Source of the DNA: Pseudomonadota bacterium
GTDB taxonomy: Bacteria > Pseudomonadota > Gammaproteobacteria > Burkholderiales > Burkholderiaceae_C
Direction: 5' to 3'
Assembly: GCA_020161065.1 (NCBI GenBank)
Contig: JAIUPH010000011.1
Coordinates: 186,001-250,000 of the forward strand
Length of the DNA: 64,000 bases
Shown: in pieces, positions 1 through 64,000 of the stretch
Layout of the letters: each line of letters begins with the position of its first letter
Numbering within the stretch: position 1 is the first letter of the stretch
Position numbers and translations under genes: made by a program
The notes under the pieces: model-generated
What the model saw: only the letters and a program-made list of their open reading frames with translations
Told to the model about the DNA's origin: nothing
The model's database searches: none

Positions 1-147
1 CTGTACGACGAGTTCACGCTCTTCAAGCTGGAGTTCCGCCACGACGGCGCCAGCCAGCCGGTGTTCGCCTCGATGTCGGGCAACGGCATCAAGGGCTACA
101 GCAAGAGCAACCAGTTGCTGGGCGCCTCGGTGGTCGTGAAGTTCTGA
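1..147 (+). CDS. C-terminal end of a probable outer-membrane protein (partial)
   Basis: The first 49 codons of the window are open and end in TGA at 145-147, so only the last 48 residues of a gene starting upstream are present. The peptide alternates polar and hydrophobic residues and ends in ...ASVVVKF. A terminal Phe after alternating hydrophobics is the classic C-terminal signature recognised by the BAM machinery in beta-barrel outer-membrane proteins. The family cannot be identified from this fragment. The next gene begins immediately after the stop, so the two may be co-transcribed. Confidence 0.5.
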   Translation: MYDEFTLFKLEFRHDGASQPVFASMSGNGIKGYSKSNQLLGASVVVKF

Positions 148-1056
148 TTGCGCGCACACCGGCCTCCCGTCACCGCCGCCTACTTGTCGCTGGCCGCCAG
201 CATGGCGCTGGTGGGCAGCTACGTCGGCCTGTCCAAGCTGCTGGTGGCGGTGTTCCCCGTCTTCCTGCTGGCCTGGCTGCGCTTTGGCATCGCGGCGCTG
301 GCCATGGCGCACTGGGTCCGGCGCACGCCGGCCGAGGCGCCGCTGTCGCGCCACGACCGCTGGCTGCTGTTCTGGGAAAGCTTCCTCGGCAACTTCCTGT
401 TCAGCGTGTGCATGCTGTACGGCGTGAAGCTCAGCTCGGCCGTCGCCGCCGGCGTGGCGATGGCCGGCATCCCGGCCGCGGTGGCGCTGCTGTCGTGGCT
501 GGTGATGCGCGAGCACATCGCCCCGCGCGTCTGGCTGGCCATCGCCTGCGCCGCATCGGGCATCGCGCTGCTGGCGCTGGCGGGCCACGACGGCGCGGCG
601 CCGCTGTCGGCGCTGGGCTTCGCGCTGCTGATGGGCGCGGTGTTCTGCGAGGCCTGCTACGTGGTCATCGGCAAGCGGCTGACGGGCAACGTCGCGCCGC
701 GGCGCATCAGCGCGCTCATCAACCTGTGGGGGCTGGCGCTGGTCACGCCGTTCGGCCTGTGGCAGGCGCTGGCCTTCGACTTCAGCGGCGTGCCAGCGCC
801 GACCTGGGGCCTGCTGGTGTTCTACGCGCTGGCCGCCAGCATGGTGACGGTGTGGCTGTGGATGAAGGGCCTGCAGCACGTGCCGGCAGCGCGTGCCGGC
901 GTCTTCAGCGTGATGCTGCCGGTGAGCGCGGCGCTGATCGGCGTGGTGGTGCTGGGCGAACCCTTCACCGGCCTGCACGCGCTGGCCTTCGCGATGGCGC
1001 TGGCCGGGTTGCTGCTGGCGACCTGGCCGGCGCGTGAGTCGACGGCCAGTTGCTGA
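148..1056 (+). CDS. EamA/DMT-family metabolite exporter
   Basis: The 302-residue protein is almost wholly hydrophobic, with about ten predicted membrane segments in two homologous halves, the hallmark of the EamA drug/metabolite transporter family in the inner membrane. The second half contains the typical pattern around VPAARAGVFSVMLPVSAAL and ends with a short polar tail. The start used is TTG at 148, directly abutting the stop of the preceding gene; an ATG at 202 (MALVGSY) is a possible alternative. The substrate cannot be inferred; families of this type export amino acids, purines or other metabolites. The stop codon lies inside the first copy of a 35-bp tandem repeat, so the gene's extreme 3' end (residues ...ESTASC) is repeat-derived. 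Confidence 0.85.
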   Translation: MRAHRPPVTAAYLSLAASMALVGSYVGLSKLLVAVFPVFLLAWLRFGIAALAMAHWVRRTPAEAPLSRHDRWLLFWESFLGNFLFSVCMLYGVKLSSAVAAGVAMAGIPAAVALLSWLVMREHIAPRVWLAIACAASGIALLALAGHDGAAPLSALGFALLMGAVFCEACYVVIGKRLTGNVAPRRISALINLWGLALVTPFGLWQALAFDFSGVPAPTWGLLVFYALAASMVTVWLWMKGLQHVPAARAGVFSVMLPVSAALIGVVVLGEPFTGLHALAFAMALAGLLLATWPARESTASC

Positions 1057-1140
1057 GTCCGCCGGCGCGTGTGTCGACGGCCAGTTTTTGAGTCGGCCGG
1101 CGCGTGAGTTGACGGCCCGTTGCTGAGTCCGCCGGCGCGG
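1027..1140. repeat. 35-bp tandem repeat, three copies plus a partial fourth
   Basis: Three adjacent 35-bp units at 1027-1061, 1062-1096 and 1097-1131 start with CCGGCGCG and contain GACGGCC and TGAGTC; a truncated fourth begins at 1132. Units differ at only a few positions. The first overlaps the end of the EamA gene and supplies its stop codon, and the rest fill the gap to the convergent aldolase gene. This fits local tandem duplication of a gene 3' end. There are no unique spacers, so it is not a CRISPR array. Confidence 0.85.
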
Positions 1141-1142
1141 CG

Positions 1143-1802
1143 TTATGCACCGCCTGGCTGGCCGTAGCCGCGAAAGCGCTCGATCACCGCGGCCATCTCA
1201 GCCTCGCTCAGCAGCGCCGGCTCGCCCACCGACACCGCGCGCAGGTAGCTGTCGCACAGCGATTCGATCTCGATCGTCACCTTCATCGCCTCGGGCAGCG
1301 TGGCGCCGGCGCTGACGAGGCCGTGCGTGGCCAGCAGCGCGGCCTTGCGGCCGTGCATGGCCTGCACCACCGCGGCCGACAGCTCGGGCGTGCCGAACAG
1401 GTGGTACGGCGCGCAGCGCACGTCGGCGCCGCCGGCCACTGCCACCATGTAGTGGAAGGCCGGCAGCGGCCGCCGCAGGCAGGCCAGCGCGGTGGCATGC
1501 GTGGGGTGGGTGTGCACGACGGCGTTCAGCTCGGGCCGCGCCTGGTACAGCGCCTGGTGGAAATGCCATTCCGACGACGGCGCCCGGGCGCCGCGGCGGC
1601 TGCCGTCGAAGCCCAGCCACACCAGGTCGGCGGCGGCGCAATCGGCCGCGCCCATGCCCGTGGGCGTGATCAGCATGCCCTCGCCCCAGCGCTGGCTGAG
1701 GTTGCCGGTGCTGCCGCGGTTGAGGCCCAGCGCGTCCAGCCGCTGCAGCGCAGCGATGAGTTGATCGCGCCGCGTGGTTTCGTCGAACGTTGGGGTGTTC
1801 AT
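1143..1802 (-). CDS. Class II (fuculose-phosphate type) aldolase, probable Ald2 of the DHAP shunt
   Basis: The 219-residue protein belongs to the class II aldolase/adducin family. It shows catalytic Glu78 in SSEWHFH, zinc ligands His97 and His99 in HTHPTH, and the third ligand His160 in ATHGL, with the same spacing as in fuculose-1-phosphate aldolase. It is the last gene of dusA-mtnP-mtnA-this gene and overlaps mtnA by 4 bp (ATGA). MtnB of the methionine salvage pathway is in the same superfamily, but no mtnC or mtnD is adjacent. The set MtnP, MtnA and aldolase is the known DHAP shunt, which splits 5-(methylthio)ribulose-1-P or 5-deoxyribulose-1-P into DHAP and an aldehyde. The role is inferred from family and context; an MtnB dehydratase role is the main alternative. 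Confidence 0.8.
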   Translation of the reverse strand: MNTPTFDETTRRDQLIAALQRLDALGLNRGSTGNLSQRWGEGMLITPTGMGAADCAAADLVWLGFDGSRRGARAPSSEWHFHQALYQARPELNAVVHTHPTHATALACLRRPLPAFHYMVAVAGGADVRCAPYHLFGTPELSAAVVQAMHGRKAALLATHGLVSAGATLPEAMKVTIEIESLCDSYLRAVSVGEPALLSEAEMAAVIERFRGYGQPGGA

Positions 1803-2893
1803 CGGGTCTGCGCGATCAAGGCCACCAGCGCCGCTTCGTCGGCCGCCACCACGCCGTGCTCGGTGATGAGCCCGCTCACCAGCCGCGCCGGCGTGACGTC
1901 GAAGGCCGGGTTGGCGGCCGCGCTGCCGTCGGGCGTGAGCTGAATCTCCAGCACGCAGCCGTCGGCCGTGCGGCCCGACAGGTGCGTGACCTCGCGCGCG
2001 CTGCGCGCTTCGATCGGGATCTCGGCCACGCCGTCGAGCAGCGCGAGGTCGAGCGTGCTGGTCGGCATCGCGGCATAGAAGGGCACGCCGTTGTCGTGCG
2101 CGGCCAGCGCCTTCAGGTAGGTGCCGATCTTGTTGCAGACGTCGCCGCGGCGCGTCACGCGGTCGCAGCCGACGATCACCAGGTCCACCTGCCCATGTTG
2201 CATCAGGTGGCCGCCGGCGTTGTCGGCGATCACCGTGTGCGGCACGCCGGCGTGGCCCAGCTCCCAGGCCGTCAGGCTGGCGCCCTGGTTGCGCGGCCGC
2301 GTCTCGTCGACCCACACGTGCAGCGGCAGCCCGGCGGCCTGCGCCTGGTAGATGGGCGCGGTGGCGGTGCCCCAGTCCACCGTGGCCAGCCAGCCGGCGT
2401 TGCAATGCGTCAGCACGTTGACCGGCTGCCCGCGCGGCTTGCGCGCCGCCACCGCCTGCAGCAGCGGCAGGCCGTGGCGGCCGATGGCGGCGTTGGCCTG
2501 CACGTCCAGCTCGGCGATGGCATCGGCCGCGGCCCAGGCCGCGTCGCGCCGGGCGGCGGCGGGCAGCGGGCGCAGCACGGACAGCATGCGCTCCAGCGCC
2601 CAGGCCAGGTTCACGGCGGTCGGCCGCGCGCCGCGCAGCGCGGCGGCATGACGCTCCAATTGCGCGTCATCGGCGCCGGCGTTGAGATGCAGCGCCAGGC
2701 CGTAGGCGGCGCAGGCGCCGATCAGCGGCGCGCCGCGCACCCACATCTCGGCGATGGCGCGGTGCACCGCGTCGCCGTCGGCCAGGCGCTCGATCCTCAA
2801 TTTGTGCGGCAGCACGCGCTGGTCGATCACGAACACCGCATCGCGCTGCGGCGCCGGCCACAGCGTGCGCATCGGCCGGCCGTCGACCTTCAT
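1799..2893 (-). CDS. mtnA: S-methyl-5-thioribose-1-phosphate isomerase
   Basis: The 364-residue protein has the eIF2B-like isomerase fold pattern of MtnA. Visible landmarks are RGAPLIG at 53-59, the catalytic Cys164 in THCNAG and the catalytic Asp244 in GCDRVTRRGD followed by NKIGTY. MtnA interconverts the aldose 5-methylthioribose-1-phosphate and the ketose 5-methylthioribulose-1-phosphate, and the same enzyme handles 5-deoxyribose-1-phosphate. Length is normal for the family. It lies 7 bp after mtnP and overlaps the downstream aldolase gene by 4 bp, so translation is probably coupled. The context says it feeds the aldolase with the ketose phosphate. Confidence 0.93.
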   Translation of the reverse strand: MKVDGRPMRTLWPAPQRDAVFVIDQRVLPHKLRIERLADGDAVHRAIAEMWVRGAPLIGACAAYGLALHLNAGADDAQLERHAAALRGARPTAVNLAWALERMLSVLRPLPAAARRDAAWAAADAIAELDVQANAAIGRHGLPLLQAVAARKPRGQPVNVLTHCNAGWLATVDWGTATAPIYQAQAAGLPLHVWVDETRPRNQGASLTAWELGHAGVPHTVIADNAGGHLMQHGQVDLVIVGCDRVTRRGDVCNKIGTYLKALAAHDNGVPFYAAMPTSTLDLALLDGVAEIPIEARSAREVTHLSGRTADGCVLEIQLTPDGSAAANPAFDVTPARLVSGLITEHGVVAADEAALVALIAQTR

Positions 2894-2900
2894 CGCGCGT

Positions 2901-4768
<1,868 letters not shown>

Positions 4769-4885
4769 GAAGGTCTTCAGTGGGTGCGGGCGCGGGTGAG
4801 GTGAATCAGAGGGCTGCCGAGGGGTTACCGCCGCGCGGAGGGCGTATGGTAGTCAATGGCTTGCGTGCGACGTTCGGGCGGCGAT

Positions 4886-6181
4886 TCACCGCGACTTCAT
4901 GATCCGCTTTGTAAACTCGTACGCCGCCTGCTGTACGTACGCACTGTCGACCAGCTCAAGACTAATCTCTGATTGGCCTGCGGCGTTGTTGGACCAGGAG
5001 GCGAGCATGTTGGAGGTTCGAGAAGGCGAGAATCGGAGTACCAAGGAATCTACGACCGCGCTACGCCCCAGCGGTTGAACCTCAAGTTGAATAGCCGGCC
5101 AGTCGTCGATCGTACGGCGTCCAACTCGTGCCTCGTGGTCATTGGCAACTAGCACTTGAACGACGCCCCGCAGAGTTGGCTCGATCACGAACTCGCAGAG
5201 TTGGGAAAAGTCCTTGAGCAGTTTCTCCACCGCCTGCCCCTTCCGCGCTTCTTCGTCGCCTAGTTCTTTAAATAGATCCGCGAATCGGTACGTCGCCTGG
5301 TGTTCAGTTGAAATGATCATGCTATCCACGTGACCATGCGAGGGAACGGTATCGAATTGCCAACTAACCGCAGCGTCTGTGGACGTCGATTCCGAGGCCT
5401 CGAGCCACTCCAAGTACGCCTTGATGAGAGCCGCCGCGTCCGCGCGCGCCATGGTCAGTTCATCCTCCGTGGCGTCGCGTTGTGCCTGACCCGCTGATTT
5501 GCCGCGGTGCCGCCCTTGAAGAATCTCCGAGTCGTTGCAGATCTTCTGCAAGCGATCACGGACCGATTTTTGTCTCTTGAACATATCCGGAGCTGACGCT
5601 GCAGTTCGCTTGGTGAAGGCTTCGCTCACTTCATAAAGATAGACAAGTTCGTTTGGCCCATCGCTCAACGCCATTTTGAAGCTTGTGCGCATTCGTGCAA
5701 GGGTTGGATCCGTCGCACGATGCCTCAAGACTGCTTGGCTGCATTGGCGCTTTTGGTCAATTCGCTCCTGCTTCGTGTCAACGTCGATCGTCACTCCATC
5801 CGGAGTTCCGAATTTGACAGTGCTTTCAATGCCTTCAGTCAAGGCGAAATTTGTCAATGTCCCATTACGGTCGTGACCCACCACGCCGATCACTTTGAGG
5901 GAGACGGCCACAAGGTGTATGAGCTGTGCGCCGAACAGCAGATCTTCCACAGCGGCTTCAGCCTCCTTCACTCGCGCTCTGACATCAGCGCCGGACACAT
6001 GGCCGTCGAGTCTTGCAGTCGCCGTCCCATCTCCCTTCACCTCTAGCCAGAGTTGACCGCGTTGAACTGTCCGCGTCTGTTCAAGGAGGTTGGGCGGATC
6101 AAAGCGCCAGTCAACTTGGATGAAACCGGTGGCGTTTGTCATATTAGAGGAATAGTCTGTCCGACCGATGGGGTAGTTCAC
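4886..6181 (-). CDS. Hypothetical protein in a lower-GC patch
   Basis: I do not recognise this 431-residue protein. It has no signal peptide or membrane segment and is rich in charged residues; the region around residues 190-300 (KRQKSVRDRLQ..., DELTMARADAAALIKAYLEWLE) looks helical. The start used is GTG at 6181; an ATG 13 codons later (6142) is equally possible, and neither has a good ribosome binding site. Its base composition is clearly less GC-rich than the flanking genes and its codon use includes many A/T-ending codons, so recent horizontal acquisition is likely. It stands alone between dusA and an orphan antitoxin gene. No function is proposed. Confidence 0.65.
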   Translation of the reverse strand: MNYPIGRTDYSSNMTNATGFIQVDWRFDPPNLLEQTRTVQRGQLWLEVKGDGTATARLDGHVSGADVRARVKEAEAAVEDLLFGAQLIHLVAVSLKVIGVVGHDRNGTLTNFALTEGIESTVKFGTPDGVTIDVDTKQERIDQKRQCSQAVLRHRATDPTLARMRTSFKMALSDGPNELVYLYEVSEAFTKRTAASAPDMFKRQKSVRDRLQKICNDSEILQGRHRGKSAGQAQRDATEDELTMARADAAALIKAYLEWLEASESTSTDAAVSWQFDTVPSHGHVDSMIISTEHQATYRFADLFKELGDEEARKGQAVEKLLKDFSQLCEFVIEPTLRGVVQVLVANDHEARVGRRTIDDWPAIQLEVQPLGRSAVVDSLVLRFSPSRTSNMLASWSNNAAGQSEISLELVDSAYVQQAAYEFTKRIMKSR

Positions 6182-6343
6182 TGCATATCAGTGCGCCCCC
6201 GTACGCCCGCAGCCACTGGACTCGAACGATGATGCGCACTGCCGAGCCACAACCTGGATCAAGTTTGGGAAACTCAACCCAGTCCAGAGGTCGATGGTCC
6301 TTCCTTGGGGCATCCAAGGAGAAACAGGTTGACGCTGCCGAGC

Positions 6344-6610
6344 ATGATAGACACCTCCGATCACTATCAATCGGATGGAAGCGTGACCAGCCTTGCCAAG
6401 ATCTTCATGTCGGGGCGCAGCCAAGCCGTGCGGCTGCCCAAGAAACTGCGCTTCTCGGGTGACGCCGTGATCGCTCGTCGCCTGGGCAACGGCGTGCTGC
6501 TGCCGGTCGATGCGCCGTGGCAGACGCTTCAGCGGTCGCTCGACGAGTTCGAGCCCGGGTTCATGATCGAACGTCAGCAGCCCGACCGCCAGCAGGTTCG
6601 CGAAAGCTGA
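6344..6610 (+). CDS. VapB-type AbrB/MazE-fold antitoxin, orphan
   Basis: This small protein (88 residues from ATG 6344, or about 75 from GTG 6383) contains AKIFMSGRSQAVRLPKKLRF. That is the swapped-hairpin AbrB/MazE DNA-binding motif of VapB antitoxins, followed by the usual acidic/aromatic tail ending in ERQQP. VapB proteins bind and neutralise PIN-domain VapC RNases and repress their own operon. A VapC gene would be expected to begin within a few bases after the stop. Here the downstream sequence encodes only a 24-codon frame and then the convergent hydrolase gene, with no PIN-domain sequence. It is therefore an orphan or a remnant. The weak ribosome binding sites leave the start uncertain. 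Confidence 0.75.
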   Translation: MIDTSDHYQSDGSVTSLAKIFMSGRSQAVRLPKKLRFSGDAVIARRLGNGVLLPVDAPWQTLQRSLDEFEPGFMIERQQPDRQQVRES

Positions 6611-6703
6611 CCGCGATGAGCGCGCCGCGCCCGGCAGGCCGGTGCGACCTGCGGGTCACACCGGAACACGGGGCCGCCGCTGCGCCCTGACGAAGCCCGC
6701 TCC

Positions 6704-7585
6704 TCAAGCCCGCCCCGCCGTCTCCGCAATCCCCGCCGCCAGCCTTGGCATCAGCGGCAGCGGCAGGTCGTGGCCCATGCCGGGGACGATGTCTTTCTCG
6801 GCGCCGGCGATGTGCTCGGCGAGGTGGTGGGCGGCGGCCACCGGAATCAGCGGGTCGGCCTCGCCGTGCATCACGAGCGTGGGCATGCGGATGCGCGAGA
6901 GCAGCGGCGTACGGTCGCCGTCGGCGACGACGGCGGTCAACTGACGCAGCGTGCCGGCCGGGTGCCACGAGCGCTGCACGCTGGCCAGCAGCCGCGCGTG
7001 CATCAACGCCGGGTCGGGCGGATAGGCCGGGCTGCCGATGGTCGCCAGCACGCGCTGCAAATGGGCCACCACGTCGTCGGGCCGGCTGCTGGCGGGCCGC
7101 GCCAGCAGCGCCTGGCGCACGGCCATCGAAGGCTGCGGCAGGCGGCGCGCGCCGGCGGTGGTCATCAGCAGCGTCAGGCTGCGCACGCGCTCGCCGTGGG
7201 CGGCGGCCAGGTGCTGGGCGATCATGCCGCCCATCGACGCGCCGCAGACATGCGCCTGCGCGATGCCCAGCGCGTCCAGCACGCCCAGCGCGTCGGCCGC
7301 CATCTCTGCCAGGCGGTAAGGGGCGCGCACGTTCAGGTGCAGCAGGTGGCGCATGCCGGCCCAGGCCAGGTTGGGCAGGCCCAGTTCGTCGAAGTGCTGC
7401 GACAGGCCGATGTCGCGGTTGTCGAAGCGCACGACGCGAAAGCCGCGCCGCACCAGGTCCTGCACCAGCTCGTCGGGCCAGGCGATCAGCTGCATGCCCA
7501 GGCCCATGATGAGCAGCACCGCCGGCGCGCCGGCCGGCCCCTGGTCGTCGACCTCGATCTGCAGCCCGTTGGCGCTGATCCTCAT
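6704..7585 (-). CDS. Alpha/beta-fold hydrolase
   Basis: The 293-residue protein has a complete serine-hydrolase triad for the alpha/beta fold: nucleophile Ser in GASMGG, acid Asp in GEADPLIP and His in GMGHDLP. The FDNRDIGLS segment near residue 55 is typical of a group annotated as hydrolases of the aclacinomycin methylesterase/3-oxoadipate enol-lactonase type. The substrate is not predictable. Its ATG overlaps the stop of the upstream wax-ester synthase gene by 4 bp, so the two are probably co-translated, and an ester or lipid substrate linked to that enzyme is a reasonable inference. Confidence 0.85.
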   Translation of the reverse strand: MRISANGLQIEVDDQGPAGAPAVLLIMGLGMQLIAWPDELVQDLVRRGFRVVRFDNRDIGLSQHFDELGLPNLAWAGMRHLLHLNVRAPYRLAEMAADALGVLDALGIAQAHVCGASMGGMIAQHLAAAHGERVRSLTLLMTTAGARRLPQPSMAVRQALLARPASSRPDDVVAHLQRVLATIGSPAYPPDPALMHARLLASVQRSWHPAGTLRQLTAVVADGDRTPLLSRIRMPTLVMHGEADPLIPVAAAHHLAEHIAGAEKDIVPGMGHDLPLPLMPRLAAGIAETAGRA

Positions 7586-9249
7586 CGGCGCGCCTTGGCC
7601 GCCTTGCGCGCCGCCGAAGTCGCCGACGTGGCGGTCAGCGGGCGCAGCCGCCCGGCCACCTGCCCGACGGTGCCTTGCAGCGTGCCTTGCAGCGCCCCTT
7701 CCAGCGCGCTGCTGACCACCGCCTTGGTGACCTTGCCCACGGTGCTGCCCACGGCGCCGCTGATGCCGCGCTGCGCACGGTCCACCAGCGAGGCGCGGCG
7801 CGGCGTGTCGGCATGGTCGTGGTCGCCGGGGCGCGGCAGCGCCTGCAGGTCGTCGAAGGCGACGCGCAGGGCCTGCGCCAGCTCGGCCACGTCGGGCAGC
7901 GCCTGGGCGTCGGCCATCAGCCCGAAGTCGAGCGACTGGTCGTAGCTCTGCACCGTGATGTTGAGCCCCATGCCGTGCACGACGATGGAGGTGGGGTAGT
8001 TGGTCAGCATCTTGGCGCCCGCCATGTACAGCGGCACCGGCGGACCTGGAACGTTGGAGATGACGACGTTGGCCACCTGCGGGATGCGGTCGGCCACGCG
8101 CGCCTTGCCGTACAGTGCGGTGGCCGCCTCCAGCAGCCAGGGCACGCCCAGCGACGGAAAGTCGGTGGGCAGGATGCTCTTCAGCGAGCCCATGGTCGAC
8201 TTCATCGCCGCGCTGGCGGCCTTGATGTGGGCCAGCCGCTTCAGCGGGTCGGCGATGTGGGTGCCCAGGCTGATCAGGCTCATCGAGGCCTGGTTGTCAG
8301 CGCTGGTGTCGCCCTTGGCGCGCAGCGAGATCGGCACCGCCGCCACCAGCGACTTGCGCGGCAGCATGCGCTTCTTGGCGAACAGGCGGCGCAGCGCGCT
8401 GCTGCACAGCATCAGCACCGTCTCGTTGAGCGTGGCACCGTGCGCCTGGCCCAGCTCGCGCAGCTCGGCCAGCGGCAGGCTGATGCTGGCGAAGGCGCGG
8501 CCCTCGGTGACCGAGTTGTTGAACACCGTGGCCGGCGCCAGCGTGATGTTGCCGCTGCCCTTTTTGCCGCTGAGCAGCGCGCTGTGCGAGACGGCCTGCG
8601 TGGCCGCGTCCTTCAGCGTGCCCACGGTCGACGGCAGGCTGCGGATGATGCCGGCCACCTTGCCGGCCTGGCTGGCCAGCACGCCGCGCAGCATCTCGGT
8701 CATGTCGAGCTTGAAGACGCGCTGGCGCTTGGCCGCGCGCGGCTCCAGCTTGCGCGGCTGCGGCGTCAGGTCGAGCAGCGCGTTGGCCAGCGCCACCGCG
8801 GCCTGGCCGTCCACCGCGGCGTGGTGCAGCTGGGTGTAGATCGCCGCGCGCCGCTGGCCGCCGGGGCCCGGCGCCAGGTCTTCGAAGACGTGGAACTTCC
8901 ACAGCGGGCGCTGGCGGTCCAGCAACTGCGGGTGCAGGCGGCCGACGGCGGCTTCGAGGTCGGCGATGCCGGCGTTCTTCGGGCTGACGCCGGGCACGAT
9001 GTGCTGGCGCAGGTCGGGCACGGCGTCCACCCAGGCCGGGTTGGCGATGTTCAACGGCATCCACCACAGGCGGCGGCGCAGCGCCGGCGTGGCCGGCAAG
9101 CGCTCGGCCACGTGCTTGCGCACCGCGGTGATGAACTTGCCCCTGAAGCCCGGCGGCAACTCGTACAGGTGCAGCGCGCCCACGTGCATGGGCATCTGCG
9201 GGGTTTCCAGGTACAGGAAGGTGGCGTCGAGTCCCGAGAGCTGGTTCAT
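7582..9249 (-). CDS. Wax ester synthase/acyl-CoA:diacylglycerol acyltransferase (WS/DGAT)
   Basis: The 555-residue protein begins MNQLSGLDATFLYLET, the typical WS/DGAT N-terminus, and carries the catalytic HHxxxDG motif as HHAAVDG plus NVVISNVPGP in the second half. These enzymes make wax esters or triacylglycerols from acyl-CoA and an alcohol or diacylglycerol at the cytoplasmic membrane. The chosen ATG at 9249 is preceded by GGA at suitable spacing; an upstream in-frame start would add 11 residues. The last 70 or so residues are an Ala/Thr/Gly/Val-rich low-complexity tail that is longer than usual. It is followed, with a 4-bp overlap, by an alpha/beta hydrolase gene. Confidence 0.92.
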   Translation of the reverse strand: MNQLSGLDATFLYLETPQMPMHVGALHLYELPPGFRGKFITAVRKHVAERLPATPALRRRLWWMPLNIANPAWVDAVPDLRQHIVPGVSPKNAGIADLEAAVGRLHPQLLDRQRPLWKFHVFEDLAPGPGGQRRAAIYTQLHHAAVDGQAAVALANALLDLTPQPRKLEPRAAKRQRVFKLDMTEMLRGVLASQAGKVAGIIRSLPSTVGTLKDAATQAVSHSALLSGKKGSGNITLAPATVFNNSVTEGRAFASISLPLAELRELGQAHGATLNETVLMLCSSALRRLFAKKRMLPRKSLVAAVPISLRAKGDTSADNQASMSLISLGTHIADPLKRLAHIKAASAAMKSTMGSLKSILPTDFPSLGVPWLLEAATALYGKARVADRIPQVANVVISNVPGPPVPLYMAGAKMLTNYPTSIVVHGMGLNITVQSYDQSLDFGLMADAQALPDVAELAQALRVAFDDLQALPRPGDHDHADTPRRASLVDRAQRGISGAVGSTVGKVTKAVVSSALEGALQGTLQGTVGQVAGRLRPLTATSATSAARKAAKARR

Positions 9250-9296
9250 CGGCAAGGTCCGCGGCAGCAGTGGCCGGCGCATCTTAGACTGCCGCG

Positions 9297-9713
9297 ATGA
9301 GCAGCCCCAGCACCGGCCCCGGCACCACCGCCCGTCGACGCTTCCGCCGCCGCGCCGACCAGGCGGTGGCCGCCGTGCGCATCGACCTCGACACCGACGG
9401 CCTGCGCTACCGCAAGTGGGGCCACGAGCAGTTTGCCAAGCGCGGCGACTGGCTGGTGGACAACGCCGGCGAGGTCTACACGGTGGACGCCGAGAGCTTT
9501 GCGCGCACCTATCGCAGCGTCGGCCGCGGCGCCTACCTGAAGACCACGCCGGTGTGGGCCCAGCGCGCGGCGCAGGCCGGCAGCATCGCCACCAAGGAAG
9601 GCCGCAGCGCCTACGAGGCGGGCGACTGGCTGGTCAGCAACGCCGAGGACGGCAGCGACGCCTACGCGGTGAGCGCCGCGCGCTTCGATCAGATGTACGA
9701 GGCCGACGACTGA
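9297..9713 (+). CDS. Small protein with duplicated GDWLV domain (PGDYG-like)
   Basis: The 138-residue protein has an Arg-rich N-terminus and then two similar modules. The first has RGDWLVDN, EVYTVDAESFARTY; the second has AGDWLVSN, DAYAVSAARFDQMY. This internal duplication suggests two copies of a small beta-rich fold, resembling proteins annotated as PGDYG-domain proteins, though I cannot confirm the family. No signal peptide or membrane segment is visible. It is divergent from the WS/DGAT gene (47 bp between starts) and overlaps the convergent EamA gene by 25 bp at its 3' end. Function is unknown. Confidence 0.7.
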   Translation: MSSPSTGPGTTARRRFRRRADQAVAAVRIDLDTDGLRYRKWGHEQFAKRGDWLVDNAGEVYTVDAESFARTYRSVGRGAYLKTTPVWAQRAAQAGSIATKEGRSAYEAGDWLVSNAEDGSDAYAVSAARFDQMYEADD

Positions 9714-10618
9714 TCGGGCCGCGGCCGCATCGCCAGCCACTCGTTGCCCACCAGCGCGGCCAGCACCAGGCCGCCGCCGCCCAGCACCGCGGCGCTGGGC
9801 TCCTCGCCCGCGCCCAGCCACGCCCAGAGCACGCCGAACACCACTTCCAGCAGCGCCAGCAGCGAGATCTCGGGCGCCTTCAGCACGCGCGAGACGGCCA
9901 TCGCGATCAGGCAGGGAATGGCCAGCTGCACGCTGCCCAGCAGCGCCAGCCAGCCCAGGTCGTGCGGCGTGGCGGCCAGCGGCAGCGCCAGCGGCAAGGT
10001 CACCGCGGCCGACAGCAGCGAGCCGGCCAGCACCGCGGGCAGCATGTCGCCGGCTTCATCTTCGCTATCGCCGTCGTCGAGGCCAGGGCCGTGGTGCAGG
10101 TGCTGCATCAGCGTCCAGTTGGTGGCCGCGGCAATCGGCACGCCGAGCGCCACCAGCACGCCCAGCCAGTGCGAGCCGCCGGCAAAGCCGACCTCGTGCC
10201 CGTACATCCACGCGATGCCGATGCCGGCCACGACGATGGCGCCCCAGGTGCGCAGCGGCAGCCGGTGGCCGAGGAAGAGCCGCGCGCCCAACGCCGTCAG
10301 CAGCGGGCCGAGCGACATGGTGATCAGCACGTTGGCCACCGTCGTCAGCGACAGCGCCAGCATGAAGGCGGTGAACATCGTCGCCCAGCACAGCGCCGAG
10401 ATCCAGAACGCGCGGTCGCCGTTGCGCAGCGTGCGCCACAGCGCCGCCGGGCCGCGCAGCCAGCCCAGCAGCACGACCAGCGTCAGCGCGCAGAACACGG
10501 CGCGCCAGAAGGTGATCTCGAAGCCGCGCGCCGAATGCAGCCAGCGCGTGACGACGCCGGCGATGCTCCACATCAGCGTGCACAGCACCATCAGCCAGAC
10601 GCCCTGGCGATGCTTCAT
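9689..10618 (-). CDS. EamA/DMT-family transporter
   Basis: The protein has about 309 residues, ten hydrophobic segments and two EamA repeats. An acidic loop near the middle (GDSEDEAGDM) lies between the repeats. It is a second DMT-family inner-membrane transporter in the window, not closely similar to the one at 148-1056. The ATG at 10618 is chosen; a GTG 6 bp upstream is also possible. It follows typA by about 10 bp and may be read from the end of the rimP-nusA operon. Its 3' end overlaps the convergent small gene by 25 bp. The substrate is unknown. Confidence 0.85.
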   Translation of the reverse strand: MKHRQGVWLMVLCTLMWSIAGVVTRWLHSARGFEITFWRAVFCALTLVVLLGWLRGPAALWRTLRNGDRAFWISALCWATMFTAFMLALSLTTVANVLITMSLGPLLTALGARLFLGHRLPLRTWGAIVVAGIGIAWMYGHEVGFAGGSHWLGVLVALGVPIAAATNWTLMQHLHHGPGLDDGDSEDEAGDMLPAVLAGSLLSAAVTLPLALPLAATPHDLGWLALLGSVQLAIPCLIAMAVSRVLKAPEISLLALLEVVFGVLWAWLGAGEEPSAAVLGGGGLVLAALVGNEWLAMRPRPDQSSASYI

Positions 10619-10628
10619 CGCCACGCGC

Positions 10629-12458
<1,830 letters not shown>

Positions 12459-12464
12459 GGTCGT

Positions 12465-13388
12465 TCAGGCCTGTGCGGCCTGCACCTCGAGGGGACTGAG
12501 AAGACGGTCGGGAATCAGTTCGCCGCCGGCGATGTGGCCGGCGCCGAGAAAGGCGCGCGGCGCCTCGGCATAGACGCGCACGGCCGGCGCATCGGCCAGC
12601 GCCACGCGGCGGCGCAGCCCGGTGAGGAAGCGCGCCGCTTCGTCGCCGGCCAGGTTGACGGCGGGCCATTGCTGCAGCAGCACGTCGGCGGGCAGCAGCA
12701 AGGCGGCGCGCTCGGCTTCGTCCAGCGCGGCCAGTTCGTCGATGGTGATCGCCTGCTCGACGCCGAGCGCGCCGCTGCCGGTGCGGCGCAGCGCCGCCAG
12801 GTGCGCGCCGCAGCCAAGCGCGGCGCCGATGTCCTCGGCCAGCGTGCGCACGTAGGTGCCCTTGCTGCAATGGACGTCGATCACCAGCGTGGGGCTTTGC
12901 CAGTCGACGATGGCGATGCGGTGGATCTCCACCTCCCGCGCCGGCCTTTCGACCTGCACGCCGGCGCGCGCGTATTCGTACAGCGCCTTGCCGTGGTGCT
13001 TGAGCGCGGAGTGCATCGGCGGCGTCTGCGCAATGCGGCCATGCAAGCGCGCGCAGGCGGCCTCGATGGCGGCGCGGTCGCAGCTCACCGGCCGTTCGTC
13101 GACCACCTGGCCTTCGCGGTCGCCTGAGGTCGTGCGTTGGCCCAGGCGCAGCGTGGCGCGGTAGCGCTTGTCGGCGTCCAGGCTGGCCTGCGCGAACTTG
13201 GTGGCGGCGCCGAAGCACAGCGGCAGCAGCCCGCTGGCCAGCGGATCCAGCGTGCCGGTGTGGCCGCCCTTCTCGGCGCGCAGCAGGCCCTTGGCCTTCT
13301 GCAAGGCGTCGTTGCTCGTCCAGCCGAGCGGCTTGTCGAGCAGCAGGACGCCGTGCACGGCGCGGCGCGGAGAAGCGGTGCGGTTCAT
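12465..13388 (-). CDS. truB: tRNA pseudouridine(55) synthase
   Basis: The 307-residue protein has the TruB landmarks GVLLLDKPLGWTSN, KGGHTGTLDPLASG with the catalytic Asp in the GTLDPLA motif, and CSKGTYVRTLAEDIG. TruB makes pseudouridine 55 in the T-loop of nearly all elongator tRNAs and acts as a tRNA chaperone. The ATG at 13388 gives the usual N-terminus. However, a GTG at 13421 is preceded by AAGGAG from the end of rbfA and would add 11 residues, so the start is not settled. It sits between rbfA and typA in the conserved operon order. Confidence 0.94.
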   Translation of the reverse strand: MNRTASPRRAVHGVLLLDKPLGWTSNDALQKAKGLLRAEKGGHTGTLDPLASGLLPLCFGAATKFAQASLDADKRYRATLRLGQRTTSGDREGQVVDERPVSCDRAAIEAACARLHGRIAQTPPMHSALKHHGKALYEYARAGVQVERPAREVEIHRIAIVDWQSPTLVIDVHCSKGTYVRTLAEDIGAALGCGAHLAALRRTGSGALGVEQAITIDELAALDEAERAALLLPADVLLQQWPAVNLAGDEAARFLTGLRRRVALADAPAVRVYAEAPRAFLGAGHIAGGELIPDRLLSPLEVQAAQA

Positions 13389-13422
13389 CGGTTGCTCACG
13401 TTCGGCCGGGCTGCGCCCCACC

Positions 13423-13785
13423 TCACTCCTTGGCCCGCGTCGAATTCGCGCGCGCGATCAGCGCGTTGAGGTCCGCCGCGCGCTCGGTCGTCTGGTCGAA
13501 GTGGAAATGCAGCGTCGGCACGGTGTGGATCTGCAGCCGCTTGAACAGGCCGTTGCGCAGGAAGCCCGCGGCCTCGTTCAGCGCGTCGGCGCTGGCCTGC
13601 GGGTCGCCGACCAGCACCGAGAAGAACACCTGGGCGTGGGCGTAGTCGGGCGAGACGTCGACGTGGCTGATGGTCACCATGCCGATGCGCGGGTCCTTGA
13701 GGTCGCGGATCAGCTCCGACACGTCGCGCTGGATCTGGTCGGCGATGCGGAACGATCGATTGGCGGTGGATTTCTTGTGGCGCAT
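13423..13785 (-). CDS. rbfA: Ribosome-binding factor A
   Basis: The 120-residue protein is a single KH-like domain with the family patterns [24 protein letters not shown] and AHAQVFFSV, and ends [17 protein letters not shown]. RbfA binds the free 30S subunit near helix 1 of 16S rRNA and is required for its late maturation and for cold adaptation. The start ATG at 13785 has GAGGGG about nine bases upstream. A strong hairpin separates it from infB upstream, which could modulate how much of the transcript continues into rbfA-truB-typA. The last codons (AAGGAG) provide a Shine-Dalgarno sequence for the next gene. Confidence 0.95.
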
Positions 13786-13809
13786 GGCGATGAGCCCCTC
13801 TAAACGCAA

Positions 13810-13836
13810 GGGCCCCGTCGGCTGCCGACGGGGCCC
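13810..13836 (-). terminator. Strong hairpin between infB and rbfA
   Basis: A perfect 12-bp inverted repeat (GGGCCCCGTCGG / CCGACGGGGCCC) with a 3-base loop lies in the 74-bp gap between infB and rbfA. On the transcribed minus strand it is followed by only a weak T-rich stretch (TTGCGTTT). It could be a partial terminator or an RNA-processing/stability element that sets the ratio of infB to rbfA-truB-typA. Confidence 0.55.
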
Positions 13837-13859
13837 CTGCAGCCGTTGGCAGGCGCGGA

Positions 13860-16787
13860 CTACAGGGTGCGGGCGACTTCCTTGACCTCGAAGAACTCCA
13901 ACTGGTCGCCTTCCTTGATGTCGTTGTAGTTCTTGAGCTTGATGCCGCACTCGAAGCCTTCCTTGACCTCGCGAACGTCGTCCTTCATGCGCTTGAGCGA
14001 TTCGATCTCGCCGGTGTAGACGACCACGTTCTCGCGCAGCAGCCGGAAGCGCGCGTTGCGCGTGACCATGCCCGCGGTGACCATGCAGCCGGCCACGGTG
14101 CCGATCTTGCTGGCCACGAACACGGTGCGGATCTCGGCGGTGCCGATGACCTCTTCCTTCTGCTCGGGCGCCAGCATGCCCGACATCGCCGCCTTCACCT
14201 CGTCGACCGCGTCGTAGATGATGTTGTAGTAGCGGATGTCGACGCCGTTGCCTTCGGCCAGCTTGCGCGCGCCGGCGTCGGCGCGGGTGTTGAAGCCGAT
14301 GATGACGGCCTTCGACGCGATGGCCAGGTTGACGTCGCTCTCGCTGATGCCGCCCACCGCCGCGTGCACGATCTGCACCCGCACCTCGGCCGTCGACAGC
14401 TTCTGCAGCGACTGCGCCAGCGCTTCCTGCGAGCCCTGCACGTCGGCCTTGATGATCAGCGACAGCGTCTGCGCCTGGCCTTCGCCCATGGTCTCGAACA
14501 TGTTCTCGAGCTTGGCGGCCTGGCGCTTGTTGAGCGTGACCTCGCGGTACTTGCCCTGGCGGAAGGTGGCGATCTCGCGCGCGCGGCGCTCGTCGGCCAG
14601 CACCATGAAGTCGTCGCCGGCCTGCGGCACTTCGGTCAGGCCCTGGATCTCCACCGGGATCGAAGGCCCCGCCGATTCGGTGTTATGCCCGTCCTCGTCG
14701 ATCATCGCGCGCACCCGGCCGTAGCTGCTGCCGGCCAGCACCACGTCGCCCTTCTTCAGGGTGCCGCTTTGCACCAGCACGGTGGCCACCGGGCCACGGC
14801 CCTTGTCGAGCTTGGCCTCGATCACCAGGCCCTTGGCCATGGCGTCCTGCGGCGCCTTCAGCTCCAGCACCTCGGCCTGCAGCAGCACCTGCTCCAGCAG
14901 GTCGTCCATGCCCTGGCCGGTCTTGGCCGAGACGGGGACGAACGGCGATTCGCCGCCGAACTCTTCGGGCACCACGCCTTCGGACACCAGCTCGCTGCGC
15001 ACGCGCTCGACGTTGGCGTCGGGCTTGTCGATCTTGTTCATCGCCACCACGATGGGCACCTCGGCCGCCTTGGCGTGGTGGATGGCTTCCTTGGTCTGCG
15101 GCATCACGCCGTCGTCGGCGGCAACCACCAGGATCACGATGTCGGTGGCCTTGGCGCCGCGCGCGCGCATCGCCGTGAAGGCGGCGTGGCCCGGGGTGTC
15201 GAGGAAGGTGATGGTGCCGCGCGGCGTCTCGACGTGGTAGGCGCCGATGTGCTGCGTGATGCCGCCGGCCTCGCCCGCCGCCACGCGGGCGCGGCGGATG
15301 TAGTCCAGCAGCGAGGTCTTGCCGTGGTCGACGTGGCCCATCACCGTGACCACCGGGGCGCGCGGCAACTCGTCGCCGGTGGCGGCGGCCTGCTCTTCCT
15401 CGGTGAAGGCGTCGGGGTCGTCCAGCTTGGCGGCGAAGGCCTTGTGGCCCATTTCCTCGACGACGATCATCGCCGTCTCCTGGTCGAGCTGCTGGTTGAT
15501 CGTGACCATCTGGCCGAGCTTCATCAACTGCTTGATGACCTCGCTGGCCTTGACCGACATCTTGTGCGCGAGGTCGGCCACCGAGATGGTCTCGGGGATG
15601 TGCACCTCCTGCACCACGGCCTCGGCCGGCGGCGTGAAGCTCGGGCCGTCGTCGTCGCGGCCGCCGCGGCGGCCGCCGCGCGGCGCGCGCCAGCCGGCGC
15701 GGGCGCCGCCGCCAGTGTCGCCGCGGGTCTTCAGCGCGGCGCGCTTCTTGGCGGCGTCGTCGGCCCAGCTCGACGACAGCTTCTCGCTCTTGACCTGCTT
15801 TTTGTCGCCGGGCTTGGCGGCGCCGGCGGCCGCGCCCGGCGCGGTGCTGCCGGGCTTGGCCGTCGGCTTGTGGATGGTGCCCTTGATGGCTTCCTTGGCG
15901 GCGTCGGGCTTGGCCTCTTCGGGCTTCTTGGCGACCAGCGTCTTGCGCGGCGCCGACATCATGGCGCGGATGGCCGCGGCTTCGGCCTCGGCGGCCTTGC
16001 GGCGGCGTTCCAGGTCGGCCTGGCGCGCGCTGTCCTCGGCGGCCTTGTCGGCGGCCTTGACGACGCGCAGCACGGGCTTCGGCGGCTCGGCCGGGGCCGC
16101 AGCAGCCGGGGCCGCGGGTGCAGCAGCAACGGCCGGGGCCGGCGTGGCGGCCGTGGCGGGTGCGGCAGCGGCAGCAGCGGGCGCGGCCTTGCCGGCGGCC
16201 TTGGCGGCAGCGACTTCGGCGGCGGCCTTGGCTTCGGCCTGGGCCTTGGCGGCGGCTTCCTCGGCGGCCTTGGCGGCAGCCGCTTCGGCGGCGGCCCTGG
16301 CGGCGGCTTCGGCGGCCTCGCGGGCCTGGCGCTCCTGCTCTTCGCGCACGCGGCGCTGCTCGGCCAGCTCCTGCTCCTGCAGGCGGATGGCCTCGGCCTG
16401 CGCGCTGGCTTCTTCCTCGCGGCGCTTGAGTTCCAGTTCCTCGGCGCTGGGGCCGGCGGGCTCCTCGACGGCCGGCGAGGCGTCGTCGCGCTTGACGAAG
16501 ACGCGCTTCTTGCGCACTTCCACCTGGATGGTGCGCGCCTTGCCGCTGGCATCGGCCTGCTTGATCTCGCTGGTGCTCTTGCGCGTCAGCGTGATCTTCT
16601 TGCGCTCGCCGGCGGCGGCGGTGCCATGCGCGGTGCGCAGGAACTCGAGCAGGCGCTCCTTGTCGGCCTCGGTCAAGGCGTCTTCGGGCGACTTCTTGCT
16701 CACGCCGGCCGACTGCAGTTGCTCGAGCAGCGCCGCCGCGGGGCGATTGAGCTGCGCGGCGAACTGGGCGACGGTGGTCACGGCCAT
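13860..16787 (-). CDS. infB: Translation initiation factor IF-2
   Basis: The 975-residue protein starts [16 protein letters not shown], the IF2-N domain, followed by a long Ala/Lys/Glu-rich linker (about residues 120-330) and a second N-domain copy near 390. The GTPase domain has G1 GHVDHGKTS at about 481, DTPGHAAF and NKID, and the C-terminal domains bind fMet-tRNA. IF-2 places initiator tRNA on the 30S subunit and promotes subunit joining. The length is typical of Burkholderiales IF-2. It lies 66 bp after nusA in the conserved operon. The long linker has extreme composition and explains the long spurious frames on the opposite strand. Confidence 0.97.
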
Positions 16788-16853
16788 GTTGCGGACTTCC
16801 TATCCTGGGGTATGCGGTGTCGGTCGAGTCGGTGCTTGCGGCGGCGGCGGGCC

Positions 16854-18344
16854 TCAGGCGGTGAACCAGTGTTCACGCGCCTTCATGATCAACGCGCGAG
16901 CCTGCGCTTCGTCGACACCGGTCATCTCGGTCAGCTCGTCGACGGCCAGGTCGGCCAGGTCGTCGCGCGAATGGATGCCGCCACTGGCCAGCTTGGCGAT
17001 CAGCTCGGGCGTCAGGCCCTGGCCTTCGAACTCCAGGTCGCGCAGGTCCTGCGAGACCTCCTCGACCTGCTCTTCCTTCTCGATCTCCATCGTCAGCAGC
17101 GCATCCTTGGCGCGGGTGCGCAGCTCCTGCACGGTGTCTTCGTCGAAGGACTCGATCTCCAGCATCTCCTGCAGCGGCACGTAGGCCACTTCTTCGAGGC
17201 TGGTGAAGCCTTCGGCGATCAGGATGTCGGCCACTTCCTGGTCGACGTCGAGCTTCTCGACGAACAGCTTGCGCACCGATTCGCTCTCGCTGGCCTGCTT
17301 GGCCTGCGACTCCTCGGCCGTCATGATGTTGATGCGCCAGCCGGTCAGCTCGGAGGCCAGGCGCACGTTCTGGCCGCCGCGGCCGATGGCGATGGCGAGG
17401 TTCTCCTCGTCGACCACCACGTCCATCGCATGGCGCTCCTCGTCGACGACGATCGAGGCGACGTTGGCCGGCGCCAGCGCGCCGATGACGAACTGCGCCG
17501 GGTCTTCCGACCACAGCACGATGTCGACGCGCTCGCCGGCCAGCTCGGTCGTCACGCCGTTGACGCGCGAGCCGCGCACGCCCACGCAGGTGCCGATGGG
17601 GTCGACGCGGCGGTCGTGGCTGACGACGGCGATCTTGGCGCGGCTGCCGGGGTCGCGGGCGCAGCTCTTGATCTCCAGCAGACCCTGCTCGATCTCGGGC
17701 ACCTCCTGCGCGAACAGCTCGACCATGAAGCCCGGCGCGCTGCGCGACAGCATGATCTGCGGCCCGCGCTGCGTGGGGTCGACGCCCAGGATGAAGGCGC
17801 GCACGCGGTCGCCGCTGCGCAGGTTCTCCTTGGGGATCATCTCGTTGCGCTTCAGGCGCCCTTCGACGCGGCCGCTCTCGACGATGATGTCGCCCTTGTC
17901 CAGCCGCTTCACGGTGCCGACGAAGATCTTGTCGCCGCGCGACAGGAAGTCGTTCAACAGCTGCTCGCGCTCGGCGTCGCGGATCTTCTGCAGGATCACC
18001 TGCTTGGCCGCCTGCGCGCCGATGCGGCCGATCGGCACCGACTCGATCGCTTCCTCGATGTAGTCGCCGACCTCGATGTCGGGGATGCGGTCGATCGCGT
18101 CGGACAGCATCTCTTCGGCGTCGGCGTTCTGCAGACCGGCCTCGTCGGGCACCACCAGCCAGCGGCGGAAGGTTTCGTACTCGCCGGTGTCGCGGTCGAC
18201 GGCGACGCGGATGTCCACCTCGCCGCCCTGCAGCTTCTTGGTGGCCGATGCCAGCGCCGCCTCGACGGCGCCGAACACCACCTCACGCTCGACCGTCTTC
18301 TCGCGCGAGATGGCGTCCACCAGCATGAGCATTTCGCGATTCAT
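16854..18344 (-). CDS. nusA: Transcription termination/antitermination factor NusA
   Basis: The 496-residue protein has the NusA N-terminal RNA-polymerase-binding domain ([16 protein letters not shown]), an S1 domain, two KH domains ([38 protein letters not shown]) and two C-terminal acidic repeats near residues 370-490. NusA increases pausing and termination at intrinsic terminators and takes part in antitermination complexes. Its ATG overlaps rimP's stop by 4 bp. The operon leader contains an intrinsic-terminator-like hairpin, so NusA could act on its own operon, as reported for the E. coli nusA operon. Confidence 0.97.
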
Positions 18345-19084
18345 TCCTGACCTCCGTCTTGCGGCGCGGCCGGCGCGGCATCACCCGCCGCCGCCTGCGC
18401 CTTGCGTCCCTTGCGCCCCTTGAAGTCCAGCACCGGCACCAGCCGGGCCTCGCGGACTTCGTCGAGGCCGAACCCCAGAACCTGCTGCGTCTTGCCGTCT
18501 TCGAAGACCAGCGTCCAGCCGCCCTGCTCGTCGCGGCCGAGCAGGCCCTTGAAAGCCTTGCGCCCCTCGAAGGGCTCCTTGAGCGTCAGGCTGACCTGCG
18601 CGCCGGCGAAGCGCTCGAACTGCGCCTCGGTCTTCAGCGGTCGGTCGAGCCCGGGCGACGAGACCTCCAGCCGCTCGTAAGGCACGCCGTCGACCTCCAG
18701 CGCGTACTGCAGCTGGCGCGTCACCAGCTCGCAGTCGTCGACGGTGACCGCGTCGCCTTCGTCGCCGGTGGTGTAGCGCTGGCCGGGCAGGCGGTCGATC
18801 GTCACGCGCAGCAGCCCGCGCGGCGCGCGCTCCACGTCCACCAGCTCGTAGCCGAGGCCGCTGACGGTGCTCTCGATCGCGACGCGCGCGTCAGCACGGG
18901 GCGGCTGCGGGCGTGGCCGCGCGGCCCCTGCCGAAGCTTCCCTTGAAGGCTTTGCCGCCTTTGCTGCTTTTGCCGCCGTTGCCGGCCCCCGTGCTGCCAA
19001 GATCTGCGCTCGCTCCTGTCCAAGCCCGGGCTCTGCCGCCACCGTCTTGGACGCCGGCCCTTTCGTGCGCGGCCGGTACGGCAT
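18341..19084 (-). CDS. rimP: Ribosome maturation factor RimP
   Basis: The conserved RimP core begins at [18 protein letters not shown] and continues with [21 protein letters not shown] and [12 protein letters not shown], matching the family fully. RimP helps assemble the 30S subunit, early in uS12 binding. From the ATG at 19084 the protein has 247 residues, with about 70 N-terminal residues rich in Ala, Lys and Arg (AKAAKAAK) that ordinary RimP lacks. A TTG at about 19002 with AGGAG upstream is an alternative start giving a near-normal length. Upstream codons cannot be used because the promoter and leader lie there. It is the first gene of the nusA operon. Confidence 0.9.
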
Positions 19085-19115
19085 GTACGGCGGCCGGCCA
19101 AAAAGCCAAGCGAGC

Positions 19116-19144
19116 AAAAAAAATGGGCTGGAAAGTTTCCGCCC
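19116..19144 (-). terminator. Intrinsic terminator/attenuator in the rimP-nusA leader
   Basis: On the minus strand the leader contains GGGCGGAA, a 3-base loop, TTCCAGCCC (one bulged A), then an A and eight consecutive Ts. This is a textbook intrinsic terminator, yet it lies between the promoter at 19172-19200 and the rimP start at 19084, so it would stop transcription before the operon. The upstream leader segment CTTTCC can pair with GGAAA of the terminator's left arm and may form an antiterminator. That makes conditional attenuation likely. The pairing is read from the sequence; regulation is inferred. Confidence 0.75.
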
Positions 19145-19171
19145 ACGCAGCTTTACCCGGGAAAGCCGTGG

Positions 19172-19200
19172 AGTATAGCCGGCGGCAATCCCCCGGGCAA
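19172..19200 (-). promoter_or_regulatory. Sigma70-type promoter of the rimP-nusA-infB operon
   Basis: On the minus strand, -35 TTGCCC (19195-19200) and -10 TATACT (19172-19177) are separated by exactly 17 bp. The predicted start near 19165 gives a leader of about 80 nt to the ATG at 19084. The position excludes longer upstream starts for rimP. Confidence 0.75.
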
Positions 19201-19226
19201 GGCCCATCGTGCCACGCAAGCGCTGG

Positions 19227-19235
19227 TGCTAGAAT
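19227..19235 (+). promoter_or_regulatory. Extended -10 promoter for fabI
   Basis: TG-C-TAGAAT is an extended -10 element about 34 bp before the fabI ATG; no convincing -35 hexamer is present at 17 bp. It is divergent from the rimP promoter about 30 bp away. Confidence 0.5.
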
Positions 19236-19268
19236 CGCCGGCTTCACGACACTCCTTCGGAAGACACC

Positions 19269-20063
19269 ATGGGATTCCTCGCCGGCAAGCGGCTGCTGAT
19301 CACGGGCGTGCTGTCCAACCGTTCCATCGCCTACGGCATCGCCCGCGCCTGCCGGCGCGAAGGCGCCGAGATCGCGCTCAGCTACGTCGGCGAGCGCTTT
19401 CGCGAGCGCAGCATCGAGTTCGGCCGCGAGTTCGGCACCGACCTCGTGTTCGACTGCGACGTCGGCAGCGACGAGCAGATCGAACGCCTGTTCGGCCAGC
19501 TCGGCGACGCCTGGCCGCAGTTCGACGGCTTCGTGCACGCCATCGCCTTCGCGCCGCGCGAGGCCATCGCCGGCCGCTTCCTCGACGGGCTGACGCGCGA
19601 GAACTACCGCATCGCGCAAGACATCTCGGCCTACAGCTTCCCGGCGATGGCCAAGGCCGCGCTGCCGCGCCTGCGCCCCGGCGCCGCGCTGCTGACGCTG
19701 ACCTACCTGGGCGCCATGCGCGTGGTGCCGCACTACAACACCATGGGCCTGGCCAAGGCCGCGCTGGAGGCCAGCGTGCGCTTCCTGGCCGCCGACCTGG
19801 GCGCCCAGGGCGTGCGCGTCAACGGCATCTCGGCCGGCCCGATCAAGACGCTGGCGGCCAGCGGCATCAAGGACTTCGGCAAGCTGCTCAGCGCCTTCTC
19901 GGCGATGACGCCGATCCGCCGCGCGATCACCATCGACGACGTCGGCAACACCGCCGCCTTCCTGCTGTCCGACCTGGCCGCCGGCATCAGCGCCGAGATC
20001 GTCTACGTCGACGGCGGCTTCAGCCACGTGGCGCTGGCGGATCCGGACGCTGGGCCGGCCTGA
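19269..20063 (+). CDS. fabI: Enoyl-[acyl-carrier-protein] reductase (NADH)
   Basis: The 264-residue protein is a FabI-type short-chain reductase: N-terminal [20 protein letters not shown], which binds [15 protein letters not shown], and the active-site region [27 protein letters not shown]. The last segment contains the two tyrosines and the lysine of the FabI YX6K arrangement. It catalyses the last step of each elongation cycle of type II fatty-acid synthesis and is the target of triclosan-type inhibitors. Length is normal. It is transcribed alone, divergent from rimP, and converges on a methyltransferase gene. Confidence 0.95.
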
Positions 20064-20103
20064 CGGTTCCCGACGCCGGCGCCCTGCTGCATTTGCACCA
20101 CTC

Positions 20104-20143
20104 GCGCGTGACTCGCTTCAATCGCTTCACTCGCTTCACGCGC
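20104..20143. terminator. Inverted repeat with internal 9-bp tandem repeats between convergent genes
   Basis: Arms GCGCGTGA (20104-20111) and TCACGCGC (20136-20143) flank three tandem 9-mers of the form TCGCTTCAM (20113-20139). The position between the convergent fabI and methyltransferase genes suits a bidirectional terminator, but neither side has a clear T-run. Confidence 0.4.
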
Positions 20144-21011
20144 GCGCACACACGATGCGCGCGCCCTCGCCGGCCCGCAGGCCGTCCCGGCGGCGCGCGA
20201 AGTAGCGCCGGTTCAGTTCGTCGGGCGTGACGCTCTCGGCGGCAGCGAAACCCATCTCGAGCAGCCGCTCGCGCAGCGCCGGCGGATCGAAGCTGGACAA
20301 CCAGGGCTCGCCTTGTTCGGCGGCCTTGTGCGCCAGCACCTCGGTGACCACGCGCTCGATCGGGTTGAGCATCGCCGCCGGCACCACGTGGTCGAAGCAC
20401 AGCCGGCTGCCGGCGGCCAGGCCCGCCAAAGCCCGCAGCGTTGCCAGCACCGCGTCGGCCGTGAGGTACATCGTGACGCCCAGCCAGGCGATGCAGGCCG
20501 GCTGCTCGGCCCGGAAGCCGGCGCGCTGCAAGGCGGCGCGCAGATCGTCGCGCTCGAAGTCCAGCGCCGCGAAGCTCAGCGAGGGCGGCAACTCGATGCC
20601 GGCCTCGGCCAGGCGTTGCCGCTTGTCGGCCTGCGTGCCGGGGTGGTCGACCTCGAACACGCGCAGGCCCGCGTCGCGGTAGGGGTTGCGGTAGGCGAAG
20701 GTGTCGAGGCCGGCGCCCAGCACGACGTACTGGCGCACGCCGTCGGCGACGGCCTGGGCGAGTTCATCCTCGGCGACGCGGCCGCGCGCCACCAGCGCGG
20801 CGCGCAGCGCGCGCGACAGCGGATCGTTCAGCACGAAAGGGTCGGCGCGCAGCGCGGCCTCGGCGGCCAGGCCCAGCATCGGCAACGCGACGGGATCGGG
20901 CAGCACCAGCGGCTCGTCCAGCAACTGGTGCACGGCGCGCAGCGCGGCCACGGCCTGCGCCGTGCGGCTGGCCGCCCCGTGGCGGACGACATTCATCGAA
21001 ACAGCGGACAT
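20136..21011 (-). CDS. Class I SAM-dependent methyltransferase of the TIGR00027/leucine carboxyl methyltransferase type
   Basis: The 291-residue protein has the pattern of the putative methyltransferase group related to leucine carboxyl methyltransferase: an N-terminal helical part, then QYVVLGAGLDTFAYR (SAM-binding glycine-rich loop with an acidic residue), FEVDHPGTQADKRQRL, and WLGVTMYLT. Members methylate small molecules in the cytoplasm, but substrates are mostly unknown. The ATG at 21011 is supported by GGAGG six bases upstream. It lies 39 bp downstream of a MerR regulator gene on the same strand, suggesting the regulator controls or senses something related to its product. Confidence 0.85.
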   Translation of the reverse strand: MSAVSMNVVRHGAASRTAQAVAALRAVHQLLDEPLVLPDPVALPMLGLAAEAALRADPFVLNDPLSRALRAALVARGRVAEDELAQAVADGVRQYVVLGAGLDTFAYRNPYRDAGLRVFEVDHPGTQADKRQRLAEAGIELPPSLSFAALDFERDDLRAALQRAGFRAEQPACIAWLGVTMYLTADAVLATLRALAGLAAGSRLCFDHVVPAAMLNPIERVVTEVLAHKAAEQGEPWLSSFDPPALRERLLEMGFAAAESVTPDELNRRYFARRRDGLRAGEGARIVCARA

Positions 21012-21050
21012 CGCAGCCTCCGGTGATGGTGGAGGCGCCATCGTCCACCC

Positions 21051-22067
21051 TCACCTTGCGTCAGGGTCAAGGGCCGCGGCGCGCTGCACGTAGCGCAGCA
21101 CCGCCGGCGTGAAGGCCGCGCCGGCGCGGATCAGCGGTTCGTTCTCGTAGGCCGCCAGCAAGCGGGCGGCCAGCCCGGCGTCGCGCCGCACGGTGCGGTC
21201 CAGCAAGGCCCGCCATTCGCGTGCCAGGCGCCGCGCCGCCGCGGCTTGCGGCGGCGTGCCGTCGGCCAGCAGCCGCTCGGCCCGCGCGGTGAGCGCGTGC
21301 CACTGCGGGTCCAGCGTCTTGTCCAGGCGCTGGAAGTCGTCGGCATCGATGTAGCGGGACAGCACGTCCAGACGCACTTGAACCGCCTGGTCGATGTAGG
21401 CGATCAAGGCCCGGTCCATGCCCTCGGGCAGCGGCAGGCCCGGTTGCTCGAACAGCATGCTGCTCCAGCGCCGCAGCAGCGCCATGTCGCCGTTCATCCA
21501 GCGCGCGCACAGGTCCATCCAGCGCCGCACCAGCGGCTGCAAGGCCAGCGCATCGGGCGCCACGCCGCGCTGCATGGCGTCGCGGATCGACTGCAGCAGC
21601 GGCGCCCATTGCGCGGCGCCGGAGGTCCAGCGTTCGAGGATGAGCCTGAGCTCGGTGACGCTGAAATAACGCTCTAGAACATTCATCGACGACAGGCTCG
21701 CCAGCCAGTCGTCGACGCCCGGCCGGCCGCCGCCGGCCAGCAGGCTTTGCATGGCGCCCAGCCGCTCGCGCAAGGCCTGGGCGCGGACGATGTCCTGGTC
21801 CAGCCGAGCGATCAGTTGCGCCACGATCGCCGGCAGCGCGGCGCCACCGCCGTCGAGCAGTTGCGCCACGTCGCCCAGCCGCAGGCCCAGCCGCCGCAGC
21901 GCCTGGATGCCGTGCAGCCGCGCGATGTCGTCAGGGCCGTACAGCCGGTAGCCGCCTTCCGAGCGCCCGGAAGGCCGCAGCAGGCCGATGCGGTCGTAGT
22001 GGTGCAGCGCGCGCACGGTGAGCCCGGTGCGCCTGGCCAGTTCGCCGACGCGCAGCAGCACGCTCAC
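21051..22067 (-). CDS. MerR-family transcriptional regulator
   Basis: The 338-residue protein opens with a MerR winged-helix domain (RVGELARRTGLTVRALHHYDRIGLL...SEGGYRLYG), a dimerisation helix and then a long C-terminal domain of about 200 residues. That domain is predicted helical, with WMDLCARWM and RWMNGDM-like segments resembling the TipAS-type effector domain. No cysteine cluster for metal sensing is seen in the linker, so a small organic effector is more likely than a metal. The start is GTG at 22067, 20 bp after the decarboxylase stop, and the methyltransferase gene follows 39 bp downstream. Confidence 0.88.
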   Translation of the reverse strand: MSVLLRVGELARRTGLTVRALHHYDRIGLLRPSGRSEGGYRLYGPDDIARLHGIQALRRLGLRLGDVAQLLDGGGAALPAIVAQLIARLDQDIVRAQALRERLGAMQSLLAGGGRPGVDDWLASLSSMNVLERYFSVTELRLILERWTSGAAQWAPLLQSIRDAMQRGVAPDALALQPLVRRWMDLCARWMNGDMALLRRWSSMLFEQPGLPLPEGMDRALIAYIDQAVQVRLDVLSRYIDADDFQRLDKTLDPQWHALTARAERLLADGTPPQAAAARRLAREWRALLDRTVRRDAGLAARLLAAYENEPLIRAGAAFTPAVLRYVQRAAALDPDAR

Positions 22068-22087
22068 CGCTCACCCGCGCGGCCGCC

Positions 22088-24334
22088 TCAATCGGCCACG
22101 CAGTCGACGTAGTAGCCGGTGGCTTCGTCCTCGACGAGGCCGTGCACGTCGGTGTCGAAGCCGGGGAAGGCCTCGTTGAAGCGGCGCGCGAACTGCAGGT
22201 AGTCGATGATCTTGCGGTTGAAGCGCTCGCCCGGCACCAGCAGCGGAATGCCCGGCGGGTACGGCGTCAGCAGGCTGGTGGTGATGCGGCCTTCCAGCGC
22301 GTCGATGCCCACGCGCTCGGTCTTGCGGCGGGCGATGTGCGCATAGGCCTCGCTCGGCTTCATCGCCGGCTGCAGGTCGGACAAATACATCTCGGTGGTC
22401 AGCCGCGCCACGTCGTTCTTGGCGTAGGTCTCGTGGATGGCCTGGCTGAGGTCGCGCAAGCCCATGCGCTCGTAGCGCGGGTGCGCGGCGCAGAACTCGG
22501 GCAGGATGCGCCACAGCGGCGCGTTCTTGTCGTAGTCGTCCTTGAACTGCTGCAAGGCGGTGAGCAGCGTGTTCCAGCGGCCCTTGGTGATGCCGATGGT
22601 GAACATGATGAAGAACGAGTAGAGCCCGGTCTTCTCGACCACCACGCCGTGCTCGGCCAGGAACTTGGTGACGATGCTGGCCGGAATGCCGGTGGGCGCG
22701 AACTTGCCCGACAGGTCGAGCCCCGGCGTGATGATGGTGCACTTGATCGGGTCGAGCAGGTTGAAGCCGTCGGCCAGCGCGCCGAAGCCGTGCCACTTGG
22801 CGTTGGCCTTGAGCATCCAGTCGCTGCTTTTGCCGATGCCCGATTCGGCCAGCTTCTCGGGGCCCCAGACCTTGAACCACCAGTCGCGGCCGAAGTCTTT
22901 TTCCACCTTGCGCATGGCGCGGCGGAAGTCCAGCGATTCGAGGATGCTTTCTTCCACCAGCGCGCGGCCGCCGGGCGCTTCCATCATCGCCGCCGAGACG
23001 TCGCAGCTCGCGATGATCGCGTACTGCGGGCTCGTGCTGGTGTGCATCAGGTAGGCCTCGTTGAAGAGGTGGCGGTCGAGCTTGACGTTCTGCGCGTCCT
23101 GCACCAGCACCTGGCTGGCCTGGCTGAGGCCGGCCAGCAGCTTGTGCGTGCTCTGCGTAGCCCACACCATCTGGTCTTTCGGGCGCGGGCGCTTCTTGCC
23201 CATCGCGTGGAACTGGCCGTAGAAGTCGTGGAAGGCGGCGTGCGGCAGCCAGGCCTCGTCGAAGTGCAGGTTGTCGACGTAGCCGTCGAGCCCGTGCTTG
23301 ATGGTCTCGGTGTTGTAGAGCACGCCGTCGTAGGTGCTCTGCGTCAGCGTCAGGATGCGCGGGCGCACCTGCGCGGGGTCGACGCCGGCCAGCAGCGGGT
23401 TGGCCCTGATCTTGCGCTCGATGGCCTCGCGGCTGAACTCGGCCTGCGGGATCGGGCCGATGATGCCGTGGTGGTTGCGCGTGGGCGTCAGGAACACCGG
23501 CACCGCGCCGGTCATGATGATGCTGTGCAGCACCGACTTGTGGCAGTTGCGGTCGACCACCACCACGTCGCCCGGCGCCACCGTGTGGTGCCACACCATC
23601 TTGTTGCTGGTGCTGGTGCCGTTGGTGACGAAGTAGCAGTGGTCGGCGTTGAAGATGCGCGCCGCGTTGCGCTCGCTGGCCGCCACCGGGCCGGTGTGGT
23701 CGAGCAGCTGGCCGAGCTCCTCCACCGCGTTGCAGACGTCGGCGCGCAGCATGTTCTCGCCGAAGAACTGGTGGAACATCTGGCCCACCGGGCTCTTGAG
23801 GAAGGCCACGCCACCGCTGTGGCCGGGGCAGTGCCAGGAATAACTTCCGTCCTGCGCGTAATCCATCAGCGCCTTGAAGAACGGCGGCGCCAGGCCGTCG
23901 AGGTAGCTCTTGGCCTCGCGGATGATGTGGCGGGCCACGAACTCCGGCGTGTCCTCGAACATGTGGATGAAGCCGTGCAGCTCGCGCAGGATGTCGTTCG
24001 GGATGTGCTGGCTGGTGCGCGTCTCGCCGTAGATGTAGATCGGGATGTCGGCGTTCTTGAAGCGGATTTCCTCGATGAACTTGCGCAGGTTCAGCACCGC
24101 CGGGTCCAGCTCGGGGCCGGGCGTGAACTCGTTGTCGTCGATCGACAGGATGAAGGCGCTGGCGCGGCTTTGCTGCTGCGCGAACTGCGCCAGGTCGCCG
24201 TAGCTGGTGGCGCCCACGACCTCGAAGCCTTCCTTCTCGATCGCCGCGGCCAGCGCGCGGATGCCGAAGCCCGAGGTGTTCTCGGAGCGGAAGTCCTCGT
24301 CGATGATGACGATCGGAAAATGAAAGCGCAGCAT
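22088..24334 (-). CDS. Orn/Lys/Arg decarboxylase (fold type I, PLP)
   Basis: The 748-residue protein has the three parts of inducible bacterial basic-amino-acid decarboxylases: an N-terminal wing domain (FHFPIVIIDEDFRSENTSG), a PLP-binding core with STHKLLAGLSQ (Schiff-base Lys near residue 395) and YSWHCPGHSGG, and a C-terminal domain ending near a helix with KIIDYLQFA. These enzymes decarboxylate lysine, ornithine or arginine to polyamine precursors and help in acid resistance. The exact amino acid cannot be told from sequence alone. A divergent promoter pair lies between it and nfeD. It is followed by a MerR regulator gene. Confidence 0.9.
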   Translation of the reverse strand: MLRFHFPIVIIDEDFRSENTSGFGIRALAAAIEKEGFEVVGATSYGDLAQFAQQQSRASAFILSIDDNEFTPGPELDPAVLNLRKFIEEIRFKNADIPIYIYGETRTSQHIPNDILRELHGFIHMFEDTPEFVARHIIREAKSYLDGLAPPFFKALMDYAQDGSYSWHCPGHSGGVAFLKSPVGQMFHQFFGENMLRADVCNAVEELGQLLDHTGPVAASERNAARIFNADHCYFVTNGTSTSNKMVWHHTVAPGDVVVVDRNCHKSVLHSIIMTGAVPVFLTPTRNHHGIIGPIPQAEFSREAIERKIRANPLLAGVDPAQVRPRILTLTQSTYDGVLYNTETIKHGLDGYVDNLHFDEAWLPHAAFHDFYGQFHAMGKKRPRPKDQMVWATQSTHKLLAGLSQASQVLVQDAQNVKLDRHLFNEAYLMHTSTSPQYAIIASCDVSAAMMEAPGGRALVEESILESLDFRRAMRKVEKDFGRDWWFKVWGPEKLAESGIGKSSDWMLKANAKWHGFGALADGFNLLDPIKCTIITPGLDLSGKFAPTGIPASIVTKFLAEHGVVVEKTGLYSFFIMFTIGITKGRWNTLLTALQQFKDDYDKNAPLWRILPEFCAAHPRYERMGLRDLSQAIHETYAKNDVARLTTEMYLSDLQPAMKPSEAYAHIARRKTERVGIDALEGRITTSLLTPYPPGIPLLVPGERFNRKIIDYLQFARRFNEAFPGFDTDVHGLVEDEATGYYVDCVAD

Positions 24335-24383
24335 GGCAGGGTTCCCGAAGGCTGGGGCGGGGCGGTCGGCTGACGAAGGCGCG

Positions 24384-24427
24384 CAGTGTAGGGGCAGCGC
24401 GCCCGGGGCCGCGCTCGCTCTACACTG
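24384..24427. promoter_or_regulatory. Divergent promoter region with inverted -10-like arms
   Basis: CAGTGTAG (24384-24391) and CTACACTG (24420-24427) form an 8-bp inverted repeat with a 28-bp interval. Each arm carries TACACT as a -10-like hexamer reading outward, to the decarboxylase on the minus strand and nfeD on the plus strand. No good -35 hexamers are seen, so an activator could be needed. Confidence 0.4.
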
Positions 24428-24457
24428 CCCGGCGCCTGGACCTTGGCGCTGGAGACG

Positions 24458-24901
24458 ATGATGGACTGGAGCGCATCCACCTGGTGGTGGCTGGCCGCCG
24501 GGCTGCTGGTGGCCGCCGAGTTGCTGAGCGGCACCTTCTACCTGCTGATGGTGGCGCTGGGCTGCGTGGCCGGCGCGCTGCTGGCCTATGCCGGGCTGGG
24601 CGTGGCGGCACAGCTGGCGCTGGCCGCGCTGGTGGGCGCCGGCGCCACCGCCGCCTGGCACTGGCGGCGCGCGCACGCGCCGCGCTCGGCGCCGGTGGAA
24701 AGCAACCGCGACGCCAACCTCGACGTCGGTCAGACCGTCTTCGTCGAGGCCTGGGCCGGCGACCGCACGGCGCGCGTGCAATACCGCGGCAGCTGGTGGT
24801 CGGCGCACCTCGCGCGCGGCGCGGCGGCGGCCGCGGGGCCGCACGTCATCGTGGCCGTGCGCGGCAACCAGCTCGAACTGTCGCCCGCTGCCGCGGGCTG
24901 A
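24458..24901 (+). CDS. nfeD: NfeD-family membrane protein
   Basis: The 147-residue protein has two or three hydrophobic segments at the N-terminus (WWWLAAGLLVAAELLSG; LLMVALGCVAGALLAY) and a C-terminal soluble OB-fold with DVGQTVFVEAW and YRGSWWSA. This is the short NfeD form without the ClpP-like protease domain. NfeD proteins partner with SPFH-domain proteins in membrane microdomains and influence membrane-protein quality control. GGAG precedes the two consecutive ATGs at 24458 and 24461. The next gene, 14 bp downstream, is the SPFH partner. Confidence 0.9.
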   Translation: MMDWSASTWWWLAAGLLVAAELLSGTFYLLMVALGCVAGALLAYAGLGVAAQLALAALVGAGATAAWHWRRAHAPRSAPVESNRDANLDVGQTVFVEAWAGDRTARVQYRGSWWSAHLARGAAAAAGPHVIVAVRGNQLELSPAAAG

Positions 24902-24915
24902 AGGGAAACGGCGCC

Positions 24916-25836
24916 ATGGAAGTCGTGATCATCATCGTCGTCATCGCGCTGATCTTCGTCGCGCGCACCTTCAAGATCGTGCCGCAGCAGCACGCCTGGG
25001 TGGTGGAACGGCTGGGCAAGTACGACCGCACGCTGACGCCGGGGCTGAAGTTCCTGGTGCCCTTCATCGAACGCGTGGCGTACAAGCATTCGCTCAAGGA
25101 AGTGCCGCTGGACGTGCCCAGCCAGGTCTGCATCACCAAGGACAACACGCAGCTGCAGGTGGACGGCATCCTGTACTTCCAGGTCACCGACCCGATGCGC
25201 GCCAGCTACGGCTCCAGCGACTACCTGGCCGCCATCACCCAGCTGGCGCAGACCACGCTGCGCAGCGTGGTCGGCAAGATGGAACTGGACCGCACCTTCG
25301 AGGAGCGCGAGCTGATCAACACCAGCGTCGTCAACGCGCTGGACGAGGCGGCGCTGAACTGGGGCGTGAAGGTGCTGCGCTACGAGATCAAGGACCTCAC
25401 GCCGCCGGCCGACATCCTGCGCAGCATGCAGGCGCAGATCACCGCCGAGCGCGAGAAGCGCGCACTCATCGCCGCCAGCGAAGGCCGCCGCCAGGAGCAG
25501 ATCAACATCGCCACCGGCGAGCGCGAGGCCTTCATCGCCCGCAGCGAAGGCGAGAAGCAGGCGCAGATCAACACCGCGCAAGGCGAGGCCGAGGCCATCA
25601 AGGCCGTGGCCGACGCCACCGCCGAGGCCATCCGCAAGGTGGCCGAGGCGATCCGCCAGCCCGGCGGCGAACAGGCCGTGCAGCTCAAGGTGGCGGAAAA
25701 GGCGGTGGAGGCCTACGCGCAGCTTGCGCAGAAGAACAACACGATGATCGTGCCCGGCCACATGGGCGAGGTCTCGGCGCTGATCGGCACCGCGATGGCC
25801 TTGATGAAGAAGGGCCCCGGCCCGACGCCCGGCTAG
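24916..25836 (+). CDS. qmcA: SPFH/stomatin-like membrane-anchored protein (QmcA)
   Basis: The 306-residue protein has one N-terminal transmembrane anchor (EVVIIIVVIALIFVA), then the SPFH/band-7 domain (VPQQHAWVVERLGKYDRTL... VPLDVPSQ), and a long coiled-coil region rich in Ala, Glu and Arg (about residues 180-270). QmcA oligomerises into ring or cage structures on the membrane and works with NfeD in modulating FtsH-type proteolysis and membrane organisation. The nfeD-qmcA pairing here is the usual one. Its stop codon overlaps a TAGAAT that may serve as -10 for the downstream tRNA gene. Confidence 0.92.
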   Translation: MEVVIIIVVIALIFVARTFKIVPQQHAWVVERLGKYDRTLTPGLKFLVPFIERVAYKHSLKEVPLDVPSQVCITKDNTQLQVDGILYFQVTDPMRASYGSSDYLAAITQLAQTTLRSVVGKMELDRTFEERELINTSVVNALDEAALNWGVKVLRYEIKDLTPPADILRSMQAQITAEREKRALIAASEGRRQEQINIATGEREAFIARSEGEKQAQINTAQGEAEAIKAVADATAEAIRKVAEAIRQPGGEQAVQLKVAEKAVEAYAQLAQKNNTMIVPGHMGEVSALIGTAMALMKKGPGPTPG

Positions 25837-25839
25837 AAT
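25834..25839 (+). promoter_or_regulatory. Possible -10 element of tRNA-Ser
   Basis: TAGAAT overlaps the qmcA stop codon about 40 bp before the mature tRNA 5' end. No clear -35 is seen, so the tRNA may also be read from the nfeD-qmcA transcript. Confidence 0.35.
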
Positions 25840-25878
25840 CCGCGCCCTGCCCTGGCTGCGCAAGCGTCGCGCAGGCAC

Positions 25879-25969
25879 GGAGGGATGGATGAGTGGTTTA
25901 AGTCGCACGCCTGGAAAGCGTGTGGGGGTTAACAGCCCCCCGCGGGTTCGAATCCCGCTCCCTCCGCCA
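25879..25969 (+). tRNA. tRNA-Ser(GGA)
   Basis: The gene folds as a class II tRNA. The acceptor stem GGAGGGA/TCCCTCC is paired, the anticodon stem CACGC/GCGTG encloses loop CTGGAAA with anticodon GGA, and there is a long variable arm (GGGGG...CCCCC). The T-arm is CGGGTTCGAATCCCG, and CCA is encoded at 25967-25969. It decodes UCC/UCU serine codons. The last 14 bases belong to the 17-bp att repeat, so the integrated element preserves a complete tRNA. Confidence 0.97.
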
Positions 25970-25972
25970 GGA
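25956..25972 (+). repeat. attL: 17-bp core within the tRNA-Ser 3' end
   Basis: CGCTCCCTCCGCCAGGA spans the last T-arm and acceptor bases, CCA and three more bases. An identical copy lies at 36134-36150; flanking bases differ on both sides. Confidence 0.92.
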
Positions 25973-26038
25973 TACTCCCTCCCCAAGGTGCACGAGCGTG
26001 CAGCAAGGGTGCAGGTAGAGAAGTCCTAAGCTGTTGAT

Positions 26039-26067
26039 TTGACAGCGGTTTTCGACTCACACACACT
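26039..26067 (+). promoter_or_regulatory. Possible integrase promoter
   Basis: A perfect -35 TTGACA (26039-26044) is followed after 17 bp by the weak -10 CACACT (26062-26067), about 105 bp before the integrase ATG. The -10 matches only three consensus positions. Confidence 0.4.
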
Positions 26068-26117
26068 CGCGTAAGTGCACCGAAGGCGAAGTCCGGTGCG
26101 CCAGCCTCGCGCCGCTT

Positions 26118-26153
26118 ACTGGCGGACGGACTGGCGGACGGACTGGCGGACGG
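26118..26153 (+). repeat. Left arm-type repeats: three 12-bp units
   Basis: ACTGGCGGACGG occurs three times head to tail at 26118-26129, 26130-26141 and 26142-26153, just before the integrase gene. The same unit recurs twice inside the right end at 36064-36087 in the same orientation. Their presence near both att sites suggests binding sites for the integrase N-terminal domain or an excisionase. Confidence 0.75.
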
Positions 26154-26170
26154 ACCAAGCGAGGTGACGC

Positions 26171-27505
26171 ATGTCGAAGGTCTCAAAGCGTGGCGCGAAG
26201 CTGCATCTGCTGACCGCGCGGGAAGTGCTGAACGCCGGTGACGGCGACCACGGTGACGGCGGCGGGCTGTACCTTCGCGTCCGGGATTCAGACCGTTCGG
26301 CGGCCTGGATCTACCGCTTCACATCGCCTACAGGCCGGCGCCGGGAAATGGGCCTTGGCGCCGCGCACCGCGCCAACGCTCAGCAAGCCGGTGCCTCGCT
26401 GACCGGCGCGCGCGACCTGGCGCACCGCTGCCGCGAGCAACTGCGTGCCGGCATCGACCCTATCGATGCCCGTGACGGTCGGCGCGACGCGCAGCGCGAG
26501 GCCGAAGCCGCCAAGCGATCCGCCGAAGCCCTGGACCATTGGACGCTCGCCCGCTGTGCACGCGACTACTTCGAGCGCGCGATCGAGCCCAGCCGTACGC
26601 CCAAGCACGCCGCGCAATGGATCAGCTCGCTTGAAAACCACCTCGCGCCCGAGCTGTGGCATGCGCATGTCGACAGCATCGAGCCGCCGGCGCTGCTGGC
26701 CGCGCTGCTGGCCGTGAAGCCGCACGAGCGCGCGCGCAACCTCAAGGGCGACAAGCTGCCCGAGACGATGCAGCGCCTCCGCCAACGGCTGGACGCGACC
26801 TACGAAGACGCGATCTTTCACCGGCGCGCGACCAAGAACCCGGCCGCCGCCGTCAAGCGCAAGATGCGCGAGGCCGCGCCCAAGCGCGACCGCGGCCAGT
26901 TCCGCGCGCTGCCGTACAAGGAAGCGCCAGCCTTCATGGCCGTGCTGCGCCAGGCCGAGGGCATCGCCGCGCGCTGCCTGGAATTCGCGATGTTGACTGC
27001 TGCGCGCACCAGCGAGGCATTGCTGGCCGAGTGGAGCGAGTTCGACCTCGATGCGGCCGTCTGGGTCGTGCCACCGAACCGCATGAAGTCCGGCGAGGCG
27101 CATACGATCTTCCTGTCGCCGCGGGCCGTCGACATCCTCAAGGACATGCAGCGCCTCGGCGAGCGCCATGTCTTTCCGACCAACGCCAAGCGCGATGTCG
27201 ACGGCGCGTCGGCGGCGATGTCCAACATGTCCATGCTGGTGACGCTCGACCGGCTCGGCTATCGCGACCGCACGACCGTGCACGGCCTGTGCCGCGCGAC
27301 GTTCAGCACCTGGGCCAACGAGACCGGAGCGGCGCGGCCCGACGTGATCGAGGCGTGCCTTGCGCACGAGGAATCCAACCGCGTGCGCGCGGCCTACAAC
27401 AGGTCGAAGTTCAACGACGAGCGGCGTGCACTGCTGGAAGCCTGGGCAGAGTACCTGGCGAGGCCTGCAGCGCCCGTGATCGAGCTTGAGAGCAAGCGAG
27501 CCTGA
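26171..27505 (+). CDS. Tyrosine-type site-specific integrase (P4-like)
   Basis: The 444-residue protein has the N-terminal DUF4102-like arm-binding region (GDGGGLYLRVRDS...WIYRF), a SAM-like core-binding domain near 125-215 and a C-terminal catalytic domain. All catalytic residues are visible: Arg279 (TAARTSE), Lys306, His371 and Arg375 (HGLCR), His399 (LAHEE) and nucleophile Tyr409 (AAYNRSKF). It would catalyse recombination between the tRNA-Ser att site and the element. It lies about 200 bp from attL and is transcribed inward, the usual arrangement for tRNA-targeting islands and P4-like satellites. Confidence 0.95.
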   Translation: MSKVSKRGAKLHLLTAREVLNAGDGDHGDGGGLYLRVRDSDRSAAWIYRFTSPTGRRREMGLGAAHRANAQQAGASLTGARDLAHRCREQLRAGIDPIDARDGRRDAQREAEAAKRSAEALDHWTLARCARDYFERAIEPSRTPKHAAQWISSLENHLAPELWHAHVDSIEPPALLAALLAVKPHERARNLKGDKLPETMQRLRQRLDATYEDAIFHRRATKNPAAAVKRKMREAAPKRDRGQFRALPYKEAPAFMAVLRQAEGIAARCLEFAMLTAARTSEALLAEWSEFDLDAAVWVVPPNRMKSGEAHTIFLSPRAVDILKDMQRLGERHVFPTNAKRDVDGASAAMSNMSMLVTLDRLGYRDRTTVHGLCRATFSTWANETGAARPDVIEACLAHEESNRVRAAYNRSKFNDERRALLEAWAEYLARPAAPVIELESKRA

Positions 27506-27630
27506 CCGTACCGCCGCCCGGCCGGATGCCGGGCACCGTGGCCGCTGCGGACCAGCGGCAACAAGGCGGCCCTGGTGGGTGGTAGAGCACCTGCCAGGGC
27601 CTGGCCAAGACCGATGAAAGGAACATCGAC

Positions 27631-27882
27631 ATGGTTACCTCAATTGTCCCCGCACCGGCGCCGCGCGCCGATCTGCGGACCCAATCCAACCCGCAGGCGT
27701 TCCGCCGCCACATGGCCCGTTTCGAGTTGGCCAAGACCCGGTTGCTGCTGGCCGAGGGCAACCCCGAGCGCGCGGCAGCCGCGTTTGCCCGCGCCAAGAC
27801 GTGGCGGTGGGATCCGGCGATGCAGGCGGCGCCGGCGGCCGACGCAGCCGACCAAGCGAATGGAGGGGTGAATCATGGCTGA
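27631..27882 (+). CDS. Small hypothetical protein of the satellite
   Basis: The 83-residue protein is unrecognised. It has a helical Arg/Ala-rich middle (FRRHMARFELAKTRLLLAEGNPERAAAAFARA) that resembles a TPR-like helix pair and an Ala/Asp-rich tail. It has no signal peptide. Its stop overlaps the next gene by 8 bp in the sequence ATGGCTGA, so the next gene is probably translated by reinitiation. It is the first gene of a three-gene overlapping run after the integrase. Confidence 0.6.
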   Translation: MVTSIVPAPAPRADLRTQSNPQAFRRHMARFELAKTRLLLAEGNPERAAAAFARAKTWRWDPAMQAAPAADAADQANGGVNHG

Positions 27883-28114
27883 CAAGACCGAGTTCGTAGC
27901 CACGCTGCCATTGCATGAAGCACGCTGCAGCCTGGAGTTGAAGATGGACCAACTGAAAGCCATCACATCCTTCCTGGTGGTCGGCGAGCTCTACCAGATG
28001 GCGGACGGCGTACAGGCCGGCGTACTCGGCCTGGTGTCTGACCTGACCGATGAGGTGGCAGCTTTGGCGGCTGTGGTGGACCGGGCAGTCGGCGGCGAGG
28101 TGAGCCATGGCTGA
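27875..28114 (+). CDS. Small helical protein MADK-1
   Basis: The 79-residue protein starts MADKTEF and is predicted mostly helical (KMDQLKAITSFLVV; VSDLTDEVAALAAVVDR). It is similar in start, length and helix pattern to the next gene product, suggesting tandem duplication. Its start overlaps the previous stop, and its stop overlaps the next start, by the same 8-bp sequence ATGGCTGA. No function is known; small helical proteins at this location in satellites are often early regulatory or interference factors, which is inference only. Confidence 0.6.
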   Translation: MADKTEFVATLPLHEARCSLELKMDQLKAITSFLVVGELYQMADGVQAGVLGLVSDLTDEVAALAAVVDRAVGGEVSHG

Positions 28115-28289
28115 CAAAGCCTGCTTCGACCTGCTGGCCACCAAGGCCGAGCAGTTGCAGGATCTGATTGCAGTCCTGGCCGTGCTGGAAACCGCGGGCG
28201 AAGCGGAAAAGTTGGCGCGGCTGGCCTACATCGCCGAGGATCTGGTGGCTGAGGTCGTCCGCCTCGTCTACGAGGTCTTGCCGAAGTAG
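28107..28289 (+). CDS. Small helical protein MADK-2
   Basis: The 60-residue protein starts MADKACF and continues with helices (KAEQLQDLIAVLAVLET; EDLVAEVVRLVYEV). Its alignable core with the preceding gene is K-x-(D/E)-QL near residue 15-23 and a C-terminal helix ending in EV..L...V. The start is coupled to the upstream stop by an 8-bp overlap. A strong UUCG-loop hairpin follows 26 bp downstream and probably ends this operon. Confidence 0.6.
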   Translation: MADKACFDLLATKAEQLQDLIAVLAVLETAGEAEKLARLAYIAEDLVAEVVRLVYEVLPK

Positions 28290-28315
28290 CCAGCCACGGG
28301 CTGACCGGCACCACC

Positions 28316-28335
28316 GCGGGCCCTTCGGGGCCCGC
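28316..28335 (+). terminator. UUCG-tetraloop hairpin after the small-gene operon
   Basis: GCGGGCCC-TTCG-GGGCCCGC is a perfect 8-bp stem closed by a very stable UUCG loop, followed by TGCTTGTT. It sits just after the third small gene and is a likely terminator, though the T-tract is imperfect. Confidence 0.6.
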
Positions 28336-28499
28336 TGCTTGTTCGGCCGGTGCTGCCGCCTTACCGCGAGCCGATGGACTGCCATCAGAGTGCAATGGCG
28401 CCGCTGGGCACTTTGGTGTAAAGTCGTCGCTATTCGGCGAGACCGAATTCTGAATCCCTCTGTCGCGCGTACCTAGCTTGAGAAGGTGGTCGCAAGGCG
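28336..28499. other. Intergenic stretch upstream of the structured RNA candidate
   Basis: No gene is visible in this part of the 384-bp gap before alpA. It is less GC-rich than its surroundings and contains TGTAAAGT near 28417-28424 as a possible -10 region without a good -35. The promoter of the RNA candidate and alpA is expected here. Confidence 0.4.
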
Positions 28500-28633
28500 T
28501 TGACGGGGGTTCTAAGGCTAGTTCGAAGACACCGTGCCCCGGCCCTGGATGGGGCGGCTGGATGGCCTGCACGGGCGTAGAACTAATCCCTGGATGGGGA
28601 AGCGTTGAGCTAACTGCTCGCGCTTCCCTTTTT
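28500..28633 (+). ncRNA. Candidate structured RNA or attenuating leader before alpA
   Basis: This non-coding stretch holds a nested hairpin (CCGTGC 28532-28537 with GCACGG 28569-28574, and GGCC 28541-28544 with GGCC 28564-28567). It also holds three copies of CTGGATGG (28545, 28558, 28590), and two mutually exclusive pairings of TAGAACTA (28578-28585) with GTTCTA (28509) or TAGTTC (28519). It ends in a strong intrinsic terminator. The structures are read directly. By analogy with the RNA-based immunity of P4 (CI RNA) and P1 (C4 RNA), it could be an antisense immunity RNA or a leader controlling alpA. Confidence 0.45.
28597..28633 (+). terminator. Intrinsic terminator upstream of alpA
   Basis: GGGAAGCG (28597-28604) pairs perfectly with CGCTTCCC (28621-28628), with an inner GAGC/GCTC stem, followed by five Ts. 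It ends 40 bp before the alpA start, so it either closes a small RNA gene or attenuates alpA. Confidence 0.8.
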
Positions 28634-28673
28634 CGTTTCTGGGTGGCGCGGGCCTCGAAAACACGAGGTTTCA

Positions 28674-28952
28674 ATGTCCGCACACTCGACGACATCCACC
28701 CCCGCCGCGCTGCTATCCGAAACTGAATTCCGCGGATTGCTCCGCGTGAGCGAGCGCAAATTCAAAGCACTCCGCGCGGCAGCAGTGATCCCCCCTCCGC
28801 TGGAACTGGGGCCGCGCGTGGCGCGCTGGACCCACGATGACTATTTGAAGGTTGTCGAAGCGCTGCCGCGTCGCGAGAAGGCGCCCGAACCGCAGCGCCT
28901 GCACGATGGCCGCCGCGCGCGCATCGAACGGATGAAGGTGACTGGCCAATGA
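28674..28952 (+). CDS. AlpA-like helix-turn-helix regulator/excisionase
   Basis: The 92-residue protein has the winged helix-turn-helix pattern of AlpA/excisionase proteins: LLSETEFRGLLRVSERKFKALRAAAVIPPPLELGPRVARWTHDDYLKV, with the wing formed by the PRVARW segment. AlpA proteins in P4-like satellites and PICIs activate element genes or act as the recombination directionality factor. The ATG has GAGG five bases upstream. It opens an operon whose members overlap by 4 bp (next gene at 28949) and run through primase and ATPase. The upstream terminator and RNA candidate suggest RNA-level control. Confidence 0.75.
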   Translation: MSAHSTTSTPAALLSETEFRGLLRVSERKFKALRAAAVIPPPLELGPRVARWTHDDYLKVVEALPRREKAPEPQRLHDGRRARIERMKVTGQ

Positions 28953-29158
28953 ACGCGCCCGACATCGCCATCAATGCCGAGCGCAAGGCCTGGGCAACAG
29001 TACAGGCACAGTGCGCGTTAGCAGGCTTCAAGGCTGACCTGATCGACAACGACGATGGTTGCCTGATGCTGATCGTTAGCCGCTGGGCGTTGACTCGCAG
29101 CTTTTCGTTGCCGGCGGATGTGGAGAGCTGGCTGCGGCGCGTCGGGGCGCCGGCGTGA
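28949..29158 (+). CDS. Small hypothetical protein between alpA and primase
   Basis: The 69-residue protein is unrecognised. It begins MNAPDIAINAERKAW and has a small alpha/beta pattern with LIDNDDGCLMLIVSRWALTRSF followed by a final helix DVESWLRRV. It overlaps alpA by 4 bp (ATGA) and the primase start by one to four bases, so it is part of the same translational unit. Similar small genes commonly sit at this place in satellite replication operons; no function is proposed. Confidence 0.6.
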   Translation: MNAPDIAINAERKAWATVQAQCALAGFKADLIDNDDGCLMLIVSRWALTRSFSLPADVESWLRRVGAPA

Positions 29159-29982
29159 TGTCCGGCGCTATCGACTGGCACGGCCCGCGCCGGCAGCCGT
29201 GCCCGGCCTGCGGCCGCAACGAGCGCGACAGGACGCTGGGCATCACGCTGAACGATGACGGCACCGGCGTGGCGCATTGCTTCAGGTGCGAGTACGTCAG
29301 CACGCTGCGCGACGACCGGCCCAGCGCCAAGCCCGCAACGGTGCGCCTGGCGGCCCCTACACGCCGCGAACCGGCGCCGGCGCTGTCTACGCACTGGTTT
29401 GACTTCTTCGCGCGCCTGGAGCCCGTCGCAGGCCCCGCGCAGGCCTACCTGAAGGCCAGGCGCTGCGTCGTCCCGCCCTTTGACGGCGCCCTCCGGTGGC
29501 ATCCCAACCTGCGCCATCCGAGCGGCCACACCGGCCCGGCGCTGGTCGCGCTTACCACCGATGCTGTGACGCGCGCGCCGCTGACGTTGCACCGAACGTG
29601 GGTTCAGGCCGACGGCACCAAGGCCCCGGTCGACCCCCCGCGCCTGCTGCTGAGCGGCCATCGGAAAGCCGGCGGCGTGATCCGGCTGTGGCCCGACGAA
29701 GCCGTCACCGCCGGCTTGGCTGTGGCGGAAGGCATCGAGACAGCGCTCGCGCTCGCGCACGCTTACCAACCGGCCTGGGCCTGCATCGATGCCGGCAACC
29801 TGGCCGCGCTGCCGGTGCTCGGCGGCATCGAGTCGCTGCTGATTGCAGCCGACCATGACGACGCCGGCATCAAGGCCGCGCAGGCCTGCGCCGCGCGCTG
29901 GGCGGCTGCCGGGCGTGAAGTGCATGTCGCGATGCCCGAGCAGCGCAAGTCAGACTTCAACGACGTGGCGGTGGCCGCATGA
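29158..29982 (+). CDS. Zinc-ribbon/toprim primase
   Basis: The 274-residue protein has an N-terminal zinc ribbon with Cys15, Cys18, Cys41 and Cys44 (CPACG ... CFRC), the P4-type primase zinc-binding domain. A toprim domain carries VAEGIETALA and IAADHDDAG, which contain the conserved acidic residues. Such proteins make RNA primers for element replication. The helicase domain found in the fused P4 alpha protein is absent; a separate ATPase gene follows with a 4-bp overlap. ATG at 29158 is preferred over GTG at 29155. Confidence 0.88.
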   Translation: MSGAIDWHGPRRQPCPACGRNERDRTLGITLNDDGTGVAHCFRCEYVSTLRDDRPSAKPATVRLAAPTRREPAPALSTHWFDFFARLEPVAGPAQAYLKARRCVVPPFDGALRWHPNLRHPSGHTGPALVALTTDAVTRAPLTLHRTWVQADGTKAPVDPPRLLLSGHRKAGGVIRLWPDEAVTAGLAVAEGIETALALAHAYQPAWACIDAGNLAALPVLGGIESLLIAADHDDAGIKAAQACAARWAAAGREVHVAMPEQRKSDFNDVAVAA

Positions 29983-31004
29983 CGATCGCGGGCGTACACC
30001 GGCTTGTCAACACGGCGAGACGGGTGCCGGCGCCAACGGCACAGCCGGACGAGGGATCGCAGCATCGCGGCAGGTGCCTGGCTTCAGAGCCGGCCGGCTT
30101 TGATGCCGCCGACCTCGTGTTGATGGACATGCCTGACCCGGTGTTCCTATGCCGGCCTTGGGTCTCGGAAGGTGTGGCGCTGATCGTCGGGCGCCCGAAG
30201 ATCGGCAAGACCACGCTGCTGCGTCAAGTGGCCGTGCAAGGCAACGTCGGCGGCAAGCTGCTGGGTTCGGATTGCATATCCGCTGAAGTCCTGTTCCTGT
30301 CGCTGGAAGAAGGCCCGCGCCTGATGCGCACGAAGCTGCGTTCAATGAACCTGTCCGCAGAAGCGCTCAGGGGCATCCGTGTTGAATTCGAGTGGCCGCA
30401 GGGTCTGCCTGGCGTCGAACGCATCCGGGAATGGCTGCAAGCCCGACCGGACCCCAAGCGCATGCCAGTGGTGATCGTCGACAGCCTCACCCGCTTTCGT
30501 ACACCGCCGCCAGAGCGCGGCATGGCATTCGCCGCCGACTATGAGGCCGTGAAGATGCTGGCTGACCTGGCCAAGGAGTTTCCCGGCCTGGCCGTGCTGG
30601 TCCTGCATCACACAACCAAGGCGATGCCCGACGACCCGGTGGCCGCAATCAGTGGCACCTATGGGCTGACGGCGGCGGCCGACAACTACATGATCCTGCT
30701 GAAGCAAGGGCAGAAGTTCAGGCTGCACTGCGGCGGCCGCTTGTGGGCCAGCGACGACGCCGACTTCGAGCTGGTGCGCGAGGCCGGTGGCTGGGCGCTT
30801 GGCGGGCTGTGGAGTTTCGGCGTGGAGTCAATCTCACCGAAGCAGACGCAGGTGCTCGACCTACTCAAAGCGGGCGCCAAGACGGCCGCAGCACTGGCCA
30901 AGGCAACAGGCCAGGAGGACAGCGCCATGCGCCATATGTGCGCCGCCATGGAGCGCAAGGGACTCATCTGCCGGATCGCCAACGGCTGGGGAATTGCGCA
31001 GTGA
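29979..31004 (+). CDS. RepA-like RecA-fold ATPase with C-terminal winged helix
   Basis: The 341-residue protein has a Walker A motif GRPKIGKT at 71-78, Walker B MPVVIVDSL at about 163, and LVLHHTTK further on, the pattern of the RSF1010 RepA-like hexameric helicase/RecA-fold family. The last 60 residues (SPKQTQVLDLLKAGAKTAAALAKATG... MERKGLICRI) form a winged helix that could bind DNA. It overlaps the primase gene by 4 bp. Together they look like a minimal replication module, with the repeat array directly downstream as the probable origin. Role as helicase is inferred. Confidence 0.85.
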   Translation: MTIAGVHRLVNTARRVPAPTAQPDEGSQHRGRCLASEPAGFDAADLVLMDMPDPVFLCRPWVSEGVALIVGRPKIGKTTLLRQVAVQGNVGGKLLGSDCISAEVLFLSLEEGPRLMRTKLRSMNLSAEALRGIRVEFEWPQGLPGVERIREWLQARPDPKRMPVVIVDSLTRFRTPPPERGMAFAADYEAVKMLADLAKEFPGLAVLVLHHTTKAMPDDPVAAISGTYGLTAAADNYMILLKQGQKFRLHCGGRLWASDDADFELVREAGGWALGGLWSFGVESISPKQTQVLDLLKAGAKTAAALAKATGQEDSAMRHMCAAMERKGLICRIANGWGIAQ

Positions 31005-31026
31005 CCTCCCCTTCTCTCTCTTCTTC

Positions 31027-31087
31027 TTCACGTTCTTCACGTATTCACGTTCTTCACGAAGTTCACGGTGAGCGTGAAAAGCGTGAA
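31027..31087. repeat. Iteron-like array of TTCACG/CGTGAA, candidate replication origin
   Basis: Seven copies of the hexamer occur: five as TTCACG starting at 31027, 31036, 31044, 31053 and 31062, and two inverted (CGTGAA at 31073 and 31082). Spacing is 8-11 bp, mostly 9. The stretch is AT-richer than the surrounding DNA and begins 23 bp after the ATPase gene. Regularly spaced iterons next to replication genes are typical of origins; P4's alpha protein binds iterons containing GGTGAACAG, which shares GTGAA. An operator array is the alternative. Confidence 0.65.
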
Positions 31088-31154
31088 GTGTGTGAGGGGG
31101 GGAACGGTTGCGCGCCTTGCCGAGCTTGCCTCGGCGCGAAAAATCGGCGCCCGG

Positions 31155-31166
31155 TTGTCTAGACAA
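31155..31166. promoter_or_regulatory. Perfect 12-bp palindrome TTGTCTAGACAA
   Basis: This palindrome lies between the iteron array and the capsid operon, about 120 bp before the first capsid-region gene. It is a candidate operator for a dimeric regulator; its binding protein is unknown. Confidence 0.45.
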
Positions 31167-31284
31167 GCAAGCCCGCATAGACAGATGAATCCTCCGCCAA
31201 ACCCCCAGCACCGGCGCGGCTGGCGCGACGCCGCCCGGCGCGTCCGCCAGCCAGTCCACCACCTAGCCGCAACTGAAAGACACC

Positions 31285-31449
31285 ATGCTTGAACGACTGC
31301 GCACCTTGTGGCGCCGCATCAGTCCCCACCATCGCCGCATCGCCGCAAAGCGTCGGCTCGAAGCCGTGCTGCACGAACACGGCATTTCCAGAACGCGCGC
31401 CGCGCGGATCGCCAGCCACTACCTCAAAAAGGACGCTCCCCATGCCTGA
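31285..31449 (+). CDS. Small basic protein preceding the capsid genes
   Basis: This 54-residue frame (MLERLRTLWRRISP... ending KKDAPHA) is highly basic and probably helical, with the segment HGISRTRAARIASHYL resembling a helix-turn-helix. Its stop overlaps the start of the next gene in ATGCCTGA (8 bp), the same style of coupling seen among the small genes upstream, which supports its reality. It is too short for family assignment; a DNA-binding regulator of the capsid operon or a small structural protein are both possible. Confidence 0.5.
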   Translation: MLERLRTLWRRISPHHRRIAAKRRLEAVLHEHGISRTRAARIASHYLKKDAPHA

Positions 31450-32059
31450 AGCCACCCAGACCCACGAGACCACGCCCGAGCCGACCGGCGACGAGGTGAA
31501 GAACCCGGCCGCCGTGCTGCTGAAGAACAAGGAACTGCTGGCGCGCAATGCCGAGCTGCAGGCGCGCGTCACCGAACTCGAAGGACAGGCCCAGGCGCTG
31601 ACCGAGGCACACAGCAAGCTGCAGGCCGACTTCGCCGACTTTCACATCCGGCGTCCGCTGGCGCGCGTGGCCGAGCAAATCTCGCCGGTGCCGGACCTGT
31701 GGATGGCCGAGTTCTCGAAGCTGTACGACGTGCGCCAGGTCGGCGACGATCTGCGAGTCTTCGACAAGAAGACGGGCGAAATGTGCGTCGTGCCTGAAGG
31801 CACGCGCACGGCTGGCAAGCCCATTGATCTGACGCCCGAAAGCCTGTGGGCGTTTCTCGATCGGGGCGTCAGCGAGAGGAGCAAGAAGGACTCTGAGTGT
31901 GATCCTCAGGCCGCCCGATTCAACTGGTTGATGCGCTACCTCGGGCCCTCGGGCGGTGGTGCAGTCGGCAGCTTCGGCAGCGGCTTGAAGGGCGTGATGC
32001 CAAGCGCACCGGCGCCCAGTCCTGAGCCCGCATCGACACCGCCGCTCGGCTTGCGCTGA
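31442..32059 (+). CDS. Coiled-coil protein upstream of the capsid gene, possible scaffold
   Basis: The 205-residue protein has an acidic, Thr/Pro/Glu-rich N-terminus, then a coiled coil (ELLARNAELQARVTELEG... about residues 25-65) and a globular part with DLWMAEFSKLYDVRQVGDDLRVFDKKTG. It ends in a Gly/Ser/Pro-rich tail. Scaffolding proteins of HK97-fold phages are typically coiled-coil proteins encoded just before the major capsid protein, as here, but I cannot show homology. A capsid decoration or DNA-binding role is the alternative. The start ATG at 31442 is supported by the coupling overlap. Confidence 0.65.
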   Translation: MPEATQTHETTPEPTGDEVKNPAAVLLKNKELLARNAELQARVTELEGQAQALTEAHSKLQADFADFHIRRPLARVAEQISPVPDLWMAEFSKLYDVRQVGDDLRVFDKKTGEMCVVPEGTRTAGKPIDLTPESLWAFLDRGVSERSKKDSECDPQAARFNWLMRYLGPSGGGAVGSFGSGLKGVMPSAPAPSPEPASTPPLGLR

Positions 32060-32190
32060 GCAGCCTAACCGCCTAACATTACGGCACCGCCTGGCCACGC
32101 TGGGCGGCACCCCTCTTGGGCGCCACGCGCCTGCGCTGACCGTTCACGACGGCCTGCGAATCAACCCCCTTGATTCCGAAAGGCCCTACC

Positions 32191-33183
32191 GTGGCTGTCA
32201 CCCAAATTGCGGACGTAGTCGTCCCGACCGAATTCACTGCCTTCCTCGTTGAGAACGTTGCAACCAAGGCCGCGCTGGTCCAGTCCGGGCTGATGGCGCG
32301 CAATGCAGCCATCGATGCCCAACTGAAGGCCGGCGCGGACAGCTTCAGCGTGCCCTTCTGGCGCGATCTGTCCGACGACGCTGCCGACCTCGCGAACGAC
32401 AACCCGGCATCCATCGCCACGCCGCGCAAGCTCGGATCCGGCAAGCAGCTCATTCGCAAGGCCTTCCTGCACGCCGGCTGGTCGGCGATGAACCTGGCGT
32501 CCGAACTGAGCGGCAGCAACGCATTGACCCGTATTCAGGAGCGTGTCGATGCCTACTGGACGCGGGAGCTTCAGCGCCGGCTGATCGCCTCTCTGAACGG
32601 CATCCTAGCCGACAACGCTGCGAACGACGGCGGCGACATGATCATCGATATCAGCGGCGCGGCCGGGACGGCAGCGAACTTCAGCGCGGGCGCTGTCATA
32701 GATGCTGCTGCAACCTTGGGCGACTCGCTGCGCGACCTGACCACGATCGGATTGCACTCCTCAGTCTACAAGGCTGCGCTGAAGTCCGATCTGATCCAGA
32801 CTGTTCCGGCATCGCAGGGCGGCTTCATCCAGACCTTCCGCGGCCTGGCCATCCTGATCGACGATGAACTGCCGCTGGCCGCCGGCGTGTACACGTCAGT
32901 CCTGTTCGGCGCCGGCGCTTTCGGCTTCGGCGTGAGCCAACCGCGTGTGTCCGCTGGCACCGAAATCGAGAGCGTCCCCGGCGCCGGTAACGGCGGCGGC
33001 CAGCAGATCCTGCATTCGCGGGTGAACCTGGCTGTGCACCCGGCCGGGTTTCAGTGGCGCGAAGCCAGCGTCGCAGGCGAAAGCCCGAGCGTCGCCGAGT
33101 TGGCCATGGCGGCCAATTGGGATCGCGTCGCGGGGTCGCGCAAGCACGTCCAGATCAGCGCTCTGAAGCACAAGCTGCCGTGA
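32191..33183 (+). CDS. Phage major capsid (coat) protein
   Basis: The 330-residue protein starts (GTG) MAVTQIADVVVPTEFTAFLVENVATKAALVQSG. It contains the region SVPFWRDLSDDA...TPRKLGSGKQLIRKAFLHAGWSAMNLA, a pattern shared by phage coat proteins of the HK97 fold annotated as major capsid protein. It lacks an obvious N-terminal delta domain with protease site, consistent with a separate scaffold protein and no head protease gene nearby. AAAGG precedes the GTG. Its end overlaps the next start by 4 bp (GTGA). It would form the shell of the element's particle; family assignment is from pattern recognition. Confidence 0.8.
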   Translation: MAVTQIADVVVPTEFTAFLVENVATKAALVQSGLMARNAAIDAQLKAGADSFSVPFWRDLSDDAADLANDNPASIATPRKLGSGKQLIRKAFLHAGWSAMNLASELSGSNALTRIQERVDAYWTRELQRRLIASLNGILADNAANDGGDMIIDISGAAGTAANFSAGAVIDAAATLGDSLRDLTTIGLHSSVYKAALKSDLIQTVPASQGGFIQTFRGLAILIDDELPLAAGVYTSVLFGAGAFGFGVSQPRVSAGTEIESVPGAGNGGGQQILHSRVNLAVHPAGFQWREASVAGESPSVAELAMAANWDRVAGSRKHVQISALKHKLP

Positions 33184-33674
33184 CGACGCGCGGCAAGCTG
33201 CCTGGGCGCGTGAAGGCGCCCGAGGACAAGCGGTGCGTCGGGCGGCCGATGAAGATGCCGCCGCCCGATGCGCTGGAAGTCATCCGCGCGACCACCTCCA
33301 CCGGTGCGACCAAGCGCGGGGTTGCGATGGCGCTGGGCGTGAACCTGGACGTGCTTGCGCGCTGGCTGGCCGAGCACCCCGAGCTGGCTGAGGCCTTCGC
33401 CGAGGGACGCGAGACCGAACGCAGGGTCCTTCACGCTCGTCTGTTCGAGCTTGCCACGAAGGGCGAAGGCCGGGACTCGCTCATCGCGGCGATGTTCTTG
33501 CTGAAGTCGCGGCACGGGTACGTCGAAGGCGAGAAGGACGCGCAAACCAATCGCGTGAGCATCAACTTCCAGCTTCCAGGCGCACAGCCGCTTAACACGC
33601 TCGTTATCGACAATGATGCAGATCGAATTCACCGACTTCCAGCAGCGCCTGCTGAGTCTGCCCGAAGAGGTTGA
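33180..33674 (+). CDS. Terminase small-subunit candidate
   Basis: The 164-residue protein has a helix-turn-helix (ATTSTGATKRGVAMALGVNLDVLARWLAEHPEL) followed by helices with FELATKGEGRDSLIAAMFLLKSRHGYVEGE, a pattern frequent in phage small terminase-like proteins. The small subunit recognises the packaging site and activates the large subunit. The GTG start overlaps the capsid stop by 4 bp, and the gene's last 62 bp overlap the large terminase gene in another frame. In most phages the terminase genes precede portal and capsid genes; here they follow the capsid. Confidence 0.7.
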   Translation: MTTRGKLPGRVKAPEDKRCVGRPMKMPPPDALEVIRATTSTGATKRGVAMALGVNLDVLARWLAEHPELAEAFAEGRETERRVLHARLFELATKGEGRDSLIAAMFLLKSRHGYVEGEKDAQTNRVSINFQLPGAQPLNTLVIDNDADRIHRLPAAPAESARRG

Positions 33675-34971
33675 CGTTTTCGCCGGTGGCGGGCGCGGCG
33701 GCGGCAAGTCTTACGCGCTGGCGCTGCTGGCCCTGCGTCACTGCGAGCAGTACGGCGAGCGTGCGCGGGTGCTCTACCTGCGCAAGACTTACGCGGGCCT
33801 GCGCGACTTCGAGCTGGTCACGCGCGAGCTGTTCGGGCTGGTCTATGGCACGGACGCGCGCTACAACGGCAGCGAACACCTGTGGCGGCTGCCCAATGGT
33901 GGCTACATCGAGCTAGGCCAGCTTGAGACTCACGCCGACTATGCCAAGTACCAAGGCCGCTCGTTTACGCTGCTGCTGATCGATGAGGCTGGCCAGTACG
34001 CGCAGCCCAACTTGTTGGACTTGATGCGCTCCAACCTGCGCGGCGCGAAGGACATCCCGATTCGCGTTGTCGTGGCCGCGAACCCGGGCGGCCCGGGGCA
34101 TCACTGGATCGCCAAGCGCTACGTATTTCAGGCCGGACCTTGGAAGCCCTTCCGCGAGGGCACGAGCAAGCGCTTGTGGGTCTACGCGCCGTCGACGTAC
34201 GACGGTAACCAGTTCATCGACCGCGATCAATACCGCGTTCAACTGGAAAGCGCATGCCCGACCGACCCGGAGCTGCTGCGCGCGTGGCTGACCGGTGACT
34301 GGGCCGTGAACCGCGGCGCCTACTTCGCCATGGTGCTGGACGAGTCGCGCAACGCCTTTGACCCCTGGCAGGCCATCCCCGAAAGTTGGGACTATTGGCT
34401 GGCGCACGACTTCGGCAGCGCGGCACCGAGCGTCACCTACGTCGTGGCCCAGTCGCCAGGCGATCAGCACGAGGGCGCGTTCTACCCGCGCGGATCCATC
34501 GCGCTGGTCGATGAGCTTGCGGCCGTGCGGCGCGACAACCTGAACATGGGCTTGGGTTGGACCGCGGCGACCACCGCGGAAGAGGTCATCGCCATGTGCA
34601 AGCGCTGGGACATCAAGCCGCGCGGCGTGGCCGACGATGCGTGCTTCGCGAAGTCGGGCCTTAGCTCGGGCAGCATCGCCGACGAATTCGCGCGCAAGGG
34701 CGTGACCTTCGAGCCCGCGAAAAAGGCCGACCGCATCACGGGGTGGCAGTTGATGCGTCGCATGCTGGCCGACGCCGGCAAGCCCGATGTGCCTGGGCTG
34801 TACATCAGCCGCGCCTGCAGCTACTTCTGGTCGACCGTGCCTTACCTGGCACGCGATCAGAAGCGCGTTGAGGACGTGGACAGCACCGGGCCTGACCATG
34901 CCGCTGATGCGTGCCGTTATGGGCTGCTGCGGCTGCGCCGCGCTGCGTCGGTGGGGCCCTTGCGGATCTGA
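33613..34971 (+). CDS. terL: Terminase large subunit
   Basis: The 452-residue protein is a complete packaging motor: Walker A GGGRGGGKS at 25-33, Walker B LLLIDEAG at 120-127, and a coupling motif near AANPGG. The C-terminal RNase H-like nuclease has Asp266 in HDFGSAAP, Asp in GVADDACF near 338 and DHAADACRY near 432. Walker A has the deviant form common in TerL. Nothing suggests truncation. It would translocate DNA through a portal vertex, but no portal gene is present in the element, so the portal must come from elsewhere. Confidence 0.93.
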   Translation: MMQIEFTDFQQRLLSLPEEVDVFAGGGRGGGKSYALALLALRHCEQYGERARVLYLRKTYAGLRDFELVTRELFGLVYGTDARYNGSEHLWRLPNGGYIELGQLETHADYAKYQGRSFTLLLIDEAGQYAQPNLLDLMRSNLRGAKDIPIRVVVAANPGGPGHHWIAKRYVFQAGPWKPFREGTSKRLWVYAPSTYDGNQFIDRDQYRVQLESACPTDPELLRAWLTGDWAVNRGAYFAMVLDESRNAFDPWQAIPESWDYWLAHDFGSAAPSVTYVVAQSPGDQHEGAFYPRGSIALVDELAAVRRDNLNMGLGWTAATTAEEVIAMCKRWDIKPRGVADDACFAKSGLSSGSIADEFARKGVTFEPAKKADRITGWQLMRRMLADAGKPDVPGLYISRACSYFWSTVPYLARDQKRVEDVDSTGPDHAADACRYGLLRLRRAASVGPLRI

Positions 34972-35211
34972 AGTGGCCTGCGCGCCGAGCGCCGCACGGG
35001 CGACCTGCTGTAGTGGGTGTGCGCGCCGGTTTCGGACGGTTGGCTTGTGTCGGCTGCCTCGCGCCCCCTAACGCCGGTCATTGGGGCACGTCCCTACCGG
35101 TTTCGCGCGGCGCGCACGGCGCAGTTTAGGGCGTGCCGGAGCGACTCCCGCGCGCGCTGCCGCGACGCTCATGCTGCAGCCGCCATTCTAGCGCGGGCTA
35201 CAGTCGCGCGC
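34972..35211. other. Gap between terL and the SRAP gene
   Basis: This 240-bp stretch has no supported gene and no clear repeat. The last 25 bp contain TACAGT as a possible -10 about ten bases before the SRAP ATG, which would make that mRNA nearly leaderless. Confidence 0.35.
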
Positions 35212-35919
35212 ATGTGCTCGAACTACATCGCCGTCACCCGCACGGACCGGCTGCTCACCTTCTTCGGCGTGGCGCGCGACCCGAGCGAGCCGCCGCCCGA
35301 GTTCAGCGCCGAGATCTGGCCGCAGCGCCTCGCGCCCTTCATCCGCCGCGCCGAAGACGGCAGCGGCAATCGGCAGATCGAGGCCGGCCAGTTCGGGCTG
35401 CTGCCCTTCTTCGCCAAGGAGCTGGCCTACGGCAGGCGCACGTACAACGCGCGCAGCGAGACCGTCGCCACGCTGCCCAGCTTCCGCGATGCCTGGAAGC
35501 GCGGCCAGCGCTGCATCGTGCCGGCCGAGGCCATCTTCGAGCCCTGCTGGGAGACCGGCACGGCCGTGCGCTGGCGCATCCAGCAGGCGGGCGAGGTGCC
35601 GATGGGCATCGCCGGCGTCTGGGCGCGGCATCCCAAGCTGACCACGAAGGATGGCAAGCCGATGCTCAGCTTCGCCATGCTGACCGTCAACGCCGATGGC
35701 CATCCGGTGTTCAAGCGCATGCACAGGCCCGAGGACGAGAAGCGCATGGTCGTGATCCTCGACCCCGCAGAGTACGACCGCTGGCTGCAGTGCACCGTGG
35801 CCGAGGCGGCCAGCTTCTTTCGGCAGTGGACGGGCGCGCTCGACGCCTTCCCCGCACCGCTGCCACCGCGCCGACGCCAGGGCGCAGATGAGGCTGCAGA
35901 GCCACCGGACGACGCTTGA
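35212..35919 (+). CDS. SRAP-family protein (YedK/HMCES type)
   Basis: The 235-residue protein starts MCSNYIAV, so after Met removal Cys2 is N-terminal, as required to form the thiazolidine crosslink with abasic sites. Other conserved segments are YNARSET, IVPAEAIFEP and the His/Arg region FKRMHRPEDEKRMVVIL. SRAP proteins shield abasic sites in single-stranded DNA and are linked to the SOS response. It lies between terL and attR, so it is carried by the element, possibly protecting single-stranded replication intermediates. It could also be a passenger from a past host. Confidence 0.88.
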   Translation: MCSNYIAVTRTDRLLTFFGVARDPSEPPPEFSAEIWPQRLAPFIRRAEDGSGNRQIEAGQFGLLPFFAKELAYGRRTYNARSETVATLPSFRDAWKRGQRCIVPAEAIFEPCWETGTAVRWRIQQAGEVPMGIAGVWARHPKLTTKDGKPMLSFAMLTVNADGHPVFKRMHRPEDEKRMVVILDPAEYDRWLQCTVAEAASFFRQWTGALDAFPAPLPPRRRQGADEAAEPPDDA

Positions 35920-36063
35920 CCGCACCTTGATCATCGAGTTCGCATCGTGCGACTTCGATCCATGCTTGAGATTGACCGCCTTGGCCGCCCGCATCCCTTC
36001 ATCCGCGGCACGCCGCAGCATCTCGCCGGCCTTGCGCTGGGCGCGGCAGGCGGGGCGGAATCA

Positions 36064-36087
36064 AGTGGCGGACGGACTGGCGGACGG
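36064..36087 (+). repeat. Right arm-type repeats: two 12-bp units
   Basis: AGTGGCGGACGG (one mismatch) and ACTGGCGGACGG lie side by side about 50 bp before attR. They match the three units near attL in sequence and orientation, supporting a role in integration or excision. Confidence 0.75.
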
Positions 36088-36133
36088 ACGAAAAACGGTC
36101 CGCAGAGCCTTATTTCATGCGGGTGTTGACAGA

Positions 36134-36150
36134 CGCTCCCTCCGCCAGGA
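36134..36150 (+). repeat. attR: 17-bp core
   Basis: CGCTCCCTCCGCCAGGA is identical to 25956-25972. To its right the host sequence resumes with the terminator expected for the tRNA gene. Confidence 0.92.
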
Positions 36151-36161
36151 ACATCGAAAAC

Positions 36162-36184
36162 ACGGGCCTCGCAGGCCCGTTTTT
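36162..36184 (+). terminator. Displaced terminator of tRNA-Ser
   Basis: ACGGGCCT-CGC-AGGCCCGT followed by TTTT(C)TTT is a strong intrinsic terminator 11 bp after attR. In the uninserted chromosome it would lie about 13 bp after the tRNA CCA, so it is probably the original tRNA-Ser terminator, now 10.2 kb away. Confidence 0.8.
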
Positions 36185-36463
36185 CTTTCCACCCACGTCC
36201 CTACCCATGTCTTGACGGGCGCGCTCGACCGCGTTGCGCGGCGGCGCGGAATCGGTGCGAAGGCCCCGCCGCCGCCCCAACGACAACCGGCCCCGAAGGG
36301 CCCGCAAAGGTGCAGGTCGTGGCCGGCGCCGCAGCGCCCGCCATGCCGCGCCGATGCCGACAAAATGGCCTTTGGGCGCTCTTGCGCAGGATCAAGAAGC
36401 ATCCTAATATCGGACACAGATATTCTTTTATCGGACTGATCGGCGGCAGGAGCAGACAGGTTC
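36185..36463. other. Non-coding region upstream of the catabolic cluster
   Basis: No gene is supported here. The last 70 bp become AT-rich and contain TAATATCGGAC (36407-36417) and TTTATCGGAC (36427-36436), which match half-sites of the palindrome seen at other promoters of this cluster. They probably form the promoter/operator of the gene at 36464. Confidence 0.6.
36407..36436 (+). promoter_or_regulatory. Operator-like half-sites upstream of the NicX-like gene
   Basis: TAATATCGGAC and TTTATCGGAC lie 20 bp apart, two helical turns, 28-47 bp before the start of the first catabolic gene. Both contain ATCGGAC, shared with the sites at 48150, 50923 and 51060-51095. Confidence 0.55.
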
Positions 36464-37672
36464 ATGGCGGTCTTCGATCCGTTTCCGGTGCCGGCGCATC
36501 AGGGTCTGGCGCCCACGCACGTCATCGACTGGGAGGCCATCGCCAGCACGCTGGTGCGCCGCATCCTGGCGCTGCAGCGCGGCGAACGGGTGATCATTTC
36601 CACCGACCCCTACTACGGCGGCGCCGCGCTGGACGCGCTGCGCTGCGAGATCCAGCGCGCCGGTGCGCTGGAACTGGCCAGCATCCTGCACTGGTCGCCC
36701 ACGGTGTCGCAGTTGCGGCTGCCGAACGGGCGGCATCCGGACCGCGAGCTGGACCAAGCGGAGACGGCGGCGATGAAGCAGCTCTTCGCCTGTGCCGACG
36801 TGTTCGTGCTGCTGATGAACGACCGGCGCAGCCCGCGTCGCACGGTGGCCAACTCGCAATCCGACGAGGTGGTCAACGAGTGGCGCGGCGGCCGTGCCGT
36901 GCACCTGCACTGGTTCCAGGATCCACGCTTTCCGGACCCGTCGCACCCGGTGAACCTGCTGCACGATCGCGTCACCGAAGCGGCGCTGATCCGGCTCGAC
37001 TACGACTGGATGCGCCGCCTGATGGAGCGCATGGTGCAGCTCATCGCGGGCCGCGAGCTGCGGCTGACCGATGGCGCCGGCACCGACCTGCGCTTTCGTG
37101 CCGGGCTGCAGTTCCACACCAACTACGGCGATGCCTCGCGCGAGCGCATGGCGCGCTTCACCAGCGGCCGCGACCGCGAAGAGGAGGCGCCGGTCGGCAG
37201 CTTCCGCTTCATTCCCGAGGCCGGAACGGCCCACGGCCGGCTGGTGTTCCCGCGCCGCAAGGACGGCCAGTCACCGGCACTCGGCCGCGGGTTCGACACG
37301 CAGCCCTTCGCCGACGCCGGGCTGGCCTTCGAGTTCCGCGATGGCCAGGTCGTGGCGCTGCAGACCGAAGGCGACCAGCAGGCGCTGATGCAGGCCTGGC
37401 AGGCCGAGACCGGCGACAAAGGCGGCCTCGGTGAAGTGATCATCGGTTGCAACCCGCTGCTCACGCCGGTGCCCGGCAGCACGTTCCTGCCGCACTACGG
37501 CTTCGGCGCCGGCGTGCTGCGCCTGATCCTCGGTGACAACACGCTGTCCGGCGGCCGCGCGCGTTCCAGCTTCCACCGCTGGCTGATGTGGAGCGACGCC
37601 TCGCTCGAAGTCGAAGGCCGCCCGCTGATCGACCGCGGCCGGCAAGTTCCGCTCGAAGCGCTCTGTTCCTGA
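36464..37672 (+). CDS. M29 aminopeptidase-like/NicX-like protein
   Basis: The 402-residue protein resembles the M29-related family that includes 2,5-dihydroxypyridine 5,6-dioxygenase (NicX): GERVIISTDPYYGG early, VLLMNDRRSPRR, ELRLTDGAGTDLRF, and a C-terminal LPHYGFGAGVLR...FHRWLMWSDASLEVEG. In NicX and M29 enzymes the end carries an HxD metal-binding pair; here His371 is followed by Arg-Trp, so the Asp is missing at that position. The metal site is therefore changed. It starts an operon with a TctC protein and an NAD-binding protein. Ring cleavage or hydrolysis of the cluster's substrate is a guess. Confidence 0.6.
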   Translation: MAVFDPFPVPAHQGLAPTHVIDWEAIASTLVRRILALQRGERVIISTDPYYGGAALDALRCEIQRAGALELASILHWSPTVSQLRLPNGRHPDRELDQAETAAMKQLFACADVFVLLMNDRRSPRRTVANSQSDEVVNEWRGGRAVHLHWFQDPRFPDPSHPVNLLHDRVTEAALIRLDYDWMRRLMERMVQLIAGRELRLTDGAGTDLRFRAGLQFHTNYGDASRERMARFTSGRDREEEAPVGSFRFIPEAGTAHGRLVFPRRKDGQSPALGRGFDTQPFADAGLAFEFRDGQVVALQTEGDQQALMQAWQAETGDKGGLGEVIIGCNPLLTPVPGSTFLPHYGFGAGVLRLILGDNTLSGGRARSSFHRWLMWSDASLEVEGRPLIDRGRQVPLEALCS

Positions 37673-37694
37673 ACCCTTGCCAAGAGAACCCGCC

Positions 37695-38675
37695 ATGCCT
37701 TGCTCCCGCCGCAGCGTGCCGTTCCTCCTCGCCGGCCTGCTGTTGGGCGCGGTGACGGCCGAAGCCGCCGATGGCTTTCCCACGCCCGGCAAGCCCATCC
37801 GCATCATCGTGCCGTTCACGGCCGGCGGCCAGGCCGAGACGATGGCGCGCATCGTCGGCACGCGCCTGGCCGACGTGCTAGGCGTGCCGGTGATCGTCGA
37901 GACCAAGCCCGGTGCCAGCACGGCCTTGGGCGCGTCGGAGGTCCAGCGGGCCGCGCCCGACGGCCACACGCTGCTGTTCACCAACGGGCTGACCCATGCG
38001 CAGAACCCGCACCTGCGTGCCAAGCTGGCCTACGACCCCCGGAAGTTCACGCCGATCTTCCAGCTGGTCGAATCCGGCAACGTGCTGATCGCCAACCACT
38101 CGCTGCCGGTCGGCAACGTGCGCGAGTTGGTGGCCTTCGCGAAGGCCAACCCGGGCAAGATCAGCTACGCCTCCATCGGCGCCGGCTCCGGCGCGCACCT
38201 GCTGGCCGAGCTGTTCATGCAGAAGACCGGCACGGCGCTGACGCACATTCCCTACAAGGGCAGCGCCGATGCCAACCGCGACCTCTGGGGCGGCCAAGTC
38301 GACGTCATGTTCGACGGCTTCGGCACCGCCATCCAGGGGCTCAACGCCAAGCGCGTCAAGGCGCTGGGCATCGCCACGAAGACACGCAATCCGGCGCTGC
38401 CCGATGTGCCCACGCTCGCCGAGCAAGGCGTCGACGGCGTCGACCTGCAGGGCTACATCGGCTTCTTCGGCCCGGCCGACATGCCGCCGGCCGTGGTGAC
38501 GCGCCTGAATGCGGAGATGCAGAAGATCCTGGACACGCCGGCGGTCACCGAGCAGATCCTGCAAGGCGGCAACACGCCGGCCGGCGGCTCGGCGGCAAAG
38601 TTCGCCAAGGTGGTTGCCGAGCAGTACGACACCTGGGGCGGCGTCATCCAGAAGATCGGCCTGAAGCTGGAATGA
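37695..38675 (+). CDS. TctC/Bug-family periplasmic binding protein (1)
   Basis: The 326-residue protein has a signal peptide (RRSVPFLLAGLLLGAVTAEAADG) and the Bug signature KPIRIIVPFTAGGQAETMAR, ENKPGAS-like VETKPGASTALG, and YASIGAGSGAHLLAEL. Bug proteins bind carboxylated or aromatic small molecules in the periplasm, classically for a TctAB transporter. No TctA or TctB gene is in the window, so it is an orphan receptor, as is common in Burkholderiales. It lies between the NicX-like gene and an NAD-binding protein gene (4-bp overlap), so its ligand is probably the cluster's substrate. Confidence 0.9.
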   Translation: MPCSRRSVPFLLAGLLLGAVTAEAADGFPTPGKPIRIIVPFTAGGQAETMARIVGTRLADVLGVPVIVETKPGASTALGASEVQRAAPDGHTLLFTNGLTHAQNPHLRAKLAYDPRKFTPIFQLVESGNVLIANHSLPVGNVRELVAFAKANPGKISYASIGAGSGAHLLAELFMQKTGTALTHIPYKGSADANRDLWGGQVDVMFDGFGTAIQGLNAKRVKALGIATKTRNPALPDVPTLAEQGVDGVDLQGYIGFFGPADMPPAVVTRLNAEMQKILDTPAVTEQILQGGNTPAGGSAAKFAKVVAEQYDTWGGVIQKIGLKLE

Positions 38676-39553
38676 GCGTCGCGATTCTGGTGCTCGGCGC
38701 GACGGGCCGCGTCGGCTCGCTCGTCGTGCGGGAACTGGCCGCGGCGGGCTCAAGCGTCGGCGGCCTGGTGCGTGACCCGGCCCGCGCCGCCGCGCTGTGG
38801 CCCGCGGGTGTGCACGCGGTGGCCGGCGACCTGGCCGATGCCGCATCGGTGCGCCGCGCGATGCACGGCGTGCAGGCGGTGCTGATCAGCTCGCCGGTGC
38901 ATCCGCAATTGGCGCCGTGGCAGTGCCAGGCCATGCACGCGGCCGCGGATGCGGGCGTGCGCCGCATCGTCAAGCTGTCCGGCTCGGCCTGGACGATGCG
39001 TCCTGGCGATTGCACCACCATCGGCGCGGCCCATGCCGCGGCCGAGGCCGAGTTGCAGGCACTGGTCGCCGCCGGCCGGTGCCAGGGCGTGTGCATCCGG
39101 CCCAACGCCTTCCTGCAGGGCATGCTCGGTCGCGTCGTCGCCGAAGCGCAGGCCGGCGGCCGCTTCGCGCTCGCGCTGGGCGACGCCCGCGTGGCTTTCG
39201 CCGACGTGCGCGACATCGCCGCGGCCTGCGCGCAGGCGCTGCGCGCAACGGCGCCGCCGGCCGGCATCGAGGTGACCGGGCCGGCCGCCGTCGGCGGTGC
39301 CGATATCGCGGTGCTGCTGCAGCGCCTGCTGTCGCGCCCGGTGGCTTACCGGCCGATCGAGGTTGCCGAGGCGATCGACCGCGCGCGCGCCACCGGCCTG
39401 TCGGCGTTCACGCTCCGGCACCAGCAAGAGGTGCTGCTGCGGCTGCGTGCCGGGGCGGGCGAGCCGGTCAGCGCCGAGTTCCAGGCCGCCGTGGGCCGCA
39501 CGCCGCGCACGGTCGACGCTTACCTGGCCGAGGCCTGCGCCGCACGGGCCTGA
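38672..39553 (+). CDS. NmrA-like/atypical SDR NAD(P)-binding protein
   Basis: The 293-residue protein starts MSVAILVLGATGRVGSLVVREL, the glycine-rich nucleotide-binding motif of atypical short-chain dehydrogenases (GxTGxxG type). It continues with GDLADAASVRRAM, KLSGS and RPNAFLQGM, resembling the NmrA/azoreductase-like group. It lacks the classical YxxxK catalytic pair at the usual position, so it may be a quinone or azo reductase or a redox sensor. The ATG overlaps the TctC stop by 4 bp. It ends the operon and converges on the thiol dioxygenase gene. Confidence 0.8.
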   Translation: MSVAILVLGATGRVGSLVVRELAAAGSSVGGLVRDPARAAALWPAGVHAVAGDLADAASVRRAMHGVQAVLISSPVHPQLAPWQCQAMHAAADAGVRRIVKLSGSAWTMRPGDCTTIGAAHAAAEAELQALVAAGRCQGVCIRPNAFLQGMLGRVVAEAQAGGRFALALGDARVAFADVRDIAAACAQALRATAPPAGIEVTGPAAVGGADIAVLLQRLLSRPVAYRPIEVAEAIDRARATGLSAFTLRHQQEVLLRLRAGAGEPVSAEFQAAVGRTPRTVDAYLAEACAARA

Positions 39554-39570
39554 GGCCGCTGGTGCGCCGG

Positions 39571-39590
39571 TGCGCCGGCGCGCCGGCGCA
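39571..39590. terminator. Perfect 20-bp palindrome between convergent genes
   Basis: TGCGCCGGCGCGCCGGCGCA is a perfect palindrome between the stops of the NAD-binding protein and thiol dioxygenase genes. It can form a cruciform or hairpin and may serve as a bidirectional terminator, though no T-run follows. Confidence 0.4.
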
Positions 39591-39597
39591 GCGAGCC

Positions 39598-40185
39598 TCA
39601 GTCGCGCCCCAGTTCCGGTGGACGCGCGTTGGCGTAGCCCGAGACGAAGTCCTTCACCGTGCCGTCCGGCGCGAACACGCTGCGCCGGATCGTGCCGATG
39701 TTGCCGCCGTAGACGTGGATGCTGATCGAGACGCGGTCGTCGAAGGCATTGCGTACGCGATGAACATCGCCCAGCGTCGGCGACACCGCCTCGACCTGCC
39801 CCGGCTCCAGTCGATGCTCGGGGCCCAGCGGTCGCGGCTCGCCGGCGCCGACCGCGTAGGCTTGACCGAATTCCGCGCCGCGCAGCACGCCGATCAGCCC
39901 CCAGACGGTATGGTTGTGAACCGGCGTGGCCTGTCCTGGCCCCCAGACGAAAGAGACGACCGAGAAGCGCTCTTGCGGGTCCACGTGCAGCAGGTACTGC
40001 TGGTAGTGCCGCGCATCGGGCTGGGCGCATTCCGGCGGCAGCCAGTCGTCGCGCGCCACCAGCGCGGCCAGCAGCCGCGAGCCGGCGACGACCAGTGCGG
40101 GCTCGGCCGGCGCGCCATCCAGCAAGGTGGCGAAGGCGCCGACGAATTCGCGCAGCGGCTTGAGGGTGTCGGGTGGTGTCGTCAT
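39598..40185 (-). CDS. Thiol dioxygenase of the cysteine dioxygenase family
   Basis: The 195-residue cupin has the three-histidine iron site of cysteine/3-mercaptopropionate dioxygenases: His90 and His92 in PVHNHTVWG and His142 in DVHRVRN. SISIHVYGGNI follows near residue 160. These enzymes add two oxygens to a thiol to give a sulfinate. Whether the substrate is cysteine, 3-mercaptopropionate or another thiol cannot be decided here. It is last in a long minus-strand operon that begins near 45.5 kb, which includes a MetC-like lyase, so thiol chemistry fits the context. Confidence 0.85.
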   Translation of the reverse strand: MTTPPDTLKPLREFVGAFATLLDGAPAEPALVVAGSRLLAALVARDDWLPPECAQPDARHYQQYLLHVDPQERFSVVSFVWGPGQATPVHNHTVWGLIGVLRGAEFGQAYAVGAGEPRPLGPEHRLEPGQVEAVSPTLGDVHRVRNAFDDRVSISIHVYGGNIGTIRRSVFAPDGTVKDFVSGYANARPPELGRD

Positions 40186-40224
40186 GATCTCCGGAGCGTC
40201 GAAGGCAATTGCGGTGCGGATCCC

Positions 40225-40983
40225 TCAACGCGGGCGCGTGGCCGAGCGATAGGCGGCGATGCGCGCCTTCAGCCCCGGCCGGGCAGCGGAACGCACCAGG
40301 CGCTGCAGGTCCAGCGCGTCGCCGACGGTGCCGCGCGGGCGGCGCGCGCCCGCTGCCGCCTCGTGGATCGCGGCATGGGTCGCGTCGTCCAGCCGGCGCT
40401 GCGACTGCAGCAGCCGCTCGCGCTCATCGTCCAGCGCGCCGGCGGCGATGCGTTCGTGCGCCAGGCCGGCGCGCAGCGCCTGTGGCGTGTCGATGCGCTT
40501 GCCGCTGAGCACCCAGTCCTGCGCGACGCGCGCGCCCACCGCGTCGGCCAGGCGGCCGGTGCCCAGCACGAGGCCGAAGCCGGCGCCCGGAAAGGCAAAC
40601 TCCGCCTCGCCAACCACCCAGCGCAGCGAGCAGGCGCAGAACAGGTCGGCGCCGGCGCCCAGCGCACGGCCCTGCGCGATGGCCAGCGTCGGAAAGCGTG
40701 CGGCCGAGACCGCCTGCAGCAGCAGTTCGACGCGGATGAACCGCGCCAGCAGGCTGTCGTCGGTCTCCGACTCCAGGTCGGACAGATCGAAGCCGGTGCA
40801 GAAGTTCGCGCCGGCGCCTTCGATCGTCAGCAGCCGCGGGCGCAAGGCATCGGCGCGCGCCAGCGCCTGCTCGAAGGCGGCGACCAGCGTGTCCGACAGC
40901 GCGTTGCCGCGCTCGGGGCGCTGCAGGCACAGGCGCAGGCAGTCGCCGTCCGCGGTGAGCTGCAATGCGGGCGCTTCGCTCAT
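40225..40983 (-). CDS. Enoyl-CoA hydratase/isomerase family protein
   Basis: The 252-residue protein has the crotonase fold: LCLQRPERGNALS at the N-terminus, GANFCTGFDLSDLE for CoA binding and the oxyanion hole, and GRALGAGADLFCACS. The two catalytic glutamates of true hydratases are changed: the usual GGGxEL segment reads GAGADL, and the following P-E reads P-G (FAFPGAGFG). It may therefore catalyse a different crotonase reaction, such as hydrolysis, decarboxylation or isomerisation. It overlaps the CoA-transferase gene by 4 bp and probably acts on the CoA ester that enzyme makes. Confidence 0.85.
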   Translation of the reverse strand: MSEAPALQLTADGDCLRLCLQRPERGNALSDTLVAAFEQALARADALRPRLLTIEGAGANFCTGFDLSDLESETDDSLLARFIRVELLLQAVSAARFPTLAIAQGRALGAGADLFCACSLRWVVGEAEFAFPGAGFGLVLGTGRLADAVGARVAQDWVLSGKRIDTPQALRAGLAHERIAAGALDDERERLLQSQRRLDDATHAAIHEAAAGARRPRGTVGDALDLQRLVRSAARPGLKARIAAYRSATRPR

Positions 40984-42140
40984 CGGCCGTAGGTCGCGCG
41001 GATCTCGTCGCTGTGCTCGCCCAACGCCGGCGGCGGGCGGCGGATCGGCAGCCCGACGCCATCGATGCGGATCGGCGAGGCGAAAGTGCGCGTCGCATGC
41101 CCGTTGGGCAGCGTCAGCGGCTGCACCCAGCCCATGTGCTGCGTCTGCGGGTCGGCCAGCGCCTGCGCGTAGGTGTTGATGCGCGCGTGCGGCACGCCGG
41201 CGCGGTGGAACACGCCGATCCAATGCTCGACCGGCCGTTGCTCGAAGTGCTGCTCCAGGATTTGCCGCAGCTCGTCCTGGTGCGCGGCACGCAGCGTCGG
41301 CGTCAGGAAGCGCGGGTCGTTCGCCAACTCGGGCAGGTCCAGCGCCTGCAGCACCTGCAGCCACAGCTTGTGGTTGCCGGCGGCAATGGCGAAGTAGCCG
41401 TCCTGCGCGCGGAAGGCCTGATAAGGCGCATTGCGCGGATGGGCCGAGCCCAGCTTGCGCGGGTCGCGGCCGCTGCCGAAATACTCGCTGGTCTGCAGCG
41501 CCGCGATGCCCAGCGTGCAACCGAACATCGGAATGTCGATGTGCCCGCCGCGGCCGCCGCCGCGCACCCGCGCCAGCCCGGCGGCGATCGCGAAGGCGGC
41601 ATACAGGCCCGATGCGAAGTCGGACACCGGCACGCCGCACTTGACGGGCGCGCCGTCGGGCTCGCCGGTCACGCTCATCACGCCCGCGGCGGCCTGCACC
41701 GTCAGGTCGAAGCCGCCCTCGCCGGCGCGCGGCCCGTCCTGGCCGAAGGCCGAGATCGAGCAGTACAGCAGCCCCGGGTGCTGCGCCGCGAAGTCCTCGT
41801 AGCCCAGGCCCAGCCGGTCCATCACGCCCGGCCGGTTGTTCTCGACCAGCACCTGGGCATCGAGCACCAGCCGGCGCGCGATGGCGCGGTCGGCCGGCAG
41901 CTTGAGGTCCAGCACCACCGAGCGCTTGTTGCGGTTCAGCGAGGCGAAGTTCTCGCTGAAGCCCGCGCTGAGCGGTGGCCACTGGCGCAGGCCGTCGCCG
42001 GCCGGCGGCTCCACCTTGACGACGTCGGCCCCCATGTCGGCCAGCAGCATCGCCGCAAAGGGCCCGGCCGCGGTGGAGCAGAACTCCACGACGCGGACCC
42101 CGGCCAGCGCAAGATCGGTATCGCTCATCGTTGTCTTCAT
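40980..42140 (-). CDS. CaiB/BaiF-type (class III) CoA-transferase
   Basis: The 386-residue protein has the class III CoA-transferase pattern: LAGVRVVEFCSTAAGPFAAMLLADMGADVVKVE at the N-terminus, NRNKRSVVLDLK, and VSDFASGLYAAFAI with the catalytic Asp in SDF. These enzymes transfer CoA between carboxylic acids, here activating a pathway acid. The start ATG at 42140 overlaps the upstream stop by 4 bp. It lies between a MetC-like PLP enzyme and a crotonase-like protein in one operon, so it likely activates the acid left after lyase action. Confidence 0.92.
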   Translation of the reverse strand: MKTTMSDTDLALAGVRVVEFCSTAAGPFAAMLLADMGADVVKVEPPAGDGLRQWPPLSAGFSENFASLNRNKRSVVLDLKLPADRAIARRLVLDAQVLVENNRPGVMDRLGLGYEDFAAQHPGLLYCSISAFGQDGPRAGEGGFDLTVQAAAGVMSVTGEPDGAPVKCGVPVSDFASGLYAAFAIAAGLARVRGGGRGGHIDIPMFGCTLGIAALQTSEYFGSGRDPRKLGSAHPRNAPYQAFRAQDGYFAIAAGNHKLWLQVLQALDLPELANDPRFLTPTLRAAHQDELRQILEQHFEQRPVEHWIGVFHRAGVPHARINTYAQALADPQTQHMGWVQPLTLPNGHATRTFASPIRIDGVGLPIRRPPPALGEHSDEIRATYGR

Positions 42141-43339
42141 TCGTTGACGGCGGCCATCGCTTCGAAGCCGGCCTGCAGATCGGCGATCAAGGCGTCAGGC
42201 GATTCCAGCCCGACGTGCAGCCGCACCAGCGGGCCGCCGCTCCAGGGCCGCGCGGTGCGAAGGTCCGCCAGGTGCGCCGGCATGATGAGGCTTTCGAACC
42301 CGCCCCAGGAAAAGCCCAGCCGGAAGTGGCGCCGCCGGTCGCACAGCGCTGCCAGTTGCGCCTGGCTGGCCTGCTTCAGCTCGAAGCCGAACAAGCCGTT
42401 GGCGCCGCTGAAGTCGCGCTTCCACAGCGCATGCTGCGGGTGCGATTCGAGCGCCGGGTGCAGCACGCGGGCCACCTCGGGCCGCGCGGCGAGCCAGCGC
42501 GCCACGGCCAGGCCATGCTGCTCGTGTGCGGGCATGCGCACGTCCAGCGTGCGCATGCCGCGCAGGATCAGCCAGGCATCGTCTCCGCCGACGCACAGCC
42601 CCTGCTGGCGCACGGCCTGGTGCACGCGCGGCCACAGTTCGTCGCGGACGACAATGGCGCCCATCAGCACATCGGCATGGCCGCTCCAGTACTTGGTCAA
42701 GGGCAGCACCGAAACGTCCAGGCCCCAGTCGAAGGGCCGCGCCAGCCGCGGCGAGGCCCAGGCGTTGTCCAGGCAAGTCGGCACGCCATGCCGCCGCGCC
42801 ACTGCGCACAGCGCTGGCACGTCCTGGATCTCGAAGGTGTAGCTGCCCGGGCTTTCCATGTAGAGCATGCGCGTGTTCGGCCGCATCAGCGCCTCGATGC
42901 CGGCGCCGATGCACGGATCGTAGAACTCGGTCTGCACGCCCAGGCGGGCGAGCATGCCGCGCGCAAACAGCCGCGCCGGCCCGTACACCGAATCGCTCAT
43001 CAACAGGTGGTCGCCCGGCGACAGGAAGGCCAGCAGCGCGGTGGCGATGGCGTTCAGCCCGCTCGGCACCAGCGCCACGCGCACGGCGTGCGGGCCGGCT
43101 TCGAGCGTGCCCACCGAGTCGGCCAGCGCAAAGGTCGTCGGCGTGCCGGCGGTGGCGTAGTTGGCCGCGCGAAGCTGGCCGGCGGCGGTGGCGGCGACGG
43201 CCGCGCGCGTCTCGGCCAGCGTGTCGAACAGCACGCTGGAGGCGCGCCAGACCGGCAGGTTGACGCTCTCGTAAGGCGACGGGCCGGCGCTGCGGCCAAG
43301 CTCCGCCAGCGCCGGCGGCAGCGGCGGCTGGCCGCTCAC
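42137..43339 (-). CDS. Cys/Met-metabolism PLP enzyme, cystathionine beta-lyase (MetC)-like
   Basis: The 400-residue protein is a fold-type I PLP enzyme of the Cys/Met group. It has YATAGTPTTFALAD, VPSGLNAIATALLAF, DSVYGPAR, DNAWASPRL and LTKYWSGHADVLMG with the PLP-binding lysine. The proteobacterial MetC TKYxxGHxD pattern is closest. MetC-like enzymes cleave C-S bonds by beta-elimination. In this degradation operon it could act on an S-conjugate rather than cystathionine. GTG at 43339 overlaps the upstream stop by 4 bp and is preferred over a GTG nine bases upstream. Confidence 0.85.
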   Translation of the reverse strand: MSGQPPLPPALAELGRSAGPSPYESVNLPVWRASSVLFDTLAETRAAVAATAAGQLRAANYATAGTPTTFALADSVGTLEAGPHAVRVALVPSGLNAIATALLAFLSPGDHLLMSDSVYGPARLFARGMLARLGVQTEFYDPCIGAGIEALMRPNTRMLYMESPGSYTFEIQDVPALCAVARRHGVPTCLDNAWASPRLARPFDWGLDVSVLPLTKYWSGHADVLMGAIVVRDELWPRVHQAVRQQGLCVGGDDAWLILRGMRTLDVRMPAHEQHGLAVARWLAARPEVARVLHPALESHPQHALWKRDFSGANGLFGFELKQASQAQLAALCDRRRHFRLGFSWGGFESLIMPAHLADLRTARPWSGGPLVRLHVGLESPDALIADLQAGFEAMAAVNE

Positions 43340-44310
43340 GATCGCCACTCCGTCGCCACGCCAGCGTCGATGGCCTGCGCGCGCTGCAGCGCCAGTTCGA
43401 GCGCGGCGAGGTCCAGCGCGCCGAAGCCCAGCGACTTGTACAGCGTCACCTCGCGCTCATCGCGGCGGCCCTCGGCGCGGCCGCACAGCACGTCGCCCAG
43501 TTCGGCGACGATGGCCGCTTCGCTGATCGCGCCGGCGGCCAGCGCGCGCCGCACATCGCCCGATTCGGCGAGCGCCGCGTCGCGCCGGTCGACGAACAGC
43601 CGCGCGCGCGCCATCAGCGCGGGCTCGATCTCGCAGGCCAGCGGCGTGCTCGAGCCCACGGCGTTGACGTGGCAGCCGGGGGCGATCCAGCCGGCCTGCA
43701 GGATGGGATCGACGGCCGCGGTGACGGTGCAGACGACGTCGGCGTCGCGCACCGCGGCTTCGATGCTGGGCACCGCCACGGCGCCGAACGTCTGCGCCAG
43801 TTGCGCCGCCTTTTGCGGCGAGCGCCCCCACACGCGAAGTTCGGCCGCGGGCAGGATGGTGCGCATGGCCTGCAGATGCGAGCGGCCCTGCACGCCGGCG
43901 CCGACCACCGCCACCGTGCGCGCACGCGGACGGGCCAAGGTCAGCGTGGCCAGCGCCGAAGTCGCCGCCGTGCGCAGCGTGGTGAGCTGCGGCGCGTCGG
44001 CCACGGCCAGCACGCGGCCGTCGTCGCCGTCGTGCAGCACCACCAGGCCCTGCAGCGGATCGAGGCCGCGCGCCGCGTTGGCCGGCGTGACCACCATCTC
44101 CTTCAGGCACCAGCGGCGCGGCGCGGCCTCGCGCAGCGCCGGCATCAGCGTCAAGCCGGTGGCGCTGGTGCCCGGCGGCCTGACGCGGCTGCGCAGCGGG
44201 GTGTGGAAGCGGCCTTCGGCCACGTCGATGAAGACGGCGCGCATCGCATCGATGCACGAGCGCATGTCCAGGCATTCGCGCAGCGCCTGGCCGTCGAGGA
44301 CGCGCATCAT
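43336..44310 (-). CDS. Ornithine cyclodeaminase/mu-crystallin family protein
   Basis: The 324-residue protein shows the OCD/mu-crystallin fold: an N-terminal substrate domain (RSRVRPPGTSATGLTLMPAL, KEMVVTPAN) and a Rossmann domain VAVVGAGVQGRSHLQAM, followed by NAVGSSTPLACEI. Members include ornithine cyclodeaminase, alanine dehydrogenase and ketimine reductase. The specific reaction here is unknown; reduction of a cyclic imine or deamination of an amino acid intermediate would suit an N-containing substrate. Its ATG overlaps the amidohydrolase stop by 4 bp. Confidence 0.85.
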   Translation of the reverse strand: MMRVLDGQALRECLDMRSCIDAMRAVFIDVAEGRFHTPLRSRVRPPGTSATGLTLMPALREAAPRRWCLKEMVVTPANAARGLDPLQGLVVLHDGDDGRVLAVADAPQLTTLRTAATSALATLTLARPRARTVAVVGAGVQGRSHLQAMRTILPAAELRVWGRSPQKAAQLAQTFGAVAVPSIEAAVRDADVVCTVTAAVDPILQAGWIAPGCHVNAVGSSTPLACEIEPALMARARLFVDRRDAALAESGDVRRALAAGAISEAAIVAELGDVLCGRAEGRRDEREVTLYKSLGFGALDLAALELALQRAQAIDAGVATEWRS

Positions 44311-45494
44311 GCGGCGGCTCCGAAGTTGGGGCCGCAGCAGGCTACCACCGGCCGCAGCCGCGGCGGCGGCGTCTGGCGGCTGCGGCCGGCGACCACCGCG
44401 CGGCCATCGATCAACACGTGCGTGATGCCCGGCAGGTCGCCATGCGCGACGGCATCGGCCAGCGTGCTGCCGGCCGACCCTTCGACCGGGCCGCACAGCG
44501 CCAGGTCCGCCGGACGGCCCGGCGCCAGGATGCCTTCGGCCAGGCCATGCGCACGCGCCGTGTTGCCGGTGGCCACGGCGATGGCCTGCCCCGGCGACAG
44601 GCCGCACATCGAGGCCAGGAACAGCACGTTGCGCCAGGCACCGCGCGGAATCACGCCGGTGCCGCCAGGGGTGTCGCTGCCCAGGGTCAGCCGGCCCAGT
44701 TCGCCGCGCGCGACCAGCCGCGTGACCGCACGGTGGCCCGACCGATAGTTGCCGGAGGAGCACAACTCGAGCGGCATGCGCAACTCGTCGACAACGCGGT
44801 CGAGGTCGGCGTCGGACATCGGGATCGGACCGCCGGACACATGTGCCGCGATGTCGGGCTGCAGCCACGACAGCACGTCGAAGCCGCACATCTGGCTGAC
44901 CCCAGAGCGCGAGACGCCGCCGGTGTGCACCTTGCTGCGCAAGCCGCGGTCACGCGCCCATTGCACGTAGCGCCGCGCCTCGTCCGGATCGCGCGAGAAC
45001 GGATAGAACAGGAACTTCACCAGCCGCGCGCCGGCCGCGGCCAGGCGGTCGAAGTGCCGCTCGCTCATGCCCGGCACCAGCAGCGCGGTGCCGGCGTGCA
45101 GCTTGACGCCGGCCGGCCGCTGGTTGGCGAAGGTGCTGGCGTTGACCTCGGCCAGCGCGGTCACCAGGTCGGGCGTCATGCGGCCGTAGTCGAGGCCGGG
45201 CGTGTGCAGTTCGCCGGCAGACAGCATGCTGGTGGTGCCGCCGTGCAGGTAGTTGCCGACCCAGCCGATCGCGTCCTGCGTCGGCGTCCACTCGCCGGCC
45301 ACCGGGTGCACGTGGCCGTCGATCAGCCCCGGCACGACGGCGCAGCCGGCCGCGTCGATCACGGTGTCGAAGCCCTGGTGCGACGGCGGGTCGAGCTCGG
45401 CGATCAGGCCGCCGGCGATGGCGAGGGCACGCACCGGCAGCACCGGCGCGTCGAGGTCGCCGGTGTAGAACTCGCCGATGTTGTGGATCAGCAT
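44307..45494 (-). CDS. Amidohydrolase, enamidase-like
   Basis: The 395-residue protein has the amidohydrolase metal site GLIDGHVHP near residue 60, then GWVGNYLHGGTTSMLSAGELHTPG, GVKLHAGTALL, KFLFYP, KVHTGG, HVSGG, and the Asp in LGSDTPGGTG. The combination HGGTT(S)M(L)SAGE.H resembles enamidase, which hydrolyses the cyclic enamide 6-oxo-1,4,5,6-tetrahydronicotinate. A lactam or cyclic amide ring opening is therefore likely. ATG 45494 is chosen; another ATG at 45527 adds 11 residues. It is the first gene of the minus-strand operon running to 39.6 kb and divergent from the IclR regulator. Confidence 0.8.
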   Translation of the reverse strand: MLIHNIGEFYTGDLDAPVLPVRALAIAGGLIAELDPPSHQGFDTVIDAAGCAVVPGLIDGHVHPVAGEWTPTQDAIGWVGNYLHGGTTSMLSAGELHTPGLDYGRMTPDLVTALAEVNASTFANQRPAGVKLHAGTALLVPGMSERHFDRLAAAGARLVKFLFYPFSRDPDEARRYVQWARDRGLRSKVHTGGVSRSGVSQMCGFDVLSWLQPDIAAHVSGGPIPMSDADLDRVVDELRMPLELCSSGNYRSGHRAVTRLVARGELGRLTLGSDTPGGTGVIPRGAWRNVLFLASMCGLSPGQAIAVATGNTARAHGLAEGILAPGRPADLALCGPVEGSAGSTLADAVAHGDLPGITHVLIDGRAVVAGRSRQTPPPRLRPVVACCGPNFGAAA

Positions 45495-45541
45495 GTTGTC
45501 CAATGGCGTCTCCGTGGCAGTCCGCATAACGGATAGCGTCA

Positions 45542-45554
45542 GTCGATAATCGAC
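45542..45554. promoter_or_regulatory. Operator-like palindrome between amidohydrolase and IclR regulator
   Basis: GTCGATAATCGAC is a perfect 13-bp palindrome ending six bases before the IclR ATG at 45560 and about 50 bp before the amidohydrolase start. It shares the core CGAT(A/T)ATCG with other sites in the cluster and is probably the regulator's own operator. Confidence 0.65.
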
Positions 45555-45559
45555 GCGCC

Positions 45560-46276
45560 ATGACCGAGATCTCCAAGACCGCAGACCAGGCGCTGGTGCT
45601 GCTGGCCTATGTCGCCGAACACGGCCCGCTGGGCACCACCGAGCTGGCGCGCCGGCTCAAGATGCATCGCACGGTCGTGCACCGGCTGCTGGCCACCCTG
45701 CACCAGCGCGGCTTCGTGCACCGCGTCGAGGCCGGCTACGTGCCCGGCACCGCGCTGCTGCACCTGGCCCAGTTCGTCGAGCCCGAGCTGATCGGCGCCG
45801 CGCGTCCAACGCTGAACGCGCTGGCGCGCGAGTTCGGCGAGACCTTCATCCTCACCGCGCCGCAGGGCAGCTACGAGGCGATCCAGATCGACCAGGCCGT
45901 CGGCGGCAACCACTTCATGCGCGTGCAGCTCGCGCGCGGCTTTCGCCATCCGCTGTCGAAAGGCGCGAGCGGCCGCTCGATCCTGGCCTTTGCCGACGAG
46001 GCGGTGATCCAGCACTTTTTGGACGAGGCCGACGACCCCGAGTTGCTGGCCGAGCAACTGGCCGCGGTGCGCAGCCAGGGCTTCGCGGTGTCGCACGACG
46101 AGCTGTCGGCCGGCGTGCACGGCGTGTCGGTGCCGCTCGTCGTCGACAAGCAGGTGGCGGCGTCGATCGGCGTGGTCTATCCGGCGGTGCGCCAGACCTC
46201 GGACGCCGGCTACGCGCGCGCGCTGAAGAAGGCGGCCACGACCATCGCGCGCACCCTGCGCGGCCCGCGCGACTAG
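45560..46276 (+). CDS. IclR-family transcriptional regulator
   Basis: The 238-residue protein has an N-terminal winged helix-turn-helix (KTADQALVLLAYVAEHGPLGTTELARRLKMHRTVVHRLLATLHQRGFVHR) and the IclR effector domain (AREFGETFILTAPQG... PLSKGASGRSILA... SAGVHGVSVPLV). IclR regulators typically control aromatic and amino-acid catabolic genes in response to pathway compounds. It is divergent from the amidohydrolase operon; a perfect palindrome overlaps its start region, consistent with autoregulation. Related palindromes at three other promoters suggest it governs the whole 36-52 kb cluster. Confidence 0.92.
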   Translation: MTEISKTADQALVLLAYVAEHGPLGTTELARRLKMHRTVVHRLLATLHQRGFVHRVEAGYVPGTALLHLAQFVEPELIGAARPTLNALAREFGETFILTAPQGSYEAIQIDQAVGGNHFMRVQLARGFRHPLSKGASGRSILAFADEAVIQHFLDEADDPELLAEQLAAVRSQGFAVSHDELSAGVHGVSVPLVVDKQVAASIGVVYPAVRQTSDAGYARALKKAATTIARTLRGPRD

Positions 46277-46278
46277 GC

Positions 46279-46491
46279 TCAAAGCGGGCTCTCGACGGCG
46301 ACGATCTCGGGGAAGTCGCGCGTCGCCTCGGTGATGGCCTGGCCGATGCGGCCGGCATCGCCGACCTCGTGCATCAGCAGCAGCACCAGGCGGGCCAGGA
46401 TCTGCGGCGTGGCCGGCTCGCCGGCGCGCGCCATGCGGTAGCACAGCCTGGTGTACAGCTCGTCGAGCTCTTCGGGTGCGAGCGTGCTCAT
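46279..46491 (-). CDS. DUF2783-type small partner of the flavin monooxygenase
   Basis: The 70-residue protein (LDELYTRLCYRMARAGEPATPQILARLVLLLMHEVGD) matches the pattern of DUF2783 proteins, which are commonly encoded next to FAD-dependent aromatic hydroxylases. It is probably helical and cytoplasmic. Its start overlaps the monooxygenase stop by 4 bp (ATGA at 46488-46491), so the two are translated together. It may stabilise or regulate the monooxygenase. It converges with the IclR gene, with only two bases between stops. Confidence 0.75.
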   Translation of the reverse strand: MSTLAPEELDELYTRLCYRMARAGEPATPQILARLVLLLMHEVGDAGRIGQAITEATRDFPEIVAVESPL

Positions 46492-48110
46492 CGGGCGCCT
46501 CCTTCGCAGCACAGCCGCACCGCGGCCTGGATGGTCGCCGCGTCGGCCGCGCGCCAGCGCGCCAGCAGGTTGCCGTCGGGGCGGAACAGGTAGACGGTGC
46601 CGGGCCGGGCGTCGTAGCGTTCGCCCAGCGCGCCGGCGGCGGCCGCCGGCAGCAGTTGCACCGGCGCGCCGCCGGGCACGCCGAGCGGGCGGCCCGCCAG
46701 CGCCGGCGCGTCGAAGGCCAGCGCGGTGAAGCCGGGGCCGATGCGGCGGCACAGCGGCGTGCCGTCGTCCAGCGGACCGTCGACGAAAGCGAAGCCGCTG
46801 GCCGGCCCGGCAGCGAACTCGGCAGGCGCCGCCGGCTGGTTGAGCGGCGACTCGGGGTAGCCCACGGTGGTGCTCTGGCGCGGATCGATCAGCCGGCGCA
46901 CCCACGGGTGCCGCGCCGCCAGGCCAAGCACCGCCGAGCGCATCAGCGCGAATGCCGGCGCCGGCGGCGCCATGAACTCCGCGCTCTTGGACGCATGGCG
47001 CATGTTCTCGCGCATCGCGAACAAGCGCTCGGTGGTGTAGGTGTCGAGCAGCCTTGCGTCGGCCCAGCCGCGGATCGCGCCGGCCAGCTTCCAGGCCAGG
47101 TTGTTGACGTCCTCGAAGCCGGAGTTCAGGCCGCGCACGCCGAAGATCGGCACCAGGTGCGCGGCATCGCCGGCCAGCAGCACGCGGCCGTGCCGATACT
47201 GTTCCAGCGTCAGGCAGCTCGCGCGGTACAGGCTGATCCACACCGGCTGCCACGGCGCGGGCTCGCCGATCAGCGCCAGGTGGCTGCGGATGCGCTCCAG
47301 CACGTTCTCGGGTTGGACCGCTTCGTCCGGGTCTTCGCCATCGTGAAGCTGGTAGTCGAAGCGCCAGAGGTCGTCCTTGTGCTTGTGCAGCAGCAGCGTG
47401 GCGCCCGGGTTCGACGGCGGGTCGAACCAGGCGCGCCGTCCGGGCGGCATCGCGCTCGCCATCTTGATGTCGGCGATGACGTACTGCCCGTCGTAGCGCG
47501 TGCCGACGAAGCGCGCGCCGAGTTCTTTGCGCACGGTGCTGCGCGCGCCGTCGGTGGCCACGACCCAGTCGGCACGCAGCGTGTAGTCGCCCAGCGGCGT
47601 GCTCACGTCCAGTTCCGCGCCCTCGGCGTCGCTGCGCAGCGCGTCGACGCGGGTCTGCCAGCGGATGTCGATCAGCTCGGCATGCCGGGCGTCGATGGCA
47701 TCGACCAGGAACTGCTCGATGTAGCACTGCTGGATGTTGACCAGCCGCGGAAACGTCGCCATCGGATCCTGCGGCACCTCGAGATGCAGCACTTCCTCGG
47801 TGCGGTGGTAGCTCCAGCCTTCGGCCCAGGGCAGGCCCTGCTGCATCACCGCCGCCGCCGCCCCCATCGGCTCGAGGATTTCCAGCGAGCGCGAGGTCAG
47901 GCACCCGGCCCGGCTGCCGGTGCAGACGCTGTCGTCGGCCTCCAGCACGACGCTGGCAATGCCCTGGCGCGCCAGCGCGATGGCCATCGCCAGCCCGACC
48001 GGACCGCCGCCGACGATCGCGACCGCGTGCGTGCGCGGGTCGCGGCCGGCCTGCAGCGCGGGCTGCCGCGCCGGATGCCGCTGGTAGTCGAAGTAGGAAA
48101 CAAACTCCAT
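46488..48110 (-). CDS. FAD-dependent aromatic hydroxylase (PheA/MhpA type)
   Basis: The 540-residue flavoprotein has the FAD GxGxxG motif (HAVAIVGGGPVGLAMA near 30), ATDGARSTVRKELG (DG motif), and GDAAHLVPIFGVRGLNSGFEDVNNLAWKL (GD motif near 315), typical of group A phenolic hydroxylases. It has a C-terminal thioredoxin-like domain as in MhpA/PheA. It uses NAD(P)H and O2 to hydroxylate an aromatic ring. It starts at 48110, just after an operator-like site shared with the divergent VOC gene, and is followed by its DUF2783 partner. Ring-cleavage candidates lie in the divergent operon. Confidence 0.9.
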   Translation of the reverse strand: MEFVSYFDYQRHPARQPALQAGRDPRTHAVAIVGGGPVGLAMAIALARQGIASVVLEADDSVCTGSRAGCLTSRSLEILEPMGAAAAVMQQGLPWAEGWSYHRTEEVLHLEVPQDPMATFPRLVNIQQCYIEQFLVDAIDARHAELIDIRWQTRVDALRSDAEGAELDVSTPLGDYTLRADWVVATDGARSTVRKELGARFVGTRYDGQYVIADIKMASAMPPGRRAWFDPPSNPGATLLLHKHKDDLWRFDYQLHDGEDPDEAVQPENVLERIRSHLALIGEPAPWQPVWISLYRASCLTLEQYRHGRVLLAGDAAHLVPIFGVRGLNSGFEDVNNLAWKLAGAIRGWADARLLDTYTTERLFAMRENMRHASKSAEFMAPPAPAFALMRSAVLGLAARHPWVRRLIDPRQSTTVGYPESPLNQPAAPAEFAAGPASGFAFVDGPLDDGTPLCRRIGPGFTALAFDAPALAGRPLGVPGGAPVQLLPAAAAGALGERYDARPGTVYLFRPDGNLLARWRAADAATIQAAVRLCCEGGAR

Positions 48111-48149
48111 GGGTGGCTTGGCCTCGGGCTGGATTTGTGGCAGACTGTA

Positions 48150-48164
48150 GTCCGATATTCGAAC
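48150..48164. promoter_or_regulatory. Operator-like site between hydroxylase and VOC operons
   Basis: GTCCGATATTCGAAC is a 15-bp imperfect palindrome (five of seven pairs) 40 bp from the hydroxylase start and 80 bp from the VOC gene. It shares TCCGATA with the other cluster sites. Confidence 0.55.
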
Positions 48165-48245
48165 TAGTCGTTCCTATAAATGGACAGTTTATGCGACGAG
48201 TTCGATGCCGGTCAACCGTAGCACCTGCCCTTTTCCGGAGTCCCC

Positions 48246-48782
48246 ATGCAGCCTGCGAACTTTCACGTGAATCGGCTCAACCACGTGGCCTGGCGCTGCC
48301 GCAACGCCGAGCAGACGCGCGCGTTCTACGAGGACCTGCTCGGCCTGCCGCTGGCCCACGTGGTGTGCGATGACCGCGTGCCGTCCACCGGCGAGGCCTG
48401 CGCCTTCGCCCACCTGTTCTTCCGCATGCGCGACGGCTCCTTCGTCGCCTTCTTCGACCTCGACGACGGCCAGGGCGCCAGCGACCCCACCACGCCCGGC
48501 TGGGTCAACCACCTGGCGATGTCGGTCGGCTCGCTGGAAGAACTGGAGCAGGCCCGGCAGCGCCTGCTGGATGCCGGCGTGCCGGTGATCGGCATCGTCG
48601 ACCACCATTGGCTGAAGTCGATCTACTTCCACGACCCGAACGGCCTGCGGCTGGAACTGTCGTTCCAGGTGTGCGAGCAAAGCACGCTGGACGGATTCGC
48701 GCAGCAGGCGCATCGCACGCTGGCCGACTGGGTGGCCCTGAAGGCGCGCGCGCCGCAGCCGGCCGGCGGGGCGGCACGATGA
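48246..48782 (+). CDS. VOC-family protein, possible extradiol dioxygenase
   Basis: The 178-residue protein has the vicinal-oxygen-chelate fold with candidate metal ligands His in LNHVAWR near residue 13, His in VNHLAMS near 88 and Glu in LRLELSFQ near 138. One half resembles glyoxalase/extradiol ring-cleavage dioxygenases. Being divergent from a flavin hydroxylase and followed by a hydrolase suggests the sequence hydroxylation, ring cleavage, hydrolysis. Single-domain VOC enzymes can also be lactoylglutathione-lyase-like, so the role is inferred. It overlaps the next gene by 4 bp. Confidence 0.8.
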   Translation: MQPANFHVNRLNHVAWRCRNAEQTRAFYEDLLGLPLAHVVCDDRVPSTGEACAFAHLFFRMRDGSFVAFFDLDDGQGASDPTTPGWVNHLAMSVGSLEELEQARQRLLDAGVPVIGIVDHHWLKSIYFHDPNGLRLELSFQVCEQSTLDGFAQQAHRTLADWVALKARAPQPAGGAAR

Positions 48783-49906
48783 GTTCGCCGCGACCGGCCG
48801 AACTGCTGAGCCTGGACGTCAAGCCGGGCCTCGCGATGGAGTCGCAGTCGGGCATCGCGCAGTTGTGGCCCCGCATCTACGGCAACCTGGTGCGTGCGCC
48901 GGGCAGCCGCTGCGCCGCCATCGTGATGCACCCGGCCAGCAACTTCATGGGCCACTACCTGCTGCAGCCGCTGGCGCAGGCCGGCATCACGATGCTGGGC
49001 CTGAACTCGCGCTACCTGAACAACGATTCGCAACTGATCATGGAGCGCGTGCTCCAGGACCTGGGGGCCGGCGTGCGGCACCTGCGCAGCCTGGGCTACG
49101 AACGCGTGCTGTTGATCGGCAACTCCGGCGGCGCCGCGCTGGCGGCCTACTACCAGGCACAGGCCGAGAACTTCAGCGCCACCCACACGCCGGCGGGCGA
49201 CCCCTCGGGGTTGAGCGCGGACGACCTGCCGCCGGTCGACGGCATCGTGCTGACGGCCGCGCATCCCGGACGCTCGCGCCTGTTCTCCGAATGGCTGGAC
49301 CCGTCGGTGATCGACGAGCGCGATGCCTTCTCGGCCGACCCGGCGCTGGACATGTTCAATCCCGACAATGGCCCGCCCTATGCGGCCGACTGGCTGGCGC
49401 GCTACCGCGCGGCGCAACTGGCGCGCAACCAGCGGCTGGAGCAATGGGCACGCGCACAACTGGCCTACGTGCGCTCGCTGCCGCACGGCGTTCGCGACAT
49501 GGCCTTCATCATCTACCGCACCGCGGCCGATCCGCGCCACCTCGATGCCAGCATCGACCCCAACGACCGGCCGGCCGGCAACATCTGGGGCAACCCGCGC
49601 GAGATCAACTACGGCGCCAACAACATCGGCCGCTACACCACGCTCACCGCCTACCTCAGCCAGTGGGCGGCTTCGACGCAGGCCGACGGACCGTCCAACC
49701 TGCTGAACACGAGCGTGCCGGTGCTGTCGATCGAACACACGGCCGACGCCTCGGTCGTGCCGGCGATGAACGCCTTGTGGCTGTCGCGCACGCCGGGGCG
49801 CATCCGGCGCCATGTGCTGGTGGGCGGCACGCACTACCTGGCCGGCCAGTCCGAGAAGGTGCGCGAGACGGTGGACGTCATCCGCGCCTGGGCCGACGCG
49901 CTCTGA
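48779..49906 (+). CDS. Alpha/beta hydrolase of an unusual type (1)
   Basis: The 375-residue protein has MHPASNFMGHYLLQPLAQAG, GLNSRYLNNDSQL, the nucleophile motif LIGNSGGAALAAYY, and AAHPGRSRLFSEWLDPS, with candidate Asp in EHTADASV and His in GGTHYLAG at the end. It is clearly paralogous to the hydrolase at 62221-63402, sharing HPxSNFMxHY, RYxNN, GNSGG and HPGR. The family is unfamiliar; a C-C or ester hydrolase after ring cleavage is a likely role. The start overlaps the VOC gene by 4 bp. Confidence 0.8.
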   Translation: MSSPRPAELLSLDVKPGLAMESQSGIAQLWPRIYGNLVRAPGSRCAAIVMHPASNFMGHYLLQPLAQAGITMLGLNSRYLNNDSQLIMERVLQDLGAGVRHLRSLGYERVLLIGNSGGAALAAYYQAQAENFSATHTPAGDPSGLSADDLPPVDGIVLTAAHPGRSRLFSEWLDPSVIDERDAFSADPALDMFNPDNGPPYAADWLARYRAAQLARNQRLEQWARAQLAYVRSLPHGVRDMAFIIYRTAADPRHLDASIDPNDRPAGNIWGNPREINYGANNIGRYTTLTAYLSQWAASTQADGPSNLLNTSVPVLSIEHTADASVVPAMNALWLSRTPGRIRRHVLVGGTHYLAGQSEKVRETVDVIRAWADAL

Positions 49907-49917
49907 GCGCCGTCGCC

Positions 49918-50901
49918 CTATTCGCCCTGGATGTTCTTGGCCTTGATCAGCGCCGTCCAGCGCGAACGCTCGGCGTCGACATAACGCTTGAAGTCAGCCG
50001 GGCTGGCGCTGACCACCGGCTCCAGCCCGATGGCGCGCAGCCGCTGCGCAACGTCGGGGCTTTCGACGGCGGCGCGGATGCCGGCGTGCAGCTTGTCGAC
50101 GATCGCCGGCGGCGTGTCCACCGCCACCGCGAAGCCCATCCACGACAACGCCGAAAAGCCCGGAAAGCCCTGCTCGGCAATGGTCGGCACCTCGGGCGCG
50201 ATCGGCGAGCGCGCTTCGGTGGAGATGGCCAGCACGCGGATCTTGCCGCCCTTGAGCTGCGCCACGGCAACCGGCGAATCGAGCACGGCGAAGTCGAGCA
50301 CGCCGCTGAACAGGTCGCTGAGGGCGGGGCTGGACCCGCGGTATGGCACGTGCTTGACCTCGATCTTGGCCTGGATGCCGAGCAGTTCCATCGCCATGTG
50401 GTGCGACGTGCCGATGCCGGCCGAGCCGTACGACAGCGCGCCGGGCGCCTTGCGCGCGGCCTCGATCAACTGCGGCAGACCGGTGAACGGGCTGTCCGGC
50501 CTGACCGCGATGAACAACGGCGTGCGCACGATCTGCGTCACCGGCGTCAATGTCTTCTCCGGCAGCGTGACCGGCTTGGGCTGCAGCGCGGCGGCCACCG
50601 CCAGCGTATCGACGGTGGCGGCCATCAGCGTGTAGCCGTCGGCCGCCGCGCTGGCAACGGCCTGCGCGGCGATGAGCGTGCCGGCCCCCGGCTTGTTCTC
50701 GATGACCACCGGTTGACCCCATTGCGCGGTGAGCTTGTCGCCGATCAGCCGCGCGATCATGTCGACGCCGCCGCCGGGCGGGAACGGCACGACGATGCGC
50801 ATCGGCTTGCTGGGGAACGACGCGGTCTGCGCCAGCGCCGATGCCAGCGGCGCCCCCAGCAGGACTGCCGCGGTGGAACGGAGGAAAAGCTTGCGATGCA
50901 T
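49918..50901 (-). CDS. TctC/Bug-family periplasmic binding protein (2)
   Basis: The 327-residue protein has a signal peptide (MHRKLFLRSTAAVLLGAPLASALAQ) and the Bug motifs KPMRIVVPFPPGGGVDMIAR, ENKPGAGT and YGSAGIGTSHHMA. It is a periplasmic ligand-binding receptor. The ATG at 50901 has GGAG eight bases upstream. A GTG further up at 50928 would lie inside an operator-like palindrome and is rejected. It is transcribed alone, divergent from the gene at 51158, and shares the operator region. No membrane transport partner is encoded in the window. Confidence 0.9.
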   Translation of the reverse strand: MHRKLFLRSTAAVLLGAPLASALAQTASFPSKPMRIVVPFPPGGGVDMIARLIGDKLTAQWGQPVVIENKPGAGTLIAAQAVASAAADGYTLMAATVDTLAVAAALQPKPVTLPEKTLTPVTQIVRTPLFIAVRPDSPFTGLPQLIEAARKAPGALSYGSAGIGTSHHMAMELLGIQAKIEVKHVPYRGSSPALSDLFSGVLDFAVLDSPVAVAQLKGGKIRVLAISTEARSPIAPEVPTIAEQGFPGFSALSWMGFAVAVDTPPAIVDKLHAGIRAAVESPDVAQRLRAIGLEPVVSASPADFKRYVDAERSRWTALIKAKNIQGE

Positions 50902-50922
50902 CAACGGGCTCCAAGGATCAGC

Positions 50923-50958
50923 GACCAATAATCGGTCACTGCTTGCCGATTATTGGAC
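50923..50958. promoter_or_regulatory. Paired operator-like palindromes (left) of the TctC-2 promoter
   Basis: GACCAATAATCGGTC (50923-50937) and GCCGATTATTGGAC (50945-50958) are two imperfect palindromes whose centres are about 22 bp apart, two helical turns. They lie 20-57 bp upstream of the TctC-2 start. Confidence 0.65.
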
Positions 50959-51059
50959 GCAAGCATCGTGCCATCGGAACCCGCGTCGCGCAAGCGCCAA
51001 GCGGGTTTTCGGCGTTGCGGATTGCCACCCTTGACGGCCAAGGGGCGCTGCACTAGCCT

Positions 51060-51095
51060 GCTCGTTTATCGGAGCAAATTGACCGATTATCGGTC
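51060..51095. promoter_or_regulatory. Paired operator-like palindromes (right) of the 51158 operon
   Basis: GACCGATTATCGGTC (51081-51095) is a perfect 15-bp palindrome with central T. GCTCGTTTATCGGAGC (51060-51075) is a related imperfect one about 20 bp away. They lie 62-98 bp before the next start codon and mirror the left pair. Confidence 0.7.
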
Positions 51096-51157
51096 TCATC
51101 GTGCTCTCGATGCGGGGTGTGGCGCCGCCTGCCGGCGCTGGAATCAAGGGAGATCCG

Positions 51158-51658
51158 ATGCAAGACGCCGAAGGCACGTTGGCCGACCTGCGCCTGCAGC
51201 TCAAGGGCGCGCTGCGCAGCCGTGCCCTGCTGGTGGCCGCGCTGCTCGATGAACTGGAGCCCGAACTGGGCGCCGAACGCGCCGAAGCGCTGCTGACGCG
51301 GGCGATGCGCGGACGCGGCGAAGCGGCCGGCCGGCGCTTCCTGGCCGACTGTGCGCCGGCCGATTTCGAGCGGCTGCGCGCGCGCTTCATCGACATCCTG
51401 CCCGACCATGGCGGGCTGTTTGAGATCGACACCACGCGCTGCGATGCCGGCGGCCTGGGGCTGAAGTTCCGCAGCTGCCCGGTGAAGGAAGCCTATGAAG
51501 AGGCCGGCGTCGCGCCGGAGCGCATGCAGCGGCTGCTGCGCATCGCCGGCGGCGGCGACGTCGGCACCTTCGAAGGCGCGGGGTTCGCCATCCGCAACGA
51601 CACCTGGGTGCCCGGCGGCCACGGCTGCTGCCACCTGCACATCGAACGCAAGGGCTGA
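51158..51658 (+). CDS. Hypothetical protein with ATC-hydrolase-like pattern
   Basis: The 166-residue protein is preceded by AAGGGAG. It has a helical N-terminal half and a C-terminal part with FRSCPVKEAYEEAGVAPERMQRLLRIAGGGDVGTFEGAGFAIRNDTW and GGHGCCHLHIE. The conserved-looking CP, GD and final CxxH segments recall the L-2-amino-thiazoline-4-carboxylate hydrolase family, but I am not certain of this. It is the first gene of an operon with an SDR and lies under the strongest copy of the operator-like palindrome. No firm function is claimed. Confidence 0.6.
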   Translation: MQDAEGTLADLRLQLKGALRSRALLVAALLDELEPELGAERAEALLTRAMRGRGEAAGRRFLADCAPADFERLRARFIDILPDHGGLFEIDTTRCDAGGLGLKFRSCPVKEAYEEAGVAPERMQRLLRIAGGGDVGTFEGAGFAIRNDTWVPGGHGCCHLHIERKG

Positions 51659-51660
51659 CC

Positions 51661-52419
51661 ATGCAGATCCGCTTCGACGACGACGTGGTGCTCGTCACCG
51701 GCGCCGCCAGCGGCATTGGGCGGGCGACCGCGCTGGCCTTCGCCGCGGCGGGTGCGCGGCTGGTGCTGGTCGACCGCGAAGCCGGCCGGCTGCAAGCCGT
51801 GGCCGACGAGCTGGCGGCACAAGGTGGCGGGCCGGCGCTGCTGCGCGGGCTGGACGTCACCGACCGCGACGGCTGCCGCTCGCTGGCCGACGAGGTGCTG
51901 ACGCGGGTCGGCCCGCTGCGCCACCTGATCAACAACGCCGGCATCGACGGCAAGGCCGATGTCGGCAGCGCCGAGGCCGATGCGCTGTGGGACCGTGTCA
52001 TCGGCGTCAACGTGACCGGCATGCACAACATGATCGCGGCCTTCACGCCGCAGCTGCTGCAGACGCGCGGCACGATCCTGAACGTCGGCTCGACGCTGTC
52101 GTTCACCGGCAAGCCCCGGTCGGTGGCCTACGCGGCCTCGAAGGCCGCCGTGCACAACCTGACGCAGTCGCTGGCGATCGAGCTGGCCACGCGCGGCGTG
52201 CGCGTCAACATGCTGGCCCCCGGCGTCACCGAGTCGGGACTGACGGCAGCGCTGCTGGCCCAGCCGGCGCGGCTCGAAGCCTTCCTGACGCGCATCCCGA
52301 TGGCGCGTGCCGCGCGGCCCGAAGAGATGTGCGGCGCCATCCTGTTCGCCTGCTCGGCCCATGCCAGCTACATGACCGGCGCGACGCTGCGCATCGACGG
52401 CGGTTGGCTGGCTCAATAG
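51661..52419 (+). CDS. Short-chain dehydrogenase/reductase
   Basis: The 252-residue protein is a classical SDR: cofactor motif TGAASGIG near residue 17, NNAG near 92, catalytic Ser in NVGSTLSF, YAASK with catalytic Tyr and Lys, and a C-terminus GGWLAQ of the FabG-like type. An acidic residue after the second beta strand (VDREAGR) suggests NAD preference. It oxidises or reduces an alcohol/ketone in the pathway. It begins two bases after the preceding stop, so it is co-transcribed with that gene. It converges with the TPP enzyme gene. Confidence 0.92.
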   Translation: MQIRFDDDVVLVTGAASGIGRATALAFAAAGARLVLVDREAGRLQAVADELAAQGGGPALLRGLDVTDRDGCRSLADEVLTRVGPLRHLINNAGIDGKADVGSAEADALWDRVIGVNVTGMHNMIAAFTPQLLQTRGTILNVGSTLSFTGKPRSVAYAASKAAVHNLTQSLAIELATRGVRVNMLAPGVTESGLTAALLAQPARLEAFLTRIPMARAARPEEMCGAILFACSAHASYMTGATLRIDGGWLAQ

Positions 52420-52468
52420 CCTAGCAGGCTAACAGGCCAAATGGGTGAATAGGCCGCGCCCGCGAACC

Positions 52469-54145
52469 TCAGCCCGGCGACAGGCCGGCGATCGGATCGG
52501 CCGGCTCGGGCGAAGGCCGCTTGAACGCGCTCTTGTAGCCGATCAGGTGCCAGGCGCTCGGCATCTGGCCGACGCTGACCTCGATCAGTGCCGGCCCGCG
52601 GCGCGCCAGCGCGCTGCGCAGCGCGCTCTCCAGGGCCGCCGGCGAATCCACGCGCTGCGACGGCACGCCGAAGGCATCGGCCAGCTTGCCGAAGTCCGGG
52701 TTGCACAGCTCGACGCCGATGGTGTGGCCAAACGTCTGCTGCTGCAGCAGCCGCACGTTGCCGAAGTGGCCATCGTTGAAGACCACGACCACGAGGTTCA
52801 AGGCGTAGCGCCGCGCGGTGGCCAGCTCCGCCAGGCCCCAGCCGAAGCCGCCGTCGCCGGTGATGCAGACCACCGCGTGGTCCGGCAAGGCCGCGGCCAC
52901 GCCCAGCGCGGTGGGAAAGCCAAAACCGAGCGTGCCCTGGTAGCCCGGCGTGATTAGCGTCTGCGGCCGGTACACCGGGTAGGCAACCGTCGCCAGGTAG
53001 CCGACCTGGGTCAGCTCGTTGACGAGTACGCCGTCGTCGGGAATGGCGCTGCGCAGCGCCTGCACGTAGGCGAGTTGCGGCTGCACCTCGGCGAACTGCT
53101 GCCGCGCCCACTGCCGGGCGGCCTGCACCAGCGGGGCGCGCGATTCGTGGCGCGCCGCAACGGCCGCTTCCAACGCGTTCAGCCCCAGCACGGCATCGGC
53201 CTGCACCAGAAGGCCCGGCTGGCGCGGCGGCTCGGCGGCCGCGGCCTCGATATTCAGATAGATGAACTGCGTCGACGGCGACGTCCATTGCGGCAGCGGT
53301 GCCATGCGGTTCATGAAGCGGCTGCCGACCACCAGCAGCACGTCGGCCCGCCGGACGACGGGTCGGCCGGCCACCGAATCCAGCGCCAGCGGATGATGGT
53401 CGGAGATCGCGCCGCGACTGGTCTCGGTCATGATCACCGGCGCCTGCAGCCGCTGCGCCAGACGCTGCAGCGCCGCGCTGGCACCGGCCGCCAGCACCCC
53501 GCCGCCGGCATGGATGACCGGGAACCGCGCCGCCGACAGCAGCGTCGCCGCGGCCTCGATCTGCGCCGGGTCGGCAGGCAGGCGGCCGTCGAATGCGACC
53601 GGCGGCTCGATCAGTTGGACGTCGGCACTGCCGCTGAGCACGTCGTGCGGAATCTCGATGCCCACCGGCTGCGGGCGGCCGCTGCGCAACTGCTGCACGG
53701 CCTGGCGCACCAGCGCCGGCACCTGCTCGGGCCGGGTCGCGATGCCGTGCCACTTGGTGACGCTGCCGACCAGCGCGGACTGGTCCTTGATCTCGTGCAG
53801 CATGCCGTGGCCGGCACCGATCGTCGTCGAATGGATCTGGCCGGTGATCGACAACAACGGCGACGAGCAGGCATAAGCCGTCGACAGACCGGCCATCGCG
53901 TTGGTGAAGCCGGGGCCGGGCACGGTCATGCACACGCCGATGCGGCCGCCGACGCGCGCATACCCGTCGGCCATGTAGCTGGTGCTCTGTTCGTGGCGGG
54001 GGATCAGCAGGCGGAAGGTGTCGCCCATCTGGCGTATGCCGTCGATGGCCCAGTCGAGCTGGACGCCGGGTACGCAGAACAGGTCCGTCAGCCCTTCGAG
54101 CGCCAGTTGTCGGGCCAGCGCCTGGCCACCGGTGAGCGCCGTCAT
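52469..54145 (-). CDS. TPP-dependent enzyme of the acetolactate synthase/benzoylformate decarboxylase family
   Basis: The 558-residue protein has the three TPP-enzyme domains. The Pyr domain has the catalytic Glu in RHEQSTSYMADGYARV near residue 52. A central domain carries VIHAGGG, and the PP domain has the TPP motif GDGGFGWGLAELATA...NDG near 425. It could be a 2-oxoacid decarboxylase, an acetolactate-type ligase or, as with oxalyl-CoA decarboxylase relatives, an acyl-CoA lyase. The sequence does not separate these. It follows TctC-3 by ten bases on the same strand. Confidence 0.85.
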   Translation of the reverse strand: MTALTGGQALARQLALEGLTDLFCVPGVQLDWAIDGIRQMGDTFRLLIPRHEQSTSYMADGYARVGGRIGVCMTVPGPGFTNAMAGLSTAYACSSPLLSITGQIHSTTIGAGHGMLHEIKDQSALVGSVTKWHGIATRPEQVPALVRQAVQQLRSGRPQPVGIEIPHDVLSGSADVQLIEPPVAFDGRLPADPAQIEAAATLLSAARFPVIHAGGGVLAAGASAALQRLAQRLQAPVIMTETSRGAISDHHPLALDSVAGRPVVRRADVLLVVGSRFMNRMAPLPQWTSPSTQFIYLNIEAAAAEPPRQPGLLVQADAVLGLNALEAAVAARHESRAPLVQAARQWARQQFAEVQPQLAYVQALRSAIPDDGVLVNELTQVGYLATVAYPVYRPQTLITPGYQGTLGFGFPTALGVAAALPDHAVVCITGDGGFGWGLAELATARRYALNLVVVVFNDGHFGNVRLLQQQTFGHTIGVELCNPDFGKLADAFGVPSQRVDSPAALESALRSALARRGPALIEVSVGQMPSAWHLIGYKSAFKRPSPEPADPIAGLSPG

Positions 54146-54154
54146 GACCTTGTC

Positions 54155-55129
54155 CTAGTCGAGCCGGATGCCGGTGCGCGCAATCACGCCGCCCCAGTAG
54201 TCGTAGCTCTTCTTCATGATGCGTTGGTGCTCCTGCGGACTGCTGTAGACGGAATCGAAGCCCCCGCGGTCGAGGATGCTGCGCACTTCGGGCGTCTTGG
54301 CCGCCTGCATCAGCGCGGCGTTCATCTTGTCGGCCAGTTCGGGCGGCATCCCGGCGGGCGCCAGCAGCTGTTCCAGGCCGGGTTCGGAGAAGCCCGGGAA
54401 CCCCGCTTCGGCCATGGTGGGCAGGTTCGGTACCGATGCGATGCGGCTCGGTCCGATCACGGCGAGCAACTTCACGCGCCCGCCCGCCGCGTTGGCAATG
54501 GCGGACACCGAGGCATCGAACAGGATGTCGGCCTCGCCCGCCATCACTGCGCGGGCGGCGTCGGCGCCTCCCTTGTACGGAATGTGCGTCATGCTGATGC
54601 CGGTCTGCTGGCTCAGTGCCTCGCTGACGATGTGCGGAAACGAGCCGGCACCGAAGCTTGCGTAGTTCACCTTGCCGGGGTTCTTCTTCGCGTACTCGAC
54701 CAGTCCGGCCACGCTGTCGTACGGTGCGTTGACCTTGGCCAGCAACACCAGCTTGTTGTAGGCCACCAAGCCGATCGGCGTGAAGTCCTTGAACGGATCG
54801 AACGGCGGCTTGGCGTAGAGGTGCGGCAGCTGGCTCGTCGTGCCCGTGGTCGTGTACATGAGCGTCGTGCCATCGGGCGGCGAGCGGCGCAACTCGTTGA
54901 CGGCGATGACCGTCGAGGCGCCCGGCTTGTTCTCGACCACCACCGACTGGCCCAGCGCGGCCGTCAGGTGGTTGGCCATCGCGCGGGCGATGGTGTCCGA
55001 CGTTCCGCCGGGCGGGAACGGGCTGATGATGCGAATGACTTTGCCGGGAGCCCAGGACTGCTGCGCCATGACGGCAGACGAGCACAGCAGGGCCAGCAAG
55101 ACGCCAAGGAAGCCGGACAATCGTCGCAT
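54155..55129 (-). CDS. TctC/Bug-family periplasmic binding protein (3)
   Basis: The 324-residue protein has a signal peptide (MRRLSGFLGVLLALLCSSAVMAQ) and Bug motifs KVIRIISPFPPGGTSDTIAR, ENKPGAST and YASFGAGSFPHIV. GGAG lies eight bases before the ATG at 55129. It is the first gene of a two-gene operon with the TPP enzyme, so its ligand is likely that enzyme's pathway substrate. It is the third orphan Bug protein of the cluster. Confidence 0.9.
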   Translation of the reverse strand: MRRLSGFLGVLLALLCSSAVMAQQSWAPGKVIRIISPFPPGGTSDTIARAMANHLTAALGQSVVVENKPGASTVIAVNELRRSPPDGTTLMYTTTGTTSQLPHLYAKPPFDPFKDFTPIGLVAYNKLVLLAKVNAPYDSVAGLVEYAKKNPGKVNYASFGAGSFPHIVSEALSQQTGISMTHIPYKGGADAARAVMAGEADILFDASVSAIANAAGGRVKLLAVIGPSRIASVPNLPTMAEAGFPGFSEPGLEQLLAPAGMPPELADKMNAALMQAAKTPEVRSILDRGGFDSVYSSPQEHQRIMKKSYDYWGGVIARTGIRLD

Positions 55130-55324
55130 GGTCACTCCACAGTGAATCGGGTGGCAGAGGTTGCCTGTCGGGTCGGTGGACAAGACGGGCCATCGCGGGA
55201 ACCTTGCTTCGTCAGCGGGCGATCGGGCAGGCGCCGAAGAAAGAATTCATTCTGCCCATCGCTTGACAAATAGTAAATCAAACCACCGGCGACGAACAAC
55301 CGTAGAAACGCATACCCCTGTTGC

Positions 55325-55359
55325 AAAAAACGGCGGCAAGGCATTCACCCGAACTGCCG
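55325..55359 (-). terminator. Probable terminator after the desulfurase fusion gene
   Basis: On the minus strand a CGGCA stem half, a 15-base loop region and TGCCG are followed by CC and GTTTTTT (six Ts). The stem is short, but the T-run and position just after the stop at 55364 fit an intrinsic terminator. Confidence 0.45.
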
Positions 55360-55363
55360 AGCT

Positions 55364-57523
55364 TCACGCGCCGTTTGCGGGCCTCGCGCCCGCCGCAGCG
55401 GCGGCCGGCCAGAGCGCCAGCCCACCCGCCACGCTGTAGGCCTGCGCGCGGCCCAGCCGGCGCAGCGCGGCCGCAGCCCTGGCACTGCGATTGCCGCTGC
55501 GACAGAACACCAGCACCGGCGCTTGCGCCGGCAATGCAAGCAGGTCGGGCAGGGCTTCGACCAGGCCGGACAGCGGAACCGCCCAGCGCCTGCCGGCATC
55601 ACCGATCGCCAGGGTCTGCCCCAGACGCTGTTCGTAGGGCTCTCTGACGTCGACCAGCACCACGTCGGAGCGCGTCTCGAGCAGCGCCGCCACGGCTGGC
55701 GGCTGCAGCGCCACGCGGTCGATGGCGGTTGAGTCTTGCTGCGCCGGACCGTTCGCGTTCGTGAGCGTGCAGGCGAAGCGCTCTTCCGGATCATGGGCCG
55801 GCAGCAGCAAGGCCGCGGCATCCACGGTGGCCGCCAGCAGCGGCAGCCAAGGCGCAGCGGCAAGCGCGTCATGCGCCACGGGCGTACCGCAGCCCGACGC
55901 GGCTGCGGGCCAGGCGTCGCCGATGAACACCCAGCAGCGCCGATCGTCGTCGCGCAGGACGTAGAGGGCGGCATCGCAAGCCAGCCCCGGCAGCGTCAAC
56001 CGGCTCAGGCGCTGCGCTCCGAGGTCGATGCGGTCGACACCGGCCGGCCAACCGCAGCACTCGCCGCCGCCGCTGGTCAACGCCGGCGCTACCGACGCAC
56101 GCAGCGCCGCACGCAGCGCCACAGACGCGGATGCAAGGTCGGCGTGGGGGTGTGTCGCCAGCACGGCGGCAAGTTGCAGTCCACGACAGCGGATCCACTG
56201 CGCCAGCGACTCGACCAGTTCCGGCCGCGGGTCGATCACGACGCAGCGGCCGCCGGCCGGGTCGGCGACGACATAGCAGCAGGCGCCGTCGGCGACCAGG
56301 CGCGTCAGGCGAGGCACCGCCCCGTCGGCCTGCGGCAACGAAACGGCCCCCAGGCAACTGGCGCGGACCGATTCGCCGCAGGCCCGGATGCGCTCGCAGG
56401 CGGCATCGATCACATCGGCCGACGTCGCCGGCCCGAACGACAGGCGCACGGCGGCCGCGGCCTGCCAGGCCGGCAGACCCATCGCCTCGAGAACGTGGCT
56501 GGGCTGCGCCTTGGCGGCGCTGCAGGCCGAACCGCCGCTGACGCGGATCTCGGCCGCGTCGAAAAGATCGAGCAGCAGCCGCGAACTCAGCCCCGGGACC
56601 GAGAAGTTCAGCGTCGTCGGCAGGCACACATCGGCCGGCGCATTGAAGACGATGTCGGGGAAGGCATCGCGCAGCGCCGCGGCCAGACGTTCGCGGTAGT
56701 GCGCCAGGGTGTCCATGGGCTGGAACACCTGACCCGATTCCAACTCGGAGAGAACCGAGCCGAGGGCGGCGATGCCGGGCATGTTCTCCGTGCCCGAGCG
56801 CAAGGCGTCCTCCTGCCCGCCGCCGGCCAGCAAGGGCGTGACCGGCGTCCCCTGGCGGACATAGAGCAGTCCGATGCCCTTGGGCGCGTAGAGCTTGTGG
56901 CCCGAGAACGTCGCATAGTCGACGGCCAGCTCGCGCAGCCGAAGGTCGAGCTTGCCCAGCGCCTGCACGCCATCGACCAGCCAGAAGGCCCGGCTGCCGC
57001 CCAGCGCGTGCGAGATGCCTTGCAGATCGCTGATCACGCCGGTCTCGTTGTTGACGGCCATGGTGCAGACGAGCCCGGCACCGGGGGCACGAGCACGCAG
57101 CCAATCGAGGTCGTGCCGGCCGCGCCCGTCGACGGGGATCGCCAACACCTGCAGGCCCAGGCGGAGCAAATGGTTCCAGTGCCGGATCGCCTCGGGCACG
57201 GCCTTGTGTTCGGTGGCGCCATACAGCACGGTCGTCGCCGCACCGGCGCCACCCGCGAGGCGCTCGCGCAGCGCGGTCATCGCCGACAGCACCGCCGTCT
57301 GAATGCCTTCCGTGGCCCCGCTGACGAACAGAACCTGGCCATCGCTCGCCCCGATGGCGCGGCGGGCCTGCGCGCGGACGGCCTCCATCAGCGCGCGCGC
57401 CTTCAGGCCGGTGCCGTGCATGCTGCTCGGGTTGCCGAAGTCTTGCGCCATCGCCGCCAGCGCGGCCGTCCGCGCCTGCGCGAGAACGGGCGTGGTGGCA
57501 TTGGCGTCGAGATAGATTTCCAT
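55364..57523 (-). CDS. Fusion: NifS-type cysteine desulfurase - MBL fold (ETHE1-like) - rhodanese
   Basis: The 719-residue protein has three parts. Residues 1-390 are a class V aminotransferase/cysteine desulfurase with ATEHKAV, SGHK (PLP Lys210) and the catalytic Cys334 in GGSACSAA. Residues about 405-610 resemble the persulfide dioxygenase (ETHE1) MBL fold: THPHAD keeps two His and the Asp, GDAW and PAHD are present, but the final His of HxHxDH and the His of the usual GHT motif are missing. Residues about 625-719 are a rhodanese with the active Cys674 in FCRSGNRS. The fusion could strip sulfur from cysteine, hold it as persulfide and pass it on. The MBL part is probably altered or inactive. 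ATG 57523 is preferred; 57586 is possible. Confidence 0.88.
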   Translation of the reverse strand: MEIYLDANATTPVLAQARTAALAAMAQDFGNPSSMHGTGLKARALMEAVRAQARRAIGASDGQVLFVSGATEGIQTAVLSAMTALRERLAGGAGAATTVLYGATEHKAVPEAIRHWNHLLRLGLQVLAIPVDGRGRHDLDWLRARAPGAGLVCTMAVNNETGVISDLQGISHALGGSRAFWLVDGVQALGKLDLRLRELAVDYATFSGHKLYAPKGIGLLYVRQGTPVTPLLAGGGQEDALRSGTENMPGIAALGSVLSELESGQVFQPMDTLAHYRERLAAALRDAFPDIVFNAPADVCLPTTLNFSVPGLSSRLLLDLFDAAEIRVSGGSACSAAKAQPSHVLEAMGLPAWQAAAAVRLSFGPATSADVIDAACERIRACGESVRASCLGAVSLPQADGAVPRLTRLVADGACCYVVADPAGGRCVVIDPRPELVESLAQWIRCRGLQLAAVLATHPHADLASASVALRAALRASVAPALTSGGGECCGWPAGVDRIDLGAQRLSRLTLPGLACDAALYVLRDDDRRCWVFIGDAWPAAASGCGTPVAHDALAAAPWLPLLAATVDAAALLLPAHDPEERFACTLTNANGPAQQDSTAIDRVALQPPAVAALLETRSDVVLVDVREPYEQRLGQTLAIGDAGRRWAVPLSGLVEALPDLLALPAQAPVLVFCRSGNRSARAAAALRRLGRAQAYSVAGGLALWPAAAAAGARPANGA

Positions 57524-57697
57524 GGCCTCACTCGACGCGGGTTCGGATCCACCAAACCGCGGCGCTTGGAGTATGTCAATCTCCATTGTATGGATTTTGA
57601 GAAACTTTGTTGCATCGATCGTCCGACCAAGGGAACGCCGCAACGCCAGGCGCGGCGCCTGGGATCATCGGAATCGCAGTAGTGCAGGGGCGAGGAT

Positions 57698-58252
57698 TCA
57701 GCGCGCCGCGCGCGAACGCCGGCGCGCCGGCGCAGGCGCCGCCTCCGGCTCGGACGGCGAAAGGCGCATCGGCAACGCCGTGGAGTACTTGATGCGCTCC
57801 ATCGCGAAGCTCGAACTCACGTCGTAGAGCTGACAGGCCTTGATCAGGCGCTTGTAGACGGCGTCGTAGCCCTTGATGTCCCTGACGACGACGCGCAGCA
57901 AGTAGTCGACGTCACCGCTCATGCGATAGACCTCGACGATCTCCGGGATGGACTGAACGGCCTTGGCGAAGCTCGCCAACCAGGTTTCGTTGTGCTGGTT
58001 CGTCGACACCTCGACGAACACCGTGGTGCCCAGTTCGAGCTTGTCGGGATCGCAGAGCACGACCTGCCCTGCGATGACGCCGTCTTCCTTGAGCTTGTGG
58101 ATGCGCTTCCAGCACGGTGTGGTCGACAACCCCACCCGCGCGGCGATCTCGCTCACCGGCAGGCTGGCGTCCGCCTGCAGCAGTTCGAGAATCCGGCGAT
58201 CGATCTCGTCCAATCTGGGGGTCCTGTCGTTGCTGCCCGGCGAAACGATCAT
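57698..58252 (-). CDS. Lrp/AsnC-family transcriptional regulator
   Basis: The 184-residue protein has an N-terminal helix-turn-helix (LDEIDRRILELLQADASLPVSEIAARVGLSTTPCWKRIHKL) and the RAM/AsnC effector domain (TTVFVEVSTNQHNETW... VYRMSGDVDYLLRVVVRDI). It ends in an Arg/Ala/Pro-rich tail longer than usual. Lrp-type regulators usually respond to amino acids. It overlaps the acyl-CoA ligase gene by 4 bp and lies just upstream of the desulfurase fusion, so it may control both. A cysteine- or amino-acid-responsive role is an inference. Confidence 0.92.
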   Translation of the reverse strand: MIVSPGSNDRTPRLDEIDRRILELLQADASLPVSEIAARVGLSTTPCWKRIHKLKEDGVIAGQVVLCDPDKLELGTTVFVEVSTNQHNETWLASFAKAVQSIPEIVEVYRMSGDVDYLLRVVVRDIKGYDAVYKRLIKACQLYDVSSSFAMERIKYSTALPMRLSPSEPEAAPAPARRRSRAAR

Positions 58253-59772
58253 AGCCCGCTGCGCAGGCGCGCCCGTTCCTGCAGCAGCCGGCGGTCGATC
58301 TTGCCGGTGGCGGCCAGCGGCAGGCGCTCCTCGAACCAGACGAATCGCGGGTGCCGGTAGGCCGGGGCGTGCGCCAGTGCGTAGCGCTTGACGTCCTCCA
58401 CGCTCAAGCGGCGTCCTTCGCGCAGCACGCAGAAGGCCACCGGCTTGGCCCCCTTGATGGCGTCGTCGATCGGCACCACGCAGGCCTGCGCGATGTCGGG
58501 GTGGCTTTCGAGCAGCTTCTCGACTTCGCCGGGATAGACGTTCTCCCCGCCGCACACGAACATGTCGTCGCTGCGGCCGACGAAGTAGTGGAAGCCATCG
58601 TCGTCACGCCGGAACACGTCGCCGCTGACGAAGTAGCCGTCGTCGGTGAACGGCAGGCGGATCTCGGGCCGCCGGTGGTAGCCGAGCATCAGGCCGGGCG
58701 ATCGCAACTGCAGCACGCCTTGTCGCGCGTTCCTGTCGTCTCCGTCCGCGAGCCGCATCTGCACCTCGGGGTGCGGATACCCGACCGACAGCGGCGGCTG
58801 GGGCAGCCCGTCCGGATGGCGGCCGAAGATCACCGGGCCGGCCTCGGTCGAGCCATAGGCATTGAGCACCGCCGCCTGCGGCAGGACTCGGTGGATCTGC
58901 TCGAGCAGGCTCGGGCTGACCGGCGCCGACCCCATGCGCAGACAGGCCACCGACGACAGATCCGCGCCGGCGAGCGCGTCGCGCTCGCGCAGCATCATCG
59001 CCACCATCGGCGGGACGGCCGTCAGCCAGGTGCACCGGTAGCGCGCGATCGCATCGATGTAGCCGAGGCTGTCGAACTGCGGCATCAGCACGATGGTCGC
59101 GCCCGAGGCGATGGCCAGCAGGCTCAGGCCAAGGGCGTTCATGTGATACAGCGGCGCCGCGATCAGGAAGCGATGGGCCGAAACGTCCTGCGCGCGGCGC
59201 CGGGCCCCGACGACCCAGAGGTGGCTGCGGTGTGACAGCACCACGCCCTTGGGACGCCCCGTCGAACCCGAGGTGTAGAGAAACATCGCCGGCTCGTCGG
59301 GCGCCGGGACCAGCGGTTCGAACGGCCCCGGATCGAGGAACGCGGCAAACGGCGTCGCGCCCGCCGGCAACGCCTGCGGCGGCGTGCCGAAGACGATCAC
59401 CGGCACATCGGATGGCCCGGCCGACAAGCGCTCGCCGTCGCAGAAGAGCAGGCGCGCACCCGCATCGCGGATCACGAAATCGCTGAGCTCGCGCGGGAAC
59501 CGATGGTTCACCGGCACCGGCACCAAGCCCGCCTGCATGGCGCCCAGGCAGGCCACCAAATATTCGCTGCGGTTGGCCGACAGGATGGCGATGCGATCGC
59601 CGCGTTGCAGGCCGCGGCCGCTGAGCGACCGCGCCGCCGCGCGGATCGACGCCGCGAATTCGGCGTAGCGCAGTTCCCGCGCGCCGCCTTCGCCGCCGAG
59701 GTCGATCATCGCCAGGCGGTCTGCATTCGCGCCGAGGTCGATCAGGTCGCCGAGATTGGTGAAGGTTCGCAC
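58249..59772 (-). CDS. AMP-dependent acyl-CoA synthetase/ligase
   Basis: The 507-residue protein shows all ANL-superfamily core motifs: P-loop-like YTSGSTGRPKGV near residue 168, YGSTEAGP near 305, SGDVFRRDDDGFHYFVGRSDDMF near 392, and the catalytic Lys in LAATGKIDRRLL near the end. It activates a carboxylic acid to its CoA thioester with ATP. GTG at 59772 is preceded by GAGG at good spacing and is chosen over far-upstream starts in the VOC gene. It lies between a VOC protein and an Lrp regulator. Confidence 0.9.
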   Translation of the reverse strand: MRTFTNLGDLIDLGANADRLAMIDLGGEGGARELRYAEFAASIRAAARSLSGRGLQRGDRIAILSANRSEYLVACLGAMQAGLVPVPVNHRFPRELSDFVIRDAGARLLFCDGERLSAGPSDVPVIVFGTPPQALPAGATPFAAFLDPGPFEPLVPAPDEPAMFLYTSGSTGRPKGVVLSHRSHLWVVGARRRAQDVSAHRFLIAAPLYHMNALGLSLLAIASGATIVLMPQFDSLGYIDAIARYRCTWLTAVPPMVAMMLRERDALAGADLSSVACLRMGSAPVSPSLLEQIHRVLPQAAVLNAYGSTEAGPVIFGRHPDGLPQPPLSVGYPHPEVQMRLADGDDRNARQGVLQLRSPGLMLGYHRRPEIRLPFTDDGYFVSGDVFRRDDDGFHYFVGRSDDMFVCGGENVYPGEVEKLLESHPDIAQACVVPIDDAIKGAKPVAFCVLREGRRLSVEDVKRYALAHAPAYRHPRFVWFEERLPLAATGKIDRRLLQERARLRSGL

Positions 59773-59788
59773 CGGGTGCCTCGCCGCA

Positions 59789-60667
59789 TCAAGCGTCGGG
59801 CCAGGCGCCCTGACCAGGGCCGACGAACTCGAGCACGCAGTCCCACAAGCCGGCGGCCGCGACGACGAGGCGATCGCCTTGATCGACCGCGCGTCCGGCC
59901 CGAAGGTCGTCCGCCAGACAAGAACGCGCGGCCGCCAGGGACCGCGTGCGCACGGCCAGCGCGCCCATGCAGCCCGCCTGCGCGGCTTGCGCCGCACGCG
60001 CACGGCCGGCCGCACCATAGCGGGCAGCATAGCGTTCGCGACTCATCAGGCTGAGGCGGAAGCCGTCCCACGTCGCGCACCGCTCGCCCGCCGTCCGCGT
60101 CGGCAGGAACGGCACGCCATCCAGCAAGCGGGCATAACGCTCGGCCTGCGTGGGCACGTCGTCCGCCACCACGACGAATTCGGCAAGCCCGGCGGCCGCA
60201 TTGCCATGCACCAGCCAGTCCGGCCGCCACACCAACTCGGGTGTCTTGTGCTCGCAGCAGTAGACGCGCCCGCCGGGCAGGTAGTCGGGATGCACGCGCA
60301 CGGTGGTGAACGCGGCCTGCCGCTCGACGCCATCGAGGACCACCGGCCGCGAGAAGTCCACCGGGTCGAGCACCGGCACGCCCTGCGCGCGCAGGCGACG
60401 ATGCAGCGCCCTGGCGTCGTCGGTCGCGAACACCAGGCCGTCGAGACCGATCGGCGCCGAGGCGATCTCCTCGCGGACCTTCGTCGCGCCACGCTCGATG
60501 CCGACGAGTTCGAGGTAGTCGCGCTCGAACATCATCAGGTGGTTGATCGAGCCCAGCGAGTGATGGCCGCGCGGCGTCGGCGCGAAGCCCAGCGCGCGGA
60601 AGCGGTCGACCGCGGCGTCCATCCCGGTGAGGACGTTGATCACCGCATGGTCGACGCGGACCGCCAT
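59789..60667 (-). CDS. VOC-family (glyoxalase-like) protein
   Basis: The 292-residue protein begins VDHAVINV and has GHHSLGSINHLMMFERDYLELVGIE, the pattern of the glyoxalase-like family with the N-terminal metal His and Glu, then a second VOC repeat (LAEFVVVADDV... FRLSLMS). Such proteins are found in aromatic and amino-acid degradation clusters, with mostly unknown reactions. It lies six bases after the thioesterase gene in the same direction and ahead of the acyl-CoA ligase. Confidence 0.78.
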   Translation of the reverse strand: MAVRVDHAVINVLTGMDAAVDRFRALGFAPTPRGHHSLGSINHLMMFERDYLELVGIERGATKVREEIASAPIGLDGLVFATDDARALHRRLRAQGVPVLDPVDFSRPVVLDGVERQAAFTTVRVHPDYLPGGRVYCCEHKTPELVWRPDWLVHGNAAAGLAEFVVVADDVPTQAERYARLLDGVPFLPTRTAGERCATWDGFRLSLMSRERYAARYGAAGRARAAQAAQAGCMGALAVRTRSLAAARSCLADDLRAGRAVDQGDRLVVAAAGLWDCVLEFVGPGQGAWPDA

Positions 60668-60673
60668 GGCCGC

Positions 60674-61096
60674 TCAGGCGCTCTTCGGCGCGGGCATGGC
60701 GTAGACGCCCCGGCCGCTGGCGAGCAACTGGCCCTGCTCGTTGAACAGCGACGCCTCGCACACCGAGAACTGCTTGCCGCCCTTGACCACCTTGCCTTTG
60801 CAGACGATGTCGCCCTTCATCGCGGCGCGGTGGTAGTCGACGCGCATGTCGATCGTCGGCACGCCGCGGCCGGTGGTCGATACCAGCGCCCAGTCGGCGC
60901 AGAGGTCGATCAGCGCCGCCAGAATGCCGCCGTGCGTGTAGCCGGCGTCGGGGTTGACGACCCATTCGGGTCGCCAGGTGGCCTTGATCTCGATCTCGCC
61001 ATCGCCGACGCGCTGCACCTGCAATCCCAGCCACTGATGAAACGGCCCGCGCGTGAGCAGGGCTTGAACGCTCTCGACCGAAGGAAGGCTTTCCAT
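60674..61096 (-). CDS. PaaI-type hotdog thioesterase
   Basis: The 140-residue protein has the hotdog-fold PaaI pattern NPDAGYTHGGILAALIDLCADWAL, with the HGG and the acidic residue in the long helix, followed by DMRVDYHRAAMKGD and FNEQGQLLASG. PaaI-type thioesterases hydrolyse aromatic or medium-chain acyl-CoAs and free CoA when the pathway stalls. Downstream lie a VOC protein and an acyl-CoA ligase, whose product could be its substrate. GGAG lies about seven bases upstream of the ATG. Confidence 0.9.
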   Translation of the reverse strand: MESLPSVESVQALLTRGPFHQWLGLQVQRVGDGEIEIKATWRPEWVVNPDAGYTHGGILAALIDLCADWALVSTTGRGVPTIDMRVDYHRAAMKGDIVCKGKVVKGGKQFSVCEASLFNEQGQLLASGRGVYAMPAPKSA

Positions 61097-61131
61097 TGGA
61101 GGCTCCGTGTGTCTCGTGCGGGTTCGTCGGC

Positions 61132-62136
61132 TCAGGGCGTCACGATGACCTTGCCCATGACCTCGCGGTCCTGAATCAGACGCAGCCCTTCGGCCGCCTG
61201 CTCCAGCGGCAGCACCTTGTCGATGACCGGCTCGATCCGGCCGCTCGCGATCATGTTCATCAGCGCGGCGAGGTCGTCGTCGTAGAAGCTGTTCGAGCCG
61301 ATGACCTTCAGCTCGAAGCTCCAGATGTAGCGCAGGTCTTCCTTCGGATCGTGGCCCGCGGTCGCGCCGCACACCAGCAGCGAGCCGCCGCGCTTGAGGC
61401 AGCGCAGCGAAGGGACCCAGGTGCCACCACCGGTGAAGTTGACGACGACGTCGACGCCGCCTTCGTAGCTGCGACGCTGGGGCTTGCCGTACTTCTCGAC
61501 GGCCCACTTGGAAAAATCCGTCGTCTTGTAGTCGAGGACGTGGTCGGCGCCGAGCGCCTTCAGGCGTTCGAGCTTCTCCGCGCTGCCGGCACAGGCGATC
61601 ACCTCGGCGCCGAGCATCTTGGCCAGGATCACGCAGCCCGTGCCGACGCCGCCGCTGGCGCCGAGCACCAGCACCCGGTCACCCTTCTTGATGGTGTTGT
61701 GGGTGATCAGCATGCGGTGCGCGGTGCCGTACGCCACCGGCAGCGCGGCCGCCGCCTCGAAGCTCACGCCCTGCGGCATCCGGATCAACTGCTCGGCCGA
61801 CACGAGACAGTACTCGGCCATGCCGCCGTCCATCATCTCGCCCATCAGGCCCTTCTTCTTGTTGAGCGGATTGACCAGCACGCGGTCGCCGGTCTGCCAG
61901 CCGGCGACATTCGCGCCGACCTCGACGATCTCGCCGGCCATGTCCAGGCCGATCACGACCGGCAGCGGCACCTTGATGCCCGGCATGCCGCGCACGGTGA
62001 AAACGTCGTGATAGTTGAACGACGAAGCGCGGACCCGAATCACGACGTGCCCTTCGATCGCCACGGGCCGCGGATGGTCGGCGACGACCTCGAGTTGCTC
62101 GAGGCCGCCATGCTGTCTGAGAACGAGGGCTTTCAC
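61132..62136 (-). CDS. Quinone-oxidoreductase-like MDR protein
   Basis: The 334-residue protein is a medium-chain dehydrogenase/reductase: N-terminal GroES-like domain (SSFNYHDVFTVRGMPGIKVPLPVVIGLDMAGEIVEVG) and Rossmann domain with LVLGASGGVGTGCVILAKMLGAEVIAC. It lacks the Cys/His catalytic zinc set of alcohol dehydrogenases, so it is a zinc-independent quinone or enone reductase type. It probably reduces a C=C bond in a pathway intermediate. It lies 35 bp before the thioesterase gene on the same strand. Confidence 0.9.
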   Translation of the reverse strand: MKALVLRQHGGLEQLEVVADHPRPVAIEGHVVIRVRASSFNYHDVFTVRGMPGIKVPLPVVIGLDMAGEIVEVGANVAGWQTGDRVLVNPLNKKKGLMGEMMDGGMAEYCLVSAEQLIRMPQGVSFEAAAALPVAYGTAHRMLITHNTIKKGDRVLVLGASGGVGTGCVILAKMLGAEVIACAGSAEKLERLKALGADHVLDYKTTDFSKWAVEKYGKPQRRSYEGGVDVVVNFTGGGTWVPSLRCLKRGGSLLVCGATAGHDPKEDLRYIWSFELKVIGSNSFYDDDLAALMNMIASGRIEPVIDKVLPLEQAAEGLRLIQDREVMGKVIVTP

Positions 62137-62220
62137 AGTCGAGTCTCCATGTTGGGGGATTCAAAGGCTCAGGGCCGGTCGGCGACATCGACCGCCGCAG
62201 GCGGCGGCGGCGCCATCCGC

Positions 62221-63402
62221 TCAAGGCAGGGAACGGGCCCAGTCGACCATCGTGCGGCAGGCGATCGCTTTCTCCTCGGGCTGGCCATCGAGGTAGTGGC
62301 CGGCGCGCGCGATGCCGGTGATCCGCCGCTGCGCGTGCCTGACGCCGTCGAACAGCGACTGCGCATAGCTTGGATAACACCCCGGGTCGGCGGTGCCGTA
62401 GATGACGTGCACCGGCACCGAGACCGACGCCAGGCGCTGCGGCCCGTTGCCGTTGGAGCAGCGCAGGCTCCACTGCGACAGCCAGGAGCGCAGGCTCGTG
62501 TAGTGGCCGATCGAAGCCGGGATCAGGTTGGCGACATAGGGCTCGCCCCATTGCGTGGTGGCCTTGCGGTCCGAAGGCTCGAGGCTGAGGTCGAGGTTGC
62601 GCGGGTCGGCCATGGTGCCATGCACCACGAACGGCAAATCGTGGACGCGATCAGCGGTGCGATGGCGCAGGAATTCGAGCCGCTCCAGCGCCCAGTCGGT
62701 GATGCGATCGTTGCGCGCGATCTGCCCGGCGCGATAGCGCTGCAGGAACTCGGGCGCATACGGTGGGCCGTTGCGCTCGTCGAACATGTCCAGCGACGGA
62801 TCGCGCCGGAACGGATCGAACTCATCCAGCAGCGCGGCGTCGAGCTTCTCGGTCAGCACCGTGTTGCGGCCGGGATGCGCCATCAGCATGACCAGCGCAT
62901 CGGCGCGCGGCAAGCGCGCCTGCGTCAGATCGGGGCCGGCGCCGCAAGGCGCAGCCTGGATCGAAGGGTGTTCGGCCTGGTTCTGATACAGCGCCACCAA
63001 ACCGCCGCCCCCGGAGTTGCCGACGAGCACGATGCGCCGGTATCCCTCCTCGCGCAAGTGCAGCAGCACGGAGCCGATGTCGACCACACAGTCTTCGAGC
63101 AGCAGCGTCGACTCGTTGTTGATGTACCGCGTGGACATGCCGACGGCGTCGACGCCCAGTTGCGACATCGTCGCCAGCGCATAGTGCGCCATGAAGTTCG
63201 ACGACGGGTGCACGAACACGAACACCGTGTCGGATCGCTCGGCCGCGCGGTGCCGCGTGCACCACAGCAGTCCCGCCCGCCGGGCGACGCCCGATTGCTG
63301 GTTCAGGCGCCCGCCGTCGCTGCTGGCCAGCGGCTGCATGCGTACCGCCAGAAGCTCGCGTTCGCCGGCCGGTGCGGCGGCCATCGGGGATGCACTGCTC
63401 AT
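62221..63402 (-). CDS. Alpha/beta hydrolase of an unusual type (2), paralogue of 48779
   Basis: The 393-residue protein has VHPSSNFMAHYALATM, STRYINNESTLLL, LVGNSGGGGLVALYQNQAEH, MAHPGRNTVLTEKLD and MFDERNGPPYAPEF, clearly matching the hydrolase at 48779-49906. Candidate triad residues are Ser in GNSGG, Asp in GTADPG and His in ARAGHYLDG. The two paralogues sit in separate operons of the cluster with different ring-cleavage candidates, so they may act on related but distinct products. The N-terminal 40 residues are less conserved. Confidence 0.82.
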   Translation of the reverse strand: MSSASPMAAAPAGERELLAVRMQPLASSDGGRLNQQSGVARRAGLLWCTRHRAAERSDTVFVFVHPSSNFMAHYALATMSQLGVDAVGMSTRYINNESTLLLEDCVVDIGSVLLHLREEGYRRIVLVGNSGGGGLVALYQNQAEHPSIQAAPCGAGPDLTQARLPRADALVMLMAHPGRNTVLTEKLDAALLDEFDPFRRDPSLDMFDERNGPPYAPEFLQRYRAGQIARNDRITDWALERLEFLRHRTADRVHDLPFVVHGTMADPRNLDLSLEPSDRKATTQWGEPYVANLIPASIGHYTSLRSWLSQWSLRCSNGNGPQRLASVSVPVHVIYGTADPGCYPSYAQSLFDGVRHAQRRITGIARAGHYLDGQPEEKAIACRTMVDWARSLP

Positions 63403-63441
63403 GGCGTCGAGGCTCGAGGTCGCTGACGAGGGGCAACGGGC

Positions 63442-64000
63442 TCAGACGGCGCGGGCCGTCCACGAATGCAGGTAGCCGGACTGCTCGATGCCGGGCGCGC
63501 GCGCCGCCAGGCGCAGCGGCCTGAAGGTGTCCAGCATGATGGCGACCTCTTCGGTGCGCTGGCCGACGCGCTCGGCGGCCTTGTCGGTGCTGCCCGGGTG
63601 CGGCCCGTGCACGTGGCCGGCGGGATGCAAGGTGACCGATCCGCGCTCGATGCCCGAGCCGCGCCGAGAGAAGAAGTTGCCCTCGGCATAGAAGATGAAC
63701 TCATCGGAATCGACGTTCGAATGGAACGACGGGATCGGCATGGCCCGGCTGTCGTAGTCGAGCATGCGTGGCACGAAATTGCAGAACACCATGTTCGGCG
63801 CTTCGAACACCTGGTGCACCGGCGGCGGCCGATGGAAGCTGCCGGTGATGGGCGAGAAATCGGCGATGTTGAAGGCGAAGGGATAGTTGCAGCCGAACCA
63901 GCCGACCACGTCGAACGGATGGCGTTCGAAGGTGTAGCGCGTGAGGCCGGCGCCCGTGCGCACCAACACGTCGACGCCCTCGCCTGCCACGAGCAGCGGC
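63442..64000 (-). CDS. Homogentisate 1,2-dioxygenase-family protein (5' end beyond window)
   Basis: At least 185 C-terminal residues are present and the frame is open to the window edge, so the start lies beyond 64000. RHPFDVVGWFGCNYPFAFNI, SFHRPPPVHQVFEAPNMVFCNFVPR, SFHSNVDSDEFIFY and TLHPAGHVHGPHPG match homogentisate dioxygenase around its iron site (His, Glu, His in PSFHSNVDSDE and HVHGPHPG). The sequence is shorter at the end than HmgA, so a related ring-cleaving substrate is possible. It precedes the second hydrolase paralogue. Confidence 0.9.
   Translation of the reverse strand, partial: PLLVAGEGVDVLVRTGAGLTRYTFERHPFDVVGWFGCNYPFAFNIADFSPITGSFHRPPPVHQVFEAPNMVFCNFVPRMLDYDSRAMPIPSFHSNVDSDEFIFYAEGNFFSRRGSGIERGSVTLHPAGHVHGPHPGSTDKAAERVGQRTEEVAIMLDTFRPLRLAARAPGIEQSGYLHSWTARAV

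Follow-up and report, generated by a model that had tools for sequence, protein, structure and literature searches.

Layout of the island

The window, a 64,000-nucleotide stretch of contig JAIUPH010000011.1 (assembly GCA_020161065.1; Burkholderiaceae_C), holds an island at 25956-36150 that is enclosed by perfect 17-bp direct repeats (Table 1). The left repeat lies across the 3' end of a tRNA-Ser(GGA) gene (25879-25969). By a hand estimate, the probability that the tRNA region shares any exact 17-bp match with the remainder of this GC-rich window is about 0.003. All assigned island genes lie on the plus strand. An earlier reading, made from the sequence alone, had described a one-way island between perfect att repeats, with which both the repeats and the strand of the assigned genes agree. 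The integrase, primase, RepA-like ATPase, capsid, small and large terminase subunits, and SRAP protein that it named were each backed by a Pfam or PHROG match. Its alpA was found as a small plus-strand gene, the identity of which is weak.

Table 1. Features of the island, given in positions of the window
Feature	Position	Strand	Basis
attL, 17-bp direct repeat at tRNA-Ser(GGA) 3' end	25956..25972	+	repeat identity
Tyrosine integrase	26171..27505	+	PF13356, PF22022, PF00589; phrog_1 2.5e-41
Three small ORFs, 83, 79, and 60 aa	27631..28289	+	no family match
Small putative excisionase/AlpA-like regulator (weak)	28674..28952	+	phrog_66 E 0.024; no Pfam match
Toprim primase	29155..29982	+	PF23639, PF13362; phrog_510 1.5e-36
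RepA/helicase-like AAA_25 ATPase	29979..31004	+	PF13481 2.2e-14
Iteron-like array, putative origin	31024..31092	.	TTCACG/CGTGAA repeats
Head scaffolding protein ("coiled-coil protein" of the earlier reading)	31442..32059	+	family homology, not own direct match
Major capsid protein (MCP), SPP1 gp13 type	32191..33183	+	phrog_247 9.7e-91; PF20036 Gp13-like 1.8e-10
Terminase small subunit (TerS)	33180..33674	+	phrog_309 8.9e-11
Terminase large subunit (TerL)	33613..34971	+	phrog_2 6.2e-31; PF03237
SRAP-domain protein	35212..35919	+	PF02586 9.6e-33
attR, second 17-bp repeat copy	36134..36150	+	identical to attL

We take the integrase to be of the P4/CP4 type. At the putative origin, TTCACG/CGTGAA occurs seven times within 100 bp, whereas no 6-mer exceeded four copies in five shuffles. 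The SRAP-domain protein is probably cargo. As a discrete att-bounded element with an integrase and replication genes and without tail or lysis genes, the island has the general features of a phage satellite.

Capsid, scaffold, and terminase

The GTG start of the capsid gene was picked by alignment with relatives. When the capsid profile was compared with solved members, it matched 4an5 at 4e-68 (profile positions 1 to 327 of 328) and PDB 6r3a at 2.3e-67 (positions 3 to 327 of 328). By this profile match over its full length, the predicted capsid protein is a member of the SPP1 gp13 family. The AlphaFold model of the capsid (pLDDT 35) was unusable.

Located just before the MCP gene is the gene of the coiled-coil protein. 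This protein itself yielded no PHROG match, no Pfam match better than 0.03, and no match to a phage-scaffold hidden Markov model (HMM). At the level of the family, an hhalign comparison of 19 satellite with 6 phage sequences gave 96.1% at an E value of 3.2e-9, and the scaffold of one relative (L018) matched phrog_206, "head scaffolding protein," at 7.4e-8. On this homology, the coiled-coil protein is assigned to a family that shares ancestry with phage head scaffolds. Its AlphaFold model (pLDDT 77.5) comprises a long helix plus a small domain. In SPP1, the portal, scaffold, and MCP are necessary and sufficient for functional procapsids, and in the absence of the portal, shells of normal and of smaller size form (PMC6316719; here and below, statements from cited papers refer to the accessible parts of their texts). 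Since the island carries a scaffold beside its capsid, two of these three proteins are present.

TerS is 28 to 60% identical in relatives. In an alignment of 19 TerL sequences, the stretches that we take to be the ATPase and nuclease motifs are conserved. The window TerL is at most 34% identical to phage proteins among the best 25 of 621 INPHARED matches. In IMG/VR, its closest relative from a phage (L114) is 60% identical, but the MCP HMM misses the capsid of that phage; terminase and shell may therefore differ in phage origin, so that the portal partner cannot be deduced. In one relative of the island (L020), the capsid and terS genes are separated by an ORF of 284 aa that matched a TerL family weakly (7.8e-4).

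For seven pairs, dN/dS was 0.05 to 0.20 for the capsid and 0.05 to 0.09 for TerL; it was higher in some pairs for the scaffold (up to 0.42) and TerS (up to 0.25). The head genes are mostly under purifying selection.

Search for a portal and a helper

The window island yielded no gene for a portal, connector, or tail, and a portal HMM built from four phages had no match anywhere in the window. All plus-strand island ORFs of at least 290 aa were assigned by HMM, except for a long-start form of the SRAP gene. The three minus-strand ORFs of at least 290 aa (359, 387, and 328 aa) had no PHROG match and lie wholly or mostly opposite the integrase, primase, and TerL genes. Neither the alternative-frame plus-strand ORFs of 120, 139, and 277 aa nor a 183-aa ORF over attR matched a PHROG. 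No head maturation protease or head-tail connector was matched by the window genes or ten further window ORFs, which leaves room for a small divergent connector in the island. Since the minimal SPP1 set of portal, scaffold, and MCP has no protease, the missing protease is expected. Pfam and PHROG scans of the window likewise gave no match to an HNH endonuclease.

Among the relatives, 129 of 131 other plus-strand ORFs were scanned against PHROG and Pfam, and the 25 commonest families per database were considered. Families of protease or connector kind were absent among the 25 commonest of the 115 PHROG and 39 Pfam families. Because these scans gave only the commonest families, ORFs of at least 290 aa were examined as well. 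Across 24 elements, comprising the 19 att-bounded islands described below and five further elements, none of 136 such ORFs matched the portal HMM. Each of the 16 HMM-unassigned plus-strand ORFs of this size was scanned against Pfam or PHROGs. Five of the 32 unassigned minus-strand ORFs were scanned without a match, and most of the remainder lie opposite assigned genes.

The same HMM matched 10 further phage-type contigs and no satellite locus. Four of the 10 (L052 to L055) had equal scores. Six phage-labeled rows (L010, L011, L040, L056, L057, and L060) were not matched by it; in L010 and L011, a portal-sized ORF, as judged by eye, lies near a terminase-like ORF. Within the limits of the HMM and ORF scans of the window and its relatives, a misread portal was rejected, and the description of the island as carrying capsid and terminase without portal or tail held, with no misread portal or tail gene found in the window.

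A search for a helper, which the earlier reading had proposed, identified none in the genome of the window (G000) or in 18 other host genomes. At an E value of 1e-5, no second phrog_247 capsid that would point to a resident helper was found in these 19 genomes; the only second copy, in G414, belongs to a second satellite (L034 and L037). A Chi-like portal (A5) and SPP1_portal (PF05133) were each found in 0 of 19 genomes. An HK97-type portal (PF04860), which may or may not fit an SPP1-type shell, was present in 10 of 19. This last result, together with the strong divergence of portal sequences, could suggest that a small or divergent portal went unrecognized, whether within the island or at another place in the host chromosome. 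Such an oversight is very improbable, considering that the island's ORFs of at least 290 aa in the window are either assigned or have no PHROG match and lie opposite an assigned gene, and that none of the 136 ORFs matched the portal HMM. To our knowledge, the smallest portals comprise about 310 aa.

Related islands

Repeats at a tRNA 3' end that enclose the capsid were found in 18 of 24 relatives tested and not in the other six (L002, L009, L016, L027, L035, and L039). Including that of the window, the 19 att-bounded islands measure 9.5 to 13.0 kb, with a median of 10.2 kb. The 18 further islands span Alpha-, Beta-, and Gammaproteobacteria and keep capsid and terminase. Relatives occur in, among other hosts, the environmental strains Stutzerimonas azotifigens DSM 17556 (L036) and Vreelandella alkaliphila DSM 16354 (L033). 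Each of the 24 elements has one capsid ORF. A tape-measure-like gene is present in the L014 and L023 islands. Three circular contigs (L002, L008, and L049) are compatible with excised or packaged molecules. Among 399 genomes drawn from the window's own taxonomic order, the element was found only in the genome of the window itself.

The 40 satellite MCPs formed one clade (support, 100/99) in a midpoint-rooted tree, for which the bootstrap had not settled and a warning of long phage branches was given. This count excludes L061, a row mislabeled as a satellite that does not differ from the phage rows L060 and L062; with it, there are 41 satellite rows and two changes. Five rows (L003, L012, L053, L054, and L055) were excluded from the tree by name, and four others (L039, L041, L042, and L043) dropped out since too short a stretch of the capsid was kept (the L039 capsid is split over two frames, and the L041 match is in two pieces). 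It should be noted that many of the 40 rows are cut contigs, so the absence of a portal holds only for the 24 elements.

Four phages have the gene order terS-terL-portal-(other)-scaffold-MCP; in two of them the scaffold is named or noted as such, and in the other two it was assigned from its position. Four satellites (L019, L034, L037, and L048) show terS-terL-scaffold-MCP, the phage order minus the portal. Such an arrangement might be left by the decay of a full prophage that lost its portal and tail. However, capsid and terminase without a detected portal recur in 19 att-bounded islands, the capsids form a single clade, dN/dS is low for capsid and TerL, and a portal was found in 0 of 24 elements. 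A decayed prophage is hardly credible on these grounds and was rejected. Comparison with relatives had been proposed as a check: islands with capsid and terminase do recur, and the portal that relatives of a decayed prophage should carry was not found.

The head genes might also act as a defense, with capsid, scaffold, and terminase poisoning or diverting phage head assembly and not serving the island's own transfer. The authors of the study on the Vibrio element TG93 interpreted it as a disruptor of head assembly (PMC13230959), and a lone shell and motor could conceivably titrate helper portals. Self-transfer is nonetheless indicated by the integrase, primase, iteron-like array, att sites, and conserved TerL motifs, as well as by the narrow element size and the circular forms, and we regard a purely interfering role as improbable.

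Proposed life cycle

The analysis supports a satellite with shell and motor and without portal or tail. Because related islands share the portal gap, the head is probably built around a portal from another phage, and use of a helper's portal is the best explanation of the island. We consider it somewhat probable that this satellite builds a small shell on the helper portal, packages itself by its own terminase, and uses the helper's neck and tail. With an active helper phage, the island would excise at the tRNA-Ser att site and replicate from the iteron-like array by its own primase and RepA-like ATPase. Its capsid protein and scaffold, for which the genes are present, would polymerize on a portal ring of helper origin. 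The resulting shell would be small enough for about 10 kb, a size suggested by the element length only. TerS and TerL would then select island DNA and dock on the helper portal. Because the portal would be the helper's, its connector and tail should fit unchanged, and the dependency would lie at the portal itself, a step deeper than that of capsid-forming phage-inducible chromosomal islands (cf-PICIs).

Whether a broad, monophyletic satellite lineage across the Proteobacteria, with a shell, scaffold, and motor of its own, lets a helper portal as its one borrowed adaptor nucleate a wholly satellite-made small shell could, in our judgment, equally well hold or fail. If true, usable helpers would be set by compatibility between portal and shell, not by that of the tail. 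Portals are regarded as needing to match the shell, which they nucleate, whose size they gauge, and to which they dock the motor; a lineage with a selected shell, scaffold, and motor in which no portal is found offers a natural test of portal promiscuity. It also stands between satellites that only resize the shell of a helper and cf-PICIs, which supply a complete head. A PF20036 capsid without a portal can serve as a marker by which to recognize satellites that may escape a definition based on portals. In the accessible parts of the open-access literature searched, no satellite family is described that combines capsid, scaffold, and terminase genes and lacks a portal, and our claim of novelty holds relative to the literature searchable in this way.

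Comparison with known systems

Known cf-PICIs supply their own MCP and protease as well as a portal and head-tail connectors, and tails are all that they need from the helper (PMC10690885, PMC13230959), in agreement with what the sequence-only reading had said of capsid-forming satellites. The island is similarly an integrated satellite that has its own capsid and terminase genes and would depend on a helper for the rest. It differs in that portal, protease, connectors, and the HNH gene of the packaging module were not found in it. Moreover, its capsid is of the PF20036/SPP1 gp13 type, whereas a capsid tree that includes cf-PICIs in the Vibrio study uses PF05065 (PMC13230959).

SaPIbov5 also encodes a capsid-protein homologue, Ccm, and its procapsids contain the helper portal protein (PMC8569155). 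There, the T=4 shell has pentamers of Ccm and hexamers of the helper protein (PMC8569155). By analogy, the island's capsid and scaffold could coassemble with a related helper capsid protein and force a smaller shell, with TerS and TerL redirecting packaging. The same capsid family does occur in phages (716 INPHARED records), but the best-ranked of these is 40% identical, all 716 are under 60%, and 0 of 19 host genomes hold a phrog_247 capsid beyond the satellite's own. Ccm alone makes no shells and is described as functional only when mixed with helper capsid protein (PMC8569155), whereas the island, as known from its genes, supplies capsid, a separate scaffold, TerS, and TerL. A mosaic shell therefore seems rather unlikely, and we retain a shell of the satellite's own on a helper portal.

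TG93, a PISP of Vibrio crassostreae, resembles the island in having a capsid gene and a small terminase with no portal named in the accessible text; unlike the island, it is an episomal, plasmid-borne element and carries capsid protein E and a protease (PMC13230959). PLE11 similarly swaps chosen virion parts while the helper gives the rest, but it replaces the tape measure and baseplate hub and encodes a chaperone, and its capsid proteins are the helper's (PMC12987554). Charybdis elements, which are about 4.6 kb in size, marine, and described as lacking known hallmark genes (PMC12324425), were considered and rejected as unrelated.

Genes for capsid, scaffold, and terminase are shared by the island with the Streptomyces satellites MulchRoom and MiniFlayer. 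P4-like satellites use the external scaffold Sid on a P2-type helper and have no capsid or TerL of their own, both of which the island has. Its head genes are comparable to those of SPP1 and of XAJ2, MMDA13, Achromobacter 83-24, and NP1, the latter four of which we group as Chi/Yua-like siphophages: all share the capsid family, a homologous scaffold, and an adjoining terminase, but these are complete phages with portal, neck, and tail.

Island borders and gene content

The island is real, and both of its borders are exact. The perfect 17-bp att repeats claimed in the sequence-only reading are identical, and the first spans the 3' end of tRNA-Ser(GGA). Assigned genes lie on the + strand throughout, in line with the single direction stated in that reading, in the order integrase, three small ORFs, AlpA-like regulator, 69-aa ORF, Toprim primase, AAA_25 ATPase, 54-aa ORF, coiled-coil gene, capsid, small terminase (TerS), large terminase (TerL), and SRAP protein. 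The alpA proposed there is retained as a candidate, its assignment being weak. The capsid belongs to the SPP1 gp13 type (profile match to PDB 6r3a and 4an5, about 1e-67).

Coordinates of the island and of features in related loci (L) and in the window's own genome (G000)
Feature	Sequence	Positions
Island	window	25956-36150
attL	window	25956-25972
Second att copy	window	36134-36150
HK97-type phage portal, same contig as window	G000:C37	527978-528967
Tape-measure-like gene	L014	11542-13020
Tape-measure-like gene	L023	11128-12801
MamI-like restriction enzyme gene with its methyltransferase-like neighbour	L028	13157-15179
Phage fragment	L114	184-6434

A family of portal-less islands

Searches with a capsid profile yielded 31 loci in GTDB genomes (238 pattern matches) and 27 loci in IMG/VR (74 pattern matches). 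Those GTDB loci that reach at least 54% identity belong to Rhodobacterales, Burkholderiales, Pseudomonas, Halomonas kin, Marinobacter, Lysobacter kin, and others. Repeats enclosing the capsid gene lie at a tRNA 3' end in 18 of 24 relatives tested. The att-bounded islands, counting the window's, number 19 and are 9,519 to 12,958 bp long (median, 10,195). Twelve of them have the order capsid-terS-terL, with 1.9 kb separating capsid and terS in L020. Another four have terS-terL-scaffold-capsid, the order of phages XAJ2, MMDA13, 83-24, and NP1 minus the portal and its neighbours. The remaining three, all from Rhodobacterales (L014, L023, and L026), encode a TerL of a second group that went undetected when BLAST was run from the window TerL; both groups match phrog_2. 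In a tree whose bootstrap had yet to settle, 40 satellite capsids formed a single clade (100/99) separate from 19 phage capsids. The best-ranked INPHARED capsid was 40% identical, and all 716 were below 60%. The portal-less islands form a family.

Across 24 elements (19 att-bounded, five not), we surveyed 136 ORFs with a length of at least 290 aa. Eighty-eight matched HMMs for integrase, ATPase, helicase, primase, capsid (one per element in all 24), or one of the two TerL groups, and none of the 136 matched either of two portal HMMs or a head-morphogenesis HMM. The absence of a portal first read from the window therefore holds, and its relatives have no portal match either. Sixteen + strand ORFs of at least 290 aa had no HMM assignment; they include primases, DUF3631 proteins, a topoisomerase, tape measure proteins, a restriction enzyme, a replicase, SRAP, and a single protein of unknown function; five matched no family. 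A further 32 unassigned ORFs, mainly opposite + strand genes, are on the minus strand, and the five of these scanned had no matches. As a positive control, at an E value of 0.05 the portal HMM matched ten phage-type contigs beyond its four training phages (L041, L050 to L055, L058, L059, and L062, with L052 to L055 sharing an identical score) and no satellite locus.

Tape-measure-like proteins are also encoded by satellites that share this capsid or terminase family. Besides L014 and L023, these occur in L098, L100, L109, L112, and L117, which have a similar TerL (51 to 72%) without a capsid match of the island type; L112 also has a scaffold gene. An excerpt of PMC12987554 records tape measure genes in PLEs and some cf-PICIs. 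On the distal side of TerL in L028, the restriction enzyme gene neighbours one that by eye resembles a DNA methyltransferase, and the pair looks like restriction-modification cargo.

Scaffold and selection on head genes

The coiled-coil protein is, by the relationships of its family, a scaffold. Its gene, noted in the sequence-only reading and confirmed here, is the immediate 5' neighbour of the capsid gene. The window protein itself matched neither a PHROG nor a phage-scaffold HMM, and the scaffold reading comes from its family. BLAST clustering placed 18 of the 24 elements in that family, including the window. The protein of relative L018 matches phrog_206 (head scaffolding protein), and the family profile matched six phage proteins (E value, 3.2e-9), two with a scaffold name or note in their records and four chosen by position before the major capsid protein (MCP). 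The phage-scaffold HMM added L026 (4.2e-6) and, weakly, L020 (0.0011) and L030 (0.018); L013, L014, and L023 are the three elements with no assigned scaffold gene. Scaffold and capsid of the island kind also occur on four circular sequences of 7.8 to 8.7 kb (L008, L049, L165 [CP067839.1], and L166 [NZ_CP093253.1]), in which TerL and portal HMMs had no match. Two of the four come from Klebsiella and Moellerella as complete plasmids, and L008 encodes a rolling-circle replicase (Rep_1).

The satellite head genes are kept by selection. In seven satellite pairs (Nei-Gojobori, own script), dN/dS was 0.05 to 0.20 for the capsid and 0.05 to 0.09 for TerL; TerS values were 0 to 0.05 for five of the pairs, with 0.25 for L033/L025, the pair in which scaffold dS was saturated. 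Scaffold values were 0.11 to 0.18 for L033/L035 and for the three pairs that L034, L037, and L048 form with each other, 0.26 in L018/L036, and 0.42 in L029/L036, with dS above 1.4. In an alignment of 19 sequences, the ATPase and nuclease motifs of TerL are unchanged at the majority of their residues. Integrases can diverge strongly between near-identical islands (34% in L033/L035); therefore, modules are exchanged. In-frame TAG codons break the TerL frames of L101, L103 to L107, L110, and L130, seemingly at matching positions across several contigs, a pattern that points to either TAG recoding or common decay.

Candidate replication origin

Between the ATPase and head genes of the island, TTCACG occurs, in both orientations, 7 times within 100 bp, versus no more than 4 copies for any 6-mer in five shuffles. 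This cluster is a putative replication origin. The densest 6-mer cluster lies directly 3' of the replication ATPase in 5 of the 24 elements (window, L019, L021, L026, and L047), with differing words, and within the end of a replication-region ORF in L013, L023, and L025. In L030 and L031, a cluster of equal density sits past TerL instead, and most remaining elements had none clearly above shuffles.

Helper and origin of the head module

A search of 19 host genomes for capsid and portals found no helper phage. The phrog_247 capsid was present as a single copy, the satellite's, in 18 genomes and as two copies, both in satellites (L034 and L037), in G414. Neither SPP1_portal nor the Chi-like portal was found in any of the 19, versus two of two control phages for the latter. 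An HK97-type portal lies elsewhere in 10 genomes, G000 included. The recommended look for a helper in the rest of the window's genome thus gave no helper with the same capsid, and it did give an HK97-type portal, which may mark another prophage on the contig. These results would fit a helper that is virulent or does not reside in the host, or one that is a prophage of a different type.

Searching IMG/VR with TerL gave 268 pattern matches, 111 related loci, and 80 kept. Among these 80, the phage fragment L114, with a TerL 60% identical to that of the satellites, appears to be the nearest phage kin of their terminase. It also encodes portal, morphogenesis, and scaffold proteins, and its capsid-like ORF was not recognised by the MCP HMM. 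The satellites may therefore have drawn their terminase and their shell from different phages.

Comparison with known systems

According to an excerpt of PMC6316719, functional procapsids of SPP1 require the portal gp6, the scaffold gp11, and the capsid protein gp13, and these three suffice; when gp6 is missing, shells of normal and of smaller size form. The island has scaffold, capsid, and motor, and of SPP1's three procapsid components lacks only the portal. On the simplest reading, a helper phage would supply the portal and everything beyond it. The genes present, their conservation, the att sites, and the structure of the family are observed; from these we infer that the island depends on such a helper, borrows its portal, builds a small shell, and packages its own DNA. 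The Vibrio satellite TG93 is another satellite with a capsid gene, of a different capsid type; the part of PMC13230959 consulted names no portal. The closest precedent is Ccm, the SaPIbov5 capsid homologue, in which, as a section of PMC8569155 describes, a satellite capsid protein works with the helper portal. Known cf-PICIs bring their own portal, protease, and connectors, and by that definition the island is not one; it would nevertheless work like a cf-PICI whose dependency reaches one level deeper.
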